From assembly GCA_963565915.1 (NCBI GenBank), contig OY751488.1:1984001-2048000 (forward strand): 64,000 bases of DNA, written 5' to 3'. The notes beneath the pieces are model-generated. The model had not been told where the DNA came from. It saw only the letters and a program-made list of their open reading frames with translations, and made no database searches. A program made the translations under genes and the position numbers. This document shows positions 1-64,000 of this stretch, one piece after another (the first letter of the stretch is position 1; each line of letters begins with the position of its first letter). This DNA is from Entoloma clypeatum. Its lineage: Eukaryota > Basidiomycota > Agaricomycetes > Agaricales > Entolomataceae.

Positions 1-1388
1 TCGATCCTGCAATGATGATTTCCAAGAACCGTAATGTTTGACACAGGCCACAGACTGCGACAGCAGCCATAACTGCGCCCATCGAGTAAACGACAATGGG
101 GCGGAGAATGCCACGACCAAAAGTGTATATCCACTTCCATGTGATCTTGAGGAGTCCAGAAGCGAGGAAACATTGTTTCTTGATCTTCCGCAGAGCATAA
201 GGCGCGATAGCAAGAATACCTTCCACCGAGACCATGAAGCCGATGCCAATGCGGGCGACGAGGGAGTAGGCAGGCAAGGGGTAGACATGTAAGGGACTGG
301 CGCTGGAACAAGTATCGTTGAACTTCCGCAGGCGAGAGACCTGGGCTTCGAGACGTTGCCGAGGAACATTAGCCGATTTCTCATCAAGACACATCCAGAT
401 CGCATAGAGCAGGAGCAATAACCATTTCCATGACCATTGGGGAGCGGATTTTGGAACAAATTTCTCGCCTGCTCCCGGCGATGGTGATGGTGGCGGGGGC
501 GGCGGGTCGTCCTCCGAGGCAAGGGCATCATCCCGCGCCATATTATCAGACGCATCGTTGGCGGGAGCGGGAGAGGGGAACGGCGAACCAGGATCAGGTG
601 GCGGCGGAGGTGGCAAACTGATTTCGTGGTCTTCATCCTCATCGGAGTCCCCTTCTGGCCGCCCGAGATAGATGGGGAGATGAGAGTTCGGTGCCGATGG
701 CGGGGGTGGCGACGAATTTGGTTCTTGCTCATCGCTTGATCCATCATGGCCCGGGATGGATTCGTCTGCGCCTGAGGGGTCCATAGGCGACAGGAAAAGA
801 CTAGTGTCGGAGTAGCTAGATTTAATTGATACGATTGGATTGGCAAGACGCAATGGCTGGGAGTAAGAGGGCACGAGAAGCGCCATGCACATCGTCTCCG
901 AATCTTGAATGGCGAATCGCAGAGAAGGGGGGTTGTTCATGCACACTGAGCTTTCTTGAACCAGGCTCGGTGGTGGAGATTTGAGCTGGGATGACGGAGG
1001 CTCAACCGTGATCCTGAAAAGGAGGCGGGATGGAAGAAATGATGGAGAAGCTCTGGTGGACCTAGATTGAAGAAATCGGAGGTAGACGCCGCTGCCCGGG
1101 TTATGTTTCAGGTCATCAGCTGGCGCAATGCTGAGAGATAGGGCAGTAGCAAAAGAAGGGGAAAGATCGGGCCTCGCACATGGCTGGGGCTCTTTGCCTG
1201 AGATGCTGGGAATGGATTGGACGGCGGGAGTATAGAAACGCTGAGTACCAGGGAGGGTGGGGGAAAGGCGAGCTAGAGCGGGCTTTTGCCGATAGATGGT
1301 CGTGATGCCTACATACAGGACAGCCAGGAGCGTGTAGACGGTCTTGAGTTGGTGCGGAAGAGCGCAGGGCGACGAGAGAATCATCATT
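1..1388 (-). CDS. Proline-rich multi-pass membrane protein, unknown family (3' end outside window)
   Basis: A reading frame stays open from an ATG at 1388 (minus strand) to the left edge, more than 460 codons, so the C-terminus lies outside the window. Visible in order: an N-terminal hydrophobic segment (about residues 15-32), a long Ser/Pro-rich stretch, an acidic and proline-rich linker with runs such as PPPPPPP and DEDED (about residues 215-330), a second hydrophobic helix (WLLLLLYAIWM), then two more hydrophobic segments near the edge. A second ATG follows the first directly. The continuous frame and strongly biased composition argue for a real gene. It is transcribed divergently from the gene at 1618, with 229 bp between the start codons, so the two probably share a promoter region. 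I do not recognise the family; a membrane-anchored protein with a disordered loop is all that can be said. Confidence 0.6.
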
Positions 1389-1617
1389 CCACAAGGGTAA
1401 AACTCAAGATGATGGTGGTATCTGAAAAGGAGGTGTCAGCCAAAGGACCGCCTTTTATCCGTCGAGCTGGCTGACGCGTTGACTCTTGAGATCGTGAGCG
1501 TCACGTGAACTATCCAAAGGTATATTTTGAGGTTCTTCTTCAGCAGACACTCCCGTCGACTCCCAGTCATCCCGCCCAACGAAACTACCTGCTATCAACA
1601 ACTCTCGCCCTTTCGAC

Positions 1618-2460
1618 ATGCTCGTCGCCCTTTCCAAGCTCGCCGTGGTCACTGGATCGCTCTTGTGGATTCTCTTCAAAGGACATCACGATCTAGAATT
1701 ACAAGCCCGCCATACTAAGCTCCTGGAGGATTTTGTCCGTTCGGGAAATACGTTGGCCACGCCGTTTCACAAAAAAGTAATGAGCGCGTGGCGAGGTGTC
1801 CGAGCCGATCCCGAATGGCGGAAATACAAGGACATCATCGAGTCTCAGCGCCAGGTGGGAGCTGTTTTCTACCGCAGCCTCGTGCGGGGGGCCCCCATGC
1901 TCAAGCCATTCATTGCCCCCGCCGACAAAGCTACTGTTCTGGCTCTTGATCATCTTGAAAAGGCCGAGGAAAACTATTGGTCGCCTTTCCGTCCAATCTT
2001 GAAAGGCATGCGATTCCATCACAGTTCCAAGCGCACATGGCGCATGGTCTGCCGGCGTAATACTCACTTCCTCTGTCAACTGCGTGTGACAAAGTCCAAC
2101 TTTATCTCATCAGTCTCCGCAATGGTCTGGCTAGTGTGCTTCTTTGGCCTTTGCTTGGATCGTCGTTCCGCCGAAGTTCATGTGTCCGTGCAGACAGGCA
2201 GTGAAGATCCCTTGGGAATGGCCGGGGTGAGGGAAGTCCCTTATCCAGAAACCTTTCCAGCCGTGGAGCTATCAATTCCTTTCTACTACGACGCCCTTCA
2301 CACAATGCAACTGTTCGCAAGCTTGCAGCGCGCAATCGACACCATTGCACTTGGCGGGAACCCTTCCAACCTCGACGGGTCGACGGACGTCCCACCAACG
2401 CCAAGCACGAGAGACAGAGGATATACTCGTGCGTCTGGCAGCCTAGACGACCTTGACTAG
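1618..2460 (+). CDS. Hypothetical membrane-associated protein, 280 aa
   Basis: An uninterrupted 280-codon frame with no obvious intron. The first 20 residues are hydrophobic and could act as a signal anchor (LSKLAVVTGSLLWILF). A second hydrophobic stretch lies near residues 162-178 (SAMVWLVCFFGLCLD). The N-terminal half is rich in Lys, Arg and aromatic residues and probably helical; the C-terminal tail (about residues 245-280) is Ser/Thr/Pro-rich and likely disordered. The gene is divergent from the proline-rich membrane protein at the left edge, an arrangement often seen for co-expressed fungal genes, but the sequence alone does not show a shared function. No catalytic motif was recognised. 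Confidence 0.55.
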   Translation: MLVALSKLAVVTGSLLWILFKGHHDLELQARHTKLLEDFVRSGNTLATPFHKKVMSAWRGVRADPEWRKYKDIIESQRQVGAVFYRSLVRGAPMLKPFIAPADKATVLALDHLEKAEENYWSPFRPILKGMRFHHSSKRTWRMVCRRNTHFLCQLRVTKSNFISSVSAMVWLVCFFGLCLDRRSAEVHVSVQTGSEDPLGMAGVREVPYPETFPAVELSIPFYYDALHTMQLFASLQRAIDTIALGGNPSNLDGSTDVPPTPSTRDRGYTRASGSLDDLD

Positions 2461-5400
2461 GCCAGGAAAAACACGGCATTTGCTCGAAGATCGTGGCACG
2501 AAGGCTTTTGTAGAAACGGGGAGGCAATGAATCAGAGGCTCGTAGGCGACGGCCGGTAAGGGGGAACTTTGGATTTCAACGTCGTATGGTGTGGATTTGG
2601 ATAAAGTGTTTTGTTTGGCAAGCTCCAGTGGGCGTACTCTGTGGGCGATCTGTGGACAGACAATGTAATTCGGAGTATATTATTCCTGCATTTTCACTGT
2701 ATTAGAATCATTCTTGCATTTGGACCGTTTTATAGAGCATAGGAAGCGCCTGATATATGATATAAGTTATTCGGTTGACGAGAACAAAGAAAGAAACGAT
2801 TCGACCTCACTGGTGGCGGCGAACTCTGTTTCACAAGGCCGAGGCTTGCTATAGCAAGTGAATCAATCTTATATTCCTGCTCGTTGTGGCTTTGAAAGAC
2901 ACCGAAGGTAGGTGAAAAACTGTTTTGCTTGATCCAACGGAAGGAACCAAACATCATTCAATTTCATGTTTTCGCAAAACTCTCTGACACCATCCACAGC
3001 TTCTCCATATCATCTCAGCTTTTGAAGAAGACTGATGAATTTGCCACATCTGCTCAGTCCCTCGAGAGCAAATCCACGCCGATGCTGAAAAGTCAATGAG
3101 ATGTTCAAGCTGTGAGTCCGTAGATCCAAGAAAAGGTTTTGTAGATCTAGGAAAGGTCAAATATGGTTGTCTTCTGAAAGGAGGGGTTTGGATAAGAAAT
3201 GCTTTTGAGTCCTTTGGACAACACTGCGTTGCGAAGCACGGGTCGTTGTGGAAGAGGAGGAATGCCTCCACGTGATCATGCAACTCTTCGCTACAGCAGC
3301 ATCGATTGATGAGTCTTGTAGAGAGACACCAGTTCGTATGGTCCCCCTGTGTCTTCCTCTTTCGTCCATTGAGACCTTCAAATGTAGACTCAGATTCACG
3401 CTGAGGCCGCACTTTGAGCAACGCCAGCCCACAAGAAGTTTCTTCCCCCCATGTGTTTGGGGTCTGAACATCCTGTCATACTAGTCCTAATTGTGAAACA
3501 ATCCTTGGCCAGGGAAGGTTAATTGATGGAGCAAGCTAATGGAGCATACACGGTCGTGCTAGAGGGCACACCATGGTGTGTCTCTTTCACCCATTGTACC
3601 CCTTGTCACCCAACTAAAGCATGCCAATGTTCGACTTCCTGCCCGCCTCTACATGTGACCCTTATATTCGACACTCTCCACTCCGATCCTCTCCTTCCTC
3701 CCGCCACTAGGCCCAACCTGTGAAAACCTTGCACATGCGGCCCTTTTCGTTCAACTTCCTGAGGCCAGTCATAGGTACTGGTTTCGCAGTCGAGAGTGGT
3801 TGGTTGGAACACATGGCATCCAGGCTGAAACCCACTTATTCACGCCAGAAGCCGCCCTCGGCTCCATACACCGCTGTTGACGTCGTGTGGGGGAGACTCC
3901 AGTCGGGGACAAAACCAGCATTGCCAACGCCCAGTTAACATGTCCATTATCCTCTTCATGTTCCCTTTCCCCCACACACTTCACAAGCAAGCCCTACACT
4001 CAGGACGACTCTAAGATTCCGCGTTCCCGCCGACCACGCTGGATTTCATAGCAAAGACCATTTGAGAGATAATGTTGCACTTGTCAGCGGCCCGCTCACC
4101 AACACCGACGTCCGCTGGTTCGCGTTCTGTTAGCCTGAGTGAAAGCATACTACGCCTTCCTTACCTGGCGCCTGCCTTCCTTCATCAACATAGTTGCCCG
4201 CAAATACGCACTAGTACTTCCGGGCGACTTCCTTTCCAACCTACGCAGCAACCCTTCCTTGCGAAGTGGCCTTCGCAGACACTTGATACGTTCGCAAACG
4301 CCGTCTGAAAGGGAAAATCCGTTGCGATCACACACGTTGAATGTGAGTCCCAGCATCTGCAAATACCTATTACCCAAGTCAGCTTCTTCGCAAGGAATGA
4401 GTCACAGCTCTACATTCATATCCTTAGAGACGCCGTCAGCACGGGCGGTCTCAAGGTTTCCGTAATGGAAGCAGAAGGTTCAGAGAGGTCATCCATGCCC
4501 AACAGAAGAAGCGGACATTTGGAAGACCGTCAATATTAATCATTGGGGCATTTCGTGTGAAGGCCTCGCTCCCTGCCGGAGAGCTTGGACTTGGGGTGGA
4601 ACTGACCGATGCTTCGTCAATCTTCCAATGGTGAATCAAGTTTGACCGTCGTGTTTACTTTGCTTAAGTTTGATGTAGACGAAGCAGTGATAGTGAGACC
4701 AGTCCTTATCAAGTTGGGATGAGGCTGCGCTGTCTGAGAAGGATAACGACACTAGGTGCGGGAAACGAGCATTGTTCAAGTGGTGAGAGCGCATTTGTTT
4801 CCCTGCGAAATGTTATGTCTGGAAGGGTAGACAGAACGCTGCTTTGCTTGCAGGAGCTTCGTGCGGAGTCAGCGCGTCTGTGAGATGTGTTTCACGAACC
4901 TCACATAATGCGACTACAGCAACACTGCAGGAGTCGGAAAGAACCACCTAGCGTGTATGTCTACGAATTCTTTGACGGCTGCCGGTAGATCCGTGATCGT
5001 GCTTTCTCAGGCTGAACTTCTCTCTCTGAAAGCAATCTCGCCCTCTGGTGAGGCCGACCTGGATCAGAAGCAGTATCTTCCTCCGATGCCAAGTACGAGG
5101 CATTCTAATGCTAAGCCGCACGGAGGATGATGTACTGCGGTGGATGAACATTCAATAGCTGCGGGTGATCGCATTTGCTGCTCGCTCTGGTGCTGCTCAC
5201 TCTCGCGCCCCTGGCTGCGGGAGGACATGCCAATTGCTGCACATTGAAGAAATAGTAAGGATTTGAATATCCAATCTTCAACGTTCATCTATAGGTGATC
5301 GTTGTTCTGTTCGTGTTGGTTGCCAGGAGACCACTCGTTCTTATCGAAAAGAAGGAGCTTGAAAGGAGCATCGCAGAAGGATGGACGTAAGTATCGTTTC
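2461..5400. other. 2.9 kb without a supportable gene
   Basis: Short open frames occur on both strands, the longest about 155 codons at 2954-3421 on the minus strand. None has convincing exon structure, domain or composition. I see no TIRs or LTRs here. Confidence 0.5.
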
Positions 5401-5918
5401 TCTCATGTTTCATTCGGACTCGGACGTTTCCATGTTTTCTGTTTGGTTGACGCAGGGGGCCGCGTATGGCATTACGGGATTTAGAACCATTACATTCCTA
5501 CTGTATGAAATGGGTGCTGGAGTGTTCGTTCTGCAGCATATTTCAAGTTTTTCCGCTCTCACTCAAACAGAACCAACGATTCTACCATGCATTTCTCCGT
5601 ACTCTCATCCTTGCCATCGCTCTCTGTGTAGTGAAAGCCTGGGCCAAGAACAAGGGCTTGGGTTGTATGAAATTGCCAGGCAGTTCTTGCGACGGCATTC
5701 ACGACAACACTTGTTGTAATAGTACATGTCAGGGCGCCCCTTTTGGCCGCAGCGGCCACGTGAGTCATCCCAGAAAGGTCTGCCCCGTGACTGACTTTTG
5801 AAATATAGACATGCACAGGGAATTAGACATACTAGATGCAGTGTTTCCAGCCCAGCAAACCTTATAACTGCTGGTAGGTGTACATTGACAAACCCATAAT
5901 TACATACACTCACGAAGC
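5401..5918 (+). repeat. Duplicated block, copy 1 (knottin locus)
   Basis: About 520 bp that align almost base by base with 14871-15398: a promoter-like stretch, a small peptide exon, a 50 nt intron, a short last exon and about 90 bp downstream. Similarity ends at the motif CACGAAGCCA in both copies, exactly where a hairpin element (5920-6054) begins in this copy. Confidence 0.85.
5587..5826 (+). pseudogene. Knottin-like secreted peptide, copy with frameshifted start
   Basis: This is the paralogue of the 62 aa peptide gene at 15063-15304. The mature region keeps the six-cysteine frame, with spacing C-x7-C-x7-CC-x3-C-x11-C, and the intron at 5760-5808 keeps its ends, but a one-base deletion around 5595-5600 puts the conserved ATG (5587) out of frame with the signal peptide and the cysteines. 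The next in-frame ATGs upstream (5505 and 5466) lie at or upstream of the TATA position and would bury the signal peptide inside a longer protein. The TATA-like site has also changed (TATGAAAT at 5504 against TATAAAAT in the intact copy). Together these point to a silenced copy, although the well-kept mature region shows that decay is recent or that another start is used. Confidence 0.65.
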
Positions 5919-5919
5919 C

Positions 5920-6054
5920 ATCCATGGAGTATGGAAGACAGGAGACATGATTCAGTCCCGAAAACATGTTTGGAAAGCAATAATTGTTATGGAATGACAT
6001 CCACAGGTGCAATTCAGACAAATTCTTATCTCCTGTCTTCCACACTCCATGGAT
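5920..6054. repeat. Hairpin / MITE-like element with about 28 bp inverted ends
   Basis: The sequence at 5920-5947 and the reverse complement of 6025-6053 agree except for one or two bases around the core CCATGGAGT...GGAAGACAGGAGA, with a loop of roughly 75 bp. It sits at the exact right end of duplicated block copy 1 and is absent from copy 2, as expected for an insertion. No target duplication could be fixed with certainty. Confidence 0.6.
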
Positions 6055-7091
6055 CCCCCTCGGGTCTTTTGTGTTGGATAGATATACACCAAAGACACCC
6101 TTTACAGGTGTCTATATATTTATCTACCATGAGATACTAATGCTAGGTGGGGAATATGTGTTTTTGATGTGCACCTCATCTTCCACACCTTTCCACCTAA
6201 TCAAAGCATTGCACACCTCGTACTACCAATGCTTGGAGACCTATTAGTACTATAGAATGGTTGTATATAGGTGCCCTGACCATGCTGAGGGGTTAAGATG
6301 GTGATCTGTACCTAGGGTAAATACATACATTTTCACTCTTTTCACCATCTTCCACCCTTCCTGGGGTGGCTATATACCTTCCCCTATCTACTAATATACT
6401 CTGTGATGGACCTACAGGTGGCAGCTTGGGGTGGGGACACTAGTACCTAGAGGGGAGGTATGTGCTTCTCCCCATTTCTCAGTTTCTGACCGCTTTTTAG
6501 CTTATTTAATCAGAGTATACCTCAAGGGAATCATTGGTAATAAGTCTTGGTGTATTATACTGTGTATTAGAAGTAGTATACATGTATCTAACTCATAATA
6601 TGTGTGTACAGGTAAGGGAAAGGGGGTGGTGTTGATGTTATGTGTATATAGGGTAATATAGGAGACTATGTATACCACCTACAGTGTACACATACTCACA
6701 GGTGGGAGGGGAGAAGACCTTGGAGGCATAGGAGGCATGGGGAAGGTGGAGGGGAGGTGAGGTGACAAGGGACAGAGGGTTCTGATGCGAGGGAGGGGTG
6801 TGGGAATGTGCCAAAGAGGGAAACGAGAGGTGTTTGATGATGGATAAGGGTCCACAAGACACGTTGCTGGCAGGAAAGGGTTCGGGAGGCGCTTTGATGG
6901 TGTGGGAGGACATAGCCGAACACCGTTGATGGCAGGGAAGGGTCTTGGAGATGCTTTGGCAGGCGTGGGAGGGTCGTTGATGGAGAGGAGCAATGTTGAT
7001 GGGAGGTTGCCAAACAAAGGTGATGACAAACAAACACCAGTGGTGAGAGACTTAGAGAATTATGGCTGGAGGCTCAGAATTAAGCAATGAT
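6055..7091. other. AT-rich non-coding stretch with simple repeats
   Basis: It contains many short TATA/GTGTAC-rich motifs (6240-6700) followed by a G-rich strand (6690-7037). In the G-rich part an imperfect unit beginning TGGCAGG(A/G)AAGGGT occurs twice (about 6868 and 6930). All three minus-strand frames are open across it, which reflects base composition and not coding. No gene is supported. Confidence 0.5.
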
Positions 7092-7152
7092 TGGATGCCT
7101 TCCCATAAGGTTTAGAAACCTAGATATTGATTCTAAACCAGTTAAGCAAGGT
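7092..7152 (+). repeat. Left terminal inverted repeat of the nested element
   Basis: Pairs with 14330-14395 in inverted orientation. The outer 30 bases differ at only a few positions and similarity falls off inward. Confidence 0.6.
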
Positions 7153-7177
7153 TAGCCGAGATCACGCTTGCCAAATG

Positions 7178-7547
7178 TGTTATGCGTAACAAACCGTTCC
7201 AAGGTTCGGGCAGAGTATGCAGGAAGATGGAAAGGCGAAGAGCAATGTGATTGCTAAATCTAAGGAATGTAGCTATGGTACATGAGGTTTATATAGTACT
7301 GACTATGAGCGGTAGCGAATGAGTCAGTAACTGCAGAAGGCAGTGCGCATGAGTAAGGCGACTGCGGAAGGCTATGCACTAATGAGTAAGCTGACTGCGG
7401 AATGAGTCAGACAGCTGCGGAAAGCGAGTCAGCGCAGGAGCGAAGTATACTAAAGGAAATAAAGTATAATACGATATGTGTAAGCGGGGGCCGATGAGTA
7501 AAAGTGAAAAAGTAAGCGTATACGTCCGTAGTCGTTAGTCCGTAACA
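7178..7547 (-). repeat. 3' LTR of the chromovirus
   Basis: 370 bp bounded by TGTTA...TAACA. It matches the other LTR (13378-13747) except at three positions: two near 7435 and one near 7527. It is preceded by AAATG, the left copy of the target duplication. Confidence 0.95.
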
Positions 7548-7548
7548 T

Positions 7549-7560
7549 GTTCCCCTCCTC
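7549..7560 (-). other. Polypurine tract of the chromovirus
   Basis: Read on the minus strand, GAGGAGGGGAAC lies directly upstream of the 3' LTR. This is the expected site and composition for plus-strand priming. Confidence 0.75.
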
Positions 7561-7584
7561 AAGGTCTGTGTCCTCACAGACTAC

Positions 7585-7953
7585 CTATTCCCATCCATCG
7601 TTGCCATTTGGATCGGCCCAGGCAGGGTCAACTCGGTTACCCCAATCCTTTATCAGTTCATCGTTTACCGCCGTGGCAAACTCTAAACCTCGAACGGCGA
7701 GGCGAAGGCATCGATTCTCGACAGCAAGGGTGTTGGTATAGTTTTTGAGGATGAGCTTCTCCTCAGCGGTGGGGGCGGTTGGTAAATCGGAGAGGGTATG
7801 AAGGCGGATATGCATCTGCCGGTGGAGGATGTCGGCGACGGAGGTTTCGAGCGCATGGATCTGGTCGCGCATGGAGAGCACTTCGCCAATGAGGGTGGTG
7901 ATGGTGGGGTTGATATCGGAAACATCGGTGGAGGCGGCGGTGATGTTGGACAT
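7585..7953 (-). CDS. Accessory open frame downstream of pol, about 122 aa
   Basis: A frame of 122 codons lies between the end of pol (8071) and the polypurine tract, in the place where some retroelements carry an extra gene. Translation suggests a soluble helical protein: an N-terminal Ser/Thr/Asn-rich start (MSNITAAS), then long amphipathic stretches with regular Leu/Ile/Val spacing and many charged residues, suggesting a coiled coil. The same frame continues upstream to another ATG at 7992, so the start is not certain. There is no signal peptide or membrane segment, so it is not an envelope-like protein. I do not recognise it. It is open although pol is broken, which could mean it is recent, selected, or open by chance. 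Confidence 0.45.
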   Translation of the reverse strand: MSNITAASTDVSDINPTITTLIGEVLSMRDQIHALETSVADILHRQMHIRLHTLSDLPTAPTAEEKLILKNYTNTLAVENRCLRLAVRGLEFATAVNDELIKDWGNRVDPAWADPNGNDGWE

Positions 7954-8070
7954 GGCAGAAATGATGTTTGAAAGGTATAAGAAGAACGGCATGTTGGGCG
8001 AGAAGAGTTGGAGCGGGGAACTCGATGTGACAGAAGTCGATGTGGAAAATGGTTCTCAAAGTTTGTTCTT

Positions 8071-9357
8071 TTATCGTGGACGTGATAGATTTTGCCGATG
8101 AAAATCTCGGATCAAATTTTGAGCGTTCTGAACATTAGTCCGAGGTTCCCACATGTTCTCTTCTGGGCCATACCCTTCCCATTGGACAAGGTACTGGATC
8201 TTTCCACAGAATTTCCGAGAGTCCAGGATCGTGGAGACATGGTATTCTTCTCGTCCTTCAACGATGATCGGATCAGGGGCTGGCTTCTTTTTCTGAATGG
8301 CATACTTCAGGGTTTCGTATGGCGATAACAGGGTCTCATTGAACACAGGGTGGATCATCTTCCAGGTTTTGGGAAGATCAAGATGGTATGCGCTAGCTCC
8401 TTTCTTCTCTAGAACTTTGAATGGTCCATGTCGGAGGGCGTCAAGTTTCTTTGAGGGACGATCAGTCCTGATGTTAGTCCCTTCCAGCCACACCTTGTCT
8501 CCGATGCGGTAATTCCAAGATGGGCTTCGTCGTGTATCAACTGTCTTCTTCATCTGATCCTGGGCCTGTTTCAGTGCTGCGTTGGCTTCTTCTCGTGCCT
8601 GTTTGAGTTTTTTCAAGAAGTCGTTTGCCGCTGGATTGGTGTCTTCCAACACAAGTTCTCCCTTCCAAGGATGCAGACCGTAGTTGAGATAGAATGGTGT
8701 GTACTTTGTCGCTTGATGTTCTTTGTCATTGTACTGGAATTCTGCGATTGCGATCCATTCCGCCCAATCATCTTGTAGATGGTTGACAAAGTTTCGTAAG
8801 AACACCTTGGTTTCCTGATGTGATCGTTCGGCTTGTCCATCAGTTTGTGGATGGTACACAGTGGACAGGTTTCTCTTGACTCCCAACATGCGGCAAAGTA
8901 TCTCCATGAACTTCGCGGCGAACTGTGGTCCTCTGTCGCTAATGATCTTCTTAGGGATCCCATGAAGCTTCCATATCTGGTCCCGATAGATCTTGGCTAA
9001 TCCTTCAGCCGATAGTTCCACGGTTGTCGGGATGAGATAAAGCATCTTTGAATGTCTGTCCGTGATGACCAGAATTGCGTTCTTCCCATCAGATTCTGGT
9101 ATCGGTCCCACGACATCAATCCCTATGTCTTCCCATGGTTGACTTGGCGCGGCGTTAGGGTGTAGAGGGGCGTGTCTCCTTTGGCGGCTGATCTTGTTAC
9201 GTTGACAGGTGTCACAACCTTTCACATACTTCTTTACGTCATGTAAGATGGTGGGCCACCAGTAGGTGCGAGTGAGGAGTTCATGTGTTCGATATTGTCC
9301 TGGATGTCCTGCCACTGGTGCGTCGTGTGCTTCAAACATCAGTTCTTGGCGCAATTG
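8071..9357 (-). pseudogene. Pol segment: integrase plus chromodomain
   Basis: The frame that ends with the stop at 8071-8073 carries the H-H-C-C zinc site (H...GHPG...H, then CDTC), the catalytic triad of a DD35E integrase (D in GIDVVGP, D in ISDRGPQF, E in QAERSHQE), a GPF/Y-like segment near RHGPFKV, and a C-terminal chromodomain (EYHVSTILD...YLVQWEGY...MWEP). Chromodomains bind modified histone tails and direct insertion in chromoviruses. The domain itself is intact, but it is joined to RNase H only through a one-base frameshift near 9355, so it cannot be made as part of one polyprotein from this copy. Confidence 0.9.
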
Positions 9358-10067
9358 TGGTCTGGTGGAACATAGACTCGTTCTCCTGCGTAGGTGATGC
9401 CATTTTCCTGCTGGTACCAGTGAGGATTCTTCTTCAGACCCTGGGCTACTTCTGTCTCCATGCGATTCGAGGCCTTGATGCGTGCGATCCATGGGTTTTC
9501 GATGGTTGTGATGTTTCCGATTTTGATGGAATCAGATGTTTCACCCCCTTCAAAGAATTGTTCCTCCGTGAACATATCCATTTGTATCACATCTTCTGAT
9601 TCCAATCGTTTCAAAAATAGCCCCTCCTTGAGCATTTGGTCGCTGTCCTGCGGCTCGAGTTCCGTCTCATACCAGGGTAAACGTGACAGGATGTCTGCTT
9701 TCGCGTTTGTCTTCCCAGGTACATGTCGCAGTTCAAAGTCATAGTCTTGTAACTTCATCTTCCAGCGCCTCTGTCGTTGGTTTAGGTCCTGAGGACGCCG
9801 GAAATACTCCAGGTTTTTGTGATCGGTTAAGATCTCGAAACGTTCCTTGGCTTCAAGTAGATAATGTCGCCAGTCCTTCAGTGCTTCCATGACTGCCAAG
9901 AGTTCCTTGTCATATATCTCGTAATTCTGTTCGGCCGCGGACATGGTCCGCGACAAGAACACGATAGGATGCCACTTGTCGTCTTGTTTCTGTGAAAGTA
10001 CCGCTCCAATCGCATAACCCGATGCATCGGTTTCGACCCTGAACTGTCCGTCCGGTTTGGGCAATGC
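9339..10067 (-). pseudogene. Pol segment: RNase H
   Basis: It follows directly, in the same frame, after an in-frame TAG that closes the reverse transcriptase part (10068-10070). RNase H acidic residues are visible in VETDASGYAIG (Asp), YDKELLAV (Glu) and ILTDHKNLEYF (Asp). Between RNase H and integrase lies the usual linker with DILSRLPW and YAGERVYVP. The frame then hits a stop at 9339, where the integrase frame takes over, showing an indel near 9355. The RNase H segment has no start codon of its own at the expected place. Confidence 0.85.
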
Positions 10068-11719
10068 CTAGACTGGTGCCGTCGTGATTGCCCGTATGAG
10101 ACCTTCAAATGCTTCTTGCGCCGCTGGTCCCCACGTGAATGCTGTATTTCCCATAAGTGTTGTGAGTGGCTTTGCGATGTTTGAGTATCCTTCAATGAAG
10201 CGTCGATAAAAATTGGCAAATCCCAGGAACCTCTGGACTTCCTTTTTTGACGTGGGTACTCGCCAGTTCCGGATTGTGTCCACCTTTTCAGTTTCCATCT
10301 CAACATGTCCTTCTCCAACAACATATCCCAATATGGGGCATTTCGTTACTTCCCAAAGACACTTCTTCTCCTTTAGGAACAGGTCATTGTCTGACAGAAT
10401 CTGCAAGATCTCTTCGGTGTTCCGGGCGAGTTCTTCCTTGGTTTTACCAATAACCACTATGTCATCCATGTAAATCACACAGATGCGCCGACGGATCTGA
10501 TCCCTGAATAGGCTGGCCATCATTCGAGAGAACGTTCCTGGGGAGTTGCAGAGACCGAAAAACATGACCAATGGTTCAAACAATCCTCGGCTGGTCAGGA
10601 AGGCGGCTTTCCATTCGTCACCCTTCTTGATCCGCACGTTATTATATCCCCACATGATGTCCATTTTGTTGAAGTAGACTGCGTCCTTCAATACATCCAA
10701 GAGGTCGTTGATGCGTGGGAGTGGGAATTTGTCCTTAACCGTGAATTTATTGACTGTGCGATAATCCTGTACCAATCGTTTGGAACCGTCTTTCTTGTTA
10801 ATGAAGAAGCAGGGTGATGCATAAGGGGATTTGGACGGTCGGATCTTTCCAGTTGCCAGGCCTTCATCGATGAATTCGTCCAGTTCTTCTTGCTCCTTTT
10901 GGGTCATAGGATACGTGTTTCCTCCTAGCTCCTTTGGTGTGTCCGGTGTAAGTTCGATGCCGTGGTCCCATTCTCTTTCCTTTGGGATCTTGTCAAAGTT
11001 TTCTTTTTCAAAGAGATGGGCAAAATGTTCAATGTATGAGGGTCGTTTGGTTGTGGGAGGTGGTGTGGGAGTAACTGCTTCCAATATGGGGTCTCCGGGC
11101 TTCCATTTCTGATCCGATTTCTTGGGCGCGTCCTTGTCTCGTACTTCCACCATGTGAATCCGATGTTTGCGACCATTAAGGTTAACCCTGAAATCCGAGT
11201 GTTTGGTTTGACATGTTGATGGGCACCGGTTGAATGTTACAGCGCCGGTCGTCCAATTGATTGTGGGGTTGTGGTGCACCAACCAGTCATGTCCCAAAAG
11301 CATGTCCGTTCTCCCAATGTCCAATACCATTGCCTCCATGGTTTCCTGGTGTGTTCCCAAGTCCAGCTTGACTTCGGCAAGTTTTTCTGCTTTCTGTTGT
11401 CGGTTCGGTGATCCATCCGCATTTAGGATTGATATGGGCTTTATTCCACGTGTGGGAAGGTTCTGTTCACGTACTATTCTGGGATGGATACATGTGCGTT
11501 CACATCCGCTATCGACCTCGGGTCGAATGGCCTTTGGTCCTCATCGTGTTTTGATCTGAGCTTGCAGCTTGATCTCTCGTCGTTTCGGAGGTTTATCTCC
11601 CTTGACAATCTTAGTTGACGCAACGGCTCGCTTTGCAGGGATAACATAAGTTATATTGTCTGTAACTGCACCAGGCAAGCGAGTTCGTTTAATGGATAAG
11701 GGTCGCGACTTAGCGTCGT
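10068..11719 (-). pseudogene. Pol segment: protease and reverse transcriptase
   Basis: The pol frame opens just upstream of the gag stop, in the -1 frame relative to gag, with about 30 nt of overlap. An aspartic protease motif VDSG lies at 11507-11515, preceded by an in-frame TGA at 11541-11543. Further on come the RT signatures: SPYASPCFF, DYRTVNKFTVKDKFPLPRI, a partly changed catalytic loop region (KMDIMWGYNN, where FDLRSGYHQ-like residues are usual), FFGLCNSPGTF, and the active site YMDD at 10461-10472. The segment ends at an in-frame TAG (10068-10070) in the RT/RNase H connection. Arg-to-stop and similar single-base changes explain the nonsense codons. The catalytic Asp residues are present, so the damage is recent. 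Confidence 0.85.
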
Positions 11720-12586
11720 TTAATCGGACCCTTCGGGAAAATCCTTCTCATCGGTCTCTATGGTGATGGTTTCATCATCATTGGTATCTCCATCAGACAC
11801 CTTCCTAATCTTTCCAGAGTTCTTCTTCGGCTTGCGGCAGTTGCGCGCGATATGTCCTTCTTGGTCGCAGTTGAAACACTTACGACCATCTTTCTTCTTT
11901 GGGGCTTTGCAGTCTTTGGCAAGGTGACCAAAGCGCTGACAGTTGTAGCAACGGGCTACTCCTGCTTTGTCGATCTCCATGGCTTTGCCTTGACCACCAT
12001 AAGTGGTGCCCGATCCGGTGCATGTGTCGCCACCCCCTCGGATGACTAATGCATGTCCCTCCATCTGTCGTCCCTTGTTTCGGATCTCCTTTGCGTAATC
12101 AGCGTACGTCTTGCCATCGCTAGCCACTTGTTCAGAAATTCTGCGGTTGACGTTCTTTTCCAGGATGTATTTCCCTGTTTCTTCGCCAAGGTTTGACAGC
12201 TTCAAGAGCTCTTTGAATTCGTCCAAGAATTCATCGATGGTGCGTTTCTCCTGTTTCAGGACTTCGAGTCTCGCCTTGGCCGCTGCCGACTTGTTGGCAA
12301 TAGAGAATCGCGTAGCGATGTCGTCTGAGAACCCTAACCAGGTGATGTTCTCGCCATCGGTGGCAAGGTCGTCTAACTTGTTGCTGGCCCAGTGTTTACC
12401 GGACCCTTCCATCATGCGGGATAACACCGCAAGAATTTTCTGATCGTCGGACAGGCCCTTCTGGAACCTGATGTATAATTTGGTGGCTTTCCACCACTCG
12501 TTGAAGGTGTGTCTGTCTTTGAACATCCCAGGATCTTTGATGGTCTTGGATGTATCCATTGTTTGTACTGTCGGTGCTTCTGCCAT
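11720..12586 (-). CDS. Gag polyprotein of the chromovirus
   Basis: A 288-codon frame starting at an ATG at 12586. The first ~150 residues match the capsid-like region of Ty3 Gag (FKDRHTFNEWW, then helical segments ending in EFLDEFKELL). Two CCHC zinc knuckles follow near residues 215-255 (CYNCQRFGHLAKDC and CFNCDQEGHIARNC), which bind the element's RNA, then an acidic tail. The frame is open for some 120 codons upstream of this ATG, as far as a stop at about 12962, with coding-like Gln/Glu-rich sequence, so the true N-terminus may be longer. Pol lies in the -1 frame behind it; a classic slippery heptamer is not obvious, only an imperfect GATTTTCCC near 11735. Confidence 0.9.
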   Translation of the reverse strand: MAEAPTVQTMDTSKTIKDPGMFKDRHTFNEWWKATKLYIRFQKGLSDDQKILAVLSRMMEGSGKHWASNKLDDLATDGENITWLGFSDDIATRFSIANKSAAAKARLEVLKQEKRTIDEFLDEFKELLKLSNLGEETGKYILEKNVNRRISEQVASDGKTYADYAKEIRNKGRQMEGHALVIRGGGDTCTGSGTTYGGQGKAMEIDKAGVARCYNCQRFGHLAKDCKAPKKKDGRKCFNCDQEGHIARNCRKPKKNSGKIRKVSDGDTNDDETITIETDEKDFPEGSD

Positions 12587-12588
12587 GT

Positions 12589-13362
12589 CTAGAACCTGCG
12601 AAGTAGGAGAGGTGTCAGATTGTTGGGATGAAGATGGGGTTCGGGATACAGGTAGGGGTTGAAAATCAGTCCCTGTTCTAGGCGTCTGTTCGGTATCTGA
12701 CTGCGCGGAGTCAAAAGTAAATTCGTCAGGGGACTCGTCGGCGGAATCAGTGGCAAAATGTTCGGGGTATTTCCTCTGTAGATCTCTAAGGAATCTCTGT
12801 TCCTGTGCGTCTGTTGGTCGCGAGAAGGGGTCAAGTCTCTCGTTTCGTGCCCAACGGTTGTACTCGGTCTGTTGCTCGTCGGTGGTGAAGTGGGCGTAGA
12901 TCTGCTGCTTCGAGTAAGACGTGGTGATGTGGCTCTGGGACGTCTCGATGTGAGCGTCCTAATCAATCTTCTGATAACGGTTGTCTGGACACCGATAAAC
13001 TCTCTGATCTCTGTGATCCGACCTGTCTGAGGTCCTTCTTGAACGCGAAAGCTTTCGAGTTCATTCTGTCGGGCTTTGTAACACGCGATCTGGTGTTGCT
13101 GAGCAAGATGGATGCTCTCTGCTATCTCGCCGTGGGGGCGATGCTCGTCGTTGTCTAGTTCTTCGTCAAGCACCTGCTGTAGGATGCGACGGATCTCCAA
13201 TTCGATGTACTGCTGGATGAGTGTAAAATCGATACTGTCTCGAGGACTTAGCTCCTCCTGTCGGGCTTCTGGCGTGCTGAATGGGTTACTGGTGAAGTCT
13301 TCAAAGAAGCGCGATGTCTTGACTCGTCTGGTAGTTGCTCTCTTCGCTCTGGGCGAACCTAA
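12589..13362 (-). other. Chromovirus leader with decayed gag N-terminal extension
   Basis: Between the primer-binding site and the gag ATG, one minus-strand frame is open from just after the PBS to 12589 without any usable ATG; it reads like a charged helical protein (for example ILQQVLDEELDNDEH). From about 12960 to 12587 the frame used by gag also becomes coding-like and runs into gag. A single indel near 12905-12960 would join them. This copy therefore seems to have lost both the start codon and the frame of a longer Gag, or it uses a non-ATG start. Confidence 0.5.
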
Positions 13363-13364
13363 CG

Positions 13365-13375
13365 AGATTTAGCAA
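13365..13375 (-). other. Self-complementary primer-binding site
   Basis: Two bases inside the 5' LTR boundary, the transcript reads TTGCTAAATCT. This is perfectly complementary over 11 nt to AGATTTAGCAA, which starts at 13461 on the minus strand in the LTR, 34 nt after the start of the TATA box. Tf1-type elements prime reverse transcription from the first 11 nt of their own RNA instead of a tRNA, and this arrangement matches that mechanism. No TGG-type tRNA-primer site is present here. Confidence 0.75.
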
Positions 13376-13377
13376 CT

Positions 13378-13747
13378 TGTTATGCGTAACAAACCGTTCC
13401 AAGGTTCGGGCAGAGTATGCAGGAAGATGGAAAGGCGAAGAGCAATGTGATTGCTAAATCTAAGGAATGTAGCTATGGTACATGAGGTTTATATAGTACT
13501 GACTATGAGCGGTAGCGAATGAGTCAGTAACTGCAGAAGGCAGTGCGCATGAGTAAGGCGACTGCGGAAGGCTATGCACTAATGAGTAAGCTGACTGCGG
13601 AATGAGTCAGACAGCTGCGGAAAGCGAGTCAGCGTGGGAGCGAAGTATACTAAAGGAAATAAAGTATAATACGATATGTGTAAGCGGGGGCCGATGAGTA
13701 AAAGTGAAAAAGTAAGCGTATACGTCTGTAGTCGTTAGTCCGTAACA
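13378..13747 (-). repeat. 5' LTR of the chromovirus
   Basis: 370 bp, TGTTA...TAACA, followed by AAATG, the right copy of the target duplication. As the 5' LTR of a minus-strand element it carries the promoter. Confidence 0.95.
13488..13495 (-). promoter_or_regulatory. TATA box in the 5' LTR
   Basis: TATATAAA on the minus strand, 34 nt upstream of the predicted transcript start at 13461 that the primer-binding site matches. The spacing is normal for TATA-driven initiation. Confidence 0.65.
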
Positions 13748-13752
13748 AAATG

Positions 13753-14329
13753 GGTCGCACCTGTCATTGGACTTTGAACTGCACCCTCTTCTAGACTTTT
13801 AATCTGGAACACATGCCTCCCCCCCCTCATCTAGTTCAAATTCTATGTTTCTAAATGTTTGTCAGCATATTCATTGCCCGCGACCCCAGTTTCTGATCTC
13901 GCTCTTGATGGCGATGCTCGACATTCTCTATTGTCAACAGCTAAAGCCCATTCCAATGCCCATAGTAGGTCCCATATGACACAGAAAATACTTATATGTA
14001 GCACCTTAAGATGCTCTTCCTTAGCCAGAAAGCCATGAACCAGCCTACATTCAGCCCATATGCTTCAATGACTCTGCTAAACCCCATGTCAGGACTCTCT
14101 GACCAGACACACTATGAAAGAAATGTGCGCGATGAGTACATACTATCTATAAAATGGTTTTTCAATACTCAACAAGTTGAGAAATGTCATGAACCCACCT
14201 ACAGACATGCTTCATCACTCCGGGACTGTTAACATGTGATCTCGGTGAAACGGCACAACAATTTTGCTGGATTTATTGGCCTTGATGAAAAAAGTGTTTA
14301 TGGTTTGAAAACCTAGACCTATATTTTTC
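13753..14329. other. Interior of the TIR element, right part
   Basis: AT-rich, with no open frame above about 75 codons and no recognisable transposase; it appears non-coding. Confidence 0.5.
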
Positions 14330-14395
14330 AGACTCCGCTTGCTTATCGATTTAGAAAATAATCTAGGATTCTAAACCTTACGGGAAGTCATCCAT
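14330..14395 (-). repeat. Right terminal inverted repeat of the nested element
   Basis: The reverse complement of the repeat at 7092-7152. The outermost bases are CATCCA at 14389-14394. Confidence 0.6.
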
Positions 14396-14870
14396 TTAAC
14401 GCTGGTGTCGGGCATTTAGTGCTTTCAAGGCAGTTTTGCCTTGTTGAGGCACCGGATCAACAAGGCATATTTGGCTTAAGTTGTGGGAAGATCAGGTGGG
14501 TGAGGGATAGTACAGTATATGTGACGGAATCTGTCACAGGACGTTACGTCACGTCTCTCCGTGACTCTGAGGCCTGAGGTGTTGCCCCCACTGGACGGCC
14601 GGACGCGTTCGAGAACTCGGTCAACGACTCGGAGGCTGGAGCGATGACTGGGCATCTCCACGATGAGGATTCGGGAGATCTCGCATCCTGACGTGGCGTG
14701 ATGGCTGGTTGGGGTTGATTCGCGTGCTGGCGAACCCTGGCTGGGCGGTAACAGGGCCTACTTGGGTCCCCTCTCCGGTGCTCGATCGCGGGCAAAGGGT
14801 GAACGCCGTCTTTACAGATTTTCTCACCCCACCTCATAAAACGGCTCGATTGGATGCGACGTACGGTATC
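14396..14870. other. Gap without a gene
   Basis: Overlapping short frames on both strands only (for example 110 codons at 14544-14876 on the minus strand). Nothing supportable was seen. Confidence 0.4.
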
Positions 14871-14972
14871 TCTCATGTTTCATTCGGACTCGGAGGTTTC
14901 CCTGTTGATGTTTTCTGTTTGGTTGACGCAGGGGCATAATATATGGGATTTAGAACCACCACATCCCTGTTG

Positions 14973-14980
14973 TATAAAAT
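14973..14980 (+). promoter_or_regulatory. TATA box of the knottin-like gene
   Basis: TATAAAAT 90 nt upstream of the ATG at 15063, followed by a pyrimidine- and A-rich leader. The equivalent site in the other copy (5504) reads TATGAAAT. Confidence 0.6.
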
Positions 14981-15062
14981 GGGTGCTTGGGGTGTTCGTT
15001 CTGCAGCATAGCAAGTGTTCAAGTTTTTCCGCTCTCACTCAAACAGAACCAACGATTCTACC

Positions 15063-15304
15063 ATGCACCCCTCCCGTACTCTCATCCTTGCCATGGCTCT
15101 CTGTGTAGCGACTGCCTGGGCCAAGAAAAAGGGCTCGGGCTGTACGAAAATGCCAGGCAATGCTTGCGACGGCCCTCACGACACTAGTTGTTGTAATGGT
15201 AAATGTGTTGGCGGCCCGGGTGGCAGCAGCTACGTGAGTCATCCCAGCCAGAAAGGTCTGCCCCGTGACTGACTTTTGAAATATAGTCATGCTGGGGGAA
15301 TTAA
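15063..15304 (+). CDS. Small secreted six-cysteine (knottin-like) peptide, 62 aa
   Basis: Two exons, 15063-15233 and 15287-15304, joined across a 53 nt intron with GTGAGT and ATAG ends and a CTGAC branch site. The product has a 20-residue signal peptide ending AWA, then a 42-residue basic mature part beginning KKKG. Its six cysteines are spaced C-x7-C-x7-CC-x3-C-x10-C. The C...C...CC...C...C order is that of inhibitor cystine knots, which are found in defensive, toxic and effector peptides of many organisms; the fold here is an inference from spacing only. The last cysteine is encoded after the intron, so an unspliced reading misses it. Function and target are unknown. The paralogue at 5587 has the same frame pattern but a broken start. 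Confidence 0.75.
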
Positions 15305-15398
15305 ACATACTAGATGCAGTGTTTCCAGCCCAGCAAACCTTATAACTACTAGTAGGTGTACAGTGACGAACCCATAATTGCATACACTCACGAAGCCA

Positions 15399-15705
15399 CG
15401 AAGCTTCACAATTGCGACTGTCGGGACTCGAGTTCTAGATCTTGTTTCTTCTAAAAATTTCAAGAAAAGAGAAAAAAAATCCTGTTGTACTAATCTTGTC
15501 ATGCTCTGTTTACCTGTGTTTGCGAATCGTATGTATACTCTTGATTTTTTCCAAAGATTGTTGCAGCTTGTCCTACATACCTGGCTGCATTGGACAGAAA
15601 GAGGAAGATTATAAGTTCCATTCTTTTTTACATCCTTCCGTGTTTTACTCGACACGGAAAGATTGGAAAACTACATAAATAACATTACCGCGCAAAAACA
15701 ACATA
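15399..15705. other. Short gap downstream of the peptide gene and 3' of STT3
   Basis: Non-coding; it probably contains both 3' ends. No gene was seen. Confidence 0.4.
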
Positions 15706-18517
15706 TCAAGCATTAGCCACCCTCCTCCTCACCAGCGGCTTTCCCTTCTTCCTCTTCTTCCCCTGCTCAAACGCATTCGCAAGCTTGAGATCGCGCCCCA
15801 GCGTGTCGTCTTTTTTGACTTCATAAATTCGCACCTATGATTCCGAACACAATCAATCAGTCAACAATCCAAACGAAAGAGGAGGAAACAAGGAAGACGA
15901 GAAAACGAGGAAAGACAAGAAAAGAAAACCCACAATCCAATTCTCCGACGTGAACGCTTCCTCCAAATAATCCAACCCCGGCCCCACCTTGGGCAGCTCC
16001 TGCCCTCTCACCCGATCCTGCGGCTTCCCACCCCCAAACAGCTCTGCAAACCTATAATAGCTCAGCTTATACATCAGACTCTCCCTCATCGCCTTGCTCG
16101 CCCGCTCATCGACCCTGTACTCCCCCTGCGGCGTGAAATAATTCGCCTCCTGGATCTCCTCAGGCCACACGCCCTGTGCGATGCGGACCATCCACAAAAA
16201 CTTGTTGATGTCGTCGCCCGAGTACCCGATGAGCCCGCCAAAGATGACGAGCACGTGCGTCACGTCGTGTTTGCGCAGGATGGGGTAGGCGATCTCTTCA
16301 GGCGAGGACATGGCTTTGCCGACGGTCGCGATGTGCGCTGTTGGATGTCGTCGTTTTGCGTTAGTTCAGCGACAAGAGAAATATAAAAAAAGAAACTGAC
16401 TGTTATTCCATGTATTGTTATCAACCAACGTCGCCCGATCCGCCATGCCCGCAATCTGGTACCCATAGTCCCACCAGCTCATCACCACCGCGTCCTCCTT
16501 CGTGTTCTGCCTCAACCAATAATACGCCTCCCGGAAGTCATCGATGATGTGCTGGCTCCCGTCTGGGTTCGTCGACGCCAGCACGACAGAGGGTGACGAG
16601 TACGACGACGAGGTGACGTAGGTGCAGTGGAAGACAAAGAAGGCGAGGAGGAAGAGTGTGTTGAAGATGACGATGATACGTGTGTCGAGACCGTAGATGC
16701 CTCCTTTGGTGGGGGTGGTGCCCTCTTTGCTGGCTGCTATGAGATTACCAAGCGCGGAAGAGGGCTGTTCGGCCTTCTTGGCTTTTTTGGCGGGTGTGGG
16801 TGTGGCAGAACTTGCTGCGGCGACAGCCGTACTCGTCCCATTTGTCTGACCGTTGGTAACAGCAGGCGCCTCTTCTTCCTCCACGTCTGGCTCTACAGGG
16901 TCTATATACGTGTCCAGCAGCGTCGATACCGCAATCGCCGCAGTCACACACACGACCGGCGTCAGCGTGAGCATCAATCGCACCATCACGCCGGCAAAGT
17001 AGCTCGCCACGACGGCATATATGATCACAAACAGGTGCTCGTCCCGGAGCTGGCGGAAGCAGAGGAACACGCCGGCGGGGAAGAGGAAAATGAGGAGCTG
17101 GAGGTCCATGAAGAACGACGGCCAGGCAGTGGGCTGGTGCTCCGAGACGGAGGCGATGATGGGGATGTACTTTTTGGCGTAGCCGGTGTCCCAGAGGGAG
17201 TAGAAGCGGCCGGTCCAGGGCGCGATCCAGCCTTTGTAGGTGAGCCCGGTGAAGGCGACGAAGCCGAGAAGGCCGATGGTGATGACGGCATAGAAGAGAA
17301 GGTTTTGGAATTGTTGGGAGGAGACGTGGGAGCGGACGAGTTGGGCGAATGCGACGATTTGGAGGAGACCGAATACGCCTGTGTGGGTGATTGAATTTCT
17401 GGTGGGGAGGGGGGTTGGGTTTAGATGGCACTTACCAAGGGCAGCCATGTGCTCGCTGGTTTTGACAGGTTGGAAACCGACAAAGGGGACTTGCATACTT
17501 GCGAGAGTGCCGATGGCGTACCATGAAGAGTAGGCGACGTAAAGGCGACTGGTGAATCGGCCCATGAGGATGAGAACCAAGGCGTGGAGAGGGATCATGT
17601 TAGTGATGAAAGCATAACCACCTGGGCAAGATTAGTAAGAACGAGAGACTACAGCGTGTAACGCACCCCAAGCAGCGACCATGTAGAAGTAGAATACAGC
17701 AGCGATGGTACCGTAGAGGGCGCTGCCAAGCTTGAGAGCCTTGATCCAGGCGTAGAAGGTAAACATGAGGAGGAAGATGGCGATGGCCTCGTTGTCGTAG
17801 GAGCCAGCGACGGAACGGGAGATGTAGCCTGGTGCGATGCCGATAAATGCAGCAGCGAGGAGCCCGGCGCTGGAGTCTTTCATTTCTTTTGTGAACCTGG
17901 AGGGAAAAATAAGTGAGAAGAAACGAAGCAAGGATGAGAAGACGGACATGTAGGTTGCCCAGGCGGTGAGGGCGCTGAAGGCGGGGGCGAGGAGGACACA
18001 GACATTGCGGATGTCAACGGGGAGGTTGACGGCGTGAAGGAGGTTGTAAATGACGCCGCTGGTGGCCATGAGCCCGGGGTAGACGGTTCCACCGACGACG
18101 CGGCCGAGAGGATACCATGCGGTGGGGTCGAACCAGTTCCAGAATTCCTGGAGGTGAGGGTGAGCAGGGCTGGAGATACGGACAGGAAAGTGAATCACGA
18201 ACATAGAAACCTTTTGAAGCGAGAACTCGTGTTGCGCGACTTAAACCACAAATCAGTAACAATAGCGGAAACGACGAGCTGCTCTTACTAGTTGAACCAT
18301 GGGTCGCTGTAGGTAGTGGTTAGCGGGGGAAGCGTCAAGACGTCAAGAAAACACACAATTCATGGATGATACTTTCAAAGTTGACGACGGCAAAGAGACG
18401 GGATGCGATTGCGGCACCAGAAATGAGGGAGAGAGTGACAATGCGGACCAGCGACGCGGTGTTGGCCACCGTGGCTGGTGAGAGATTCGTAGGGAGCGGG
18501 TACGCCGTCGTTGGCAT
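15706..18517 (-). CDS. STT3: Oligosaccharyltransferase catalytic subunit STT3
   Basis: A multi-exon minus-strand gene encoding the membrane enzyme that moves the dolichol-linked glycan onto Asn in N-X-S/T sites in the ER lumen. Family signatures: HEFDPWFNYR near residue 53 (metal-binding Asp), [29 protein letters not shown], eleven or so hydrophobic helices, and the catalytic-domain motif WWDYG ([11 protein letters not shown]) before DNNTWNN. The C-terminal luminal domain ends with a Lys/Arg-rich tail. The first exon (18357-18517) is followed by an 18 nt microexon (18289-18306) and a 37 nt exon (18203-18239); omitting the microexon would delete the DPWFN motif. An Ala/Thr/Pro-rich insert of about 60 residues precedes the catalytic domain and looks disordered. 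The start is the only ATG that gives the typical N-terminus. It is divergent from the carboxylesterase, with 87 bp between starts. Confidence 0.95.
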
Positions 18518-18604
18518 GGCCGGCGACGAGACGGGGTGGTATGTACTGGCTCGACGTTGACGTGTCGATATTGGTGGCTAATTTTAGATTATGACTAAGC
18601 AGCC

Positions 18605-20703
18605 ATGAACTTGCATCTTCAAGAAGAACTAAGCTCAGCAGCAGCCCCCGTTCTAGTCAACACTCTCTACGGTCTTGTCACCGGTCGCCGTGCAAACAAC
18701 GACGCTGCTGTCTTTCTGGGTATCTAAACCATGAAAAACATCTCTGAATTACGGCCTAAGTTCTGGCAGAGATCCCCTATGCGCTGCCGCCCCGACGCTT
18801 CGAGGATCCAGTCCCATTCCCTGAGGGGTTTCGGTACGACCCAGGCGTAGAGTATGTCCACGAATCCAAGTGTACGTTTCCTTCCTCGGGACCCATCTCC
18901 CCTTTAATCGAGGTCTGTAGACGCCGTCCAACCGATGAACGATGGGCAGGCTCGAGGTTTGTTTTCGTCTACGATCTCCTGCATGACTGATGGAATGAAA
19001 ATGATAGATCTACTTTTTCAGGACAAGGTCGGCCTCGGCCAACCATCTGAAAACCCGTAAGGGCATCCATCACCTTACAGCTTGCTTGACATCTATACAT
19101 CGTCCACCCACAGTCTATTTCTCAACGTCGTCGTGCCTCCCTCGTTTCCATCCAACCCCACCCCATTTTCTGTCAAAGTATACATCCACGGCGGGTATGG
19201 ACACTCCGCAACATGTGTGATTCAGCCAATACTGATACATCTACAGATTCCTCCAATTCGGCTCCCCGCACCACCTCAATTCTCAAGCCCAGTACATCGC
19301 CGCCGAACGCTCCGAGCTCTGGATCAACATCGGATACCGTCTCTCTGCGTTTGGCTTCTTAGCAAGCAAAGAGCTCAGCGGGAATTATGGGTTCAAGGAC
19401 CAGTGGCTAGCGTTGGAGTGGATCAAGGCAAATTGTGCTGCCTTTGGCGGTACGTGTGGAAACATATGAAATTTGCAGTCGATAATGACCTCGTTGTGCA
19501 GGTGATCCGAATGATATCTAGATAACAGGCCTTTCTGCGGGTTGGTAATACATTCTTCGTTCGGAATTCGCAAAATAACTCTTGATGATTCGCAGGCGCT
19601 CACTCCGTCCATCAGCTCCTGCACCACGCCTCCCGCCTCTCATCAGGCCAGCAAGCCCCATTCTCCTCGGCCGTCCTGCAATCTAACGCAATGCTGTTCG
19701 TTTGTTTCTCTGTCCTTCCGTCACACCTCACTCATTCCCTCCCTTCAGAACATCCCCACAGACACCCCAAGACCACCACACCCAATACGCCGCCCTCTGC
19801 CGTGCGCTCAACCTCGATCCCTCTGACCCAAGCACACTTCTAACGCTCAAAGACCCCGAACAAGTGCCTTGGCAAACAATAACCCGTCTTATCGAGACTC
19901 TCGAGACAATACCAGGGACCAACCCGCCTGTCCCGTTCGGCACGTTCCGCGGGTGCCTCAGCCGCGACTGGTGGGATCCCGATGATGCGGACCCGATGGC
20001 ACACGATCTTGCATGGGCGTTAAGGGACCACGGGGTGCGGAGCGTGGTGTTGGGGGAGGTGGTGGAGGAATGGTATTTGTACGCGATTGCGCATGGTGTA
20101 AGGACGAGGGAGGAGGTGGAGGTGGGGCTGAGACGGTATTTGCCGGAGGCGGTTGTGGCGGGGTTGATGAGTGAGTGGGAGGGGAGGCGGAGGTTTGAGG
20201 TGAACGTGAAGGAAGGTGGGGAGCAGGAGGCGGAGATGTGGGAGAGGGTGTTTGGTGAGATGTTGAGTGTGGGGCAGGTGCATTTGCCGGTGAGGGTGTT
20301 GGCGAGGGGGTTGTATGAGGCTGGGTTTCCGGTGGTGAGGTACGTGGTTGAGTGGACGCCGGAGCAGTGTCGGACGGGTGGTGAGGCTCTTTGTCTTTCT
20401 TTCTTTGTTTTCCTGGGCTTAAATTTCTTGGTTGTAGGATACATCACTCATGCGACTGACCGCTCTATCTGGGCTTTCAGATTGCCTGTCTTACAGGAGC
20501 ATGAGGGCCAGGTGGAGGTGGCTAGGGCGTGGTTGGATAGAGTGAGTGAGGAGACAAAGGCGGTGGAGAGGGCGGGGAAGCCGGTGAGCGGTGATGTGAA
20601 GAGAGTGTTGGTGTTGAGGGAAGATCGGACGATTGGGTGGGAAGAGGACAAGAGATGGGATGAGATGATGACGCTGGGTGTTCTTGAGGGATTATTACAG
20701 TAA
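18605..20703 (+). pseudogene. Type-B carboxylesterase/lipase with an in-frame stop before the nucleophile
   Basis: Exon-intron reading gives a continuous alpha/beta-hydrolase: an N-terminal LVNTLYGLVTGRR strand, IPYALPP, SENPLFLNV, oxyanion hole HGGF, LSAFGFLAS, NYGFKDQWLALEWI, FGGDPNDI, GLSAG (nucleophile Ser), then a divergent C-terminal half with HATD as the probable His. The enzyme class hydrolyses carboxylic esters. The single defect is a TAG at 19518-19520, between DPNDI and ITGLSAG, where Thr, Val or Arg is usual. The flanking introns (GTACGT...GTGCAG and GTTGGT...TCGCAG) keep the frame, so splicing does not remove it. Everything after the stop is still open over four further exons, so the change is recent, or a polymorphism or a read error. 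There is no clear signal peptide, which suggests an intracellular enzyme. Confidence 0.7.
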
Positions 20704-20878
20704 ACTATGCAACTCCGAAATCCGACGCCACTTGTAGTCCGTCGACACCTCTTTGATACTCTCCCTCACCGTCTCCAACAATCAATTCGATAGTCGTACC
20801 ACCAATCTCATGTGAGACAGAACCTGATCCTTCGCACGAAACGTCCAAAACTCACAACAACGTCAGCGCGGAAGAGCG

Positions 20879-23834
20879 ATGTCTCTCCAAATCAATCTCT
20901 CTAGCAAGGAGATCTACGATGCATACCAAAACGTCGTAGACGGGAACAGCATAAACTGGGCCATCTTCACCTATGCGCAGGGCTCAAACGACCTAAAGGT
21001 CCAGGCAACCGGGAACGGCGGCCTTGAAGAGCTGGAGGAGGAGTTTTCCGACGGCAGGTTAGTCTTTTGTTCTCGTGCTTCGATCGCGCCCAAAACTAAA
21101 GCGGTTCTCGGAAACACAGGATTCAGTACGCCTTTGCCCGTGTGCAGGATCCCAACGTAGGCGCCTGATCAGATCGTCCTCCCTTTCTGCGAATCAAGTC
21201 AACTCATGTACACTATATCATGACAGAGCAAACTCCCCAAGTTCGTGCAGATCAACTGGTGCGGCGATGGTGTACCCGAAGCGAAAAAGGGACTGTTCCA
21301 CACGCACTCGAGCGCGGTCGCAAAGTTTTTGCGCGGCACACACGTCGTGATCGGTGCTCGGAACGAGGTTCGTTTACGTCTCACACTATCCCGCCCCAAA
21401 CCCCAATACTAACACCGAGAAAAAAAAAAACAGAGCGACGTCGCACCCTCCCTCATCATGGCCCGCGTCGAAGCCGCTTCTGGCGCCAAATACTCCACAC
21501 ACAACGAGAAGGCGCGTAAGTTTGAGCCGATTGCGCCGGTCGGGACGAATTATGTGCCTGTGGGGAAGGTGGACATCGGTGAGTTGAGGAAGGCGCCTCC
21601 GCCCGCTGCGAAGCCCGCGTTGTCCCGCTCGGGGTTTGGTGCTGGATCGAAGCCGGCGTCATCTGCGGGTTCGCTTTATGGGGGGAGTGCGGGAAAGGCG
21701 CCGGAGGATGCGTGGCCGGAGGAGAACCCTGCCTCTGCGCCCACTACTGCTCCCCCTCCTGCGGCGGCGAGGCCGCCAGTCGTTCCTGCGGCTTCTAGAC
21801 CTGCTTTTAGTGCCGTGAGTGGAGATTTTCTTGGTATATGCGGGTCTTGAGATATGTCTAATCGATGTTCTTGCAGCAAACTGCGTCTCCTGCGTCTAGA
21901 CAGGCTTTCACTGCCGTGAGTTGAAATTTCTCCATAACAGTCTCTTGATATTGCATCTCATGATCTCCTGCTAGCCAACTGCATCTCTGGCACCCAGCCG
22001 ACCCGCCTTTGGCGCTGTGAGTATATATTGTACAGTGTCATGAATTTATATTGATCCTGCAATTTCTCTCTCAGCAAGCACCGCCTCCCGCGCCGCGCGT
22101 TCAACCTTCAGCCGCTTCGGTAGCATCGTCAACCACCCCGACCAAACCCGCAGAGGAAGACCGGATCGCACCAGTCGGGACCGCATACACCCCCGTCTCC
22201 CTCCCTGCCCCCAGGAAGCTCAAGAACCCATTCGCTGCTTTCGAGCAGCAGGCTGCTTCCGCAGCTCCATCCAAGGCAGCTCCCGTCACCGGAGGGGCGA
22301 AGAAACTCACATGGAGTGAACGACAGGCGTTGGCGAAGAAACAAGTGGAAGACGAGGAGGCGAGGAGCCGCAGTGCAGGGTTCGTTCCTCCTCATCAGGC
22401 TGTGGCGAAGCCGGCTTTTACGTCGAGCGCGCCGGCGTTTGGGAGGGCGGGTGCGCCGCGTATGAGTGCGCCGAGGAACTTTGGGGCTGTGGGGGTTGGG
22501 GCGGGTGCGTACTCAAGTGCGCGTGATGCTGTGAAGGAGGCTGCGTGGGGAACGGATGAGCCGGAGGAGGAGGAGGCAGCGCCGGTGAATTTTATCTTGT
22601 TTGAGATGTTGTCGATGTCTTGGGTGTTGATGGTTTTGTCTAGGTTTCACCTATAGAGGCAGCACCTGCCCCGCCTCCTCCACCACCGCCTCCACGTCGT
22701 CCACAAGCGCCAGAGCCAGAGCCAGAACCAGAACCAGAACCAGAGCCAGAGCCACAGTTTGTGCTGCCTCCTCCGCCACCGCCGCCACCGCCACCGCGTT
22801 TTGAAGAGATGGCGCCTGTTTCTGCGGCGCCTCCCCCTCCGCCACCTCCACCACCACCTCCACCACCACCGCCTCCAGCGCCAGTCCCTCAGGTTCGTAT
22901 GCTGGGTTGAACATTCACGATTCCTTCCCAATGATATACGTTTCCAGATGGCCGCATTAAGTGTCGCAGAACCAGAGCCTGCTCACGCACCTGTATATCA
23001 AGGTACGGCTGCCGTTGTCGCCTACGAGTATGAGGTTTGTTCGATTTCCTGTCGAGAATCGGAAGAATATACTTAGACTGGTTGACAGGCTCTTGAAGAC
23101 AACGAGATGGACTTGGTTGAAGGGGAGATTATTGAGTCCATTGAAGAGGTCGGCGAAGGATGGTGGACTGGCGTTGGACCTGGTGGAAAGACTGGGCTGT
23201 TCCCGTGTATGTCTCATTTTACATTTTTTTTCTGCAAAAGGGTTATTTGGAGGGTTATTTTCAGCGAACTACGTCGAGCTCATTGAGCAGCCTGAGGCAC
23301 CAACTGAAGTTGAAGAGGAGCCGGCTGCTGCTGCTCCGCCTCCACCACCGCCTCCTCCACCGCCACCGCCACCACCTCCACCTGTGAGTATCAAGGAATT
23401 GAATCAGTAGTTAAAAAGGTAGCTCAATTTTATTTCGTTGTCTTGCAGCCTCCGGCTCCGGCAGTTCCGGCAGCACCCCCTGCACCACCGCCACCTCCCC
23501 CACCACCTCGTGCACCAAGTCCTCCCGCCGCTGATGAAGGGGTCACCGCTATCGCCCTGTTCGAGTGAGTTCTTTATTATGCTGGTGAAATGTCCAATTG
23601 TTGCATATGTGCGTTTGGCAGCTATGACGCGGCAGAGGACAACGAGATTTCGTTTGAAGTTGGAGACAGGATCACGGAGATCGAACCTGCATCTGAGGAT
23701 TGGTGGCAAGGAAAGGACAAGCATGGGAATGTTGGGCTGTTCCCTGGTAAGTTCCCCCCCCTTGTTTTGCGGTGTGCGAGTGGCTGATTTTTGGGTTGGG
23801 ATTGAAAGCGAATTATGTTGACGTTGAGGAGTAA
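20879..23834 (+). CDS. ABP1: Actin-binding protein Abp1 (ADF-H domain, two SH3 domains)
   Basis: The N-terminal exons encode an actin-depolymerising-factor homology domain (INLSSKEIYDAYQNVVDG...NWAIFTY, then KFVQINWCGDGVPEAKKGLFHTH and SLIMARVEAASGAKYS). A long Ala/Pro-rich middle follows, with two IAPVGT.Y.PV repeats, a helical LTWSERQALAKKQVEDEEARS segment, a Glu-Pro dipeptide run and several polyproline tracts. Two SH3 domains end the protein: VVAYEYEALEDNEMDLVEGE...GWWTG...GLFPANYVEL and ALFDYDAAEDNEISFEVGD...DWWQG...GLFPANYVDV. Abp1 links actin patches to endocytosis and Arp2/3 in the cell cortex. Yeast Abp1 has one SH3; two are seen here. At least twelve introns are present, including two very small exons (39 and 42 nt) that encode similar peptides. 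The polyproline tracts lie before each SH3 and may be self-ligands. Confidence 0.92.
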
Positions 23835-23839
23835 GAATG

Positions 23840-24570
23840 GAAGAATAATGTGAAGGTTGAGGGGTACTTTCGGACGTTTTGATAGGACTTGCAACGGGAC
23901 GTGGAACCTTTTTTTTTTCTTTTTTTTCTTCGCTTTCTTCAGATTTGCTGGTGATTTTTGTATTGCATTTTTTTCCCTTTATATACCGGCTATCTCCCAT
24001 AGAATGTGTTTCCCTGCCTTGCAACCGTCTGATTTCTGTTGTTTTGAGATTGCGAATTCTGGTCGAACTACCGTTAGAAAACGCAATCGATGAAATCGAT
24101 TGCATTGAATCTGTCAGTGACGCTGCGGAATCTATGACGCAATTTTCTTTTCGAGATTGGCTGTCCCCGCAAGACCGCAGTCGAGTGCACCCTCGTTGTG
24201 ACTGTCCAGCTTTTAGACTCGGAGTCTGAGGTACTGATGCATACATACATGAAAAGACGGCGGGCGAGCCCGGGCCGTCGTTTGGACCTTGCGACAGATA
24301 CTCAAAATCAAAAGATATAGGTTCACCTCAAACTTTCTTTCAATTTTTGCTTCAGGACAGGTGTATGCTCGTGCGAAGAGCGTACCGGATGATTTACAAT
24401 GACCTCACAAATAGAATCACCTCGCGTTATGGACTGTGCCCTGCTTGTTTGTGGGCTCAGCCGCCTTGCATCCAGAGATACTCGAAGTGGTGGCTCGGGC
24501 AAGACGTACACATGTTAACCACAGTTCTCAAATTTTCTTATATAGAGGTTGAGTACTACTTACGGCCCGG
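23840..24570. other. Intergenic, 3' of ABP1
   Basis: It contains a T-rich stretch near 23910-23940 that fits an ABP1 3' end. No gene was seen. Confidence 0.4.
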
Positions 24571-25019
24571 TCAATAGCCGTAGACCGAGTGAGGGTCTCC
24601 AATCTTCACTTTGTTGATGAGAGGCAGGAGTTCTCTCCATGACTCGGGCGCGACTCTCTTGTAGCCATCCAACGGGGATGCTGACAACGAAACCCAAAGC
24701 TCAGGCTTGCCGACTGTATTGTATCCTCTCATCGTTTTCTGAATGACTTCCATCGCTGCCTGAAGAACGAAAAGCTGAGAAACCATCCAAGCCTGCAAAT
24801 ACAGACAGACTCGAGCCACACCTGATAGTCAACATCGAGGGCACTCTTCGCGATTACAGTGGTGTCGTCGATTTCCACAATCCCTTGAATGTTGCTGGCC
24901 CTCTGTCGAACGCCAGGGACGAGCGACTGCATGATCTGCGCCAACGCCGCAGTCTCGGGGTTGGTGGACGACGCGAGGCGCTTCAGCTGGGCTCTGGCGA
25001 CGGCAGGATCAATGGACAT
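24571..25019 (-). CDS. Small conserved-looking protein, 128 aa, unknown function
   Basis: Two exons (24822-25019 and 24571-24759) joined over a 62 nt intron with GTGTGG and TTCAG ends give a 128-residue soluble protein. It starts with a helical MSIDPAVARAQLKRLASS region, continues with GIVEIDDTTVIAKSALDVDYQ and ends with ELWVSLSASPLDGYKRVAPESWRELLPLI. The joined frame is well balanced and looks like a folded globular domain. Upstream, another intron-like stretch (GTCAGT...GGCAG) suggests a spliced 5' leader, since its upstream ATG leads to a stop after splicing. I do not recognise the family. Confidence 0.55.
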
Positions 25020-25650
25020 AATTTGCTTTATCAGATCTATCTGCCGATCGCTGTTTCTTTCAGTGAAGTACTGTGTCTCCGAATTTGTTTCGACTGACCT
25101 GTTTATGCGTGGAGTGGCGATCGTTATCAAGCAAAGGTGAGGCTGGTGCCTCATATGCTTCTCTCCCGGGGATTGCCACCGTCGTCGATGACTCGTGACC
25201 TACTTGGAAGTTTCTCCGTCCAGCCTGGCAGCGCATTCCGCAGTGGTTGAAGAGAGGGGGAAAATAATCGAGGTGATTGAGTGTGAGTCAAATTCATTGA
25301 CCCTACATGGCGCGGGTTCTACGAGAGGCACGGATCCGGAGTTCGTTCGATTTGATAAAATGAGAGATCTGTGAGCGAGAGAAGGTCCTGGTTTCAGGAG
25401 CTTCTCTGTTGGAGAAAGCAATGGACGAAATTTCAAGGTCTGGTGGCTGCGGCCCGTCAGTGGAAGCGAGAAATTACAAAAATCCAACTCCGTGTTGAGT
25501 CAAGTAATTATAGCGAGCAAATGGTAAAACTAAAAATAGCTGTCAGAATGTCCTGCCTGTACTATGCATGTCCGAAAGTGACTGTTAGAATGGCCTGGTT
25601 CTGTGTCCAACAACAACAACGCAACGAAAGCCAGGAAATGTAAATAGCGA
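25020..25650. other. Intergenic
   Basis: It holds the probable leader of the small gene at 24571-25019 and the 3' side of the secreted-protein gene. No further gene was seen. Confidence 0.4.
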
Positions 25651-26209
25651 TCATACAACATTCAGCGTGAGGTTATGGAACTCAAGTATGGGACTAGGCC
25701 CGGCCTGAGTAGAAGTGCATTAGCGACGGAGGACATGCTGGAAGGTACACGAACGACATACGCCGATGAGGTGGAAACGAGAGACACTGAGTTGCGCCGC
25801 CCCGTTGAAATAATCTGCATCAGGGACCTTGACTGTAAAGTTCTGGTACGGCTGTTGGGTCAATTCGTGTCGCACGGGGTTGTAGCGCCCCGCGAAGAGG
25901 ACGGCACCCAATTCCGCTGAAGGTGGGGGGCAAGGGTTGGGTCCGGGACAGGAAAGAAGTCCGATGGCGAGGCCGACTTCCTGGGATCCTTGGATACTGT
26001 TCTACACGACGTGCCAATACAAATTATTCATGTGTTTGAAGTGAGTTGAAGGGACGAGATGTGCATACCGGACGAATGACTTGGACGACAAAGTGTTTAC
26101 CTCTATGGACTGTGGCACCTGGCGCAGGATAGCCTATATAACTGCTTTGGCCGATGACAGGAGTGGCGAGGAGGGCCAGTGTTGAGACGATGGCAAAGGT
26201 GAGCTTCAT
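25651..26209 (-). CDS. Small secreted protein, 144 aa (paralogue of the gene at 61258)
   Basis: Three exons, 26069-26209, 25762-26001 and 25651-25704, both introns in phase 0. A 20-residue signal peptide (MKLTF...PVIG) is followed by a domain of about 120 residues: YIGYPAPGATVHRG near the start, VVQVIRP, IQGSQEVGLAIGLLSCP, YNPVRHE, PYQNFTVKVPD, a regular run of beta-like strands and the end LEFHNLTLNV. The gene at 61258 has the same exon pattern, the same product length and the same motifs, so the two are paralogues about 35 kb apart. The pattern of alternating polar and hydrophobic residues suggests a beta-sandwich; two cysteines lie in the middle. It is likely extracellular or cell-wall associated. 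The family is not known to me. Confidence 0.8.
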
Positions 26210-27321
26210 GGCGACCACACGACTTGGATGGGTTCGAAAGGATTGTTGCCCTTTCTTATATCCAACATCTTGTATGTGCCTGAGATGGTTTGCGGTGCTA
26301 ATTTAAACCAGATTCAAATAGACTCGAGTTTCACGGTCAAAAAAGACCGTGGTCAGGTCCCATCGAGAAAACATCCCATGGCGTCATGAGAGCTACAAGG
26401 GGGGTCCGGGGAAGGGGGGGGGGTTCCGTTCTGAATCTTGTGATCATCATGGGCCTGTTCTCAAGAAGGGCGCTGAAGCCTTGGGCGAAGGTCTGATTTG
26501 AGGTCAGTTTATCCCTGGATGACTGTAGGAGTGCCAGAGCACCTGAATCCTGGGAGGAGAGCTCGTCTGCATATTAATATCGCGGCAGGTCAAAGTCCAG
26601 GCTGTGTACCATGTCAAGGGACGCGGTTGTATGGATTGAGAATAGATGTCTTGTGGGGATCTGGAACAAATGCAAAAGGAACACTTGATGGGTCGCTTGA
26701 TTTCATACAAGACTTGCGGTATACTGGAGGCGCGCCAGGGGACGTTCTGAACAACTGGTAAGGGTGAGGAGGGGAAACCTGGTGTAAACGCAAATACTTT
26801 ACCGCCATCCCGCGTTACGAGAGGAAATAAAGATGGGAGGCAATGGCTGAATATATCCCGCTTGGTAGATCCAAGTTCTCCGAAAGTCAGAAGTTTCACC
26901 AAGCATGCCTTTCACGGGCACAGACGGCGTTGTGCAAGGTCGCACAGGTTTAGTAAGGTCAATAGATCGTTAGACCCGGTGCACGCACAATCATTTATGC
27001 AGGTCTCATGTCTTGTTGGCTTTTGTGCCTGAAAGCAATGTTAGTTTGCATGTGAGTGTTTCAATCCACATTTCTTGACCATTTCTATGGAAGAGGGTAT
27101 CTGTCATTTTTCATATCAGCAGGTGAAGACAACAGGCCAAAGATTTGAACCTAATTGAAACAACCATCTGCATTCAGACCATATCGGCCGAAGCAGATGA
27201 GCGCTGCCCGCGTGTTTGTTTAAATAAAGGCAATAGTGATTAGACGAGGGTGGATGTTACAAGACAAGGCAGGAAGGCAGGCGATGAATCAATTAACGCT
27301 AGTCCAAAGCACGTGAATAGA
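26210..27321. other. 1.1 kb intergenic region
   Basis: Short frames only (up to about 130 codons, 26504-26902 on the minus strand) without support. Probably promoter of the secreted-protein gene plus unannotated sequence. Confidence 0.4.
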
Positions 27322-28378
27322 TTAATCCACCTTCCGAGCCCATTTTCTGCTACTGCTGGCGGACGATGTGCGCGGTGGCGGGGTGGCCACACGGTGAGTT
27401 GGGGATGCTTTCCATGGGGCAGGGGCATATGCGGCGGGAGAGACTATCTCTCTTTCCTTGAGCTCGACGTCTGAAGCGTAGGTGGCATCCGAGGCCTCAT
27501 ATTTATCTTTCGTCAAGTCTTTCTCTCCTTTGCCCCAGTACATCCATAGTTGTACCCCCAACACAATATTCAGGAGCAACGCGAGTACAAAGCCTGCAGC
27601 AACTATGCTGTCGCCTGTTTCTGTTGCATTTGTGAAGAGCCTCGCTGCGCAGCCAGCAATTTGTGCCACAACGGCGATTGTGGAGAGCTGGCCTGTGGAT
27701 TGGGAGCGGGCATTTTGTCGAATTTGAGGCAGCTTGGAGAAGAGCGACAATGGGAGGGTGGCTAATTGGAGGAGAGATAGAGTGTCGGGTGGAAGAGTGT
27801 AAAGAACGACGGAAGAAACGATCGTGGCGATGACTCCCGTTAGCAGTTTTGTGCCCTTGGGGGAAGAGGTTGGCGCATATAGTAAGATGAGGAATGTGAT
27901 TATGACGTTTTGAATTGTCAGGAAAAGGTTCTCTCCATATGTTGAGAAGGGAAATTCATTCCGGAAGGAATAGACGAGTGTGATCGCATAAGAGAGTGTC
28001 TCTAGAACATATGCAGGCAGCGAGAGGCCGCGTGCTGAACGTCCATTGACGACTGCATAACATTAGGGTCAACGAGATTTTTCTTTTTCATCGAAGCAAC
28101 TCGGAGAAATTCACAAACTCACTTAGAAGAAGTTGTGGTATTTTCATTATGGAACCTCCAGCAACAATTCCGATTCCAAGTCCTTTCGACAAGGAATATC
28201 GGATACATTTGACATCGGTGACGTTCAGATTTTCAATGAGTGACGTGTAACATTCCTGGAGAAACATGTCAGTTAGGATGATACTAATAGATAGATGAGT
28301 TTTTCGACATACCTGCCCCACTATTGAGATGCCAAGGTCTCGAATGAACCAGGGAAGATTGCGAGTGATGGTGGTCAT
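27322..28378 (-). CDS. MPDU1-like PQ-loop membrane protein (dolichol-mannose utilisation)
   Basis: Exons read from the ATG at 28378 to the TAA at 27322. Features: an N-terminal helix-rich part ending DVKCIRYSLSKGLGIGIVAGGSIMKIPQLLL (first PQ-loop, with IPQ), GLSLPAYVLETLSYAITLVYSFRNEFPFSTYGE, four further hydrophobic helices, a second PQ motif in KLPQIRQNARSQSTGQLS, and a charged cytosolic tail of about 60 residues. This matches the seven-helix MPDU1/Lec35 family of the ER membrane, which is needed for normal use of dolichol-phosphate mannose and glucose in glycan assembly. It complements STT3 elsewhere in the window functionally, without being adjacent. At least two introns fall in the first third. 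The exact join after IPQLLL was not fully resolved. Confidence 0.85.
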
Positions 28379-29050
28379 GGGCTAGGCTAGGGGTGAGCAC
28401 ATGTTGCACCGCGGATGAGTCGGAGATTTGTTTGGAACAAAACCCGATGGCAAATAATGCGCTGAACCTCAGGATAACCCGCACGGCCCTTCTCTTCGTT
28501 ATCACCCTTCCTGTCTGCGCAATCTCGCAGACCTTGAGACAATTTCCATGCTGTTTATTGGAAAAGGTGCGATATGTATATCTGACAACCCTTGAATCTC
28601 TTATCTGACAACCGTGCTTCCACATGTCAGGCTGCTTTAGTCCATCGGTGCCCCCGTCACTTCGGAAAGCATGGGGTGACATTTCTATACATACTCATCT
28701 CACCTCTTGTATGCGATTAAGCCCATAATAGTGTCAAATGGGGGAAGTATTACCCAATGTGCAAAAGATTTTCGCGAGGCATCCTTCTTTTTCTGCAGCG
28801 GACTCGAGGACCCGTGGCTTCCCGAGTGAGTATCCTGTCTATTGTGCCATGGGCGGGTTCATAGAATGTATGTATACGTGATTGCTGACATTCGAAGGCT
28901 GCTGTCCCGGTCCCTAGTGGTGAGATCCTCTTTCACCTTGTCTTACACGATGTACTCATATGGCTGCTTTCAGGTTCGCCACTTCGGCTGGATTTCCGAG
29001 TGCATAAAAGAACAGTTTCTTATGCCAGTTGCACCTTATACGCTTGACGG
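28379..29050. other. Intergenic, probable promoter of the MPDU1-like gene
   Basis: No gene supported. Confidence 0.4.
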
Positions 29051-29131
29051 TTGGCCGAGACAGCAATAACAGACGCATATATCCCGCTGATCGTCACCTA
29101 TACACACTTAGATCATTTTGACCCATCCCAT

Positions 29132-29725
29132 ATGGAATCTCGAACAGTCACTTCTCACGAAACAAGAATCAGCCTTTCTCAATCTGGTATAAACATGTCA
29201 GATCCTCTGTCGCAGTTCAGCCGAACCCTTTTCTTGGATTCGGTCATAGTCCCCGACGATAACAAATCGAAGAACCCTCTCAAGCGATCTTTCTCTCAGG
29301 CACACGAAGACGAGTCGTATTTTGAGCGGGAATCGCGTGTCTTGAAGAAAGCGCGAACCCGGACCTCCGGTTCTTCGATTTCCAAGAGCTATTGCCTCGA
29401 AAAAGATCAAGCTCGCACCAGAAATACGAAGAGAGCAATTGACTACAGAACAATCTTCCCAGCCACGCGCGGGTTGTCTACTCTTATCAACCCCATGATC
29501 TCTACTGTCTGTTTACAGAGAACATCAGCCGAAGCGATGTTCCCGATAAAACCGCCGCATGTCCAACTTCCTGTGCTGGATCTACTTGTGAAGAAAGAGG
29601 ACATTCCTGCCAGCAATCAACCCAAAAGGTCACGTATCAAGCCCGCCCCCTCGTCAGCCTCCTCAGAAACCGACGATCCTAGGCCGACTAAACTCTGTCG
29701 TCATACTCGCGGGTTGGCTACGTAG
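29132..29725 (+). CDS. Basic, disordered hypothetical protein, about 197 aa
   Basis: An uninterrupted frame with several possible starts (29051, 29132, 29195). The protein is hydrophilic, rich in Ser, Arg and Lys, with nuclear-localisation-like clusters (LKKARTRT, KRSRIKPAP) and repeated RGL(S/A)T motifs at the middle and the end. No folded domain is visible. The open frame is longer than expected by chance here, but there is no intron or homology evidence. It may be a nuclear protein of fungal-specific type or a spurious frame. Confidence 0.35.
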   Translation: MESRTVTSHETRISLSQSGINMSDPLSQFSRTLFLDSVIVPDDNKSKNPLKRSFSQAHEDESYFERESRVLKKARTRTSGSSISKSYCLEKDQARTRNTKRAIDYRTIFPATRGLSTLINPMISTVCLQRTSAEAMFPIKPPHVQLPVLDLLVKKEDIPASNQPKRSRIKPAPSSASSETDDPRPTKLCRHTRGLAT

Positions 29726-29738
29726 GTCCTCCTGCATC

Positions 29739-30014
29739 ATGAAGGAAACAGAAGAAGTGATCGATTTTGCAGCCACAATGTCAACTTTTGGGCAGAAACT
29801 CGCAAAGCATATCCTGGTTGCGGACCTCTCTTTCTTCCTCTTCGTGATATCTTACAATCAAGTTCGGAGAATGTACGAGCGAGAATTTTCACCTCCAATG
29901 GCTCCTACCTTGGCGAAAATTTTGGTTGTCGTTTCATTTGAACTTGGAATCGGATTGCACTTGATTATGCTCGCTGTATTTATCCTTCCCTCAACTCAGT
30001 ACGATCCGCTGTGA
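29739..30014 (+). CDS. Possible small two-helix membrane protein, 91 aa
   Basis: A short frame right behind the basic protein, in another frame, with two hydrophobic helices (LSFFLFVISYN and the later ILVVVSFELGIGLHLIMLAVFIL). The composition is that of a membrane protein and the second helix is strong. It could be a separate gene, an exon of the preceding one, or chance. Low confidence. Confidence 0.25.
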   Translation: MKETEEVIDFAATMSTFGQKLAKHILVADLSFFLFVISYNQVRRMYEREFSPPMAPTLAKILVVVSFELGIGLHLIMLAVFILPSTQYDPL

Positions 30015-30673
30015 CTCGGTACTTGTGTGGTACATCATTCAAGCGATCGAGAACCTGTTCATTTTTTGCAACATCCCCACGTTTGGCTTATCTCGCTTGG
30101 GGTAAGCGGTAACTGTGGATCGTGTTTTATGTCATCGTGTCACTCATATCATAATTTTCATTTCTTCTGCGACTAATACAAGATATTCATCGTTCCCTCA
30201 GGCCTCAGTAGCGACCCATACGCCTTCAAGATTTTTGGCAGGCGACTCATAAATCGAGGAGTTCAGGATCGAAGATTCGAAGATGCGTAGTAAAAATGCA
30301 CTAAAAATGATGCCAATGTTCGGCAGCCCAGCGGGGCTTGTCCTTTTATGGCAAGTTACGTTTTCATAAGAACGGGTCCTTATTTGGATGGACTAACACA
30401 CGGACCGCTTCTTTTTTCCAGTTTTTGTTCCACTACGCACTGTTTTCAAATCGCTTCCATACGATGTCGGCTTCGAGACAAATGGTAAAGCGCAGCGCGG
30501 GTCTATCTTTTTCCGCCTTACATAACATCGCCGATCATGGACGCAATGACAGCCTGCAGGGTCCCTCCCTTGTCCGAATACGACTCAGGACCCTTGGTAT
30601 ATATATTTCTGACAAGCTTGCAATGTCATTTTCCTCGCCACCTAGCTCATATTCTACGCTAACATAGCGGGCA
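30015..30673. other. Intergenic, upstream of the synthetase gene
   Basis: No supportable gene. It should contain the promoter of the large gene that starts at 30674. Confidence 0.4.
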
Positions 30674-33600
30674 ATGTCAGTGCCTCTAGCTTTCCTTGGT
30701 ACACCCCCGATCGCGATAGGGGCGGCTGTTTCACTCGGGGAAGCGATTGCTGCACGAATAGCGGACGCCAGCAAAGTCGCCACCCTTCTTGACTGCCTTT
30801 GCACCACGTTGGCACCCGCAATCCATTCACCTGACCCATCGCGACCTCCGCTATCCCACCATGATCTTCAGATATTTGTATCGCGGTTTTCCTTGCCGTA
30901 TTCAACTAGCAGCCGGCTGGGTCCAAATGACCGGGTGATGCTCGTCTTGGAGAGCGGTCCCGAAAATGCTTTGGCCCTTATAGCAATTGCCAGCTACCAT
31001 ACTTGCGCGCCGATCAATGCCAACTGCACGGCTTCCGAGCTGAGAGACGACGTGCAAAGGCTCAGAGCAAAAGCCATCGTCACAACACGGGCTGTCGAGG
31101 AACGACTCAATCTCTCGAGAGTAGGAGATGAGCTAGGGTGTCAGATTATCTATGTCGAACCCCGCGCCTCAGGTCCTGCGGGAATATTTGACATGAAACC
31201 TATGGGCGACAAAAACGTCGCGTCCTCTCCTTCCTACTCTCCTTCACAGCCTCACACTCCTTCACAACCTCACACTCTTTCCGACACCTCCCTTGTACTA
31301 CATACTTCTGGCACTAGTGGCAAGAAGAAAGTCGTGCGATACTCTTTGCGATCTTTACTGATCGGGACTTGGTCTGTGGTGGAATCATGGGGCCTTAAAC
31401 CAACGGACGTCAACTGTGCGTAAATTTTGTCTCCTTTTTTGCGTATCGTATGATTCTGAGGAAACGTCACAGTTAATATGATGCCTCTTTTCCACATCGG
31501 CGGTATCGTGCGGAATTTATTCGGCCCCGTACTATCCGGCGGGAGTGCTATCATGTGCTCGGAGTGTGACCCAATCGCCTTTTGGAACATTGCGACAAAT
31601 TTGCGTGCAACCTGGTCAGCATTTTTGGCGGTTTTGGGAAATAAATGTTGATTTCTGTATAGGTATTACGCTGCACCTACGATCCATCAGGCCATCATCT
31701 CGTCGAAGCCACGGAATGAAGATTTACCTGGAGATATCCACATCAGGATGGTCTGCAATGCTGCTGGGGCGCTACTACCTTCCCTTGCCGTCCAACTGAA
31801 GAATTTATTCAATGATGCCATTGTCTTGCCATCGTACGGAATGACGGAGTAAGTCGGTCGGACCAGATGTATTCAGAGTATTGATGTGATTTTGTAGATG
31901 CATGCCCATTGCTTCACCGCCGCTGGACTACAACCTTGATCGACCAGGCTGCTCTGGCATGGCCTGTGGGCCTCATCTCTCGATACGCGGCCCTATGAAT
32001 CTAGAGCAAGAGCTGCCACACGATATTATAGGTGCAATATGTGTACGAGGAGCACCTACTTTCGAAGGATATGAAGTCTCGCCTGACATGGATATACCCC
32101 TCGATAAATCTGCGTTTACGAGCGGAGGATGGTTTGACTCGGGCGATATGGGCTTCATTGATGCAGACGGGTAATTCTATTGAACCTGGATCCACAATGG
32201 CATTTGACAAGCTTACCTCTCGCCTGTTCAATAGTTATCTTTTCATCACTGGGCGTTCGAAGGAGATTATAAACAAGGGTGGGGAAGTTATTTCTCCGTT
32301 TGAAATTGAAGAAGCCATTATCATTGCTGCCAAGGACTACGTCCAGGTATTTTCTCTTCTTTGTCGACAACCTGCCCGTTTCGCTCAAATATATCCAGAG
32401 TGCCTTGGCGTTTTCCATAGACCATGATGTATTGCAAGAAACCATCGGTGTCGTTCTCGTTCCGACACCAAATCGACCTCGACTGAGTCTTTCACAAATG
32501 CAGAAGTTACTCAGGTAAGTTCACAGTATCATTTTGATCATGTCTCTTATTTTGTATTGTCAGGAACCACCTTCATCCTTCGAAATGGCCTTTTGCGGTC
32601 GTGTACATGGATAGTTTACCAAAGAACAGGTGAATGCAATGCCCAATCGACTTCTCCGGTTACTGACACACATTGAAGCGCCGGAAAGCCTTTACGCATC
32701 AAGCTAGCATCGCGCTTAGGCATTGGGTGCCTGTCAGACAATGTGCCTATCTTGCACAGACACTTCGAAGCAGAGACACCGCCTGCTATGGTATCGATGG
32801 CGGAATCCATCTCTTGTCGACCAGTCACGGTCGATGAAGAAGAGATTGAACGCGTCCTGAGTTCCACCACTGGAATCAAGGAGTTCGCTTTACGTCTGAA
32901 CCTTGATGGTATTCCCGAAGCTCTAGTGTTCGTAGGTGGTGAATCAGATTTCGAGTCTGGTCACCTCGAGGATGCTATCAGCCTGCAACTCCCGGGGTAC
33001 TGTGTCCCAGAGCTGCACCGCTTGTCGAGACCTCTATCCGTACGTGGAGAGGAATTCGACTTCGATTCCGTCAAGAGGGAAATTTCGTGGCAACATTCTT
33101 CGGCCTTGTCAGAGACAGGAAAGCTCGTGTCTGAAATTATCGCCAATCTCCTACACATAGACTCCGTGAACATCTCCGGCGAGTCCGATTTCTTTTTACT
33201 GGGCGGAAACTCTCTGCGTCTCGGTCAGCTTTCGTTCAATTTGCGCAAGCAGACCGGCGTCAATGTCGCGATCCCTGCTCTTTTCCGAAATAGCACAATC
33301 CAAGGAATCGCTTCCTTGATCGACGAAGCGATGGCGCAGACTCCTACAACCGTGCACCCGTTTCCTGTCAAGGGCCTATCCCCTCTGTCGTCCGAGTCCA
33401 CCCTTCAAGGTGTCGACGGGTATCACACTATGGGCGCGCGCAATCAAACAAATTTGCTTTGCATGATAATTCAGGCGATACCACACTTATTTTTCTATCC
33501 TATGAAGGCGGCCTTCAGCTGTGCGTATCACTGTTGTCAAGTATGGAGAAATTTACTTACTGGACAAATCTAGGGACGTTGATGCTACTTGTTCTGTCAT

Positions 33601-36213
33601 ATCTCGCACCCATCGTTGATCACAGTTATCCGAGACGCTTAGCTTCCCTTGTTGTGGCAATTTTGGCAGCCAGAGTTGGCAGAGGCACTGTATGCCCTCT
33701 GGTTGCAATAATGTTCAAATGGATCGTTATTGGTCGATACCAGGTTGGGACATATCAGATGTACGCATCGATCCTTTGCTATATATTCCTTGGATATTAA
33801 TTCCTGTGCTTCTCAGGTGGTCAACATACCATCTACGATGGTGGATCGTTGATAAAGCCCTCAGGTATCAGCTCGACGTCCTACTTACCAAGCACAACTT
33901 ACTCTCTCCTAGGTCTGCGGGAAAGGGCATCTTCCAATCACACCCCTCGCTCAACGTTCTATACTTTAAAATGCTCGGTGCTCATATCGGAAACAATGTT
34001 CTGATCAGTGACAGAACTGAACTTGGAGAGCTCGATCTGCTCACCCTTGGTGATGGTTGTCGGATAGACCATTCAATCATTCGGGGTTTTTGCGTCGAGA
34101 GAGAAGGACTTTTCAGTCTTGATAGAGTGACAATTGGACGCGAGGCTGTCATCAATACTTACACCAACATCGCCCCGGGTGCTACGATCCCCGACGCAGC
34201 CGTCTATGGACCTCACGCGTCTTCATATGACGATCCATCTCCTCCAAGTTACGCTGCGTTCAATGAACTATCCATCCGTCAACCCCACGTGCTGCTTCAA
34301 GTTTTCGTAGCTTGGCCTGTCATTTCTTTGGTGTATATTGTTTCTCGTGGGTCATTGTCCCCTCGAAATTGGAATGAAATCTGACCCGGCTTAGGTTTAC
34401 CATGGGTCGCTGTTCTCTTCTTAATGTTCACCGACAACTATCTGAAGAGCCCAGGACTGAACGGACTAGAAGCAGTCATCTTGTGGTTCTCGTCAATTGA
34501 ACGTGTGGCTTTTCACGTCTTGTCGAAAATCGTCCAAGCCACAGTCATTCCTGTATTCCATCTATTCCTGGCAATTTTGGTCAAAAGGGCGTTCGGGCTC
34601 AACACAGAATGTCCTTCAGAAGACGCCACTCAACTATCACTTCTGCGACGTTACATTAATTATATCCTTCTGTCTCAACTGGCACAGAAAGAAGCCTTCA
34701 TGATTCTAGGAAGCCATTATGAAGTCGTATCTGTACGGACACATTCCATTCGTTTGACTTGCGTTTGACACACTCTCCTTTCCTCAGATGGTTTTCAGGG
34801 CTATGGGAGCCAAAGTAGGCAAAAGGATATATTGGCCGGGCTCGGGCATCTATTGCCTCGACCCCGAGATGCTAGAGATTGGCGACGACGTTGTGTTTGG
34901 GTCGCGTGCTGAGCTGTTCACTACGGATCAAATTGGCACGAGAAAGATTGTCATTGGCGATGGCGGTGGGTTGAAAAGGCTACACGTGATGTCGCGTCTG
35001 ACTTTTCGTCTAGCCATGGTCGCTGACCGCGTGGTGGCGCTTCCCGGTACACGGATTGGAAGAAGAACAGTCATGGGGACTGGAGCTCTTTGCAAGCGTG
35101 ATACGACATATGGAGACGGGGAAACCTGGATTGGGAATGGTATGACCCCGCACCGTGACATTATTCGAGATGCTAACGTTTTCGAAAAGAACATGGAGAA
35201 GCCGTTTTTCTGAGCAAGAAACCAATGGAGAAATCCTATGCCAACGATTCTACATTGACTCCTTTCGGCAAAGCCTTCTATCTAGGACAAGCAGATTATT
35301 TCGTCCTCCCATACTTCTTCCTTCTGATTATTGCTCTGATGAGCGCTGCTATATCGGCAGCCTTCTGGTCACTCAAGGCTATCTCTACAGCGCAGCTGCT
35401 TCATCTGCTTTACATTCATTGCCGACATCTTTTCAAGCCATGCTGGTATCGCCCAGCAGTCCTGTACGGACTGGTGGCCTCTTTCTTCATCGTTATCTTC
35501 GCCTTGCAAGCTTTTTTTTCCATTCTGTGGGTGATCGCGACCAAGTGGGCGATTATCGGTCAAAGAACAGAAGGGCGTTTCGATTGGGACAAGAGCGATT
35601 ACTGTCAACGCTGGCAGTTACACCTCTCTTTGACGCAATTCATCAACGAAGGCGGCGGAGCGGGAGGTGTCCTTCCACCCCTGACCGGTTCTATATATTT
35701 CACCTGGTACCTTCGTGCTATGGGCGCGAAGATTGGGAAGAATTGTGGTATCTTCGCTGGAGGGAAAGTTGGGTTGATCACAGAGCCTGATCTCGTTGAG
35801 GTATGTGGGCCTATACCATAAAAATGGGTTATGACACTCATGTATTGATGGACAGGTCGGCGACAATGTAAACATCGATGATTGTTCTGTGGTAGCGCAT
35901 ATCAATTCCCGAGGCAAATTCTCTCTTAATCGTCTCAAGATGGGGAACGGGTAGGTTTTTACTTGGCAATATCAAATAAATATATATTAACATCCTGTTC
36001 GTCAGGTCTGCCATGCGAACTGGATCCAGACTCCTTTCCGGAGCATCGATGGAAGATAGCAGTATGCTCCTTGAACACTCGTTGCTCACATCCGGGGAGG
36101 TCGCGGACGCTGGTGCCGTTTACAGTGGATGGCCAGCCAGACAGGTGACCGGTATCCACCGGCCTGGAGAGAAATCGCGAACCAGCTCTGCGAGAGCATC
36201 GACCGTCGGCTGA
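30674..36213 (+). CDS. Pls/PosA-like single-module synthetase: A domain, carrier domain, three membrane-linked beta-helix domains
   Basis: About 17 exons giving roughly 1,570 residues. Order: an adenylate-forming domain (residues about 1-600) with LHTSGTSGKKK (P-loop A3), PLFHIGG (A4), LPSYGMTE (A5), GGWFDSGDMGFID (A7), GRSKEIINKGGEVISPFEIEEA (A8) and PKNSAGKPLRIKLA (A10 Lys); a linker resembling a degenerate second A C-terminal subdomain; a carrier domain with DFFLLGGNSL (phosphopantetheine Ser near residue 720); then three repeats of membrane helices plus a left-handed beta-helix (hexapeptide) domain, at about residues 905-1050, 1165-1270 and 1420-1530. Each beta-helix begins with (M/A)xGA(H/K)(I/V)G. 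This is the architecture of bacterial epsilon-poly-lysine synthetase, in which membrane-tied C-terminal domains join monomers on the carrier. The A domain, however, has acyl-CoA-synthetase-like signatures. All splice joins tested keep frame. The substrate is unknown. Confidence 0.85.
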
Positions 36214-36832
36214 TGCTACTTCAAGGAAATTTTCTTTATTCTTCGTGCTTCTTATTTTATTTCACATTAATTGACGCCATATCGACATCGCTATTCCAAA
36301 ACCATCGGAATACTCGACCACACTTGTAAATAGCTCACACTCTTTGCACATCTTCACATCCCCAACACTCAAGTGCATCCTACGATACTTATCGCCCTCA
36401 TTCCGTTTAGATGCGGTGCCTACGCAAACTAATAGACTATAATGTATAATGCTAGTAGAATGACAGGAGGATGGCGGTCACCTCGGTCAATGCATTCGAT
36501 GCAAGATTGTGAGTATAATATTTGGTATTGAGCAAATGTACACATGTCAAACAAGAAATTCAAGAAGGGTGTCGGTGTCGCCACGCCCGAGTCACCATGC
36601 CAAAAAAAGAGTCAATGCCATATGCGTATGTGTGCGAGTCAAGAAAATCCGCGTATCGTCGGAATAGAGTGTCTGAGCAGCTGTTGCAGAGGTCGAAAAG
36701 GAAAGTGATACGGGAATGAAGTCAATGTGTATTTGAAACAAGAAAGGTGCCAGTGATAGTATCGGCGTTTCTCCATTTCACAGAAGAAGTTGTCCTGTAA
36801 CGAATGCCAAGGAAAGAAAAAAAAAGTTGGAA
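36214..36832. other. Intergenic between two convergent genes
   Basis: AT-rich 3' regions of the synthetase gene and the F-box gene. No gene was seen. Confidence 0.4.
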
Positions 36833-38344
36833 TTAGATTGCGGCGAAGTAAAAATCCCCACCCGGGTTACTCACAAGCCTATTCGTCCGATCGCCAGGAA
36901 ACGTGGGTAGGCCATCATCGTTATCGTTGTTCGGCGCGAGCTTTCGGATGAGAAGGTCAAGCCGACAGAGGTTCGGCAGTTCTTGCGCCAAGAGATCCAG
37001 AAGCTGGGGCGTCAGAGCGACGACACCGAGGTGCAGACTTTCCAGCCTTTGCTCGGGCAATCTGTCTTTGAAAGCATCAAGAACAGCGACGACGTCTGCG
37101 TGCTGAAAATAACGACCCGTCAACGATAATGATGTTATCGTGGCAGATAACCGCTCGAGACATGTGAGGGTTGCACTGAACGGGAACAAAGGGGTGCTGA
37201 TGGAGAGATCGCGCAGGTTCTGCAGGTGGACGTCCTTCAAGGCACGTGGAATCCAGGAGTTGATGGGAAAGGAATCTGGACAGCACTCTGGTCCGTTGTT
37301 CGCCGTGGCGCGAAGGCACAGGGAGCGCAGAGTCGAGCTCTGGCATTGTAGGAAGGTGGAGACGCCGCGTGGGTTGCCGAGGTGCGGGTACGCGACGGGG
37401 AAGCCGATGGTGAGGTGTTCGAGGTGTGGGAGAAAGTGGAGGGCACAGAAGAAAGGGAACAGGTCGAGGGGCTCCCATGTGTGGATGGAGAGCTGGCGGA
37501 GGGTGTTTCGGAGGCGCGAGATAAGGGGCGCGAGATGGTTTATCATGATCGAAGAAAGGACAGATGGGTCGACACAGTGGTCGAGGCGGATGAGCAGATT
37601 CAGCTCCTCGATGTTTGCGAGGGACTGTGTTGAGGTGGGGTCGGTGAAAAGCTTGGGGACGTTTTCGAGAGAGATGTCGAGGGATAATTTCCGGAGGTCG
37701 GGCCGGAAGAGCGCTGCGAGAAGTGGGGCGGGGGACACTGGGATACTCGGGAGGCCGCACCACATGATACGGTAGTCAATGACGTTGGGAAGGCCGCTGA
37801 AGACCTTTAGCATAGACTTGATGATATCTTCCGGGGTGCGCAACTTTGGATTGAGGCGGATTTTCTTCCTGCCTACGAAGATCCTCCGTTCAATAAAGTG
37901 GTGTGCGAGGTCCCTAATATTTCTCAAACGGGATGGTTTCCGTGCATAATTCGGCTTTCGTTCCAGTCGTTCGTTATTGAGTATCTGGTTGAGGAAAGTA
38001 GGATATATGTGCAAGACGCGAACACGCTTTGCGACAACTGGATCCCTGGAAATTGATTTTGTATTGAGTGGAACGGCTGATTTCGAAAACAGGGCAACCT
38101 TGACTCACCTGAGACGTACCATGTTTTTCATCATCTTCTTATCCAGATACGCGAAACTAATCTGGCGGTATCGACAATCCATTGCGAGGTCATAAAAAGT
38201 GCTGTTCAGGCCAATGAGGTCCTCCAGCGCGGACGGCTTGATGAAGTTTGCAACATGGAGCCATATCTCTTGGGGCAGGCAGAGCATCAGTGGAAGAGGG
38301 AGAGAGAGACGGCGGTGGATGCCATCGAGCGATGGGATTGTCAA
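36833..38344 (-). CDS. F-box protein with leucine-rich-repeat-like region
   Basis: Two exons: a short first one (38344 to about 38103) and a long second one, joined across an intron of about 62 nt with GTGAGT and TTCCAG ends. The N-terminus carries an F-box-like helix set (MLCLPQEIWLHVANFIKPSALEDLIGLNSTFYDLAMD), which normally binds Skp1 in SCF ubiquitin ligases. The remainder (about 380 residues) has repeated LxxLxL patterns typical of degenerate LRR-like basidiomycete F-box proteins (LRKLSLDISLENV, NLRDLSISTPLF, ITSLSLTGRYF, LESLHLGVVAL). Such genes form large lineage-specific families in Agaricomycetes. The substrate is unknown. The last 15 residues after DRTNRL could be altered by an unseen intron. 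Confidence 0.75.
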
Positions 38345-41300
38345 CTAATTAATTGACAGATTACAACTAAATTGCTCTCCTGTCACAAATAACGCCTTTC
38401 CCGTACATGTCGTAATCCAATATCACCTAAAATACCCTTCGCCGCATAAAACACGGTACTACACCTCCCTCCACAACGTTCAGTGACTTTGACAGGGGGA
38501 CTGGCCGCAGGACGTTCGAACCCCGACTAATACTGGTGGCGAATCGACCATTGCTTATCTATTCAGAACTTCAGCCCGTGTTGAACGAGTGGAGGACGCC
38601 AGCCGACTGAGTGGACTGAGACTTACTTACCCTTTCAGAATGATTTGAAATAAGCTTAATGATCCTTTGTGGTCTTGTAAAGTTTAATTTGACTGACCCT
38701 GATCAGGTTCCTTGGTGCAACGTGCACAGAACATGCATGCAGCAAGATGCAACCCCAAAAGCTCGTGCCATGACCATTACCAACTCAAGGATGGCCGTTG
38801 TGTTGCTCGAAATGTTCAGGTGTGGCCTCACGTATCTCTTCCAAAATACTGAAAATATATCTGTGAATCGACCATGTCCAACAAAGGTGAGAACGTGCGA
38901 TGAGCTCATGTCAGGGACTGAACGATTCTAGAGCATGGCTGGCGGTTGAGGGTTTGGTACCTTGCTATCCAAACAAATTCTTGATATCACTTGTTGTGTC
39001 CCCTCTCGAGGTAGACAAGCTACTCTGTAAGCCGTTCCCTTGATGTTGTATGGGTTCAAATTAACGTCACAGTTCACTATGGGCGGGGTGTCCGCAATCG
39101 AAGCATCATGGCGTATTTGAATGATATGTTGACGGCCAGATCGATCGCTGATGTCCAAAGTCAATTGTCGTACATAGCAATGGACTCACGTATCCAGATG
39201 GATGAGTGGAGGCATGTCATTGCGACTTTGACCAGAACATCGGGAAAACCTTGATGCTCGAACCCTTATAGGGGGACCCAGTGGATATTTCTTCACAGGC
39301 TAGAGAGCACTGTGCCCAGAAACAATCGAGATCGCTTCAACATCGTCCCATCATCATTGCAAATTGGAGGACACACAGGGACTGGGAGCTGATGGCGTGG
39401 TGTATGGCATTGCATCCTACATACACGGCTCTGAAACCTCTCCGCGCCGTCGCGGCTCATGGCGAGATGGTCGATCGAGATGGCGCGCCATGTGTAACCC
39501 CAATGCAGCTTGCGATGCTCAGTGCAGTTTATCTCTGGCCAACCATCCAATGGTAAATATATATATTCTAGTTTTACCTTGCTCAGCTCTTTCGGTGCAC
39601 AGGTTACATCGAGCATCGGCTCATAATTGGAGGTGAGGATTCTAAAAAAAAAAAAGAGAAGTTATGAAGCACTTCCTGGTCAGCATGCGCAAGTCAAGAG
39701 CTCGGCGGCGTTATCAGTTGTCATTCTTTGCATTGCGTTGGGGCGGTCGTGTAAGTACGAAGGAGGTGTATAATAAATATAATATATTATGGTGGCGGGG
39801 TATTGTGGGTGAAAGCCCCAGGGACTTTCTGGCCTGGCAGAGGGCCTAACCTGGGGAGAAAAACGAGATGAGCTGCGAGGGCGGGCGATCAGCTGCGTGT
39901 TGACAGATCGAGGTTTTTCCACCGAGGTTAGGCAACCCTTGGCTACACAGGCAAGGCGCGGAAGGGTGGGAGGGTGGGGAAAAAGGAATGGCTTAGTGCT
40001 ACACGACGCGCTCGTGCCGGTCACTGTAAGAGGAGGAAGAGATGCCTCCACGTGACCGTCATCACTTGTGCAAAGACTCTTAATACTACGCTCGTACCTC
40101 ACTACGTCCAAGAGCAGCAACATGCTCGGGTTTAATTGGCACGACCCGGTATGTACCAAGTGTGCAAACAATCCGTTGATCGTAAAAGCCTCAAGGCACG
40201 ATTAATCGTCCACCCCCTCTGAATAGATCCTTGCCGCAATTACATTGCAGCCTCCCCCATCTCCAGAAGCCTTATCAGGTATCCACCATTAAAGATAAAT
40301 GCGTGACTAGCGGCCCCAGGTGCCCATTGCTTTTAAAATCCGCTAATGTGGCGTTTTCGCAATCAGGACCCTTCGTTCTTAGCATCGCATAACCGAGCAT
40401 GCAAGTCATATCTGATACCACGCCGGGAACGTAAACGATTCCTCACAATATTGTCTGGAGGTCTTCAGCTAGCAAGACGATGTCCCTCAGCGAGGGCTCA
40501 TATTCTTTGTTCGGTGCGTGCCAATCAGATCGAACCCCACTGACACGGACAAAGAAAATTGATGGACAAGTTCTCATGCGACAATTCCTCTCACCTTGTA
40601 AAGTCATTGGACATGTCTTCTAGGACCTAAGGAAGGTCGTTTATTAGTCCGGTGTCGTGGGGTCCGGTGGGATTGCCGCTACGTCATTCCATATAACATC
40701 GAGGATGACGCTCCTGTCCCAATCGATACCACGGTCAAGACGGTAACCGGATGGCATGAACTCGTCCTGAGTTTTGCACGAATTCTTGATTTTGACTAAA
40801 CACACTCACGAGTTACAAGAAACATTGGTATTCCAGAACTGTCGGGTCTGACTCACAACTCCAGAATAAATAGTCCGTCGCAAGTGCAACCATGGCATGC
40901 AAAGTATCTTGAGAATTCGAACCTTTGGCAGAGGCAACATAACACGACTCGGACGGCTTTGAGTCCAAGCATTGTCACATAAGTTTGCACGTAAAAATAA
41001 CGCTGGGTTTCTGATGGAGGGGCTCCATATTCAATACCTTAGATCGACTCTCTCGCTCGTTCAACGAGATACTTGGTGGGGTCCTCTCCGGAGAAGGTGT
41101 CGTTTGCCGTTTACTGAAATCGTCAGGGAGGGAGGGAGGATGTAGACTTGTTGGATGAAGTTGTGTCTATGGAGGAGGTGGTTGGCACGAACCAAAAGGT
41201 GGTTCTATAAATAAGCAAGAGAGACTATGGCAACCATGGAGAGCTTGCTTCAAAGCCTGACGCGACGGTGAACATCCAAGGTCACCGTGACGGTGGTGCC

Positions 41301-41380
41301 CCTGTCAATGCGATCTCCCAGCTTTTCTCATCACTTAGCCGCCATCGAGAAGCCCCCAACCTCACGAGAACAGTTTGACA
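38345..41380. other. 3 kb gene-poor region
   Basis: Scattered short frames on both strands, none convincing. Part of its right half (from about 40240) resembles 43003-43110, so it belongs to the tandem duplication that covers 41.4-45.2 kb. Confidence 0.45.
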
Positions 41381-42204
41381 ATGGAGAGCATAAGTGCCCC
41401 AGTCGGTCGCAGTGCTGCGAAGCGGGAGAAGGAGGGCTCATTTAAGCTAAAGGTTTGTATGTGGTTTTCTCGGATATGTATGCCTTTTTTCAAAGCTGAA
41501 TGATGCGAGTAGATCCCTGCAAATCGTCCCCCAACACGCTACAAAGAGAAGTGAGTACGAAGTCAATCGAAAGGGATTCTCAACACCAACGAGGCTTCGC
41601 TCGCAATGGTCAGGTTCCAAGCATTGAGGGAGAAATACGACCAAGTGAACGCGGTGAGCATGATCGCCCTCTGTCCTTCTACTATCTTGCTAAGGACGCG
41701 CTCCCATTACAAGATTAGAGCTCAACACCACCGCAACCTCGACCTCGCAGCCCAGGTGATTGAGAAGCTCCAAGCAGAGAACGAGTGTGTGTTCTTCGTT
41801 ACCACAAGCGCATCTCTTAACCATTGCACCCTGACAGCATGCTCCTGGATGCAATATACACCTCCTCTCCGCACCTCATCCACACAATATCGCAACGACC
41901 ACCGCCCCTGCGTCCACCAGCACAATGCTACGAATCCCAGTTTCCGTCTCCTGTATTTCCACCGCCCCCTTCGGCTGAACCCACCGAGGACTCAAGGCAC
42001 AACGATGGGCCGAGGTCGTCACTACTTCATTCAGTGAATCAGACGCCTCGGGTGGCGAGTTTGAATGGCCGTTCAATCTCTCAGCGTACAAGCCAAAGTT
42101 TAAATGAGGTTCGTATATATTGCCCAATCAGATCCTGCCCAGAGGTGTCTCATTTCCCGCAGTCAAAAGACCATCAGCAGTTTCTTAGCGAACATGATTC
42201 ATGA
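41381..42204 (+). CDS. Coiled-coil protein, possible INO80-subunit (Iec3-like) family
   Basis: Exons resolve into one frame from the ATG at 41381 to the TGA at 42202-42204: a basic N-terminus (GRSAAKREKEGSFKLKIPANRPPTRYKEK), then a coiled coil (FQALREKYDQVNA, joined to IRAQHHRNLDLAAQVIEKLQAEN, then DMLLDAIY), then a Pro/Ser-rich tail. All introns have GT...AG ends and keep phase. The pattern of a short basic lead followed by one coiled coil ending in LLDAI resembles the Iec3-type subunit of the INO80 chromatin remodeller in fungi, but I cannot prove it. A decayed copy lies at 43090-43502, and the following MFS gene is duplicated in the opposite state of decay. Confidence 0.6.
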
Positions 42205-42449
42205 TGAAGTATTTAGTCAATTGTATATTCCTGACGATCATGCCATGTGTGTACACTGATAATTCTCATATATGTGCCATACTTATCCTAGTATCTGTCG
42301 CGCGAACCTGGCCTTAACGTAGCATGTGAGCCGTGCCTGGACCTGCCAGTGTGTCCTCAAACAACGTTAAGCCTTGGAGCTTGAAGCTTGAAGCTCCTCA
42401 CGCGAACGACGTCACGAAGCGCACCGAAAATCAATCCGGCTTTTCACGT

Positions 42450-42950
42450 TGATAATTTATTGATAATTCAAAGGCCATGTGCGAGAGGCTGCCTTCGAGA
42501 ATGTTAATGGGTCTACCCTAGAACGACATGATATACCCTCAACGACCATCTTGAAGCGAAGCCCCAAAAGCTGGCCTCCTTCTGGCTGCGACCTCTTTGC
42601 TTCAATTCATGGTGCCGCGCCAGCGATGCCTGCAAGAGATCCCTAATCAACTCACTTGCAGGTTTCTTTCTTCATCGTCGTTTCATCCTTGTGTGCGTCA
42701 TGAACCTAGGGGGAACCTCGACGACTTTCTCCGCCGAATGACCATACAAAGTCTGCCTCCTCCGAAGGCGGGCACGGTTGCAGCTGCAGCTGCAGCTCAA
42801 CCATCTTCCTTTGTGGCCTCATCCTCGTCTGGCGCATCGGAAGCGGCTGCTCCTTCTTTCTATAGCACTGCATGCTCCTACTCCAGAGGCTTGTTGTGGA
42901 CCAAGCGCTCGGAATCAGCCTTGGTCATATGGAATAGTTAGGTATAAGTT
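42450..42950 (+). pseudogene. Decayed 5' part of an MFS transporter gene
   Basis: The sequence follows the intact MFS gene at 43684-45243 through exon 1 (GTGCGAGAGGCTGC, then CCCTCAACGACC), the first intron acceptor (TTGCAGGTTTCTTTC), the start of exon 2 (GGAACCTCGAC), and blocks as far as CCAAGCGCTCGGAAT. Indels break the frame and large pieces are missing. The coding strand has several stops. It lies behind the intact coiled-coil gene, in the same order as in the second unit. Confidence 0.75.
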
Positions 42951-43089
42951 CAACAGTCTTATCTCGTAAAATCTACCACTCTGATTCCCTGCGTCACTTG
43001 CATAGCAGCCTCCCTCAATTCCAAAATGCTCATCAGATCCTCACCACCAGTAAAGATAGCTAGCTGCCTTGCATGTGGCTCCCGGGTCT

Positions 43090-43502
43090 GGTCCCATTTC
43101 TTGTAAAATCCGGTCAATGTCTTCGCCAGCTCCACTCATTCTCTCGTGCTAAGAAGGGCGTTACAAGATTATATTTCGACACCACGGTCCACCAGCAGAT
43201 CTGGAAGAGAACGAATGTGTATACTTCCTCGTCACTAGTACGGACGCATCTTTCACCCTGATAGCATGCTATCTCATACACCATCGCAACAATCTACATA
43301 CGAATTCCAGTTTCCGTCTCGTGTATTTCCACTACCCCTCCGCGAGTTCAATGAATGGCCGTTCGATTTCTCAGCATACAGGCCAAAGTTTGACCGAGGT
43401 TCGTACATCGTATGCCCAGAGGTGTTGATATTCACCCCCCGCCTCCAGCAGTCGAAAGACCAGTTTCCTGTAGAACATAATGAAATACTTGATAGACAAT
43501 AG
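43090..43502 (+). pseudogene. Decayed copy of the coiled-coil gene
   Basis: It matches 41705-42215 from TTACAAGATTA through GAACGA(A/G)TGTGT, the TCACCCTGATAGCATGCT splice junction and the CCAGTTTCCGTCTC(C/G)TGTATTTCCA stretch to the last exon. The upstream coding exons are missing or unrecognisable, and a large deletion removes most of the Pro/Ser tail. It directly precedes the intact MFS gene. Confidence 0.75.
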
Positions 43503-43683
43503 ACAATGTATCTCCTGACGGATGTTTGATACTTATGGCTTACAATGAGGCAGCATGTGAGTTGTTCTTGATGTTATCAGACCCTTATGGTCCTTAGTTC
43601 CAATTTGGTTTGGAGCTTGAAGCTCTTGACGAACCACCTCCCCAAGTGTACCCTTAATTACGCTGTGCTTTTCATGAAAACAA

Positions 43684-45243
43684 TGTCGCTTGATAATTTA
43701 CAGGATGCTCATGTGCGAGAGGCTGCGCACTTTGGGTGTGGTGGGTCTTCCCCTGCCAGGACGACATCAAATGCCCTCAACGACCTTCCTGAACTGAAGC
43801 TCCCAAGGCTGGCCTCCCTGGTGATCGTTCTCGTTACGAACTCTTTGCTTCAGGTATGTTATCCCCATTGCGATGGTGCGGCACCAGCGCCTCCAAAAAA
43901 ATACGGAATACTAAGAATAACTGGTCTTGCAGGTTTCTTTCTTCATCGTCGTTTCATCGTCGAATGACTATGCCGTACACCTAGGCGGAACCTCGACATT
44001 CTCAGGTATTGTCATTGGAATTCCAACCTTATTCTCTGGTCTGGCACTACTGCCTTTATCAAAATTTGACAGAGGTCAGTCGCTCATTCCCCCAATCGGT
44101 GCTAATACAGAGTTTGCCTCCTCCATAGGCGGCTACAAGTTGCCTCTACACGTTAGCTGCGGCTCGGCCATTTTAGGACACGTCCTCTACGGTCTCGCCT
44201 ACAGGGCAAACTACCTCTACCTCATCCTCATCGGGCGCATCGTAAGCGGTTTCTCCTTCTCCTTCTGGATGTACTGCAAACGTTACTGCTCTGACCCCCG
44301 CATCGTTGGTGTCCGCCGACGCACGACGCTCGCAGGCTGGCTTGTCATGGGCCAAGCGCTCGGAATGAGCCTCGGGCCCTTCGCTGGTGGACTCTTGTAT
44401 AAAGTCGGATTTGGAAACGAAATTTTCAACGGGTACACAAGCCCGGCGTGGATCATGGCTGCAGTTTGGTGTGTGTTCTGGGTGTGCGTGGCTGTTTGGT
44501 TCGAGGATGTATCCGTAGAGCAGGGGCCCTTTGATTCCCCTTCTGTCGCAGCTGCACGGGCGAGCACCGGCCTTCGGAATAATGAATGGTCTTCTACCGA
44601 GCTTATGGCAATGCCTCCGCCAGCTCCTGTGACCCCGATCAGGTGTCGGATGTCCCACAGACAATGGGGCTTGGTGGTATGCATGTGTTGGTTCGCCATG
44701 ACCTGTTTCTTCATCCTCGGCGCCTGGGAATCCAACCTTCCAGTCTTTGGCGCATCGGCATCGCAGTTCCACTGGTCGCCGTTCGCTGCAGGCAACTTCA
44801 TCGCATTAGGGGCAGTTACAGCCTTTCCCTTCCTCATCATCAACATTCTGTTCGCGCGGCGAATACAGGACCGCCAGATCCTTGCTCTCGGTACGGGCCT
44901 GGGGTCCGTGGCGTTGCTGGTGTTTTTAGCACTGTTGAAGACGCAGAGGGTGAGTTATGGCAACATGCTGGTGTGCTGGTGGGCGATAGCGTTGGGTTTC
45001 AATATGGCGAGCACGGTGACGGTCAGCACGCTGAGCAAACTGTTGCCACCGTCGTGGAATGGCAGGACATCGTTGGCAGTTCAGTATAGCAACTACGCAG
45101 GCCGAGTGACAGGGGCTATCTGGGGAGGAAGCGGGGTGAAAGTGGGCATGTTGAATTGCATCGGACTTGAGATTGCGCTGGTAGGTGTCGGTTGTGTCCT
45201 TTTCACGGGCTTGATCCGGGACCTCAAGACAAAACAGGGGTAG
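43684..45243 (+). CDS. Major facilitator superfamily transporter
   Basis: Exon 1 from 43684 (MSLDNLQDAHVREAAHF) to the intron at 43855 (GTATGT...TTGCAG), exon 2 from 43933; a further intron is likely at about 44074-44128 (GTCAGT...CCATAG) because the frame also continues in phase when it is removed. About 11-12 hydrophobic helices are seen, with typical MFS spacing: LASLVIVLVTNSLLQVSFFIVV, GTSTFSGIVIGIPTLFSGLAL, an RIVSGFSFSFWMYCKRYCSD segment, RRRTTLAGWLVMGQALGMSLGPFAGG, and the second half starting at WGLVVCMCWFAMTCFF. The helix-2/3 loop signature is only partly kept. The substrate is unknown. It is convergent with the TDP2-like gene (66 bp between stops). Confidence 0.85.
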
Positions 45244-45308
45244 CTACACTGTGGTTAGGCGTTTAGAAATATATATGGTGCTGCAACATTAGTTACCAGT
45301 AGGCGTCC

Positions 45309-46300
45309 TTATTCCAAAGTTACTCTGGCGAGAAGTCCGTAATGGTCACTCGCCCATATCTCTTTGCCCTCTTCTGAGAGGATATTCTCACCCAGATGCA
45401 GACCCACCCCGATTCTCTCAAGGTGGTTGACATGTAACTTCCCCGCCAACAATATCTTGTCTAACCTGGCTGGCGGGAATTCACATGGTGGTTGATAACC
45501 CCATGTGTAGTTAGCCTCCAGATCTGCCAGTGGCTTGCGTGGCTGGGCTTGGTTCGTTGCCTGTAAAGACTCCAATGCATCAACAAAACCGATGCGCTCT
45601 GGAAGGTCCAGATCAGTGGGCGCGATGGCATTCATATCCCCGCCGACGAGGCCGCTGGAGATACCAGGACACAAGAGAAATCGTGAATGCATTCAAGTTG
45701 AAGAGGTCTGGTTCTATCGCCATGTCCGTGAAGAGACTCTAGATGGACATTCGCAACGCGAATCGAAATGGGATGTACACCCTGCTGTTTGCTCATGAAG
45801 AAATCGACATAAAGAGCATCTCTGTTCATTTCGGTCTTCGGTAAAGTGGTTCTGAAGACAGAGGAGACATGAGCAGATAGAGCCTTGGGTATTAGAGTAA
45901 CTGTGCCATAGCCAGCATCCTCGGGCCACGAGGCTGTAGTTATGTCTGTTACGTCGTATAATTCCCGGACCATTGGGCGAGCCAGCAGATCACGGAAACA
46001 GAAATCAATGAGCTCCTGAATAAGAATTATTGTTGGAATATTGGAGTCGAGAAGACTCTGAATGTGAGATAGAGCACAGCGCAGACGGTGAGCATGGAGT
46101 GGCGCCATAAAGTCTACATTCCAAGTCACCACACGAAAAGAGCGAGTTCGGAGTGGCGATGGTTGAGCGATATTCCGAATTGTCCACTTATCGCTAGGGA
46201 AATCGAAACGATGGATAGGTTGGAACCTGGTGGATAAAATTTGGTGACCGAGGCATTGGAGTGATCCGCGAGAAGACCAGGAGGATAGGGCGGACAACAT
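45309..46300 (-). CDS. TDP2-like endonuclease/exonuclease/phosphatase-family protein, apparently frameshifted
   Basis: The frame from 46300 carries VVTWNVDFMAPLHAHR, IILIQEL, GYGTVTLIPKAL and VANVHLESL; a second frame (45309 to about 45692) carries LVGGDMNAI, RLDKILL and ASDHYGLLARV. Together these are the metal-binding and catalytic motifs of the EEP fold as in tyrosyl-DNA phosphodiesterase 2 (N in WN, E in QE, DxN in GDMN, H in SDH). The two frames meet near 45655-45670. The only GT-AG bridge in phase would be an 83 nt intron that deletes the conserved RPLQLE stretch, so a one-base indel is more likely. The reaction would be hydrolysis of 5'-phosphotyrosyl or similar phosphodiesters. It is divergent from ATP4, with 121 bp between starts. 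Confidence 0.7.
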
Positions 46301-46421
46301 ATGTTATGTATGTTTTCAAAGCCGAATGATCACGTTGTCGTGCAAACCCGGAAACAAAGAAATTCCCACAGTATTATTCCCGAGTCCCGACCCACCACAT
46401 CCCCTCCAATAAAACATCTGA

Positions 46422-47434
46422 ATGGCGTCCAGAATCGCTCTCAGCTCTCTACGGGCAGCAGGTATGTTTTTCTGCCTTGAATAAACACTTTGATTGACGG
46501 AACCCTGCCAGCCCGCCCTAGAGCTGTCGCCACTCTGCCCAAATATGCGTATGTCAACCTGGCATTTTTCTACCTGAATCACGGAGGAGCTCAACATCGG
46601 ACTTGCCTACATTTCCTTCTTCTCCCTCTAGTCGAACGATGGCCTCAAATCCTCCTCCACCCTCAGAGCGTGCTTCTGAACTCATCGAGAAGTTGCCTTC
46701 GTCACCAAGCCTCATCACGAAGACTGGCACCGCTATCCTCGGAACTGGCGCCATTGCAACCGCCATCTCTCAGGAGCTCTATGTTGTCAACGAGGAGTCC
46801 ATTATTCTTATTGCTTCCATAATGTTCTTCACTTACTTCGGCAAGGCGAGCTTCCCACCCCAATCGTCAACACCCAACCTTTGTTTACCCTTGACAGATC
46901 ATCCGGGAACCCTACCGTGAGTGGGCCAACGGCAACATTGCACGTATCAAGAAGGTCCTAGACGGCGCACGTGCTGAGCATACCCAGGCCGTTCACGACC
47001 GGATTGACTCCGTCGCCCAGAAGAAGGATGTTGTCTCCCTCACCGAAGGTCTCTTCGATCTGTCCAAGGTATTTCTCCCTAGTTCAAATATGCCCTGCGC
47101 TTTTGCCAATCTTTTCATATGTGTATAGCAAACTGCGCAGCTGGAAGCTGAGACTTTCGTCCAACAACAAAAAGTCGCGTTGGCTTCCGAGATCAAGACT
47201 GTTCTGGACAGCTGGGTGCGATATGAGCAGCAGATAAAGGAGGGCGAGCGGGTGAACCTCACGAACCACATCATTGAGAAGGTGTTTGCCGACCTCAAGG
47301 ATGAAAAGATTCAGAAGGATATCATCCTCTCTGCTGTGGCCGAGGTGGAACGTAAGCTCTTCCGTTCTCTTATCTTCACGAGCATACTTGCTTATCCACG
47401 CTCGTCAGAACTTGCCAAGAGCAAAGCTATCTAG
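46422..47434 (+). CDS. ATP4: ATP synthase subunit b (subunit 4), mitochondrial
   Basis: Spliced product of about 240 residues. A mitochondrial presequence rich in Arg and Ser (MASRIALSSLRAA, then ARPRAVATLPKYA) is followed by two hydrophobic helices (ILGTGAIATAISQELYVVNEESIILIASIMFFTYFGK), the marks of subunit b of F1Fo ATP synthase, and then a long charged helix (REPYREWANGNIARIKKVL...) that forms the peripheral stalk. The C-terminus reads AEVEQLAKSKAI. Introns at 46462, 46550, 46845, 47069, 47125 and 47352 are short, with standard ends. The length agrees with fungal homologues. Confidence 0.92.
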
Positions 47435-47869
47435 ACGTCCTGAGTCCTTTCTACATGAATAGACTTTTTGAAGTTATGTATATGAGAGCCAACAGACAAA
47501 TGGAGCAGCTGCCAGTGGAGCTGGCAAAAACAAACCGTCTGCTTGACGCTGGTATTCTATGAAACGCTGGTATGCAAATCTAGAAAAGATAACGGCCTTG
47601 TCGTTACTTTGAACGCTGAATTACCACAAAATATACCAGACTTATGTACCATTCTTGTTTCATCTCATTCCAAATGCTTGGTGACTGTTGTTTTCTTTCC
47701 TGTCAACTGACAATGGCATTGTCAATCGGATCCACGTCTTGTACCTCCTTCGTCGGCTCATGGTCATGAACATCCCTAAGAGAAGCTTGTACAGGACCGT
47801 AAGCTTCTTCAAACGGGAGAAGTCCATCAGCGTACGCACATCTGTACCATTTGTGACCAACTGGCCCAG
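47435..47869. other. Between ATP4 and the thioesterase gene
   Basis: It probably contains the undefined first exon(s) of the thioesterase gene (candidate donor GTACGC at about 47830). The minus-strand frame at 47660-48094 is a shadow. Confidence 0.4.
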
Positions 47870-48729
47870 ACAAGTATCGCATACGGCAGGCTCTCCAGGC
47901 TGCGTTTCGTGATCCGTCTTCGCCATTTTACCTACCACCTGGTGGCAAGGGACCCGCATCGCCGGATGAACCACCCACCTCACCTGGCGATCCAAGGGAT
48001 TCGTTGGAGAGGGCCCGCCGGAAACTCGTAGACGCTGGGCTTGACCCCGCTTCGTTCTGGGAACAGCACATAGTATGGGGAGATCAGGATTCATTCAGGT
48101 GAGTTGCGTTGCTGTTCATATGGCTTTTGCTTTTGACGACCAGTAGACATGTCAATAACGCTCGATACGGTGAGTTCTCTGTCGCTCGCTCGGTTGATTG
48201 AAGAAAGAGACCACAGTACATTCCCAGTGCGCTTCTTTGAATCGGTGAGCGTTTTGCCAACACAACATCAGCCTTCGAATCATGCTGATTAGTATCGCCT
48301 TAGAGCCGTATCAAGTGGATGACCTCTCTTGGGCGCGAGCTCGGTGGGCCCGCTAGGGCAGAGGCCATGGTCAGAGGACAGGGCGTCTCGCTCATCCTCA
48401 AATCCATTCAAGTGCAATTTCGGCGGCCAGTAACATACCCTGATACCGTGCGTGTTTCAACCTCGATCACCGCGACCGACTTGCTATAAAGAAGGCCACA
48501 AACATAGCTTCTCATTGGTTATCGACCCAAACTGCCATCTGAGCCTCGTACGAACACACACGACCGCGCGACGTTCAACGTCGCTGCCTCGGCTTATTCC
48601 CTCTCCCAAGATGCTTTTGTTGCGCATTCGGACGAAGTGTTGGTTTGGTATGACTATGACGAGCTGAAGAAATGTGATCCAGGTGAAGATGTCATGAAAA
48701 AGATCTGGAGTAGGGCGAGAAAGGATTGA
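47870..48729 (+). CDS. Hotdog-fold thioesterase (5' end unresolved)
   Basis: Exons: DKYRIRQALQAAFRDPSSPFYLPPGGKG, then SLERARRKLVDAGLDPASFWEQHIVWGDQDSFR, HVNNARYVRFFES, SRIKWMTSLG, LILKSIQVQFRRPVTYPDT, LLIGYRP, and the C-terminus AHSDEVLVWYDYDELKK...SRARKD with TGA at 48727-48729. WGDxDxxxHVNNARYxxxFE is the hallmark of 4HBT thioesterases that hydrolyse acyl-CoA or acyl-ACP thioesters, with the Asp at the active site. Fungal members of this group often have an N-terminal membrane helix, which is not resolved here. At least four introns were placed, each in phase. The transcript may start near 47.7 kb. Confidence 0.8.
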
Positions 48730-51700
48730 ATTTTTGGATGCATACGTGTGTACTTGTACCCAAATGCTTTATGAGTCTTTGGAAGTCTGGTGGGTCTATC
48801 AAATGTTGTCGGTGGTTTCCGTTTTGACGAGGTCGATCTCAAGATACAGAGCAGGCTAATACGTTACACCACCTGTATGAATTAGGTCGACGCGCCAATT
48901 ATCATCATACAATCGTGCTTTCACTTGCTCTTGTCACTTCCGAAATCATGGCCGATTTCGTCTGCGCATGACTTGCTTGGATCACTGAATGCCTCAAAAA
49001 AATCACACCATTGATACTCTTTTTTTTTTTCGAGTCTGTGAGTTTCTATAGTTTAATTTGAGGTGCGGACTGATGGGCATGTTAAACCTAGTGTTTGTGG
49101 AACTCCATGGGAGATGTGATTCAGGGCGGAAATCCAGGAGCACTGGCAGTGGGCGAAAAAAAAAAAATCTCAAAGACGAAAACTCTAGATTATATCGATT
49201 TCGTGGGCTGTCAACAGAACGAATTGCAAAACCACCAAATCGCAGTGTCCAAGCCTGTCCCTTTCTTGTAGGCAAACACGACAATAGCCACCCCTCCGGG
49301 TCCAGGTCCGAGCGCCCACCCATTTCTCGTGAGGACAATCTATCATGATGAGAGTTTCATGGACTCGGAACAACGGACAAGGCGTTGATCGATATCATTC
49401 GCTAGTTGACTTACCCCCGAGGCTCTCGTCCAGAACTCTATACGCAAAACCATAAACAAAAAACCCTCAACTCGGAAGCGGACCGTCATACCGAACGTCG
49501 TCGAATACATCCGCCATTCTTTTTTCCTATCATGCGCGCATACTGAATCAGAAACGATGCCCCTGGAATTTGATGTCTCCGCTCCTGCCGTAAAGATACG
49601 CTGTCAACTCTTTGCAACTACCACTTTCTCGCGCAGCGTAGTTTTAGGAGCTCATTCGGATGAAGAGTTGGCCTGGTGAGTGGTCCGTTCTTGAGAGGCG
49701 GCCTTGGGAGGGTGATTAATGATGTTAGTTGCTTATAAGTATAGGGGAAGGACTCCCGAAACGGCGGTGGGAACAAGTAAAAATGAGTAAATGTTATCTT
49801 TGTGTTTTTTCCGACTCGCCTGGCATGGAGATTGCCCAGAACTTGCCCATAACTGTTCAGGCCCGGAATTCCAGGACAACTCACTCAAGATATGTATATA
49901 TATGTGACTTATTAGGAGCTCCTTGGACGTCATGCGCATGTGGACCGCTCCATAAGGATTTGTGGCGCGACAGGTATGTTATCATCACGGTCCCGTCAAA
50001 GGCCCGACTCAATCATGACAGAATCCGGGTTTGATAACGAGATATGTGCAAAGTTATCATGATCATGATCATATTATTCCCTGGAACGGGTGCAAAAGCG
50101 GAGATCAATGTCAAGGATTTTTTTACATCTCAGCGAAGTTGAATGTGTGTACAGACCAGAGGAGTCTAGTACCCCTTCGCACTCCGTACGTATACAGTAA
50201 ACCGTTAACGTTTTAACGGTAAACGGGTCTAAACGGGTGCCGTATTTGTGGTCCTTGCATAATGAGGCGCCCATCCTCGAACCGAGGACAGGTGACATGA
50301 TATGGCGTCTCTGGAACCCTCCAGCCGTACTCATAGCGACGAGGCCCGAAAGGAGTTGGCAGAACCACCATTTTGGCTCAGGCTGGGCTGTATACACTTT
50401 TTAAAAATCTTTTTGGCCGGTCCTGGGACTGCTTGATCAAAGTAATTATCTGGTTTCTGTACTCTGTACATAGTTTGAACGCGCACAGGTACTTATCACA
50501 CAATCGCTGCATACCACGTTCTTTCTACCCGGATCCGCCATATACTCTCGCGGGCTGTCTGACTCAAAAGAACACGGACGTTCTGCCGTTAACGTCGTAA
50601 GGATACTTGGATATGTTGCGCTTACTTTTTTGCTATTCGCAGTCCGTCCTTGCGCGCGGTGGCAAAGGGTGATGGCCCGCGTGCGGCGTAGGGGGGTCAC
50701 TGTCGTGTGCTAGTACTTTTTTTTTTTGAATTAACGTCTCTACGTCTCAGAAATAGTCATCGCAGTGATAGGGTTTTCGCGGGAGTCGGCCCCTTTCCAA
50801 TGTGGCATAGGCAGTCGTGGGACTTCTTCAGGACGTACAGGTCGCCAAGGATCATTCTACCCTGTTCGACACAAGGTAAGGAGGCTATATGGGATACAAA
50901 TATAACCTCAACCGAATCTCGGTCTTCATCCGCACTTATCCGACGGGCAATGCACAGCATAGTAGGTGCATACTACTTACCAGCAGGCCGATGTCATAAT
51001 TACCCACTCGCCGAGACCTCGTTCCGTTTCTCGGAAAAACGGCCGTCAGCGGCGTGAACATGAAACTTGCCGCCCTCTTCACCCTTTCGCAGATCAAGTG
51101 CATGGCGCAATGAGGCGAAAGGGTCGTTATCATCTGAGACTATGTAGAGTTGTGAGTGGATGTTTACGATGCGATGGTTGTCCACACTCACTCAGTCAGT
51201 CGGGATCATTCGCACTGTGAGAACGGGGCACATTGATGGCGAGCCACCTCCACCGGCCAGCGGTACCTATTTCAGATTCTTGTAAAGTGCTAATGGCACT
51301 GTTAAACGTGCCAAGTACGTTGCCCGAGTTTCGCCGCGAGGGTGTTGGAAACGACAACGACCCTTCTGTTCGACTGAGGGTGAACGCTCGGTAAAACGTT
51401 TACTGATGCACTTGTAACGGGGCGTGAATTAGGTCCGAATCGGATTGGAACGAGGTAATCCGAGCGAGACCGACCGGTAGCTGGACAGTTTCGAGGGTAC
51501 ACTGGAATTGATTGACACGTATTTACCGGGCCTTGGATGATCGACAGACAGAACCTGGTGCTCATCGCACAGGCGTGTCATACTTACGATCAGCTTTATG
51601 GCATTGGCATGGCTTGAAGATCCCCATGGAAAGGATTCAGCACCAAGCACACAGTATACCTGGGGGACGGCGAACTTGAGAGCTTGGAGGTGAGTTTGAA

Positions 51701-52239
51701 TCTTGAATCTCTGAGGCTTGATCGTGCGTGTGATCTTTTAGGCGTGTGCTTGGCGGTCCGCCGATCTGATGCGAAGGGTACTCTTTGCGATCCAGAGTTG
51801 CAAACCCTCCGAGGTCATCAGTCTTAGAGTATCATCAGCGACAGAAGCCTCGATGAGAATAGTGCCGATTCTGAGGGATTCAGGGACGGAGTGTGTTGCA
51901 TATTGGAAATAGGAATTTACCATAGGGTGTGAGTTTCCCCCTGACGGATGATCAGGAAACATGGACAGGTTGGTGAAGGGGGTGAGCGGGAGATGAAGGG
52001 AAAATGCCAATGGCCAGGCTGGTGGTTGTATATTACTTAACCGTAGCTGTCAGTGTCAGAGAGTAGATGACAGTTGGAACGTTGGCCCTTGATGCCGTTG
52101 CTGTACTGAGCATGAGTGCAGCAGAGCGGGAGGGAACACGAGGAGGCGGAAAGGGACATGCGGGGGTAACGTTTACGTGCGATCTGATGTAAATTTCCAC
52201 GGTAGCGGATATGCTCACCTCTCCCCTAACTTGACCACC
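48730..52239. other. 3.5 kb gene-poor region
   Basis: No supportable gene. Short frames up to about 116 codons occur on both strands. An ACCGTTAA...TTAACGGT palindrome at about 50200 is the only clear structure. A 40-codon frame at 49557 ends in AHSDEELAW, similar to the thioesterase C-terminus, and might be a remnant. Confidence 0.4.
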
Positions 52240-54583
52240 ATGGATTCCTCCTCCTCCTACCCCATGAATTCAACAGACTATCCTCAGCAACAGCAACAGC
52301 GCCCACAGCATTGGCAGCCACACCACCTCCTCCAACCTGACCACTACCCCTTCTACCACCAGGACCGTACAGCACCCCCCCAAGACCACCACGTCGGTCG
52401 CGCCGGCTCTCTCTCCCTCAACATCTCCTCTCTCACCGTCACCTCACCCACAAACCTCTCTCCAATAAATCCCTCCCCCTCCTCCGCCCTCTCCCCCTCC
52501 TCTACCCCCATCAGTCCCACCGCCAACCCCTTCTCCCACCCTCACCATCCTTTCCACTTCGACACCCCCTCCCAGCAGCAAAACTCGGCTCCCCCCCAAT
52601 ACGACGACCATGCCAGCCTCATGGCCTCCGCCACATCGCCCACCTATGACACCCGCCGCACCCCTGCCCCATCCCGCTCCTCATCTTCCTCCTCCTCCTC
52701 TCAGCCCCCGCGCAAGCGCAGCTTCACCTCTAACCCCTCCACCACCTCCCTCAGCAGCACCCTCGTCGAGGAGAGCATCTATGATGAGTCCCGCGATGCT
52801 CCCATGGATCTCGCCAGCTATGACGATGTCGACATCCGCGGATACGCCAACAACGACGGCAGCCCCGCCGATGGCAGTGGAAATGGCAGCGGAGGCGAAG
52901 ACACCCTAAACAGCACAACCAACGGCCCGATGGGCATCTCCATGGGCCTGAGCGGGGTCGGCAGTATGAACCTGCTCGGAAAGCCGATCTCCACCAACAA
53001 TTTCGTCTCAAAGTTGTATCAGTAAGTCATGCCTTCCTTGTCGAATTTCCACTGCGAATCCTCATCTTTTCCTTTTTTCCCGCAGGATGATCAACGACCC
53101 CAAATCGGCACATTACATTGCCTGGACTGAACTGGGCACATCTTTTGTCGTACAAAACGTCGGCGAATTCAGCCGGAGCATTCTTGGCTCGCACTTCAAG
53201 CACAACAACGTAAAAGACCTTTCCCCTTCTTGACTCCTCTGGCTGACCTTGCCATTATCTTATCCAGTTCTCAAGTTTCGTGCGCCAACTAAATATGTAC
53301 GGCTTCCACAAAATCAACAGGGTCAGGCACCCTACCATTCGTCGCATTTCGCACGCTAATCTGCCCCTGCGTTCTTTTTTACCCTTCTCACCGCGATCGT
53401 TCGCGGAACTAGACTCCCCGTGCACAGCGCACCTCCACCGACGCGCAGACCTGGGAGTTTTCACACATGAAGTTTCTGCGGGGACGGCCCGATCTGCTTG
53501 ATGAGATCAAGCGCAAGGCCTTGGAGCCTGATCCTGCCATCAAGCATCGCGTTGAGCTGCCTGGAGAGGTAAAGCAAATATCGGTTTCAACTTCAATACT
53601 GTTTGTAGTGATCGTCTTTCATCAGGTTGCAGCCCAACTAAGCCAGATGCGCGAAGAAAACCGACGACTATGGGAGGAACTCGTCTCCGAACGTCGGCGG
53701 GTGGACAGAGTCGTGGGGACCCTCAGCAGGCTGTGGGAGTGCATGAACACCCGGTTCCCAACAGGTTGAATTGCTTACTTTTTCCCATCCTTATCAAAAA
53801 TCTTTTAACAAAAATAATCTAGTAGTCGGACCGTTCCCGTCAGATCTTCTGGACCAAGACAACCCGAACATTTACATCACCTCTGCCCCGCCACCCGACG
53901 CGACGCGGCTGTCGAACCTGGCTATGCATGGGGGGGACAGCCCGACGTCGTCGCCGGAAGTGCATCTGCAACATGTCCCGCACCATGGGCATGGGCATGG
54001 TGTAGCATCGCCGCTGTCGAGGCAGCATAGTTTCCAGCATGTGTCGTCGTACCTGCGCGAGGCCCAGGCGGGTGGTGGTGGTGCAGCGCCGGGGTCGCCG
54101 GTGGTTGCCGGCCCGGGTGTGAGTGGCGGGGTAGGGGGGAACAGTGTGGCTGGGGGGAGTGCGGGTGTGATGGATGTGTTTGAGGAGGGGAGGGTGAGCA
54201 TGAAGAGGCAAAGGATGGATGAGGGGGTGGAGCATGGGAGCAGTGCGATGTCGTCGCCGGGGGGCGTGGGGAGTGGGGCCAGTGGGGGAGTCGGGGTAGT
54301 CGGGATTGCGGGGTTGGTAGGGGGAGGGAAGAAGCCGAATAGTCGTGCGAGGAGTGATAGTGCGCCGTTGGGGTATGGGCATGGGTTTGGCGTTGGGGCA
54401 GGGGCGGGAATGGGCGGGTTGGCGGGGGGCTGGGGGGCTGGGGCAGCAGGTGGGGGTGGGGTTATGGGGAGGCCGAGGAGCGGGAGTGGGATTGCGGGGA
54501 GGGGGATGGTCAGGGGTAGTGCTTTGGCTGGTGTGGGTAGTGGGAGTGGGACACCGTTGATTGGGAGTCTAACGAACCGGTGA
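52240..54583 (+). CDS. HSF-type transcription factor
   Basis: It starts at a strong context ATG (CCACCATGG). A long low-complexity N-terminus of about 250 residues (Gln, Pro, Ser, His) precedes the DNA-binding domain, spread over four exons: FVSKLYQ, MINDPKSAHYIAWTELGTSFVVQ...FSRSILGSHFKHNN, FSSFVRQLNMYGFHKINR and TWEFSHMKFLRGRPDLLDEIKRK. These are the classic HSF motifs (FVRQLNMYGFHK, FKHNNFSSF). A leucine/charged heptad region (QLSQMREENRRLWEEL) would allow trimerisation. The C-terminal 270 residues are Gly/Val/Ser-rich. HSF proteins bind nGAAn elements in stress-response promoters. Which paralogue this is (Hsf1, Skn7-like without receiver, or Sfl1-like) cannot be told from sequence alone. 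Confidence 0.9.
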
Positions 54584-55704
54584 GGAAAGAATTTCTTTCT
54601 TGGTGGTGTTGTTTTTTGGAGGTGCCATGTACAAAAAAGGATATCTTCACACATTTTGGACTCGTTTTTTTTTGGCCGTGCTTTCTTTGCGCTCCTTTCT
54701 CTTTCACCTTTTGACGCTAGCGTCCATCACTCCACATTCTTGTCGACAATGTCGACATCAAAAACAAAACCTCTTGGGTCGCTAACGCTCATTACCTCGC
54801 TCTATCCCTATCTTCCTTGGTGGATTTCCATGGACAAAAACGCCTTTGTATATAACATAGATGTTCGTCGCTTTCCTTTCTTTTCCGAGTACAAAGATTA
54901 TCTTCATGCCTGGTATATATACACTTCAAAACATCCTTGTATATATCGCATCTTGCTTCTTTGGCCTTACACTCCACTCTTTCTCTCTCTCTCTCTCTCC
55001 TAAAAATTGACGGCAGAACTTGATACAGTGATATCACGATCTGATTTCTCATTTTCCCGTCGCTCCTTGTACATTCCGTATTACCACACTGCCTGTCACT
55101 GTCCTGTCTTTGCTTCACGTTGCGAAATGTGTATTATGAATCCTAGAAGCCATTTTACATGGCGAAAAATGGCGTACTGTGATACTTAGCGGCACTTGCA
55201 AGAGTCAGATTCGCTGAGCTTCAAATTTGCTGACTCGTCACACTGAGCGCCACATCTCCTTCCTTTTCATCCCTTCCTTGGTTCACGAAATTTCGACTCT
55301 CAAACACACGTTGTTACGCTCCATGAAGATCCATACGCAATCCATGATCGACGACAAACATGTCGGCGAAGGCAGATAATTTGGAACTCATCTTAAAACC
55401 CTGAAGATAGTACAACACCACTGCGTTCAAGTTCTGCTGCTGCTTCTCTATGCGCTACTGAGTCTTCGTCTTCTCCCCTTCGTATCTGCCAATTGAAAAT
55501 ACGAATCATCACTGTCGCGCGGTCCTAGATGCTTTTACGGGACAGCTGGTTGTTGTGTCCTATGACCACTCGCGGCGGCTACTATGTATGTCGATTGTAT
55601 GCGCGATTTCCAGCATGCTTTTGCAAGACAGGAGTGTGACTGGCGTGGGGGGCAATCGCGATCGATCGCCTTGGACCAAAGCTCGTCAAATAGTCAGCCC
55701 ATCC
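54584..55704. other. Intergenic, downstream of the HSF gene
   Basis: Pyrimidine-rich, no gene visible. Confidence 0.4.
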
Positions 55705-55712
55705 TATATAAG
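55705..55712 (+). promoter_or_regulatory. TATA box of the secreted Ser/Thr-rich gene
   Basis: TATATAAG, 221 bp upstream of the ATG at 55926, followed by a strongly CT-rich leader as in many highly expressed fungal genes. Confidence 0.55.
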
Positions 55713-55925
55713 ACCTCTCCTGCCTCGAGACGCTCTTCCTTCATTCTTCCTTCCTTCTTCCATCTTCTCAGATCCTGGTGGTCATTTTTTTTCAAACAAA
55801 CCCTTCTTCTTTGAACACAAACTATTCCATCTTGCACACCCTACTCTGCGTCACACACACTCTACTCCATATCTTGCACACTCTACACCGCATTCTCTCT
55901 TATCATAATCGTTTATCGTCTCAGC

Positions 55926-57652
55926 ATGGTTGCCTTCAACGCTTGCTTTACTCTCCTCCCCGCCTTTTGCAGTCTCGCCGGCGTCACTCTGGGTCCTACG
56001 TCTGCTCACGCCGCCGCTGTCCATTCGCCTGGCTTTCAAGAGAGTTATTTGCAGGCGCCATTCAAAGTGCCGAGGTCAGCCACCCATGAAGGGAAACACG
56101 CCAAGGTCACTTCTCTCTCATACGAGTCCGCCATACCCCTGATCTATATCTTCCATTGAACAGAGACACCCTCGTTGCAAGGATGGAAGCCTATTGGACG
56201 TTGAACTCCTTAATTTTATTGAGATCGCTATTGGCAAGGCGTATTGCAAGTATCATCACGAACGTCGCTCGTCGGTAGTCATTCCTGGCCAAGATGGAGC
56301 ATCATACTACGTCGCGGCATCACACAGGCCTCCTCAGATTGAACAGCGGCATCGCAAGATCAAAGGTCTTTCGGCGCGAGATGAGGATAGACTCGCTGGG
56401 AGAGTCAACGTCCTTGTTCGTCCCTTGTTCGAGGTCACGCTGATTGAGGCTGACTGCTGTTCTCTAGAGTCACGATGACGGATCGGGAGAAGATACAAAG
56501 ATAGCCTCACTGTTGGTCGAGTCTGGCACTCGTAATCTGGTCGCTTCGAAGACCGCCTTTACACAGATATATCTCGTCAATGTTCCCATGGACCGCTCAA
56601 GTATGCCTGACGTTGTAGCGCTTCAAATCCTTGGCAAGCCCGACGTGGATCCCGACTGCGTTACTTACGGTATCCGAGATTCGTCCTCTTTAACAGTCCA
56701 GCCATGCACACCGAAAGCCCAAACAAACGCAAGTCAGTTCTTTGAATACGACAAGACGAAAGGGGTTCTTCGACCTTTCTCCGAAGGAGTGGCTGACAGT
56801 AAGAATTCAACCTTCGACAACAGTGCCGCAAGCACAGAAAGCGTCGACCTTGACGACAGAGACGGAACCTCAATCGAAATCGACAATGTTACTCTGGTGT
56901 TCGTTCCCGATAGCCAACCTGCAAGCGCTCAAGAAGCAGCCGTTGAATTGCCCAGCGTCGTCACCTCCACTACCACCTTGATAACCACAGTTACCGTGAC
57001 TAGTTCAGCTACACCGTCCGCAGCGGCTCAAGATGTCACGCCCACTGCCTCAAATGGGACAACCTCGAGTACAGCATCGGCATCCCCTACTCCATCCTCC
57101 AACGAGTTCAAAGTCAAAGTTGTGGGGCCCGAGAGTTCCTCTGGCTCCGAATCCTCGACATCGGAGCCGCCTGCTACACCTACGTCCGTCAATGCCGAGG
57201 AGGTCGCCTCACGTATCGCGGCTGGGGCTGCTAGTGCTACTTCGACAGACACCAGCGCCACTTCGCCGACTGCTGCTGCCCTCGCTGGCGCCGCCCTGGA
57301 TGAAACAACAATGCCTTCCGGTACTCAAATAACGACTTCCTCCACAACACCTTCGAGCTTTGCCCCATATTCCTCAACACCAACCGGCACTCCCACTCCT
57401 GCCGCGCTTGCTGCCGTAGACATGTCTGTGTCATCCATTTCTTCTGCGACGGGTAGACCTACGGCAAGCCTTACCAATTCTCCTACGCCGACTGGCACTC
57501 CCGTTCCCGCCGCCCTTGCCGCTGTAGACAACTCTGCACCAAGTTCAAGGTCTACGGGTACCCCCGCGTCCAATGACAACTCAAGTTCCAGTACCGCTGC
57601 CCCTGGGCCGATGGTGACTCCTCTGAACGTATTGATGGAGTCTCAAGATTGA
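55926..57652 (+). CDS. Secreted Ser/Thr-rich protein
   Basis: Three exons: 55926 to about 56105, about 56164-56415 and about 56468-57652. A signal peptide (about 30 residues ending SAHA) precedes a folded-looking part of about 220 residues, with LNFIEIAIGKAYCKYHHE and NVPMDRSSMPDVVALQILGK, then a very long Ser/Thr/Ala/Pro-rich tail of about 240 residues. Inside the tail a unit (S/T)PTGTPxPAALAAVD occurs twice, near 57380 and 57490. The tail is typical of O-mannosylated stalks. The C-terminus lacks a hydrophobic GPI signal, so the protein is probably released or held in the wall. The N-terminal domain is not recognised. Confidence 0.65.
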
Positions 57653-58102
57653 GCGTTACTAGTTGTGGATGTCTAATTGTATGGCTTTGAGAATATAACT
57701 CAGCATCAGACAATCACCTTGCGATAGCATGGTCCTTCACAACGACTCGTCCTATATAAGGAAATTCAAGAACTGTGGTCTTGGTTCTTAACACGTGTAA
57801 ACATGGACAGACAAGCTGGGCACAATTCAATGTTCATGGCGCGAGGAGTCGACCGAAGGTCGGCGACGAGCGCCATGGGGGAAAGGTGATTCTGTGAGGT
57901 CATTGCAAAATGATTGGGCACGCTCTTCACACATTTTTGAGCACCTGTCGACGTCGCAAGGTCCGAACTACGGCTTGCCCGTCGTCTTTTCATGAGTAAC
58001 TTTTATTGAGTCATTTGGGAGCGGCTTGGGAACAATTCCGAGTGGCCGAGTTGATCGAAGCTTTTCTCGGCTCTTGAGCGCCTGGACATCGTTCGAACGA
58101 GC
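57653..58102. other. Intergenic, promoter region of pyridoxal kinase
   Basis: No gene was seen. Confidence 0.4.
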
Positions 58103-59477
58103 ATGGCGATGGCACTAGGCGCAACCGAACGAGTGCTCAGTGTCCAATCTCATGTCGTGTTTGGCTACGTTGGAGGGAAAGCGGCTGTTTTTCCTCTTCA
58201 GTGTCTTGGCTATGATGTTGATGTGGGTACCCTGAATTCAATTCATTCTCAACTGAACCCTTGCCAACAAGGTCGTCAATACTGTTCATTTCTCCAATCA
58301 TTCTGGTATGCTAGAACTTTTGTAGAACTTCTCCCGTCCTTGGTCGATGAACAACTCTTTCTCTCTCAGGATACTCCCGGAGTGGTGGCACGAAGGCGAC
58401 CGCTGCTGAGTTGAATGGTGTCTTTGAAGGCTTGGAGCGCAATGAGCTGTTGACGCCGACGAGGTTGCTCACAGGTGTGTTTATGGTGGCGTTCTGGGGG
58501 TGATTTCGCTCAATGATGTTCTTCGTTGTTGTCGTAGGCTACGTGCCGGGTGCAGACGGGCTCTCTGCTGTCGCCGGGCTGGCGCGGAAACTTAAACAGG
58601 ACAGAACGGATCTGATATACCTCCTGGATCGTGCGTGCCTCTTACAATCCGACGGGCGGTGTATCTGACTCGTACTCTTCTTGGTGTGCGTAGCTGTAAT
58701 GGGTGACGCAGGCCGTCTGTATGTCGCACCCGACGTGATACCCGTATACCGTGAGATGCTGCCTCTCGCCACCATCATTGCCCCGAACTGGTTTGAAGTG
58801 GAGTAAGCATCCTCCGCTTGTGTTACCCTAGCCCCCCCGGTTGACTGATGTTTGTGGTTGAAAGGGTACTCACGCAGGTCAAGCTCGATGATCTCGCATC
58901 TCTCAGACAGGCACTTAGAATTCTGCATGAGGAATATCGTGTTCCGAATGTGGTGGTCTCGTCTATACCAGTGAAGCCGTGGCTGTTGGATGCGCTGCCG
59001 CAGAGCATACAGCCACCGGACGCGGAACATCTGCTTTGTATAACCTCCTCTTCTTCAATATCGGGTTCGCCCTCTGTCGTGCATGCGCACTGCGTACCGC
59101 TCATACCAGGATACTTTTCTGGTGTCGGAGACATGTTCTCCGCCCTGCTTCTCGGCCACTTCAAAGTCGAACACACTGCCACGTCCGTGCCTAACGGTGT
59201 GAATGGGGTGGATGTCCAGACGCCGATCTCCGTCGCTGCTTCTTACGCGCTCGCGACTACGCACCATGTTCTGCGGCTCACGCATGAACATGCGCTGACG
59301 CTGCCGGAGGAGGACCGACTGCCGACAGACGACGAGAAGGATGCCCAGGAGCCGTTGCGCAGGGTTAGACGCATGCGTGGGCGTGAGCTGAGGGTTGTGC
59401 AGAATTTGGATGTGCTGCGGGGTGTCGGTTTGCATGTTACGAAGTTGAAATCATGGAAGGGGTTTTGGGATTACTGA
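58103..59477 (+). CDS. BUD16: Pyridoxal kinase
   Basis: Exons give [24 protein letters not shown] (N-terminal strand and GYVG), [55 protein letters not shown] and [10 protein letters not shown], then a long last exon with [19 protein letters not shown], whose GxGD holds the catalytic Asp of the ribokinase-like fold. The enzyme phosphorylates pyridoxal to give the cofactor PLP. In yeast the homologue is Bud16. Five short introns were placed in phase. The C-terminal part carries an Arg-rich insert ([12 protein letters not shown]) before the final KSWKGFWDY. The start was chosen as the first in-frame ATG before the conserved motif. Confidence 0.9.
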
Positions 59478-61257
59478 GGATGACGTCTGGACATCAGATC
59501 GAGGTGGAAGACTTTAGATTATCATATTCCCCGTGTACTGATATAATTGTAAGTTCCGGTAGATTTACGGTTATCTGAGGCTCATCGTTTGCCTTGACAT
59601 TTCAGGAGGCTCTGTGAGAAAATCACTAAAAATCAAGGTGGTGTCAGTCCTCGGCCTTTACATCCTCCTATAGCCATGAACACTCCATACTTTCTCCTTG
59701 TCAGGGGGATTCTGGAATCTCTGCCACACGAGACCACGTAGGACTCGTAGGGGAAGCTCAGATCGTCGTAGAACAGTTTCGCCTCGAACTGGCCGGTTCC
59801 GAAAATATTGTACCACAATGGCACAAAAGGCACAATTCGAATCTAGATGCCGTTCTCTCTTGCAAGCTTCAGTGAGCACGTTTGATGGTACCGGATGGTC
59901 ATGACATTGCTGGATGCAGCCGGGGATTTGTTTCCAGTACCATTCTCGTGTGTCGGAAAGGGGCTTCAAGTGATCTGGACATCTTTAAAACGATTGTGGA
60001 ACTAATCTGCTGGGACGCCAAAAAAAAAATTCCTACTAATACGTGAGTTTCCTTGCCATCGCTATTTTACACAACGAGATCAACGAATTGACCCCCACTG
60101 CACCCAAAGGTCAACAGAGCGGATGGTCACGAGGAGTTGGACGATCGAGTTGAAGATCACCCTCCTTCTGCTCGAGAAGAGATCGACCGCACGCGCGTCG
60201 ACGAAATAGCAAACGCCGTACTAACATTTCGATGGTTGATTTTCCTCGACAGCTAATGGGGTCCCCAGGTTTCCCCCGGACTCGGTCTTGAATGTGCCAT
60301 GTCATGCTTGAATACAACAATGGTGAAGGAGGCATCAAGCTGAGGTGCGCGCATATACTCAGATGTGACACCCGCAGTACTCCATCCTGCAGACTCTGGC
60401 CACGAGGAGGTACGAACTGGACATGATTTCTCACTTCATGGTCCTCAATCCTGAAGAAATCATGACATACCATGATTCGGACGTGCTTGGAAAGGTCCAA
60501 GTAAGCGCGCGTGGCTAGAATTTATGCTATCAGGCAGTGTGCTCAACCACAAAAGCCATTCGTTTACCTTCAAGGACTGCAGTGGCCGAGGGGTTCCCCT
60601 TCCCAGTAAACCATTCATACGGTTTCAGTTTGCCGTTGCCCACATGCTCCATGATCCTATGATCGACTGTGTCATACAGGAGCTGTTCTCATACCAAACC
60701 GGTATCACCCATACAACCGTCCGTTGTGGACCCGAATTAGTAATCTAATTGGAACTTCGGGAGGCAGCAAGGCATTTGATGGACGGTGCTTGACGCCTGG
60801 GTTCAACTTTCTAAAGATTGACTCGAAAACAACCAAGCAGCAGGTGCCAATAACGATTTCTATCAAAATGTATGAACTAATTGACCTAGTATCGATATCA
60901 ATCCAGCCCATGCGATGTCTTGGCAAGCAAAAATTCAGAATCCCGAAAAAATCGCAGGGGACTATGATGCTTGCTGCATTGCATTTGGACTGAACCATCC
61001 TTGGGGATGATGCGTGCCGCAGTTTCATCAAGATGTCTATCACCAATGTTTTCTGAGTCACTCTTCCTCTTAGCTCGATCTCAACAACAAACATATCGCA
61101 GAAATGCGGCAACCGCTCGCCGTGAACTATCATATACAGCGGATCTGCAACCCCTTTCGCAACCTTTTTACCAATTTTTTTCCGCCCAGGCACCCACGAA
61201 CAGGCTTTAAAAGCGTCTGGCTATCGCTACATTGACCAGTCATCCCAGCAATCCATC
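59478..61257. other. 1.8 kb gene-poor region
   Basis: Several minus-strand frames (for example 59658-59969, 60111-60500 and 60705-61193) lack splice or domain support. Possibly promoter of the secreted-protein gene plus gene remnants. Confidence 0.4.
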
Positions 61258-61808
61258 ATGAAGTGGAGCTTCGTCACTGTTCTGTCAACCCTTGCTCTCC
61301 TCGCGACTTCCGTCAACGCCCAAGCGACGTACATCGGTTCCCCTTTGGCGGGCACCGTCGTCCATCGCGCCCAAGATCTTGTCGTCCAAGTCATTCGCCC
61401 CGTACGTCGAACTCTTTACTTTAAGGAAGCGATACAGTACCCACATGGTCGCACATACTAGATTGGTCTCCAAGGATCCCAAGAAGTCGGTCTTGCCATT
61501 GCGCTTCTTTCCTGCCCGGAACCAACTTCTTGCGCGCAACCTCAACAACAACTGGGCACCGTCCTCTATACAGGACCTTACAACCCCCAGCGACACGAAA
61601 TACCCGAACCGTACCAAAACTTTACCGTCACAGTCCCTGATGCGGACTACTATCAAGGAAGGGCGCAGCTGAGCGTCGTTCGGTTCCATATCATTGGTGT
61701 AGGTTGTCTCATATTATCTCTGAGTATTTACCCAAAAGCCATCAAATTCGACAGGCGGGACCTTCTCCCAATCTTGAGTTCCACAACCTCACCTTGACTG
61801 TTGCATGA
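61258..61808 (+). CDS. Small secreted protein, 144 aa (paralogue of the gene at 25651)
   Basis: Three exons, 61258-61401, 61462-61698 and 61755-61808, both introns in phase 0, exactly as in the paralogue. A 21-residue signal peptide (MKWSF...SVNA) is followed by the same domain: YIGSPLAGTVVHRA, VVQVIRP, LQGSQEVGLAIALLSCP, YNPQRHE, PYQNFTVTVPDADYY and LEFHNLTLTVA. The first and second exons differ by one codon in opposite directions, so the total length is kept at 144. It is likely secreted. The function is unknown. Confidence 0.85.
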
Positions 61809-62089
61809 TTTCGCTTCTGGGTCGTTTGTCTTTCGTAGTCGTACATTTGTGCGTAGAGACACTATTTTGTAAAAATATATTCGCCTCTCCCTCCAAAAGC
61901 TACGAATCAGTAGGACAAATTGTATATGGAGTAAGATGTTTAGTAGAGCACGGACGAGAGAGGTTAGTAAACGAAAGCAGCAGAAGAAAACGTATGAGAC
62001 CGATGAAACAGTGAAAATATGCGACCGATAGAAGCGGAAAGGGAGGGACAACAATTATTAGTAGCCAACATCAAGAAAAAAACACAATG

Positions 62090-62738
62090 TTACCTCTCCC
62101 ATCTGCCCGTCGCCGATCGAATCGCTCTAGAAGGAATCGCTTCATGATCCAGCCCACTCAGTGTATCATCCGGATAGAACCATTGCCCGAATTCCTGTTC
62201 AAAGTTGATGACATCGTTATCGTGCGGATTGAACCATTGACCAAAATCTCGTTCAAAATTGATATCATCGCCTGATCTGAACGCCATGCCATCGTCGAAC
62301 TCATCCAAGAAGGAGCTCGCCACATTGTTTATGAAATCTGACGAGAAGATGTCGTCGAGGCATTTTTGGTGGGTTTGGAGGTGAGGGGATGTTGTCGTCG
62401 CCCGGTCTCAACACCATGCTGTCCAACTCATTCAAGGAGCTCGCTACGCTGTGTATGAAGTCCTCCGACAAGATGTTGTCGGACATGATGCCTGAGGGGT
62501 TCGCCAGTGACGATCGGCAACCCATCAACGACACAGGTGATTGGAGCCCGTGGAGCGCCTGCAGCCGCCTGACTAAACCAGGGCCTGCAGCCCCTGCGAG
62601 GGGACTGAGGGTCACAGAAGAACTTGGCGGTTGTCGGTTCCCTAGAGCCCCGATATGTGTGGGATTATTCTCTGCGGTTTGACCAGAGCCAGGAGTAGTT
62701 GGCTGGTCATCAGGGATGGCTGGAGAAGTTGGAAGCAT
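62090..62738 (-). pseudogene. Decayed copy of the 3' end of the Gly/Pro-rich gene at the right edge
   Basis: Two minus-strand frames match the C-terminal part of the gene at 63302-64000: NILSEDFIHSVASSLNELD against NIFSSDFINSVASSLDEFD, and GDDINFERDFGQWFNP followed by SGLD. The GQWF unit occurs twice in this copy (near 62185 and 62245), so it also carries an internal duplication. Frameshifts and stops break it. The flanks also match (61895-61975 against 62885-62970), so the tandem duplication covers about 1 kb. Confidence 0.75.
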
Positions 62739-63301
62739 CGTCTGAAGTCGGCAAGTGAAAGAGGTAGTCTAGAGGTAGTCTAGAGGCTCTGTATGCCTGA
62801 AAGGCGTCGACGCGAGGCCGACTCGGACTCTTCCAAGACTGACTCAAATCTCCGCATTCGCTTGTGAGACGGTATCAGTATATATCCATCCAGAAGCTAC
62901 GATTTAGTGGGACAAATTGTACATGCAGCAAGACAATTAGTAAGTAGAGCACAACCGAGGTCAGTAAGTAAATGAGGGCGGAAAAAGAAAAAAAGAGATA
63001 TTATGAAAACAAAAGAAACAACACAGAAAGGGTAACTAACACATATGCGACAGGGAAAGAAAAGGCACGCAGGACAAAGAAGCCAACGATAATCTAAGAT
63101 CAAGAAGAAAAAACATACCACCCCTCCCGCAAACGCGGGAGTGAATGTCCATTGCAAATGGCTCTTTCGCTTCATCCGCAACACACCCACATGACGCCAG
63201 CATATACTCAACATCAAGCACATGAGTCGACGCTGCGTCTTCCATGCCTGCAGACAGAAGCCTCCAAACAACTGTCGCAACCAGAAAAGGTCACGGACAA
63301 A

Positions 63302-64000
63302 TCACTTCATCGCATCCAGCCCGCTCACTGCATCATCCGGATTGAACCATTGACCAAAATCTCGTTCAAAATTGATATCACCGTCCGGTCTGAACGCCAT
63401 GCTATTGTCGAACTCATCCAAGGAGCTCGCCACACTGTTTATGAAATCTGATGAGAAGATGTTGTCGGGCATGCCTGGTGGGTTCGTCAACGAAGGTTGG
63501 CCACCCATGGGCGGTGGACCGCCGAGCATTGCGGACGGGGATGGAGCCATGGTAGGACCGCCAGCTCCCAACCCTACAGACCCTTGGGGACCCGGACCGG
63601 GGCCGCCGGAATTCTGGTTCTGAGGAGTGGGAGGTACAGGAGTCGGCGGTCCACCACCATTGGGCGTTTGTCCAGCGTTAGGACCTGTGTTGAGCGGGGG
63701 GTTCCTCGGTGACTCGAGACTCATCGGATTCTTCCCGCCGGTTTGACCACCAGGCCCTGGAGTGTTCGCCTGGTCCTTTGGAGCACCGTTCATGCCTGGA
63801 GAAGGTGGAGGCATCATCGTCTTCGGTCCCATTCTGTTGGGTCCCACGCCCGGATTGAATACTGGGCCGCCACCAGGACCCGGTCCTAACCCGCCAAGGT
63901 TGAATGAATCTCCAGAGGCTGGTGAGCTAACATTGCCCCCCATCATGCCGCCCATTCCAGCTGACTGCTTAGACATTGGCCCCCCCCTGAAATGCGCTTC
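63302..64000 (-). CDS. C-terminal exon of a Gly/Pro-rich protein, probably a LisH/Flo8-like co-regulator (5' part outside window)
   Basis: The frame is open from the right edge to the TGA at 63302. A splice acceptor TTTCAG before a run of G (about 63985) suggests that this is the last exon. Content: Gly/Pro/Met/Asn-rich low complexity (MSKQSAGMGGMMGGN...), then a conserved acidic tail NIFSSDFINSVASSLDEFDNSMAFRPDGDINFERDFGQWFNPDD. Such Gly/Pro/Met-rich regions with an acidic aromatic tail are typical of fungal LisH-domain co-regulators (Flo8/SSBP-like), where the tail may work in activation. The LisH domain itself would be outside the window, so the assignment is tentative. Confidence 0.55.
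   Translation of the reverse strand, partial: EAHFRGGPMSKQSAGMGGMMGGNVSSPASGDSFNLGGLGPGPGGGPVFNPGVGPNRMGPKTMMPPPSPGMNGAPKDQANTPGPGGQTGGKNPMSLESPRNPPLNTGPNAGQTPNGGGPPTPVPPTPQNQNSGGPGPGPQGSVGLGAGGPTMAPSPSAMLGGPPPMGGQPSLTNPPGMPDNIFSSDFINSVASSLDEFDNSMAFRPDGDINFERDFGQWFNPDDAVSGLDAMK

What the first reader, a model, noticed from the sequence alone, without database searches (positions are those of the whole stretch)
30674..36213. A basidiomycete synthetase with the domain layout of epsilon-poly-lysine synthetase (Pls/PosA type)
One gene joins an adenylation domain, a carrier domain (LGGNS) and three tandem beta-helix domains, each preceded by a pair of membrane helices. To my knowledge this layout is mostly described for bacterial Pls-type enzymes that make homopolymers of an amino acid, with a fungal case reported from an ascomycete (Epichloe). 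The three C-terminal units start with very similar (M/A)xGA(H/K)(I/V)G motifs, showing internal repetition. All splice joins I tested preserve the frame, so the gene looks functional. It may make an unknown isopeptide- or ester-linked oligomer.
Basis: partly seen in the sequence, partly recalled or inferred. Interest (0 to 1): 0.88.

Follow-up and report, generated by a model that had tools for sequence, protein, structure and literature searches.

The report
Mushroom di-acid polyester synthetase with fossil domain
This gene, likely from a mushroom-forming fungus, belongs to an enzyme family found in mushrooms, moulds and chytrids whose activating part is related to oxalate- and malonate-activating ligases rather than to amino-acid activators, so the enzyme is predicted to sit in a membrane and would likely string a small acid such as malate into a polyester instead of making polylysine.

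Summary
A clean 17-exon gene model (30674-36213, 1567 aa) encodes A domain, carrier (LGGNS), then three membrane-helix pairs, each followed by a beta-helix unit. The C-terminal half is homologous to bacterial Pls/PosA polymerases (TIGR02353, E 1.7e-45, but below the curated cut-off).

The 'epsilon-poly-lysine type' reading is half right. The A domain is not an amino-acid A domain: its nearest solved relatives are oxalyl-CoA and malonyl-CoA synthetases, the amine-binding Asp is absent, and the Glu that holds the distal amine in diamino-acid polymerases aligns with an Arg (Arg261) kept in 223 of 224 members. Between A and carrier lies a second A_sub with NRPS fold but almost no conservation. I read it as a fossil: a complete acyl-acid ligase took the place of the core of an ancestral Pls A domain.

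The family spans Agaricomycetes (52-62 % identity), Ascomycota and chytrids (35-40 %). The first named relative outside Agaricomycetes is from Aureobasidium pullulans and fits the published polymalate synthetase in size and layout (accession not checkable here). Best reading: membrane polyester synthetase, probably for malate. Product unproven.

The parts
30674..36213 (+). whole gene, 17 exons: 30674-31415, 31473-31614, 31663-31848, 31898-32170, 32235-32346, 32399-32514, 32564-32629, 32679-33520, 33574-33760, 33817-33864, 33913-34346, 34395-34732, 34788-34965, 35014-35139, 35190-35800, 35856-35950, 36006-36213; 1567 aa
30851..32247 (+). adenylation core (residues 60-452), oxalyl-/malonyl-CoA-synthetase type
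31481..31516 (+). motif MPLFHIGGIVRN (251-262): no Asp here in any of 224 members (His255, Gly257); Arg261 aligns with the distal-amine Glu of bacterial Pls A domains
31745..31780 (+). motif RMVCNAAGALLP (323-334); the three solved oxalyl-CoA synthetases have RFIRSCSASLAP or RFIRSCSSALAP here
32248..32721 (+). the ligase's own A_sub (453-560) with Lys549 (224 of 224)
32806..33093 (+). second, fossil A_sub (about 589-684) of NRPS/Pls type, catalytic-lysine position changed, 1 of 116 columns (575-690) conserved
33112..33345 (+). carrier (T) domain 691-768; phosphopantetheine Ser724 at 33211-33213
33457..33731 (+). membrane helix pair 1 (about 806-842 and 852-879)
33971..34222 (+). beta-helix unit C1 (from MLGAHIG, residue 925)
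34283..34600 (+). membrane helix pair 2 (about 1029-1062 and 1091-1118)
34800..35135 (+). beta-helix unit C2 (from AMGAKVG, residue 1167)
35282..35557 (+). membrane helix pair 3 (about 1295-1328 and 1350-1386)
35717..36147 (+). beta-helix unit C3 (from AMGAKIG, residue 1440), with Glu1462 and His1482 (35898-35900) shared with 6 of 6 bacterial Pls

Best explanation
The gene encodes, in a predicted 17-exon model, a 1567-residue protein that likely works as a membrane-bound polyester synthetase: its ligase domain would adenylate a small dicarboxylic acid, most likely L-malate, load it on the carrier arm, and the three-part beta-helix domain would join the units by ester bonds. Shown from sequence: an acyl-acid-ligase A domain, not an amino-acid one; a carrier with its serine; a C-terminal half homologous to Pls/PosA polymerases. 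Shown by profile and predicted fold: a second, degenerate NRPS-type A_sub between A and T, best read as the scar left when a complete ligase took over from the A core of an ancestral Pls. Inferred: Arg261, at the place of the Glu that holds the distal amine in PosA, holds the distal carboxylate; His1482 of C3, shared with bacterial Pls, is the base that activates the acceptor hydroxyl; the three beta-helices form a pseudo-trimer; the product leaves through or along the six helices. Also inferred: the substrate is malate, because the family appears to include the Aureobasidium polymalate synthetase and the pocket motifs change little across the family.
For: A domain: best solved relatives are oxalyl-CoA synthetases (6qjz E 2.2e-49, 5ie0, yeast Pcs60 8aff), then malonyl-CoA synthetases. 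PosA needs Asp217 and Glu221, the latter binding the distal amine (PMC10522769, passages). In two alignments with 6 bacterial Pls A domains (hhalign 99.8 % probability, and MAFFT) the Glu falls on Arg261 (6 of 6 in MAFFT); the Asp falls on Gly257 (a single BLAST pair, puts it on His255 and the Glu again on Arg261). Over 224 members: His255, Gly257, Gly258, His303, Asn327, Ala328, Lys549, Ser724 in 224; Arg261 in 223, one gap. C half: TIGR02353 E 1.7e-45, 194-207 bits in five relatives; 33 columns shared by 61 sampled members and 6 bacterial Pls, among them Glu1462 and His1482. Fossil A_sub: profile match to Pls A_sub 97.8 %, E 1.2e-12, against 2.1 % to the protein's own A_sub; conserved columns 1 of 116 against 78 of 393 in the A core; the window's own stretch folds with pLDDT 89.9 and its Foldseek top rows are NRPS chains (6mfw E 3.4e-7). 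Polymalate link: the published synthetase is a membrane A-T-C enzyme of 5049 bp, about 1682 codons (PMC9210645; PMC11905612); the first named row outside Agaricomycetes is an Aureobasidium pullulans protein of 1690 aa, 126 member sequences, 38 % identical over 96 %. 39 of 48 pocket-motif residues are the same in it and the window, against 43 % of the whole A core.
Against: The accession of the polymalate synthetase (QHD40385.1) could not be compared: the link rests on genus, size and layout, and the A. pullulans genome paper lists five NRPS-like clusters and one non-alpha-poly-amino-acid cluster, so P0129 need not be the polymalate gene. Polymalate producers named in the papers seen are few (Aureobasidium, Penicillium cyclopium, the slime mould Physarum), while the family is in Neurospora, Fusarium, Trichoderma and many Agaricomycetes; most may make something else. 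The 48 pocket-motif positions were chosen by me and include general ANL motifs that are conserved in any case. The 224 members were picked by similarity to the query. The window copy departs from 9 near-invariant residues, more than any of 25 sampled relatives (0-7), five of them in the A core (P93E, P222R, A265G, F279C, G331A). Position 261 is Ala, Ala and Gly in the three oxalyl-CoA synthetases and Val in MatB, so an Arg clamp has no precedent among these di-acid ligases.
Confidence: 0.5

Rival explanations
1. It is a fungal epsilon-poly-lysine-type synthetase that polymerises a diamino acid through isopeptide bonds.
For: Same order of A, T and C1-C2-C3 with six predicted membrane helices; real homology of the C half. 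True diamino-acid types do occur in basidiomycetes: PMC10522769 lists a Botryobasidium botryosum protein with a diamino-like code.
Against: A domain of the acyl-CoA-synthetase type; no Asp at the amine site in 224 of 224 and Arg in place of the distal-amine Glu; no amino-acid-adenylation model among the 25 rows shown of 106, while bacterial L001 hits TIGR01733 with 418.8 bits; TIGR02353 far below cut-off.
Confidence: 0.05
2. The A domain loads one acyl group (malate or another acid) and the beta-helix part transfers it once to a membrane lipid, sugar or protein: an acyltransferase, not a polymerase.
Against: The characterised proteins with this C half that I know of or read about are polymerases (Pls, PosA, Epls), and the Aureobasidium polymalate synthetase probably is another.
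Confidence: 0.25
3. The acid is oxalate: the enzyme forms oxalyl-carrier and makes oxalyl esters or amides, tied to the oxalate metabolism of mushrooms.
For: Oxalyl-CoA synthetases are the closest solved relatives (also top for the partial A part of the P0121 model); some relatives are named Oxalate--CoA ligase or peroxisomal-coenzyme A synthetase by their annotators.
Against: Pocket motifs differ: GG for HG after the shared His, Arg261 for Ala or Gly, NAAGGLLP for SCSASLAP or SCSSALAP. A polymer of oxalate alone cannot form esters, as it has no hydroxyl.
Confidence: 0.12
4. The window copy is a diverging paralogue that has lost or changed the family's activity.
For: Nine departures from residues kept in at least 95 % of 223 relatives; 25 sampled relatives have 0-7.
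Against: Frame, splice sites, Lys549, Ser724, His255, Arg261 and His1482 are all intact.
Confidence: 0.08

Closest known systems
Aureobasidium polymalate (PMA) synthetase, A. melanogenum QHD40385.1, probably the family of P0129
   Same: Published as a transmembrane enzyme with A-like, T and C-like domains, 5049 bp. P0129 (A. pullulans, 1690 aa) aligns with the window protein over 96 % at 38 % identity, shares 39 of 48 pocket-motif residues and has a stretch at the place of the fossil A_sub.
   Different: 62 % of residues differ; P0129's identity with QHD40385.1 is inferred, not checked; the window protein is shorter; 51 of 123 Agaricomycete members have a C-terminal RING finger.
Pls/PosA family (epsilon-poly-L-lysine and delta-poly-L-ornithine synthetases; fungal Epls of Epichloe)
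   Same: T domain, six predicted membrane helices in three pairs, three tandem beta-helix units, Glu1462, His1482 and 31 further shared columns.
   Different: Different A domain, extra fossil A_sub, about 24 % identity, TIGR02353 below cut-off.
Oxalyl-CoA synthetases (yeast Pcs60, plant AAE3) and malonyl-CoA synthetase MatB
   Same: Homology of the A domain over about 490 residues.
   Different: Free CoA ligases without carrier or polymerase; different pocket motifs.
Left-handed beta-helix (hexapeptide) acyltransferases
   Same: Predicted fold of the C units (3nz2; phmmer of the window's C half 3ixc E 1.5e-7).
   Different: Usually separate soluble trimers (recalled); here three units in one chain with membrane helices.

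Membership tests
Pls/PosA cationic homo-poly-amino-acid synthetases | C-terminal half with three membrane-helix pairs and three tandem beta-helix units homologous to Pls | tested here: met
Pls/PosA cationic homo-poly-amino-acid synthetases | score above the curated TIGR02353 cut-off (423.1 bits) | tested here: not met
   155.6 bits (16-exon model); five relatives 194-207; control L001 772.6
Pls/PosA cationic homo-poly-amino-acid synthetases | amino-acid A domain with the amine-binding Asp and Glu | tested here: not met
   no Asp at either aligned position in 224 of 224 (His255, Gly257); Arg261 in place of Glu; oxalyl-CoA-synthetase type
Pls/PosA cationic homo-poly-amino-acid synthetases | carrier domain with phosphopantetheine serine | tested here: met
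   Ser724, 224 of 224
Aureobasidium-type polymalate synthetase | single-chain membrane A-T-C-like enzyme of about 1.6-1.7 thousand residues | tested here: met
   against the description in PMC9210645 and PMC11905612; the window protein has 1567
Aureobasidium-type polymalate synthetase | sequence homology to QHD40385.1 | tested here: inconclusive
   accession not held; only P0129 of the same genus, size and layout
Aureobasidium-type polymalate synthetase | activation of L-malate and release of polymalate | not testable with these tools
   needs enzyme or culture
oxalyl-CoA synthetase (Pcs60/AAE3) | homologous ANL ligase domain and A10 lysine | tested here: met
oxalyl-CoA synthetase (Pcs60/AAE3) | pocket motifs of the three solved oxalyl-CoA synthetases | tested here: not met
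left-handed beta-helix acyltransferase fold | hexapeptide beta-helix in the C units | tested here: met

The most novel reading that the evidence does not exclude
Fungi from chytrids to mushrooms carry one chimeric membrane synthetase, born when a dicarboxylate ligase took over a poly-lysine-type polymerase and left its old A_sub behind as a fossil. It makes polymalate-like polyesters, so a polymer known from a handful of microbes would be a kingdom-wide fungal product.
Probability: 0.35. Interest if true: 0.82.

Novelty: new variant of a known kind. Interest (0 to 1): 0.6.

Why it matters
If true, the poly-lysine synthetase scaffold was re-tooled in fungi from amide-linked amino acids to ester-linked acids by swapping the activating domain, with a Glu-to-Arg charge swap at the pocket, and the scar of that swap is still readable. 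It would give a single testable gene for polymalate-type polymers in genetically tractable fungi (Neurospora, Trichoderma, Schizophyllum), explain many proteins now annotated only as 'acetyl-CoA synthetase-like' or 'peroxisomal-coenzyme A synthetase', and offer a natural route to a biodegradable polyester used in nanomedicine.

Tried and rejected
A diamino-acid polymer synthetase: rejected on the A domain. A second A_sub made by duplication of the ligase's own A_sub: not favoured, profile probability 2.1 % against 97.8 % for Pls-type A_sub (the ligase's own A_sub itself matches the Pls A_sub at 94.2 %, so the method sees the common ancestry). A RING finger downstream of the window's stop: none found; three RING tails gave only weak scattered hits, best E 0.18 on the other strand inside the gene. 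A gene cluster: 50 of the 207 ORFs of 90 aa or more (count) were scanned with Pfam and none matched a phosphopantetheinyl transferase, malate or oxalate enzyme; most matched nothing, and small or spliced genes may be missed. Paralogues in the same genome: not testable. VIA-align rows for both models are filled by the ligase A_sub and carrier; only 5 of 50 rows (7en1, 7en2, 4zxh, 4r0m, 6mfw) reach into the fossil A_sub, with rmsd 6-11 over 146-159 residues, as expected of two hinged domains; the whole C domain was not tested against solved structures. Counting hydrophobic segments per relative by a plain threshold was too noisy (mostly 7-14 per protein); the alignment average was used. Papers: ten searches listed, by title and abstract, none on this Agaricomycete family; (12 papers with both 'polymalic acid' and 'basidiomycet', listing only) showed none on polymalate made by a basidiomycete. 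The original polymalate-synthetase paper is not held. Motif names A3-A10 and general statements on ANL pockets are recalled.
Full report
What is there. Between 30674 and 36213 on the + strand lies one gene of 17 exons. My first model had 16 exons. An alignment with 120 relatives showed a 16-residue stretch missing in 99 % of the set; it is a 48-base GT..AG intron at 34966-35013, and with it removed the protein is 1567 aa with no internal stop. None of the 16 joins shows an insertion or deletion against the relatives within 20 residues, and tblastn of the closest relative, P0001 from Hypsizygus marmoreus (62 % identity), gives pieces that fit the exons. In a tree of 224 family members, rooted with the 101 non-Agaricomycete ones, the window protein pairs with P0001 (support 0.998).

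The A domain is not an amino-acid activator. Against solved structures the best matches are oxalyl-CoA synthetases (6qjz, E 2.2e-49; 5ie0; yeast Pcs60, 8aff), then malonyl-CoA synthetase MatB. Against NCBIfam the best A-domain models are CoA ligases, malonyl-CoA synthase being the fourth row, all below their curated cut-offs; no amino-acid-adenylation model is among the 25 rows shown of 106. A bacterial Pls/PosA protein run as control (L001, Sphingomonas) hits TIGR01733 at 418.8 bits, above its cut-off. PosA loses activity without Asp217 or Glu221, which bind the alpha-amine and the distal amine (PMC10522769, passages). Aligned with six bacterial Pls A domains by hhalign and by MAFFT, the Asp faces Gly257 and the Glu faces Arg261 (6 of 6 in MAFFT); a single BLAST pair puts the Asp on His255 and the Glu on Arg261. 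No family member has an Asp at either place: His255 and Gly257 are in 224 of 224, Arg261 in 223 with one gap. A Glu that holds an amine has thus become an Arg that could hold a carboxylate. That role is inference.

How wide the family is. The first search gave 426 proteins at E up to 0.001, of which 120 were listed; 118 of these bear organism names, all Agaricomycetes by my knowledge of the genera. A search shaped to longer proteins gave 621, 120 listed: 19 Agaricomycete proteins at 52-58 %, then 101 others at 35-40 % over 76-98 % of the query, among them Neurospora, Fusarium, Trichoderma and three chytrid genera. Pocket motifs change little: of 48 positions that I picked, 31 are 98 % conserved over 224 members against 47 of 345 elsewhere in the A core, with the caution that general ANL motifs are included and that members were picked by similarity. 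In the solved oxalyl-CoA synthetases position 261 is Ala, Ala and Gly, and the second motif is SCSASLAP or SCSSALAP, so the acid is probably not oxalate.

The link to polymalate. The review PMC9210645 (passages) describes the Aureobasidium melanogenum polymalate synthetase as a 5049-bp gene for a membrane enzyme with adenylation, thiolation and condensation domains, and polymalate as an ester of the hydroxyl and beta-carboxyl of malate. PMC11905612 (passages) gives its accession and the A-like/T/C-like layout, and reports polymalate from a strain with a 96.5 % similar protein; that strain also has five NRPS-like clusters and one non-alpha-poly-amino-acid cluster. The first named non-Agaricomycete row is Aureobasidium pullulans P0129: 1690 aa, 126 member sequences, 38 % over 96 %. 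Size, genus and layout fit; I could not compare the accession. If it holds, the conserved pocket predicts malate as the substrate through the family, including this gene.

What stays open. No product, no expression data, no substrate test. The window copy departs from nine residues kept by at least 95 % of the others, more than any of 25 sampled relatives (0-7), so it may be a drifting copy. The genome search tool did not answer in 13 tries, so paralogues are unknown. Many Agaricomycete relatives (51 of 123) carry a C-terminal RING finger, 0 of 101 others do; its role is unknown and the window copy has none.

Noticed in passing
P0001, P0028 and others; absent from the window: 51 of 123 Agaricomycete members end in a RING-type zinc finger fused behind the polymerase domain; 0 of 101 other members have it, and the window copy lacks it although its closest relative has it.
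   Followed up: partly
8074-12958 (-): Ty3-type LTR retrotransposon ORFs: gag with zinc knuckles, protease-like/RT, RNase H, integrase with chromodomain.
   Followed up: no
16369-18240 (-): Oligosaccharyl transferase STT3 gene in at least two pieces.
   Followed up: no
43921-45240 (+): Major facilitator transporter, about 8 kb downstream of the gene.
   Followed up: no
27325-28062 (-): PQ-loop membrane protein upstream of the gene.
   Followed up: no
25723-26001 (-): Stretch resembling the Nis1 family (24.9 bits, below the cut-off of 27).
   Followed up: no
46522-46917 (+): Match to the first 32 positions of the mitochondrial ATP synthase B chain family (26.7 bits, cut-off 21.7).
   Followed up: no
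window protein residues 93, 222, 265, 279, 331, 924, 1190, 1244, 1524: Nine departures from family near-invariant residues, more than in 25 sampled relatives (0-7): sign of a diverged copy.
   Followed up: partly
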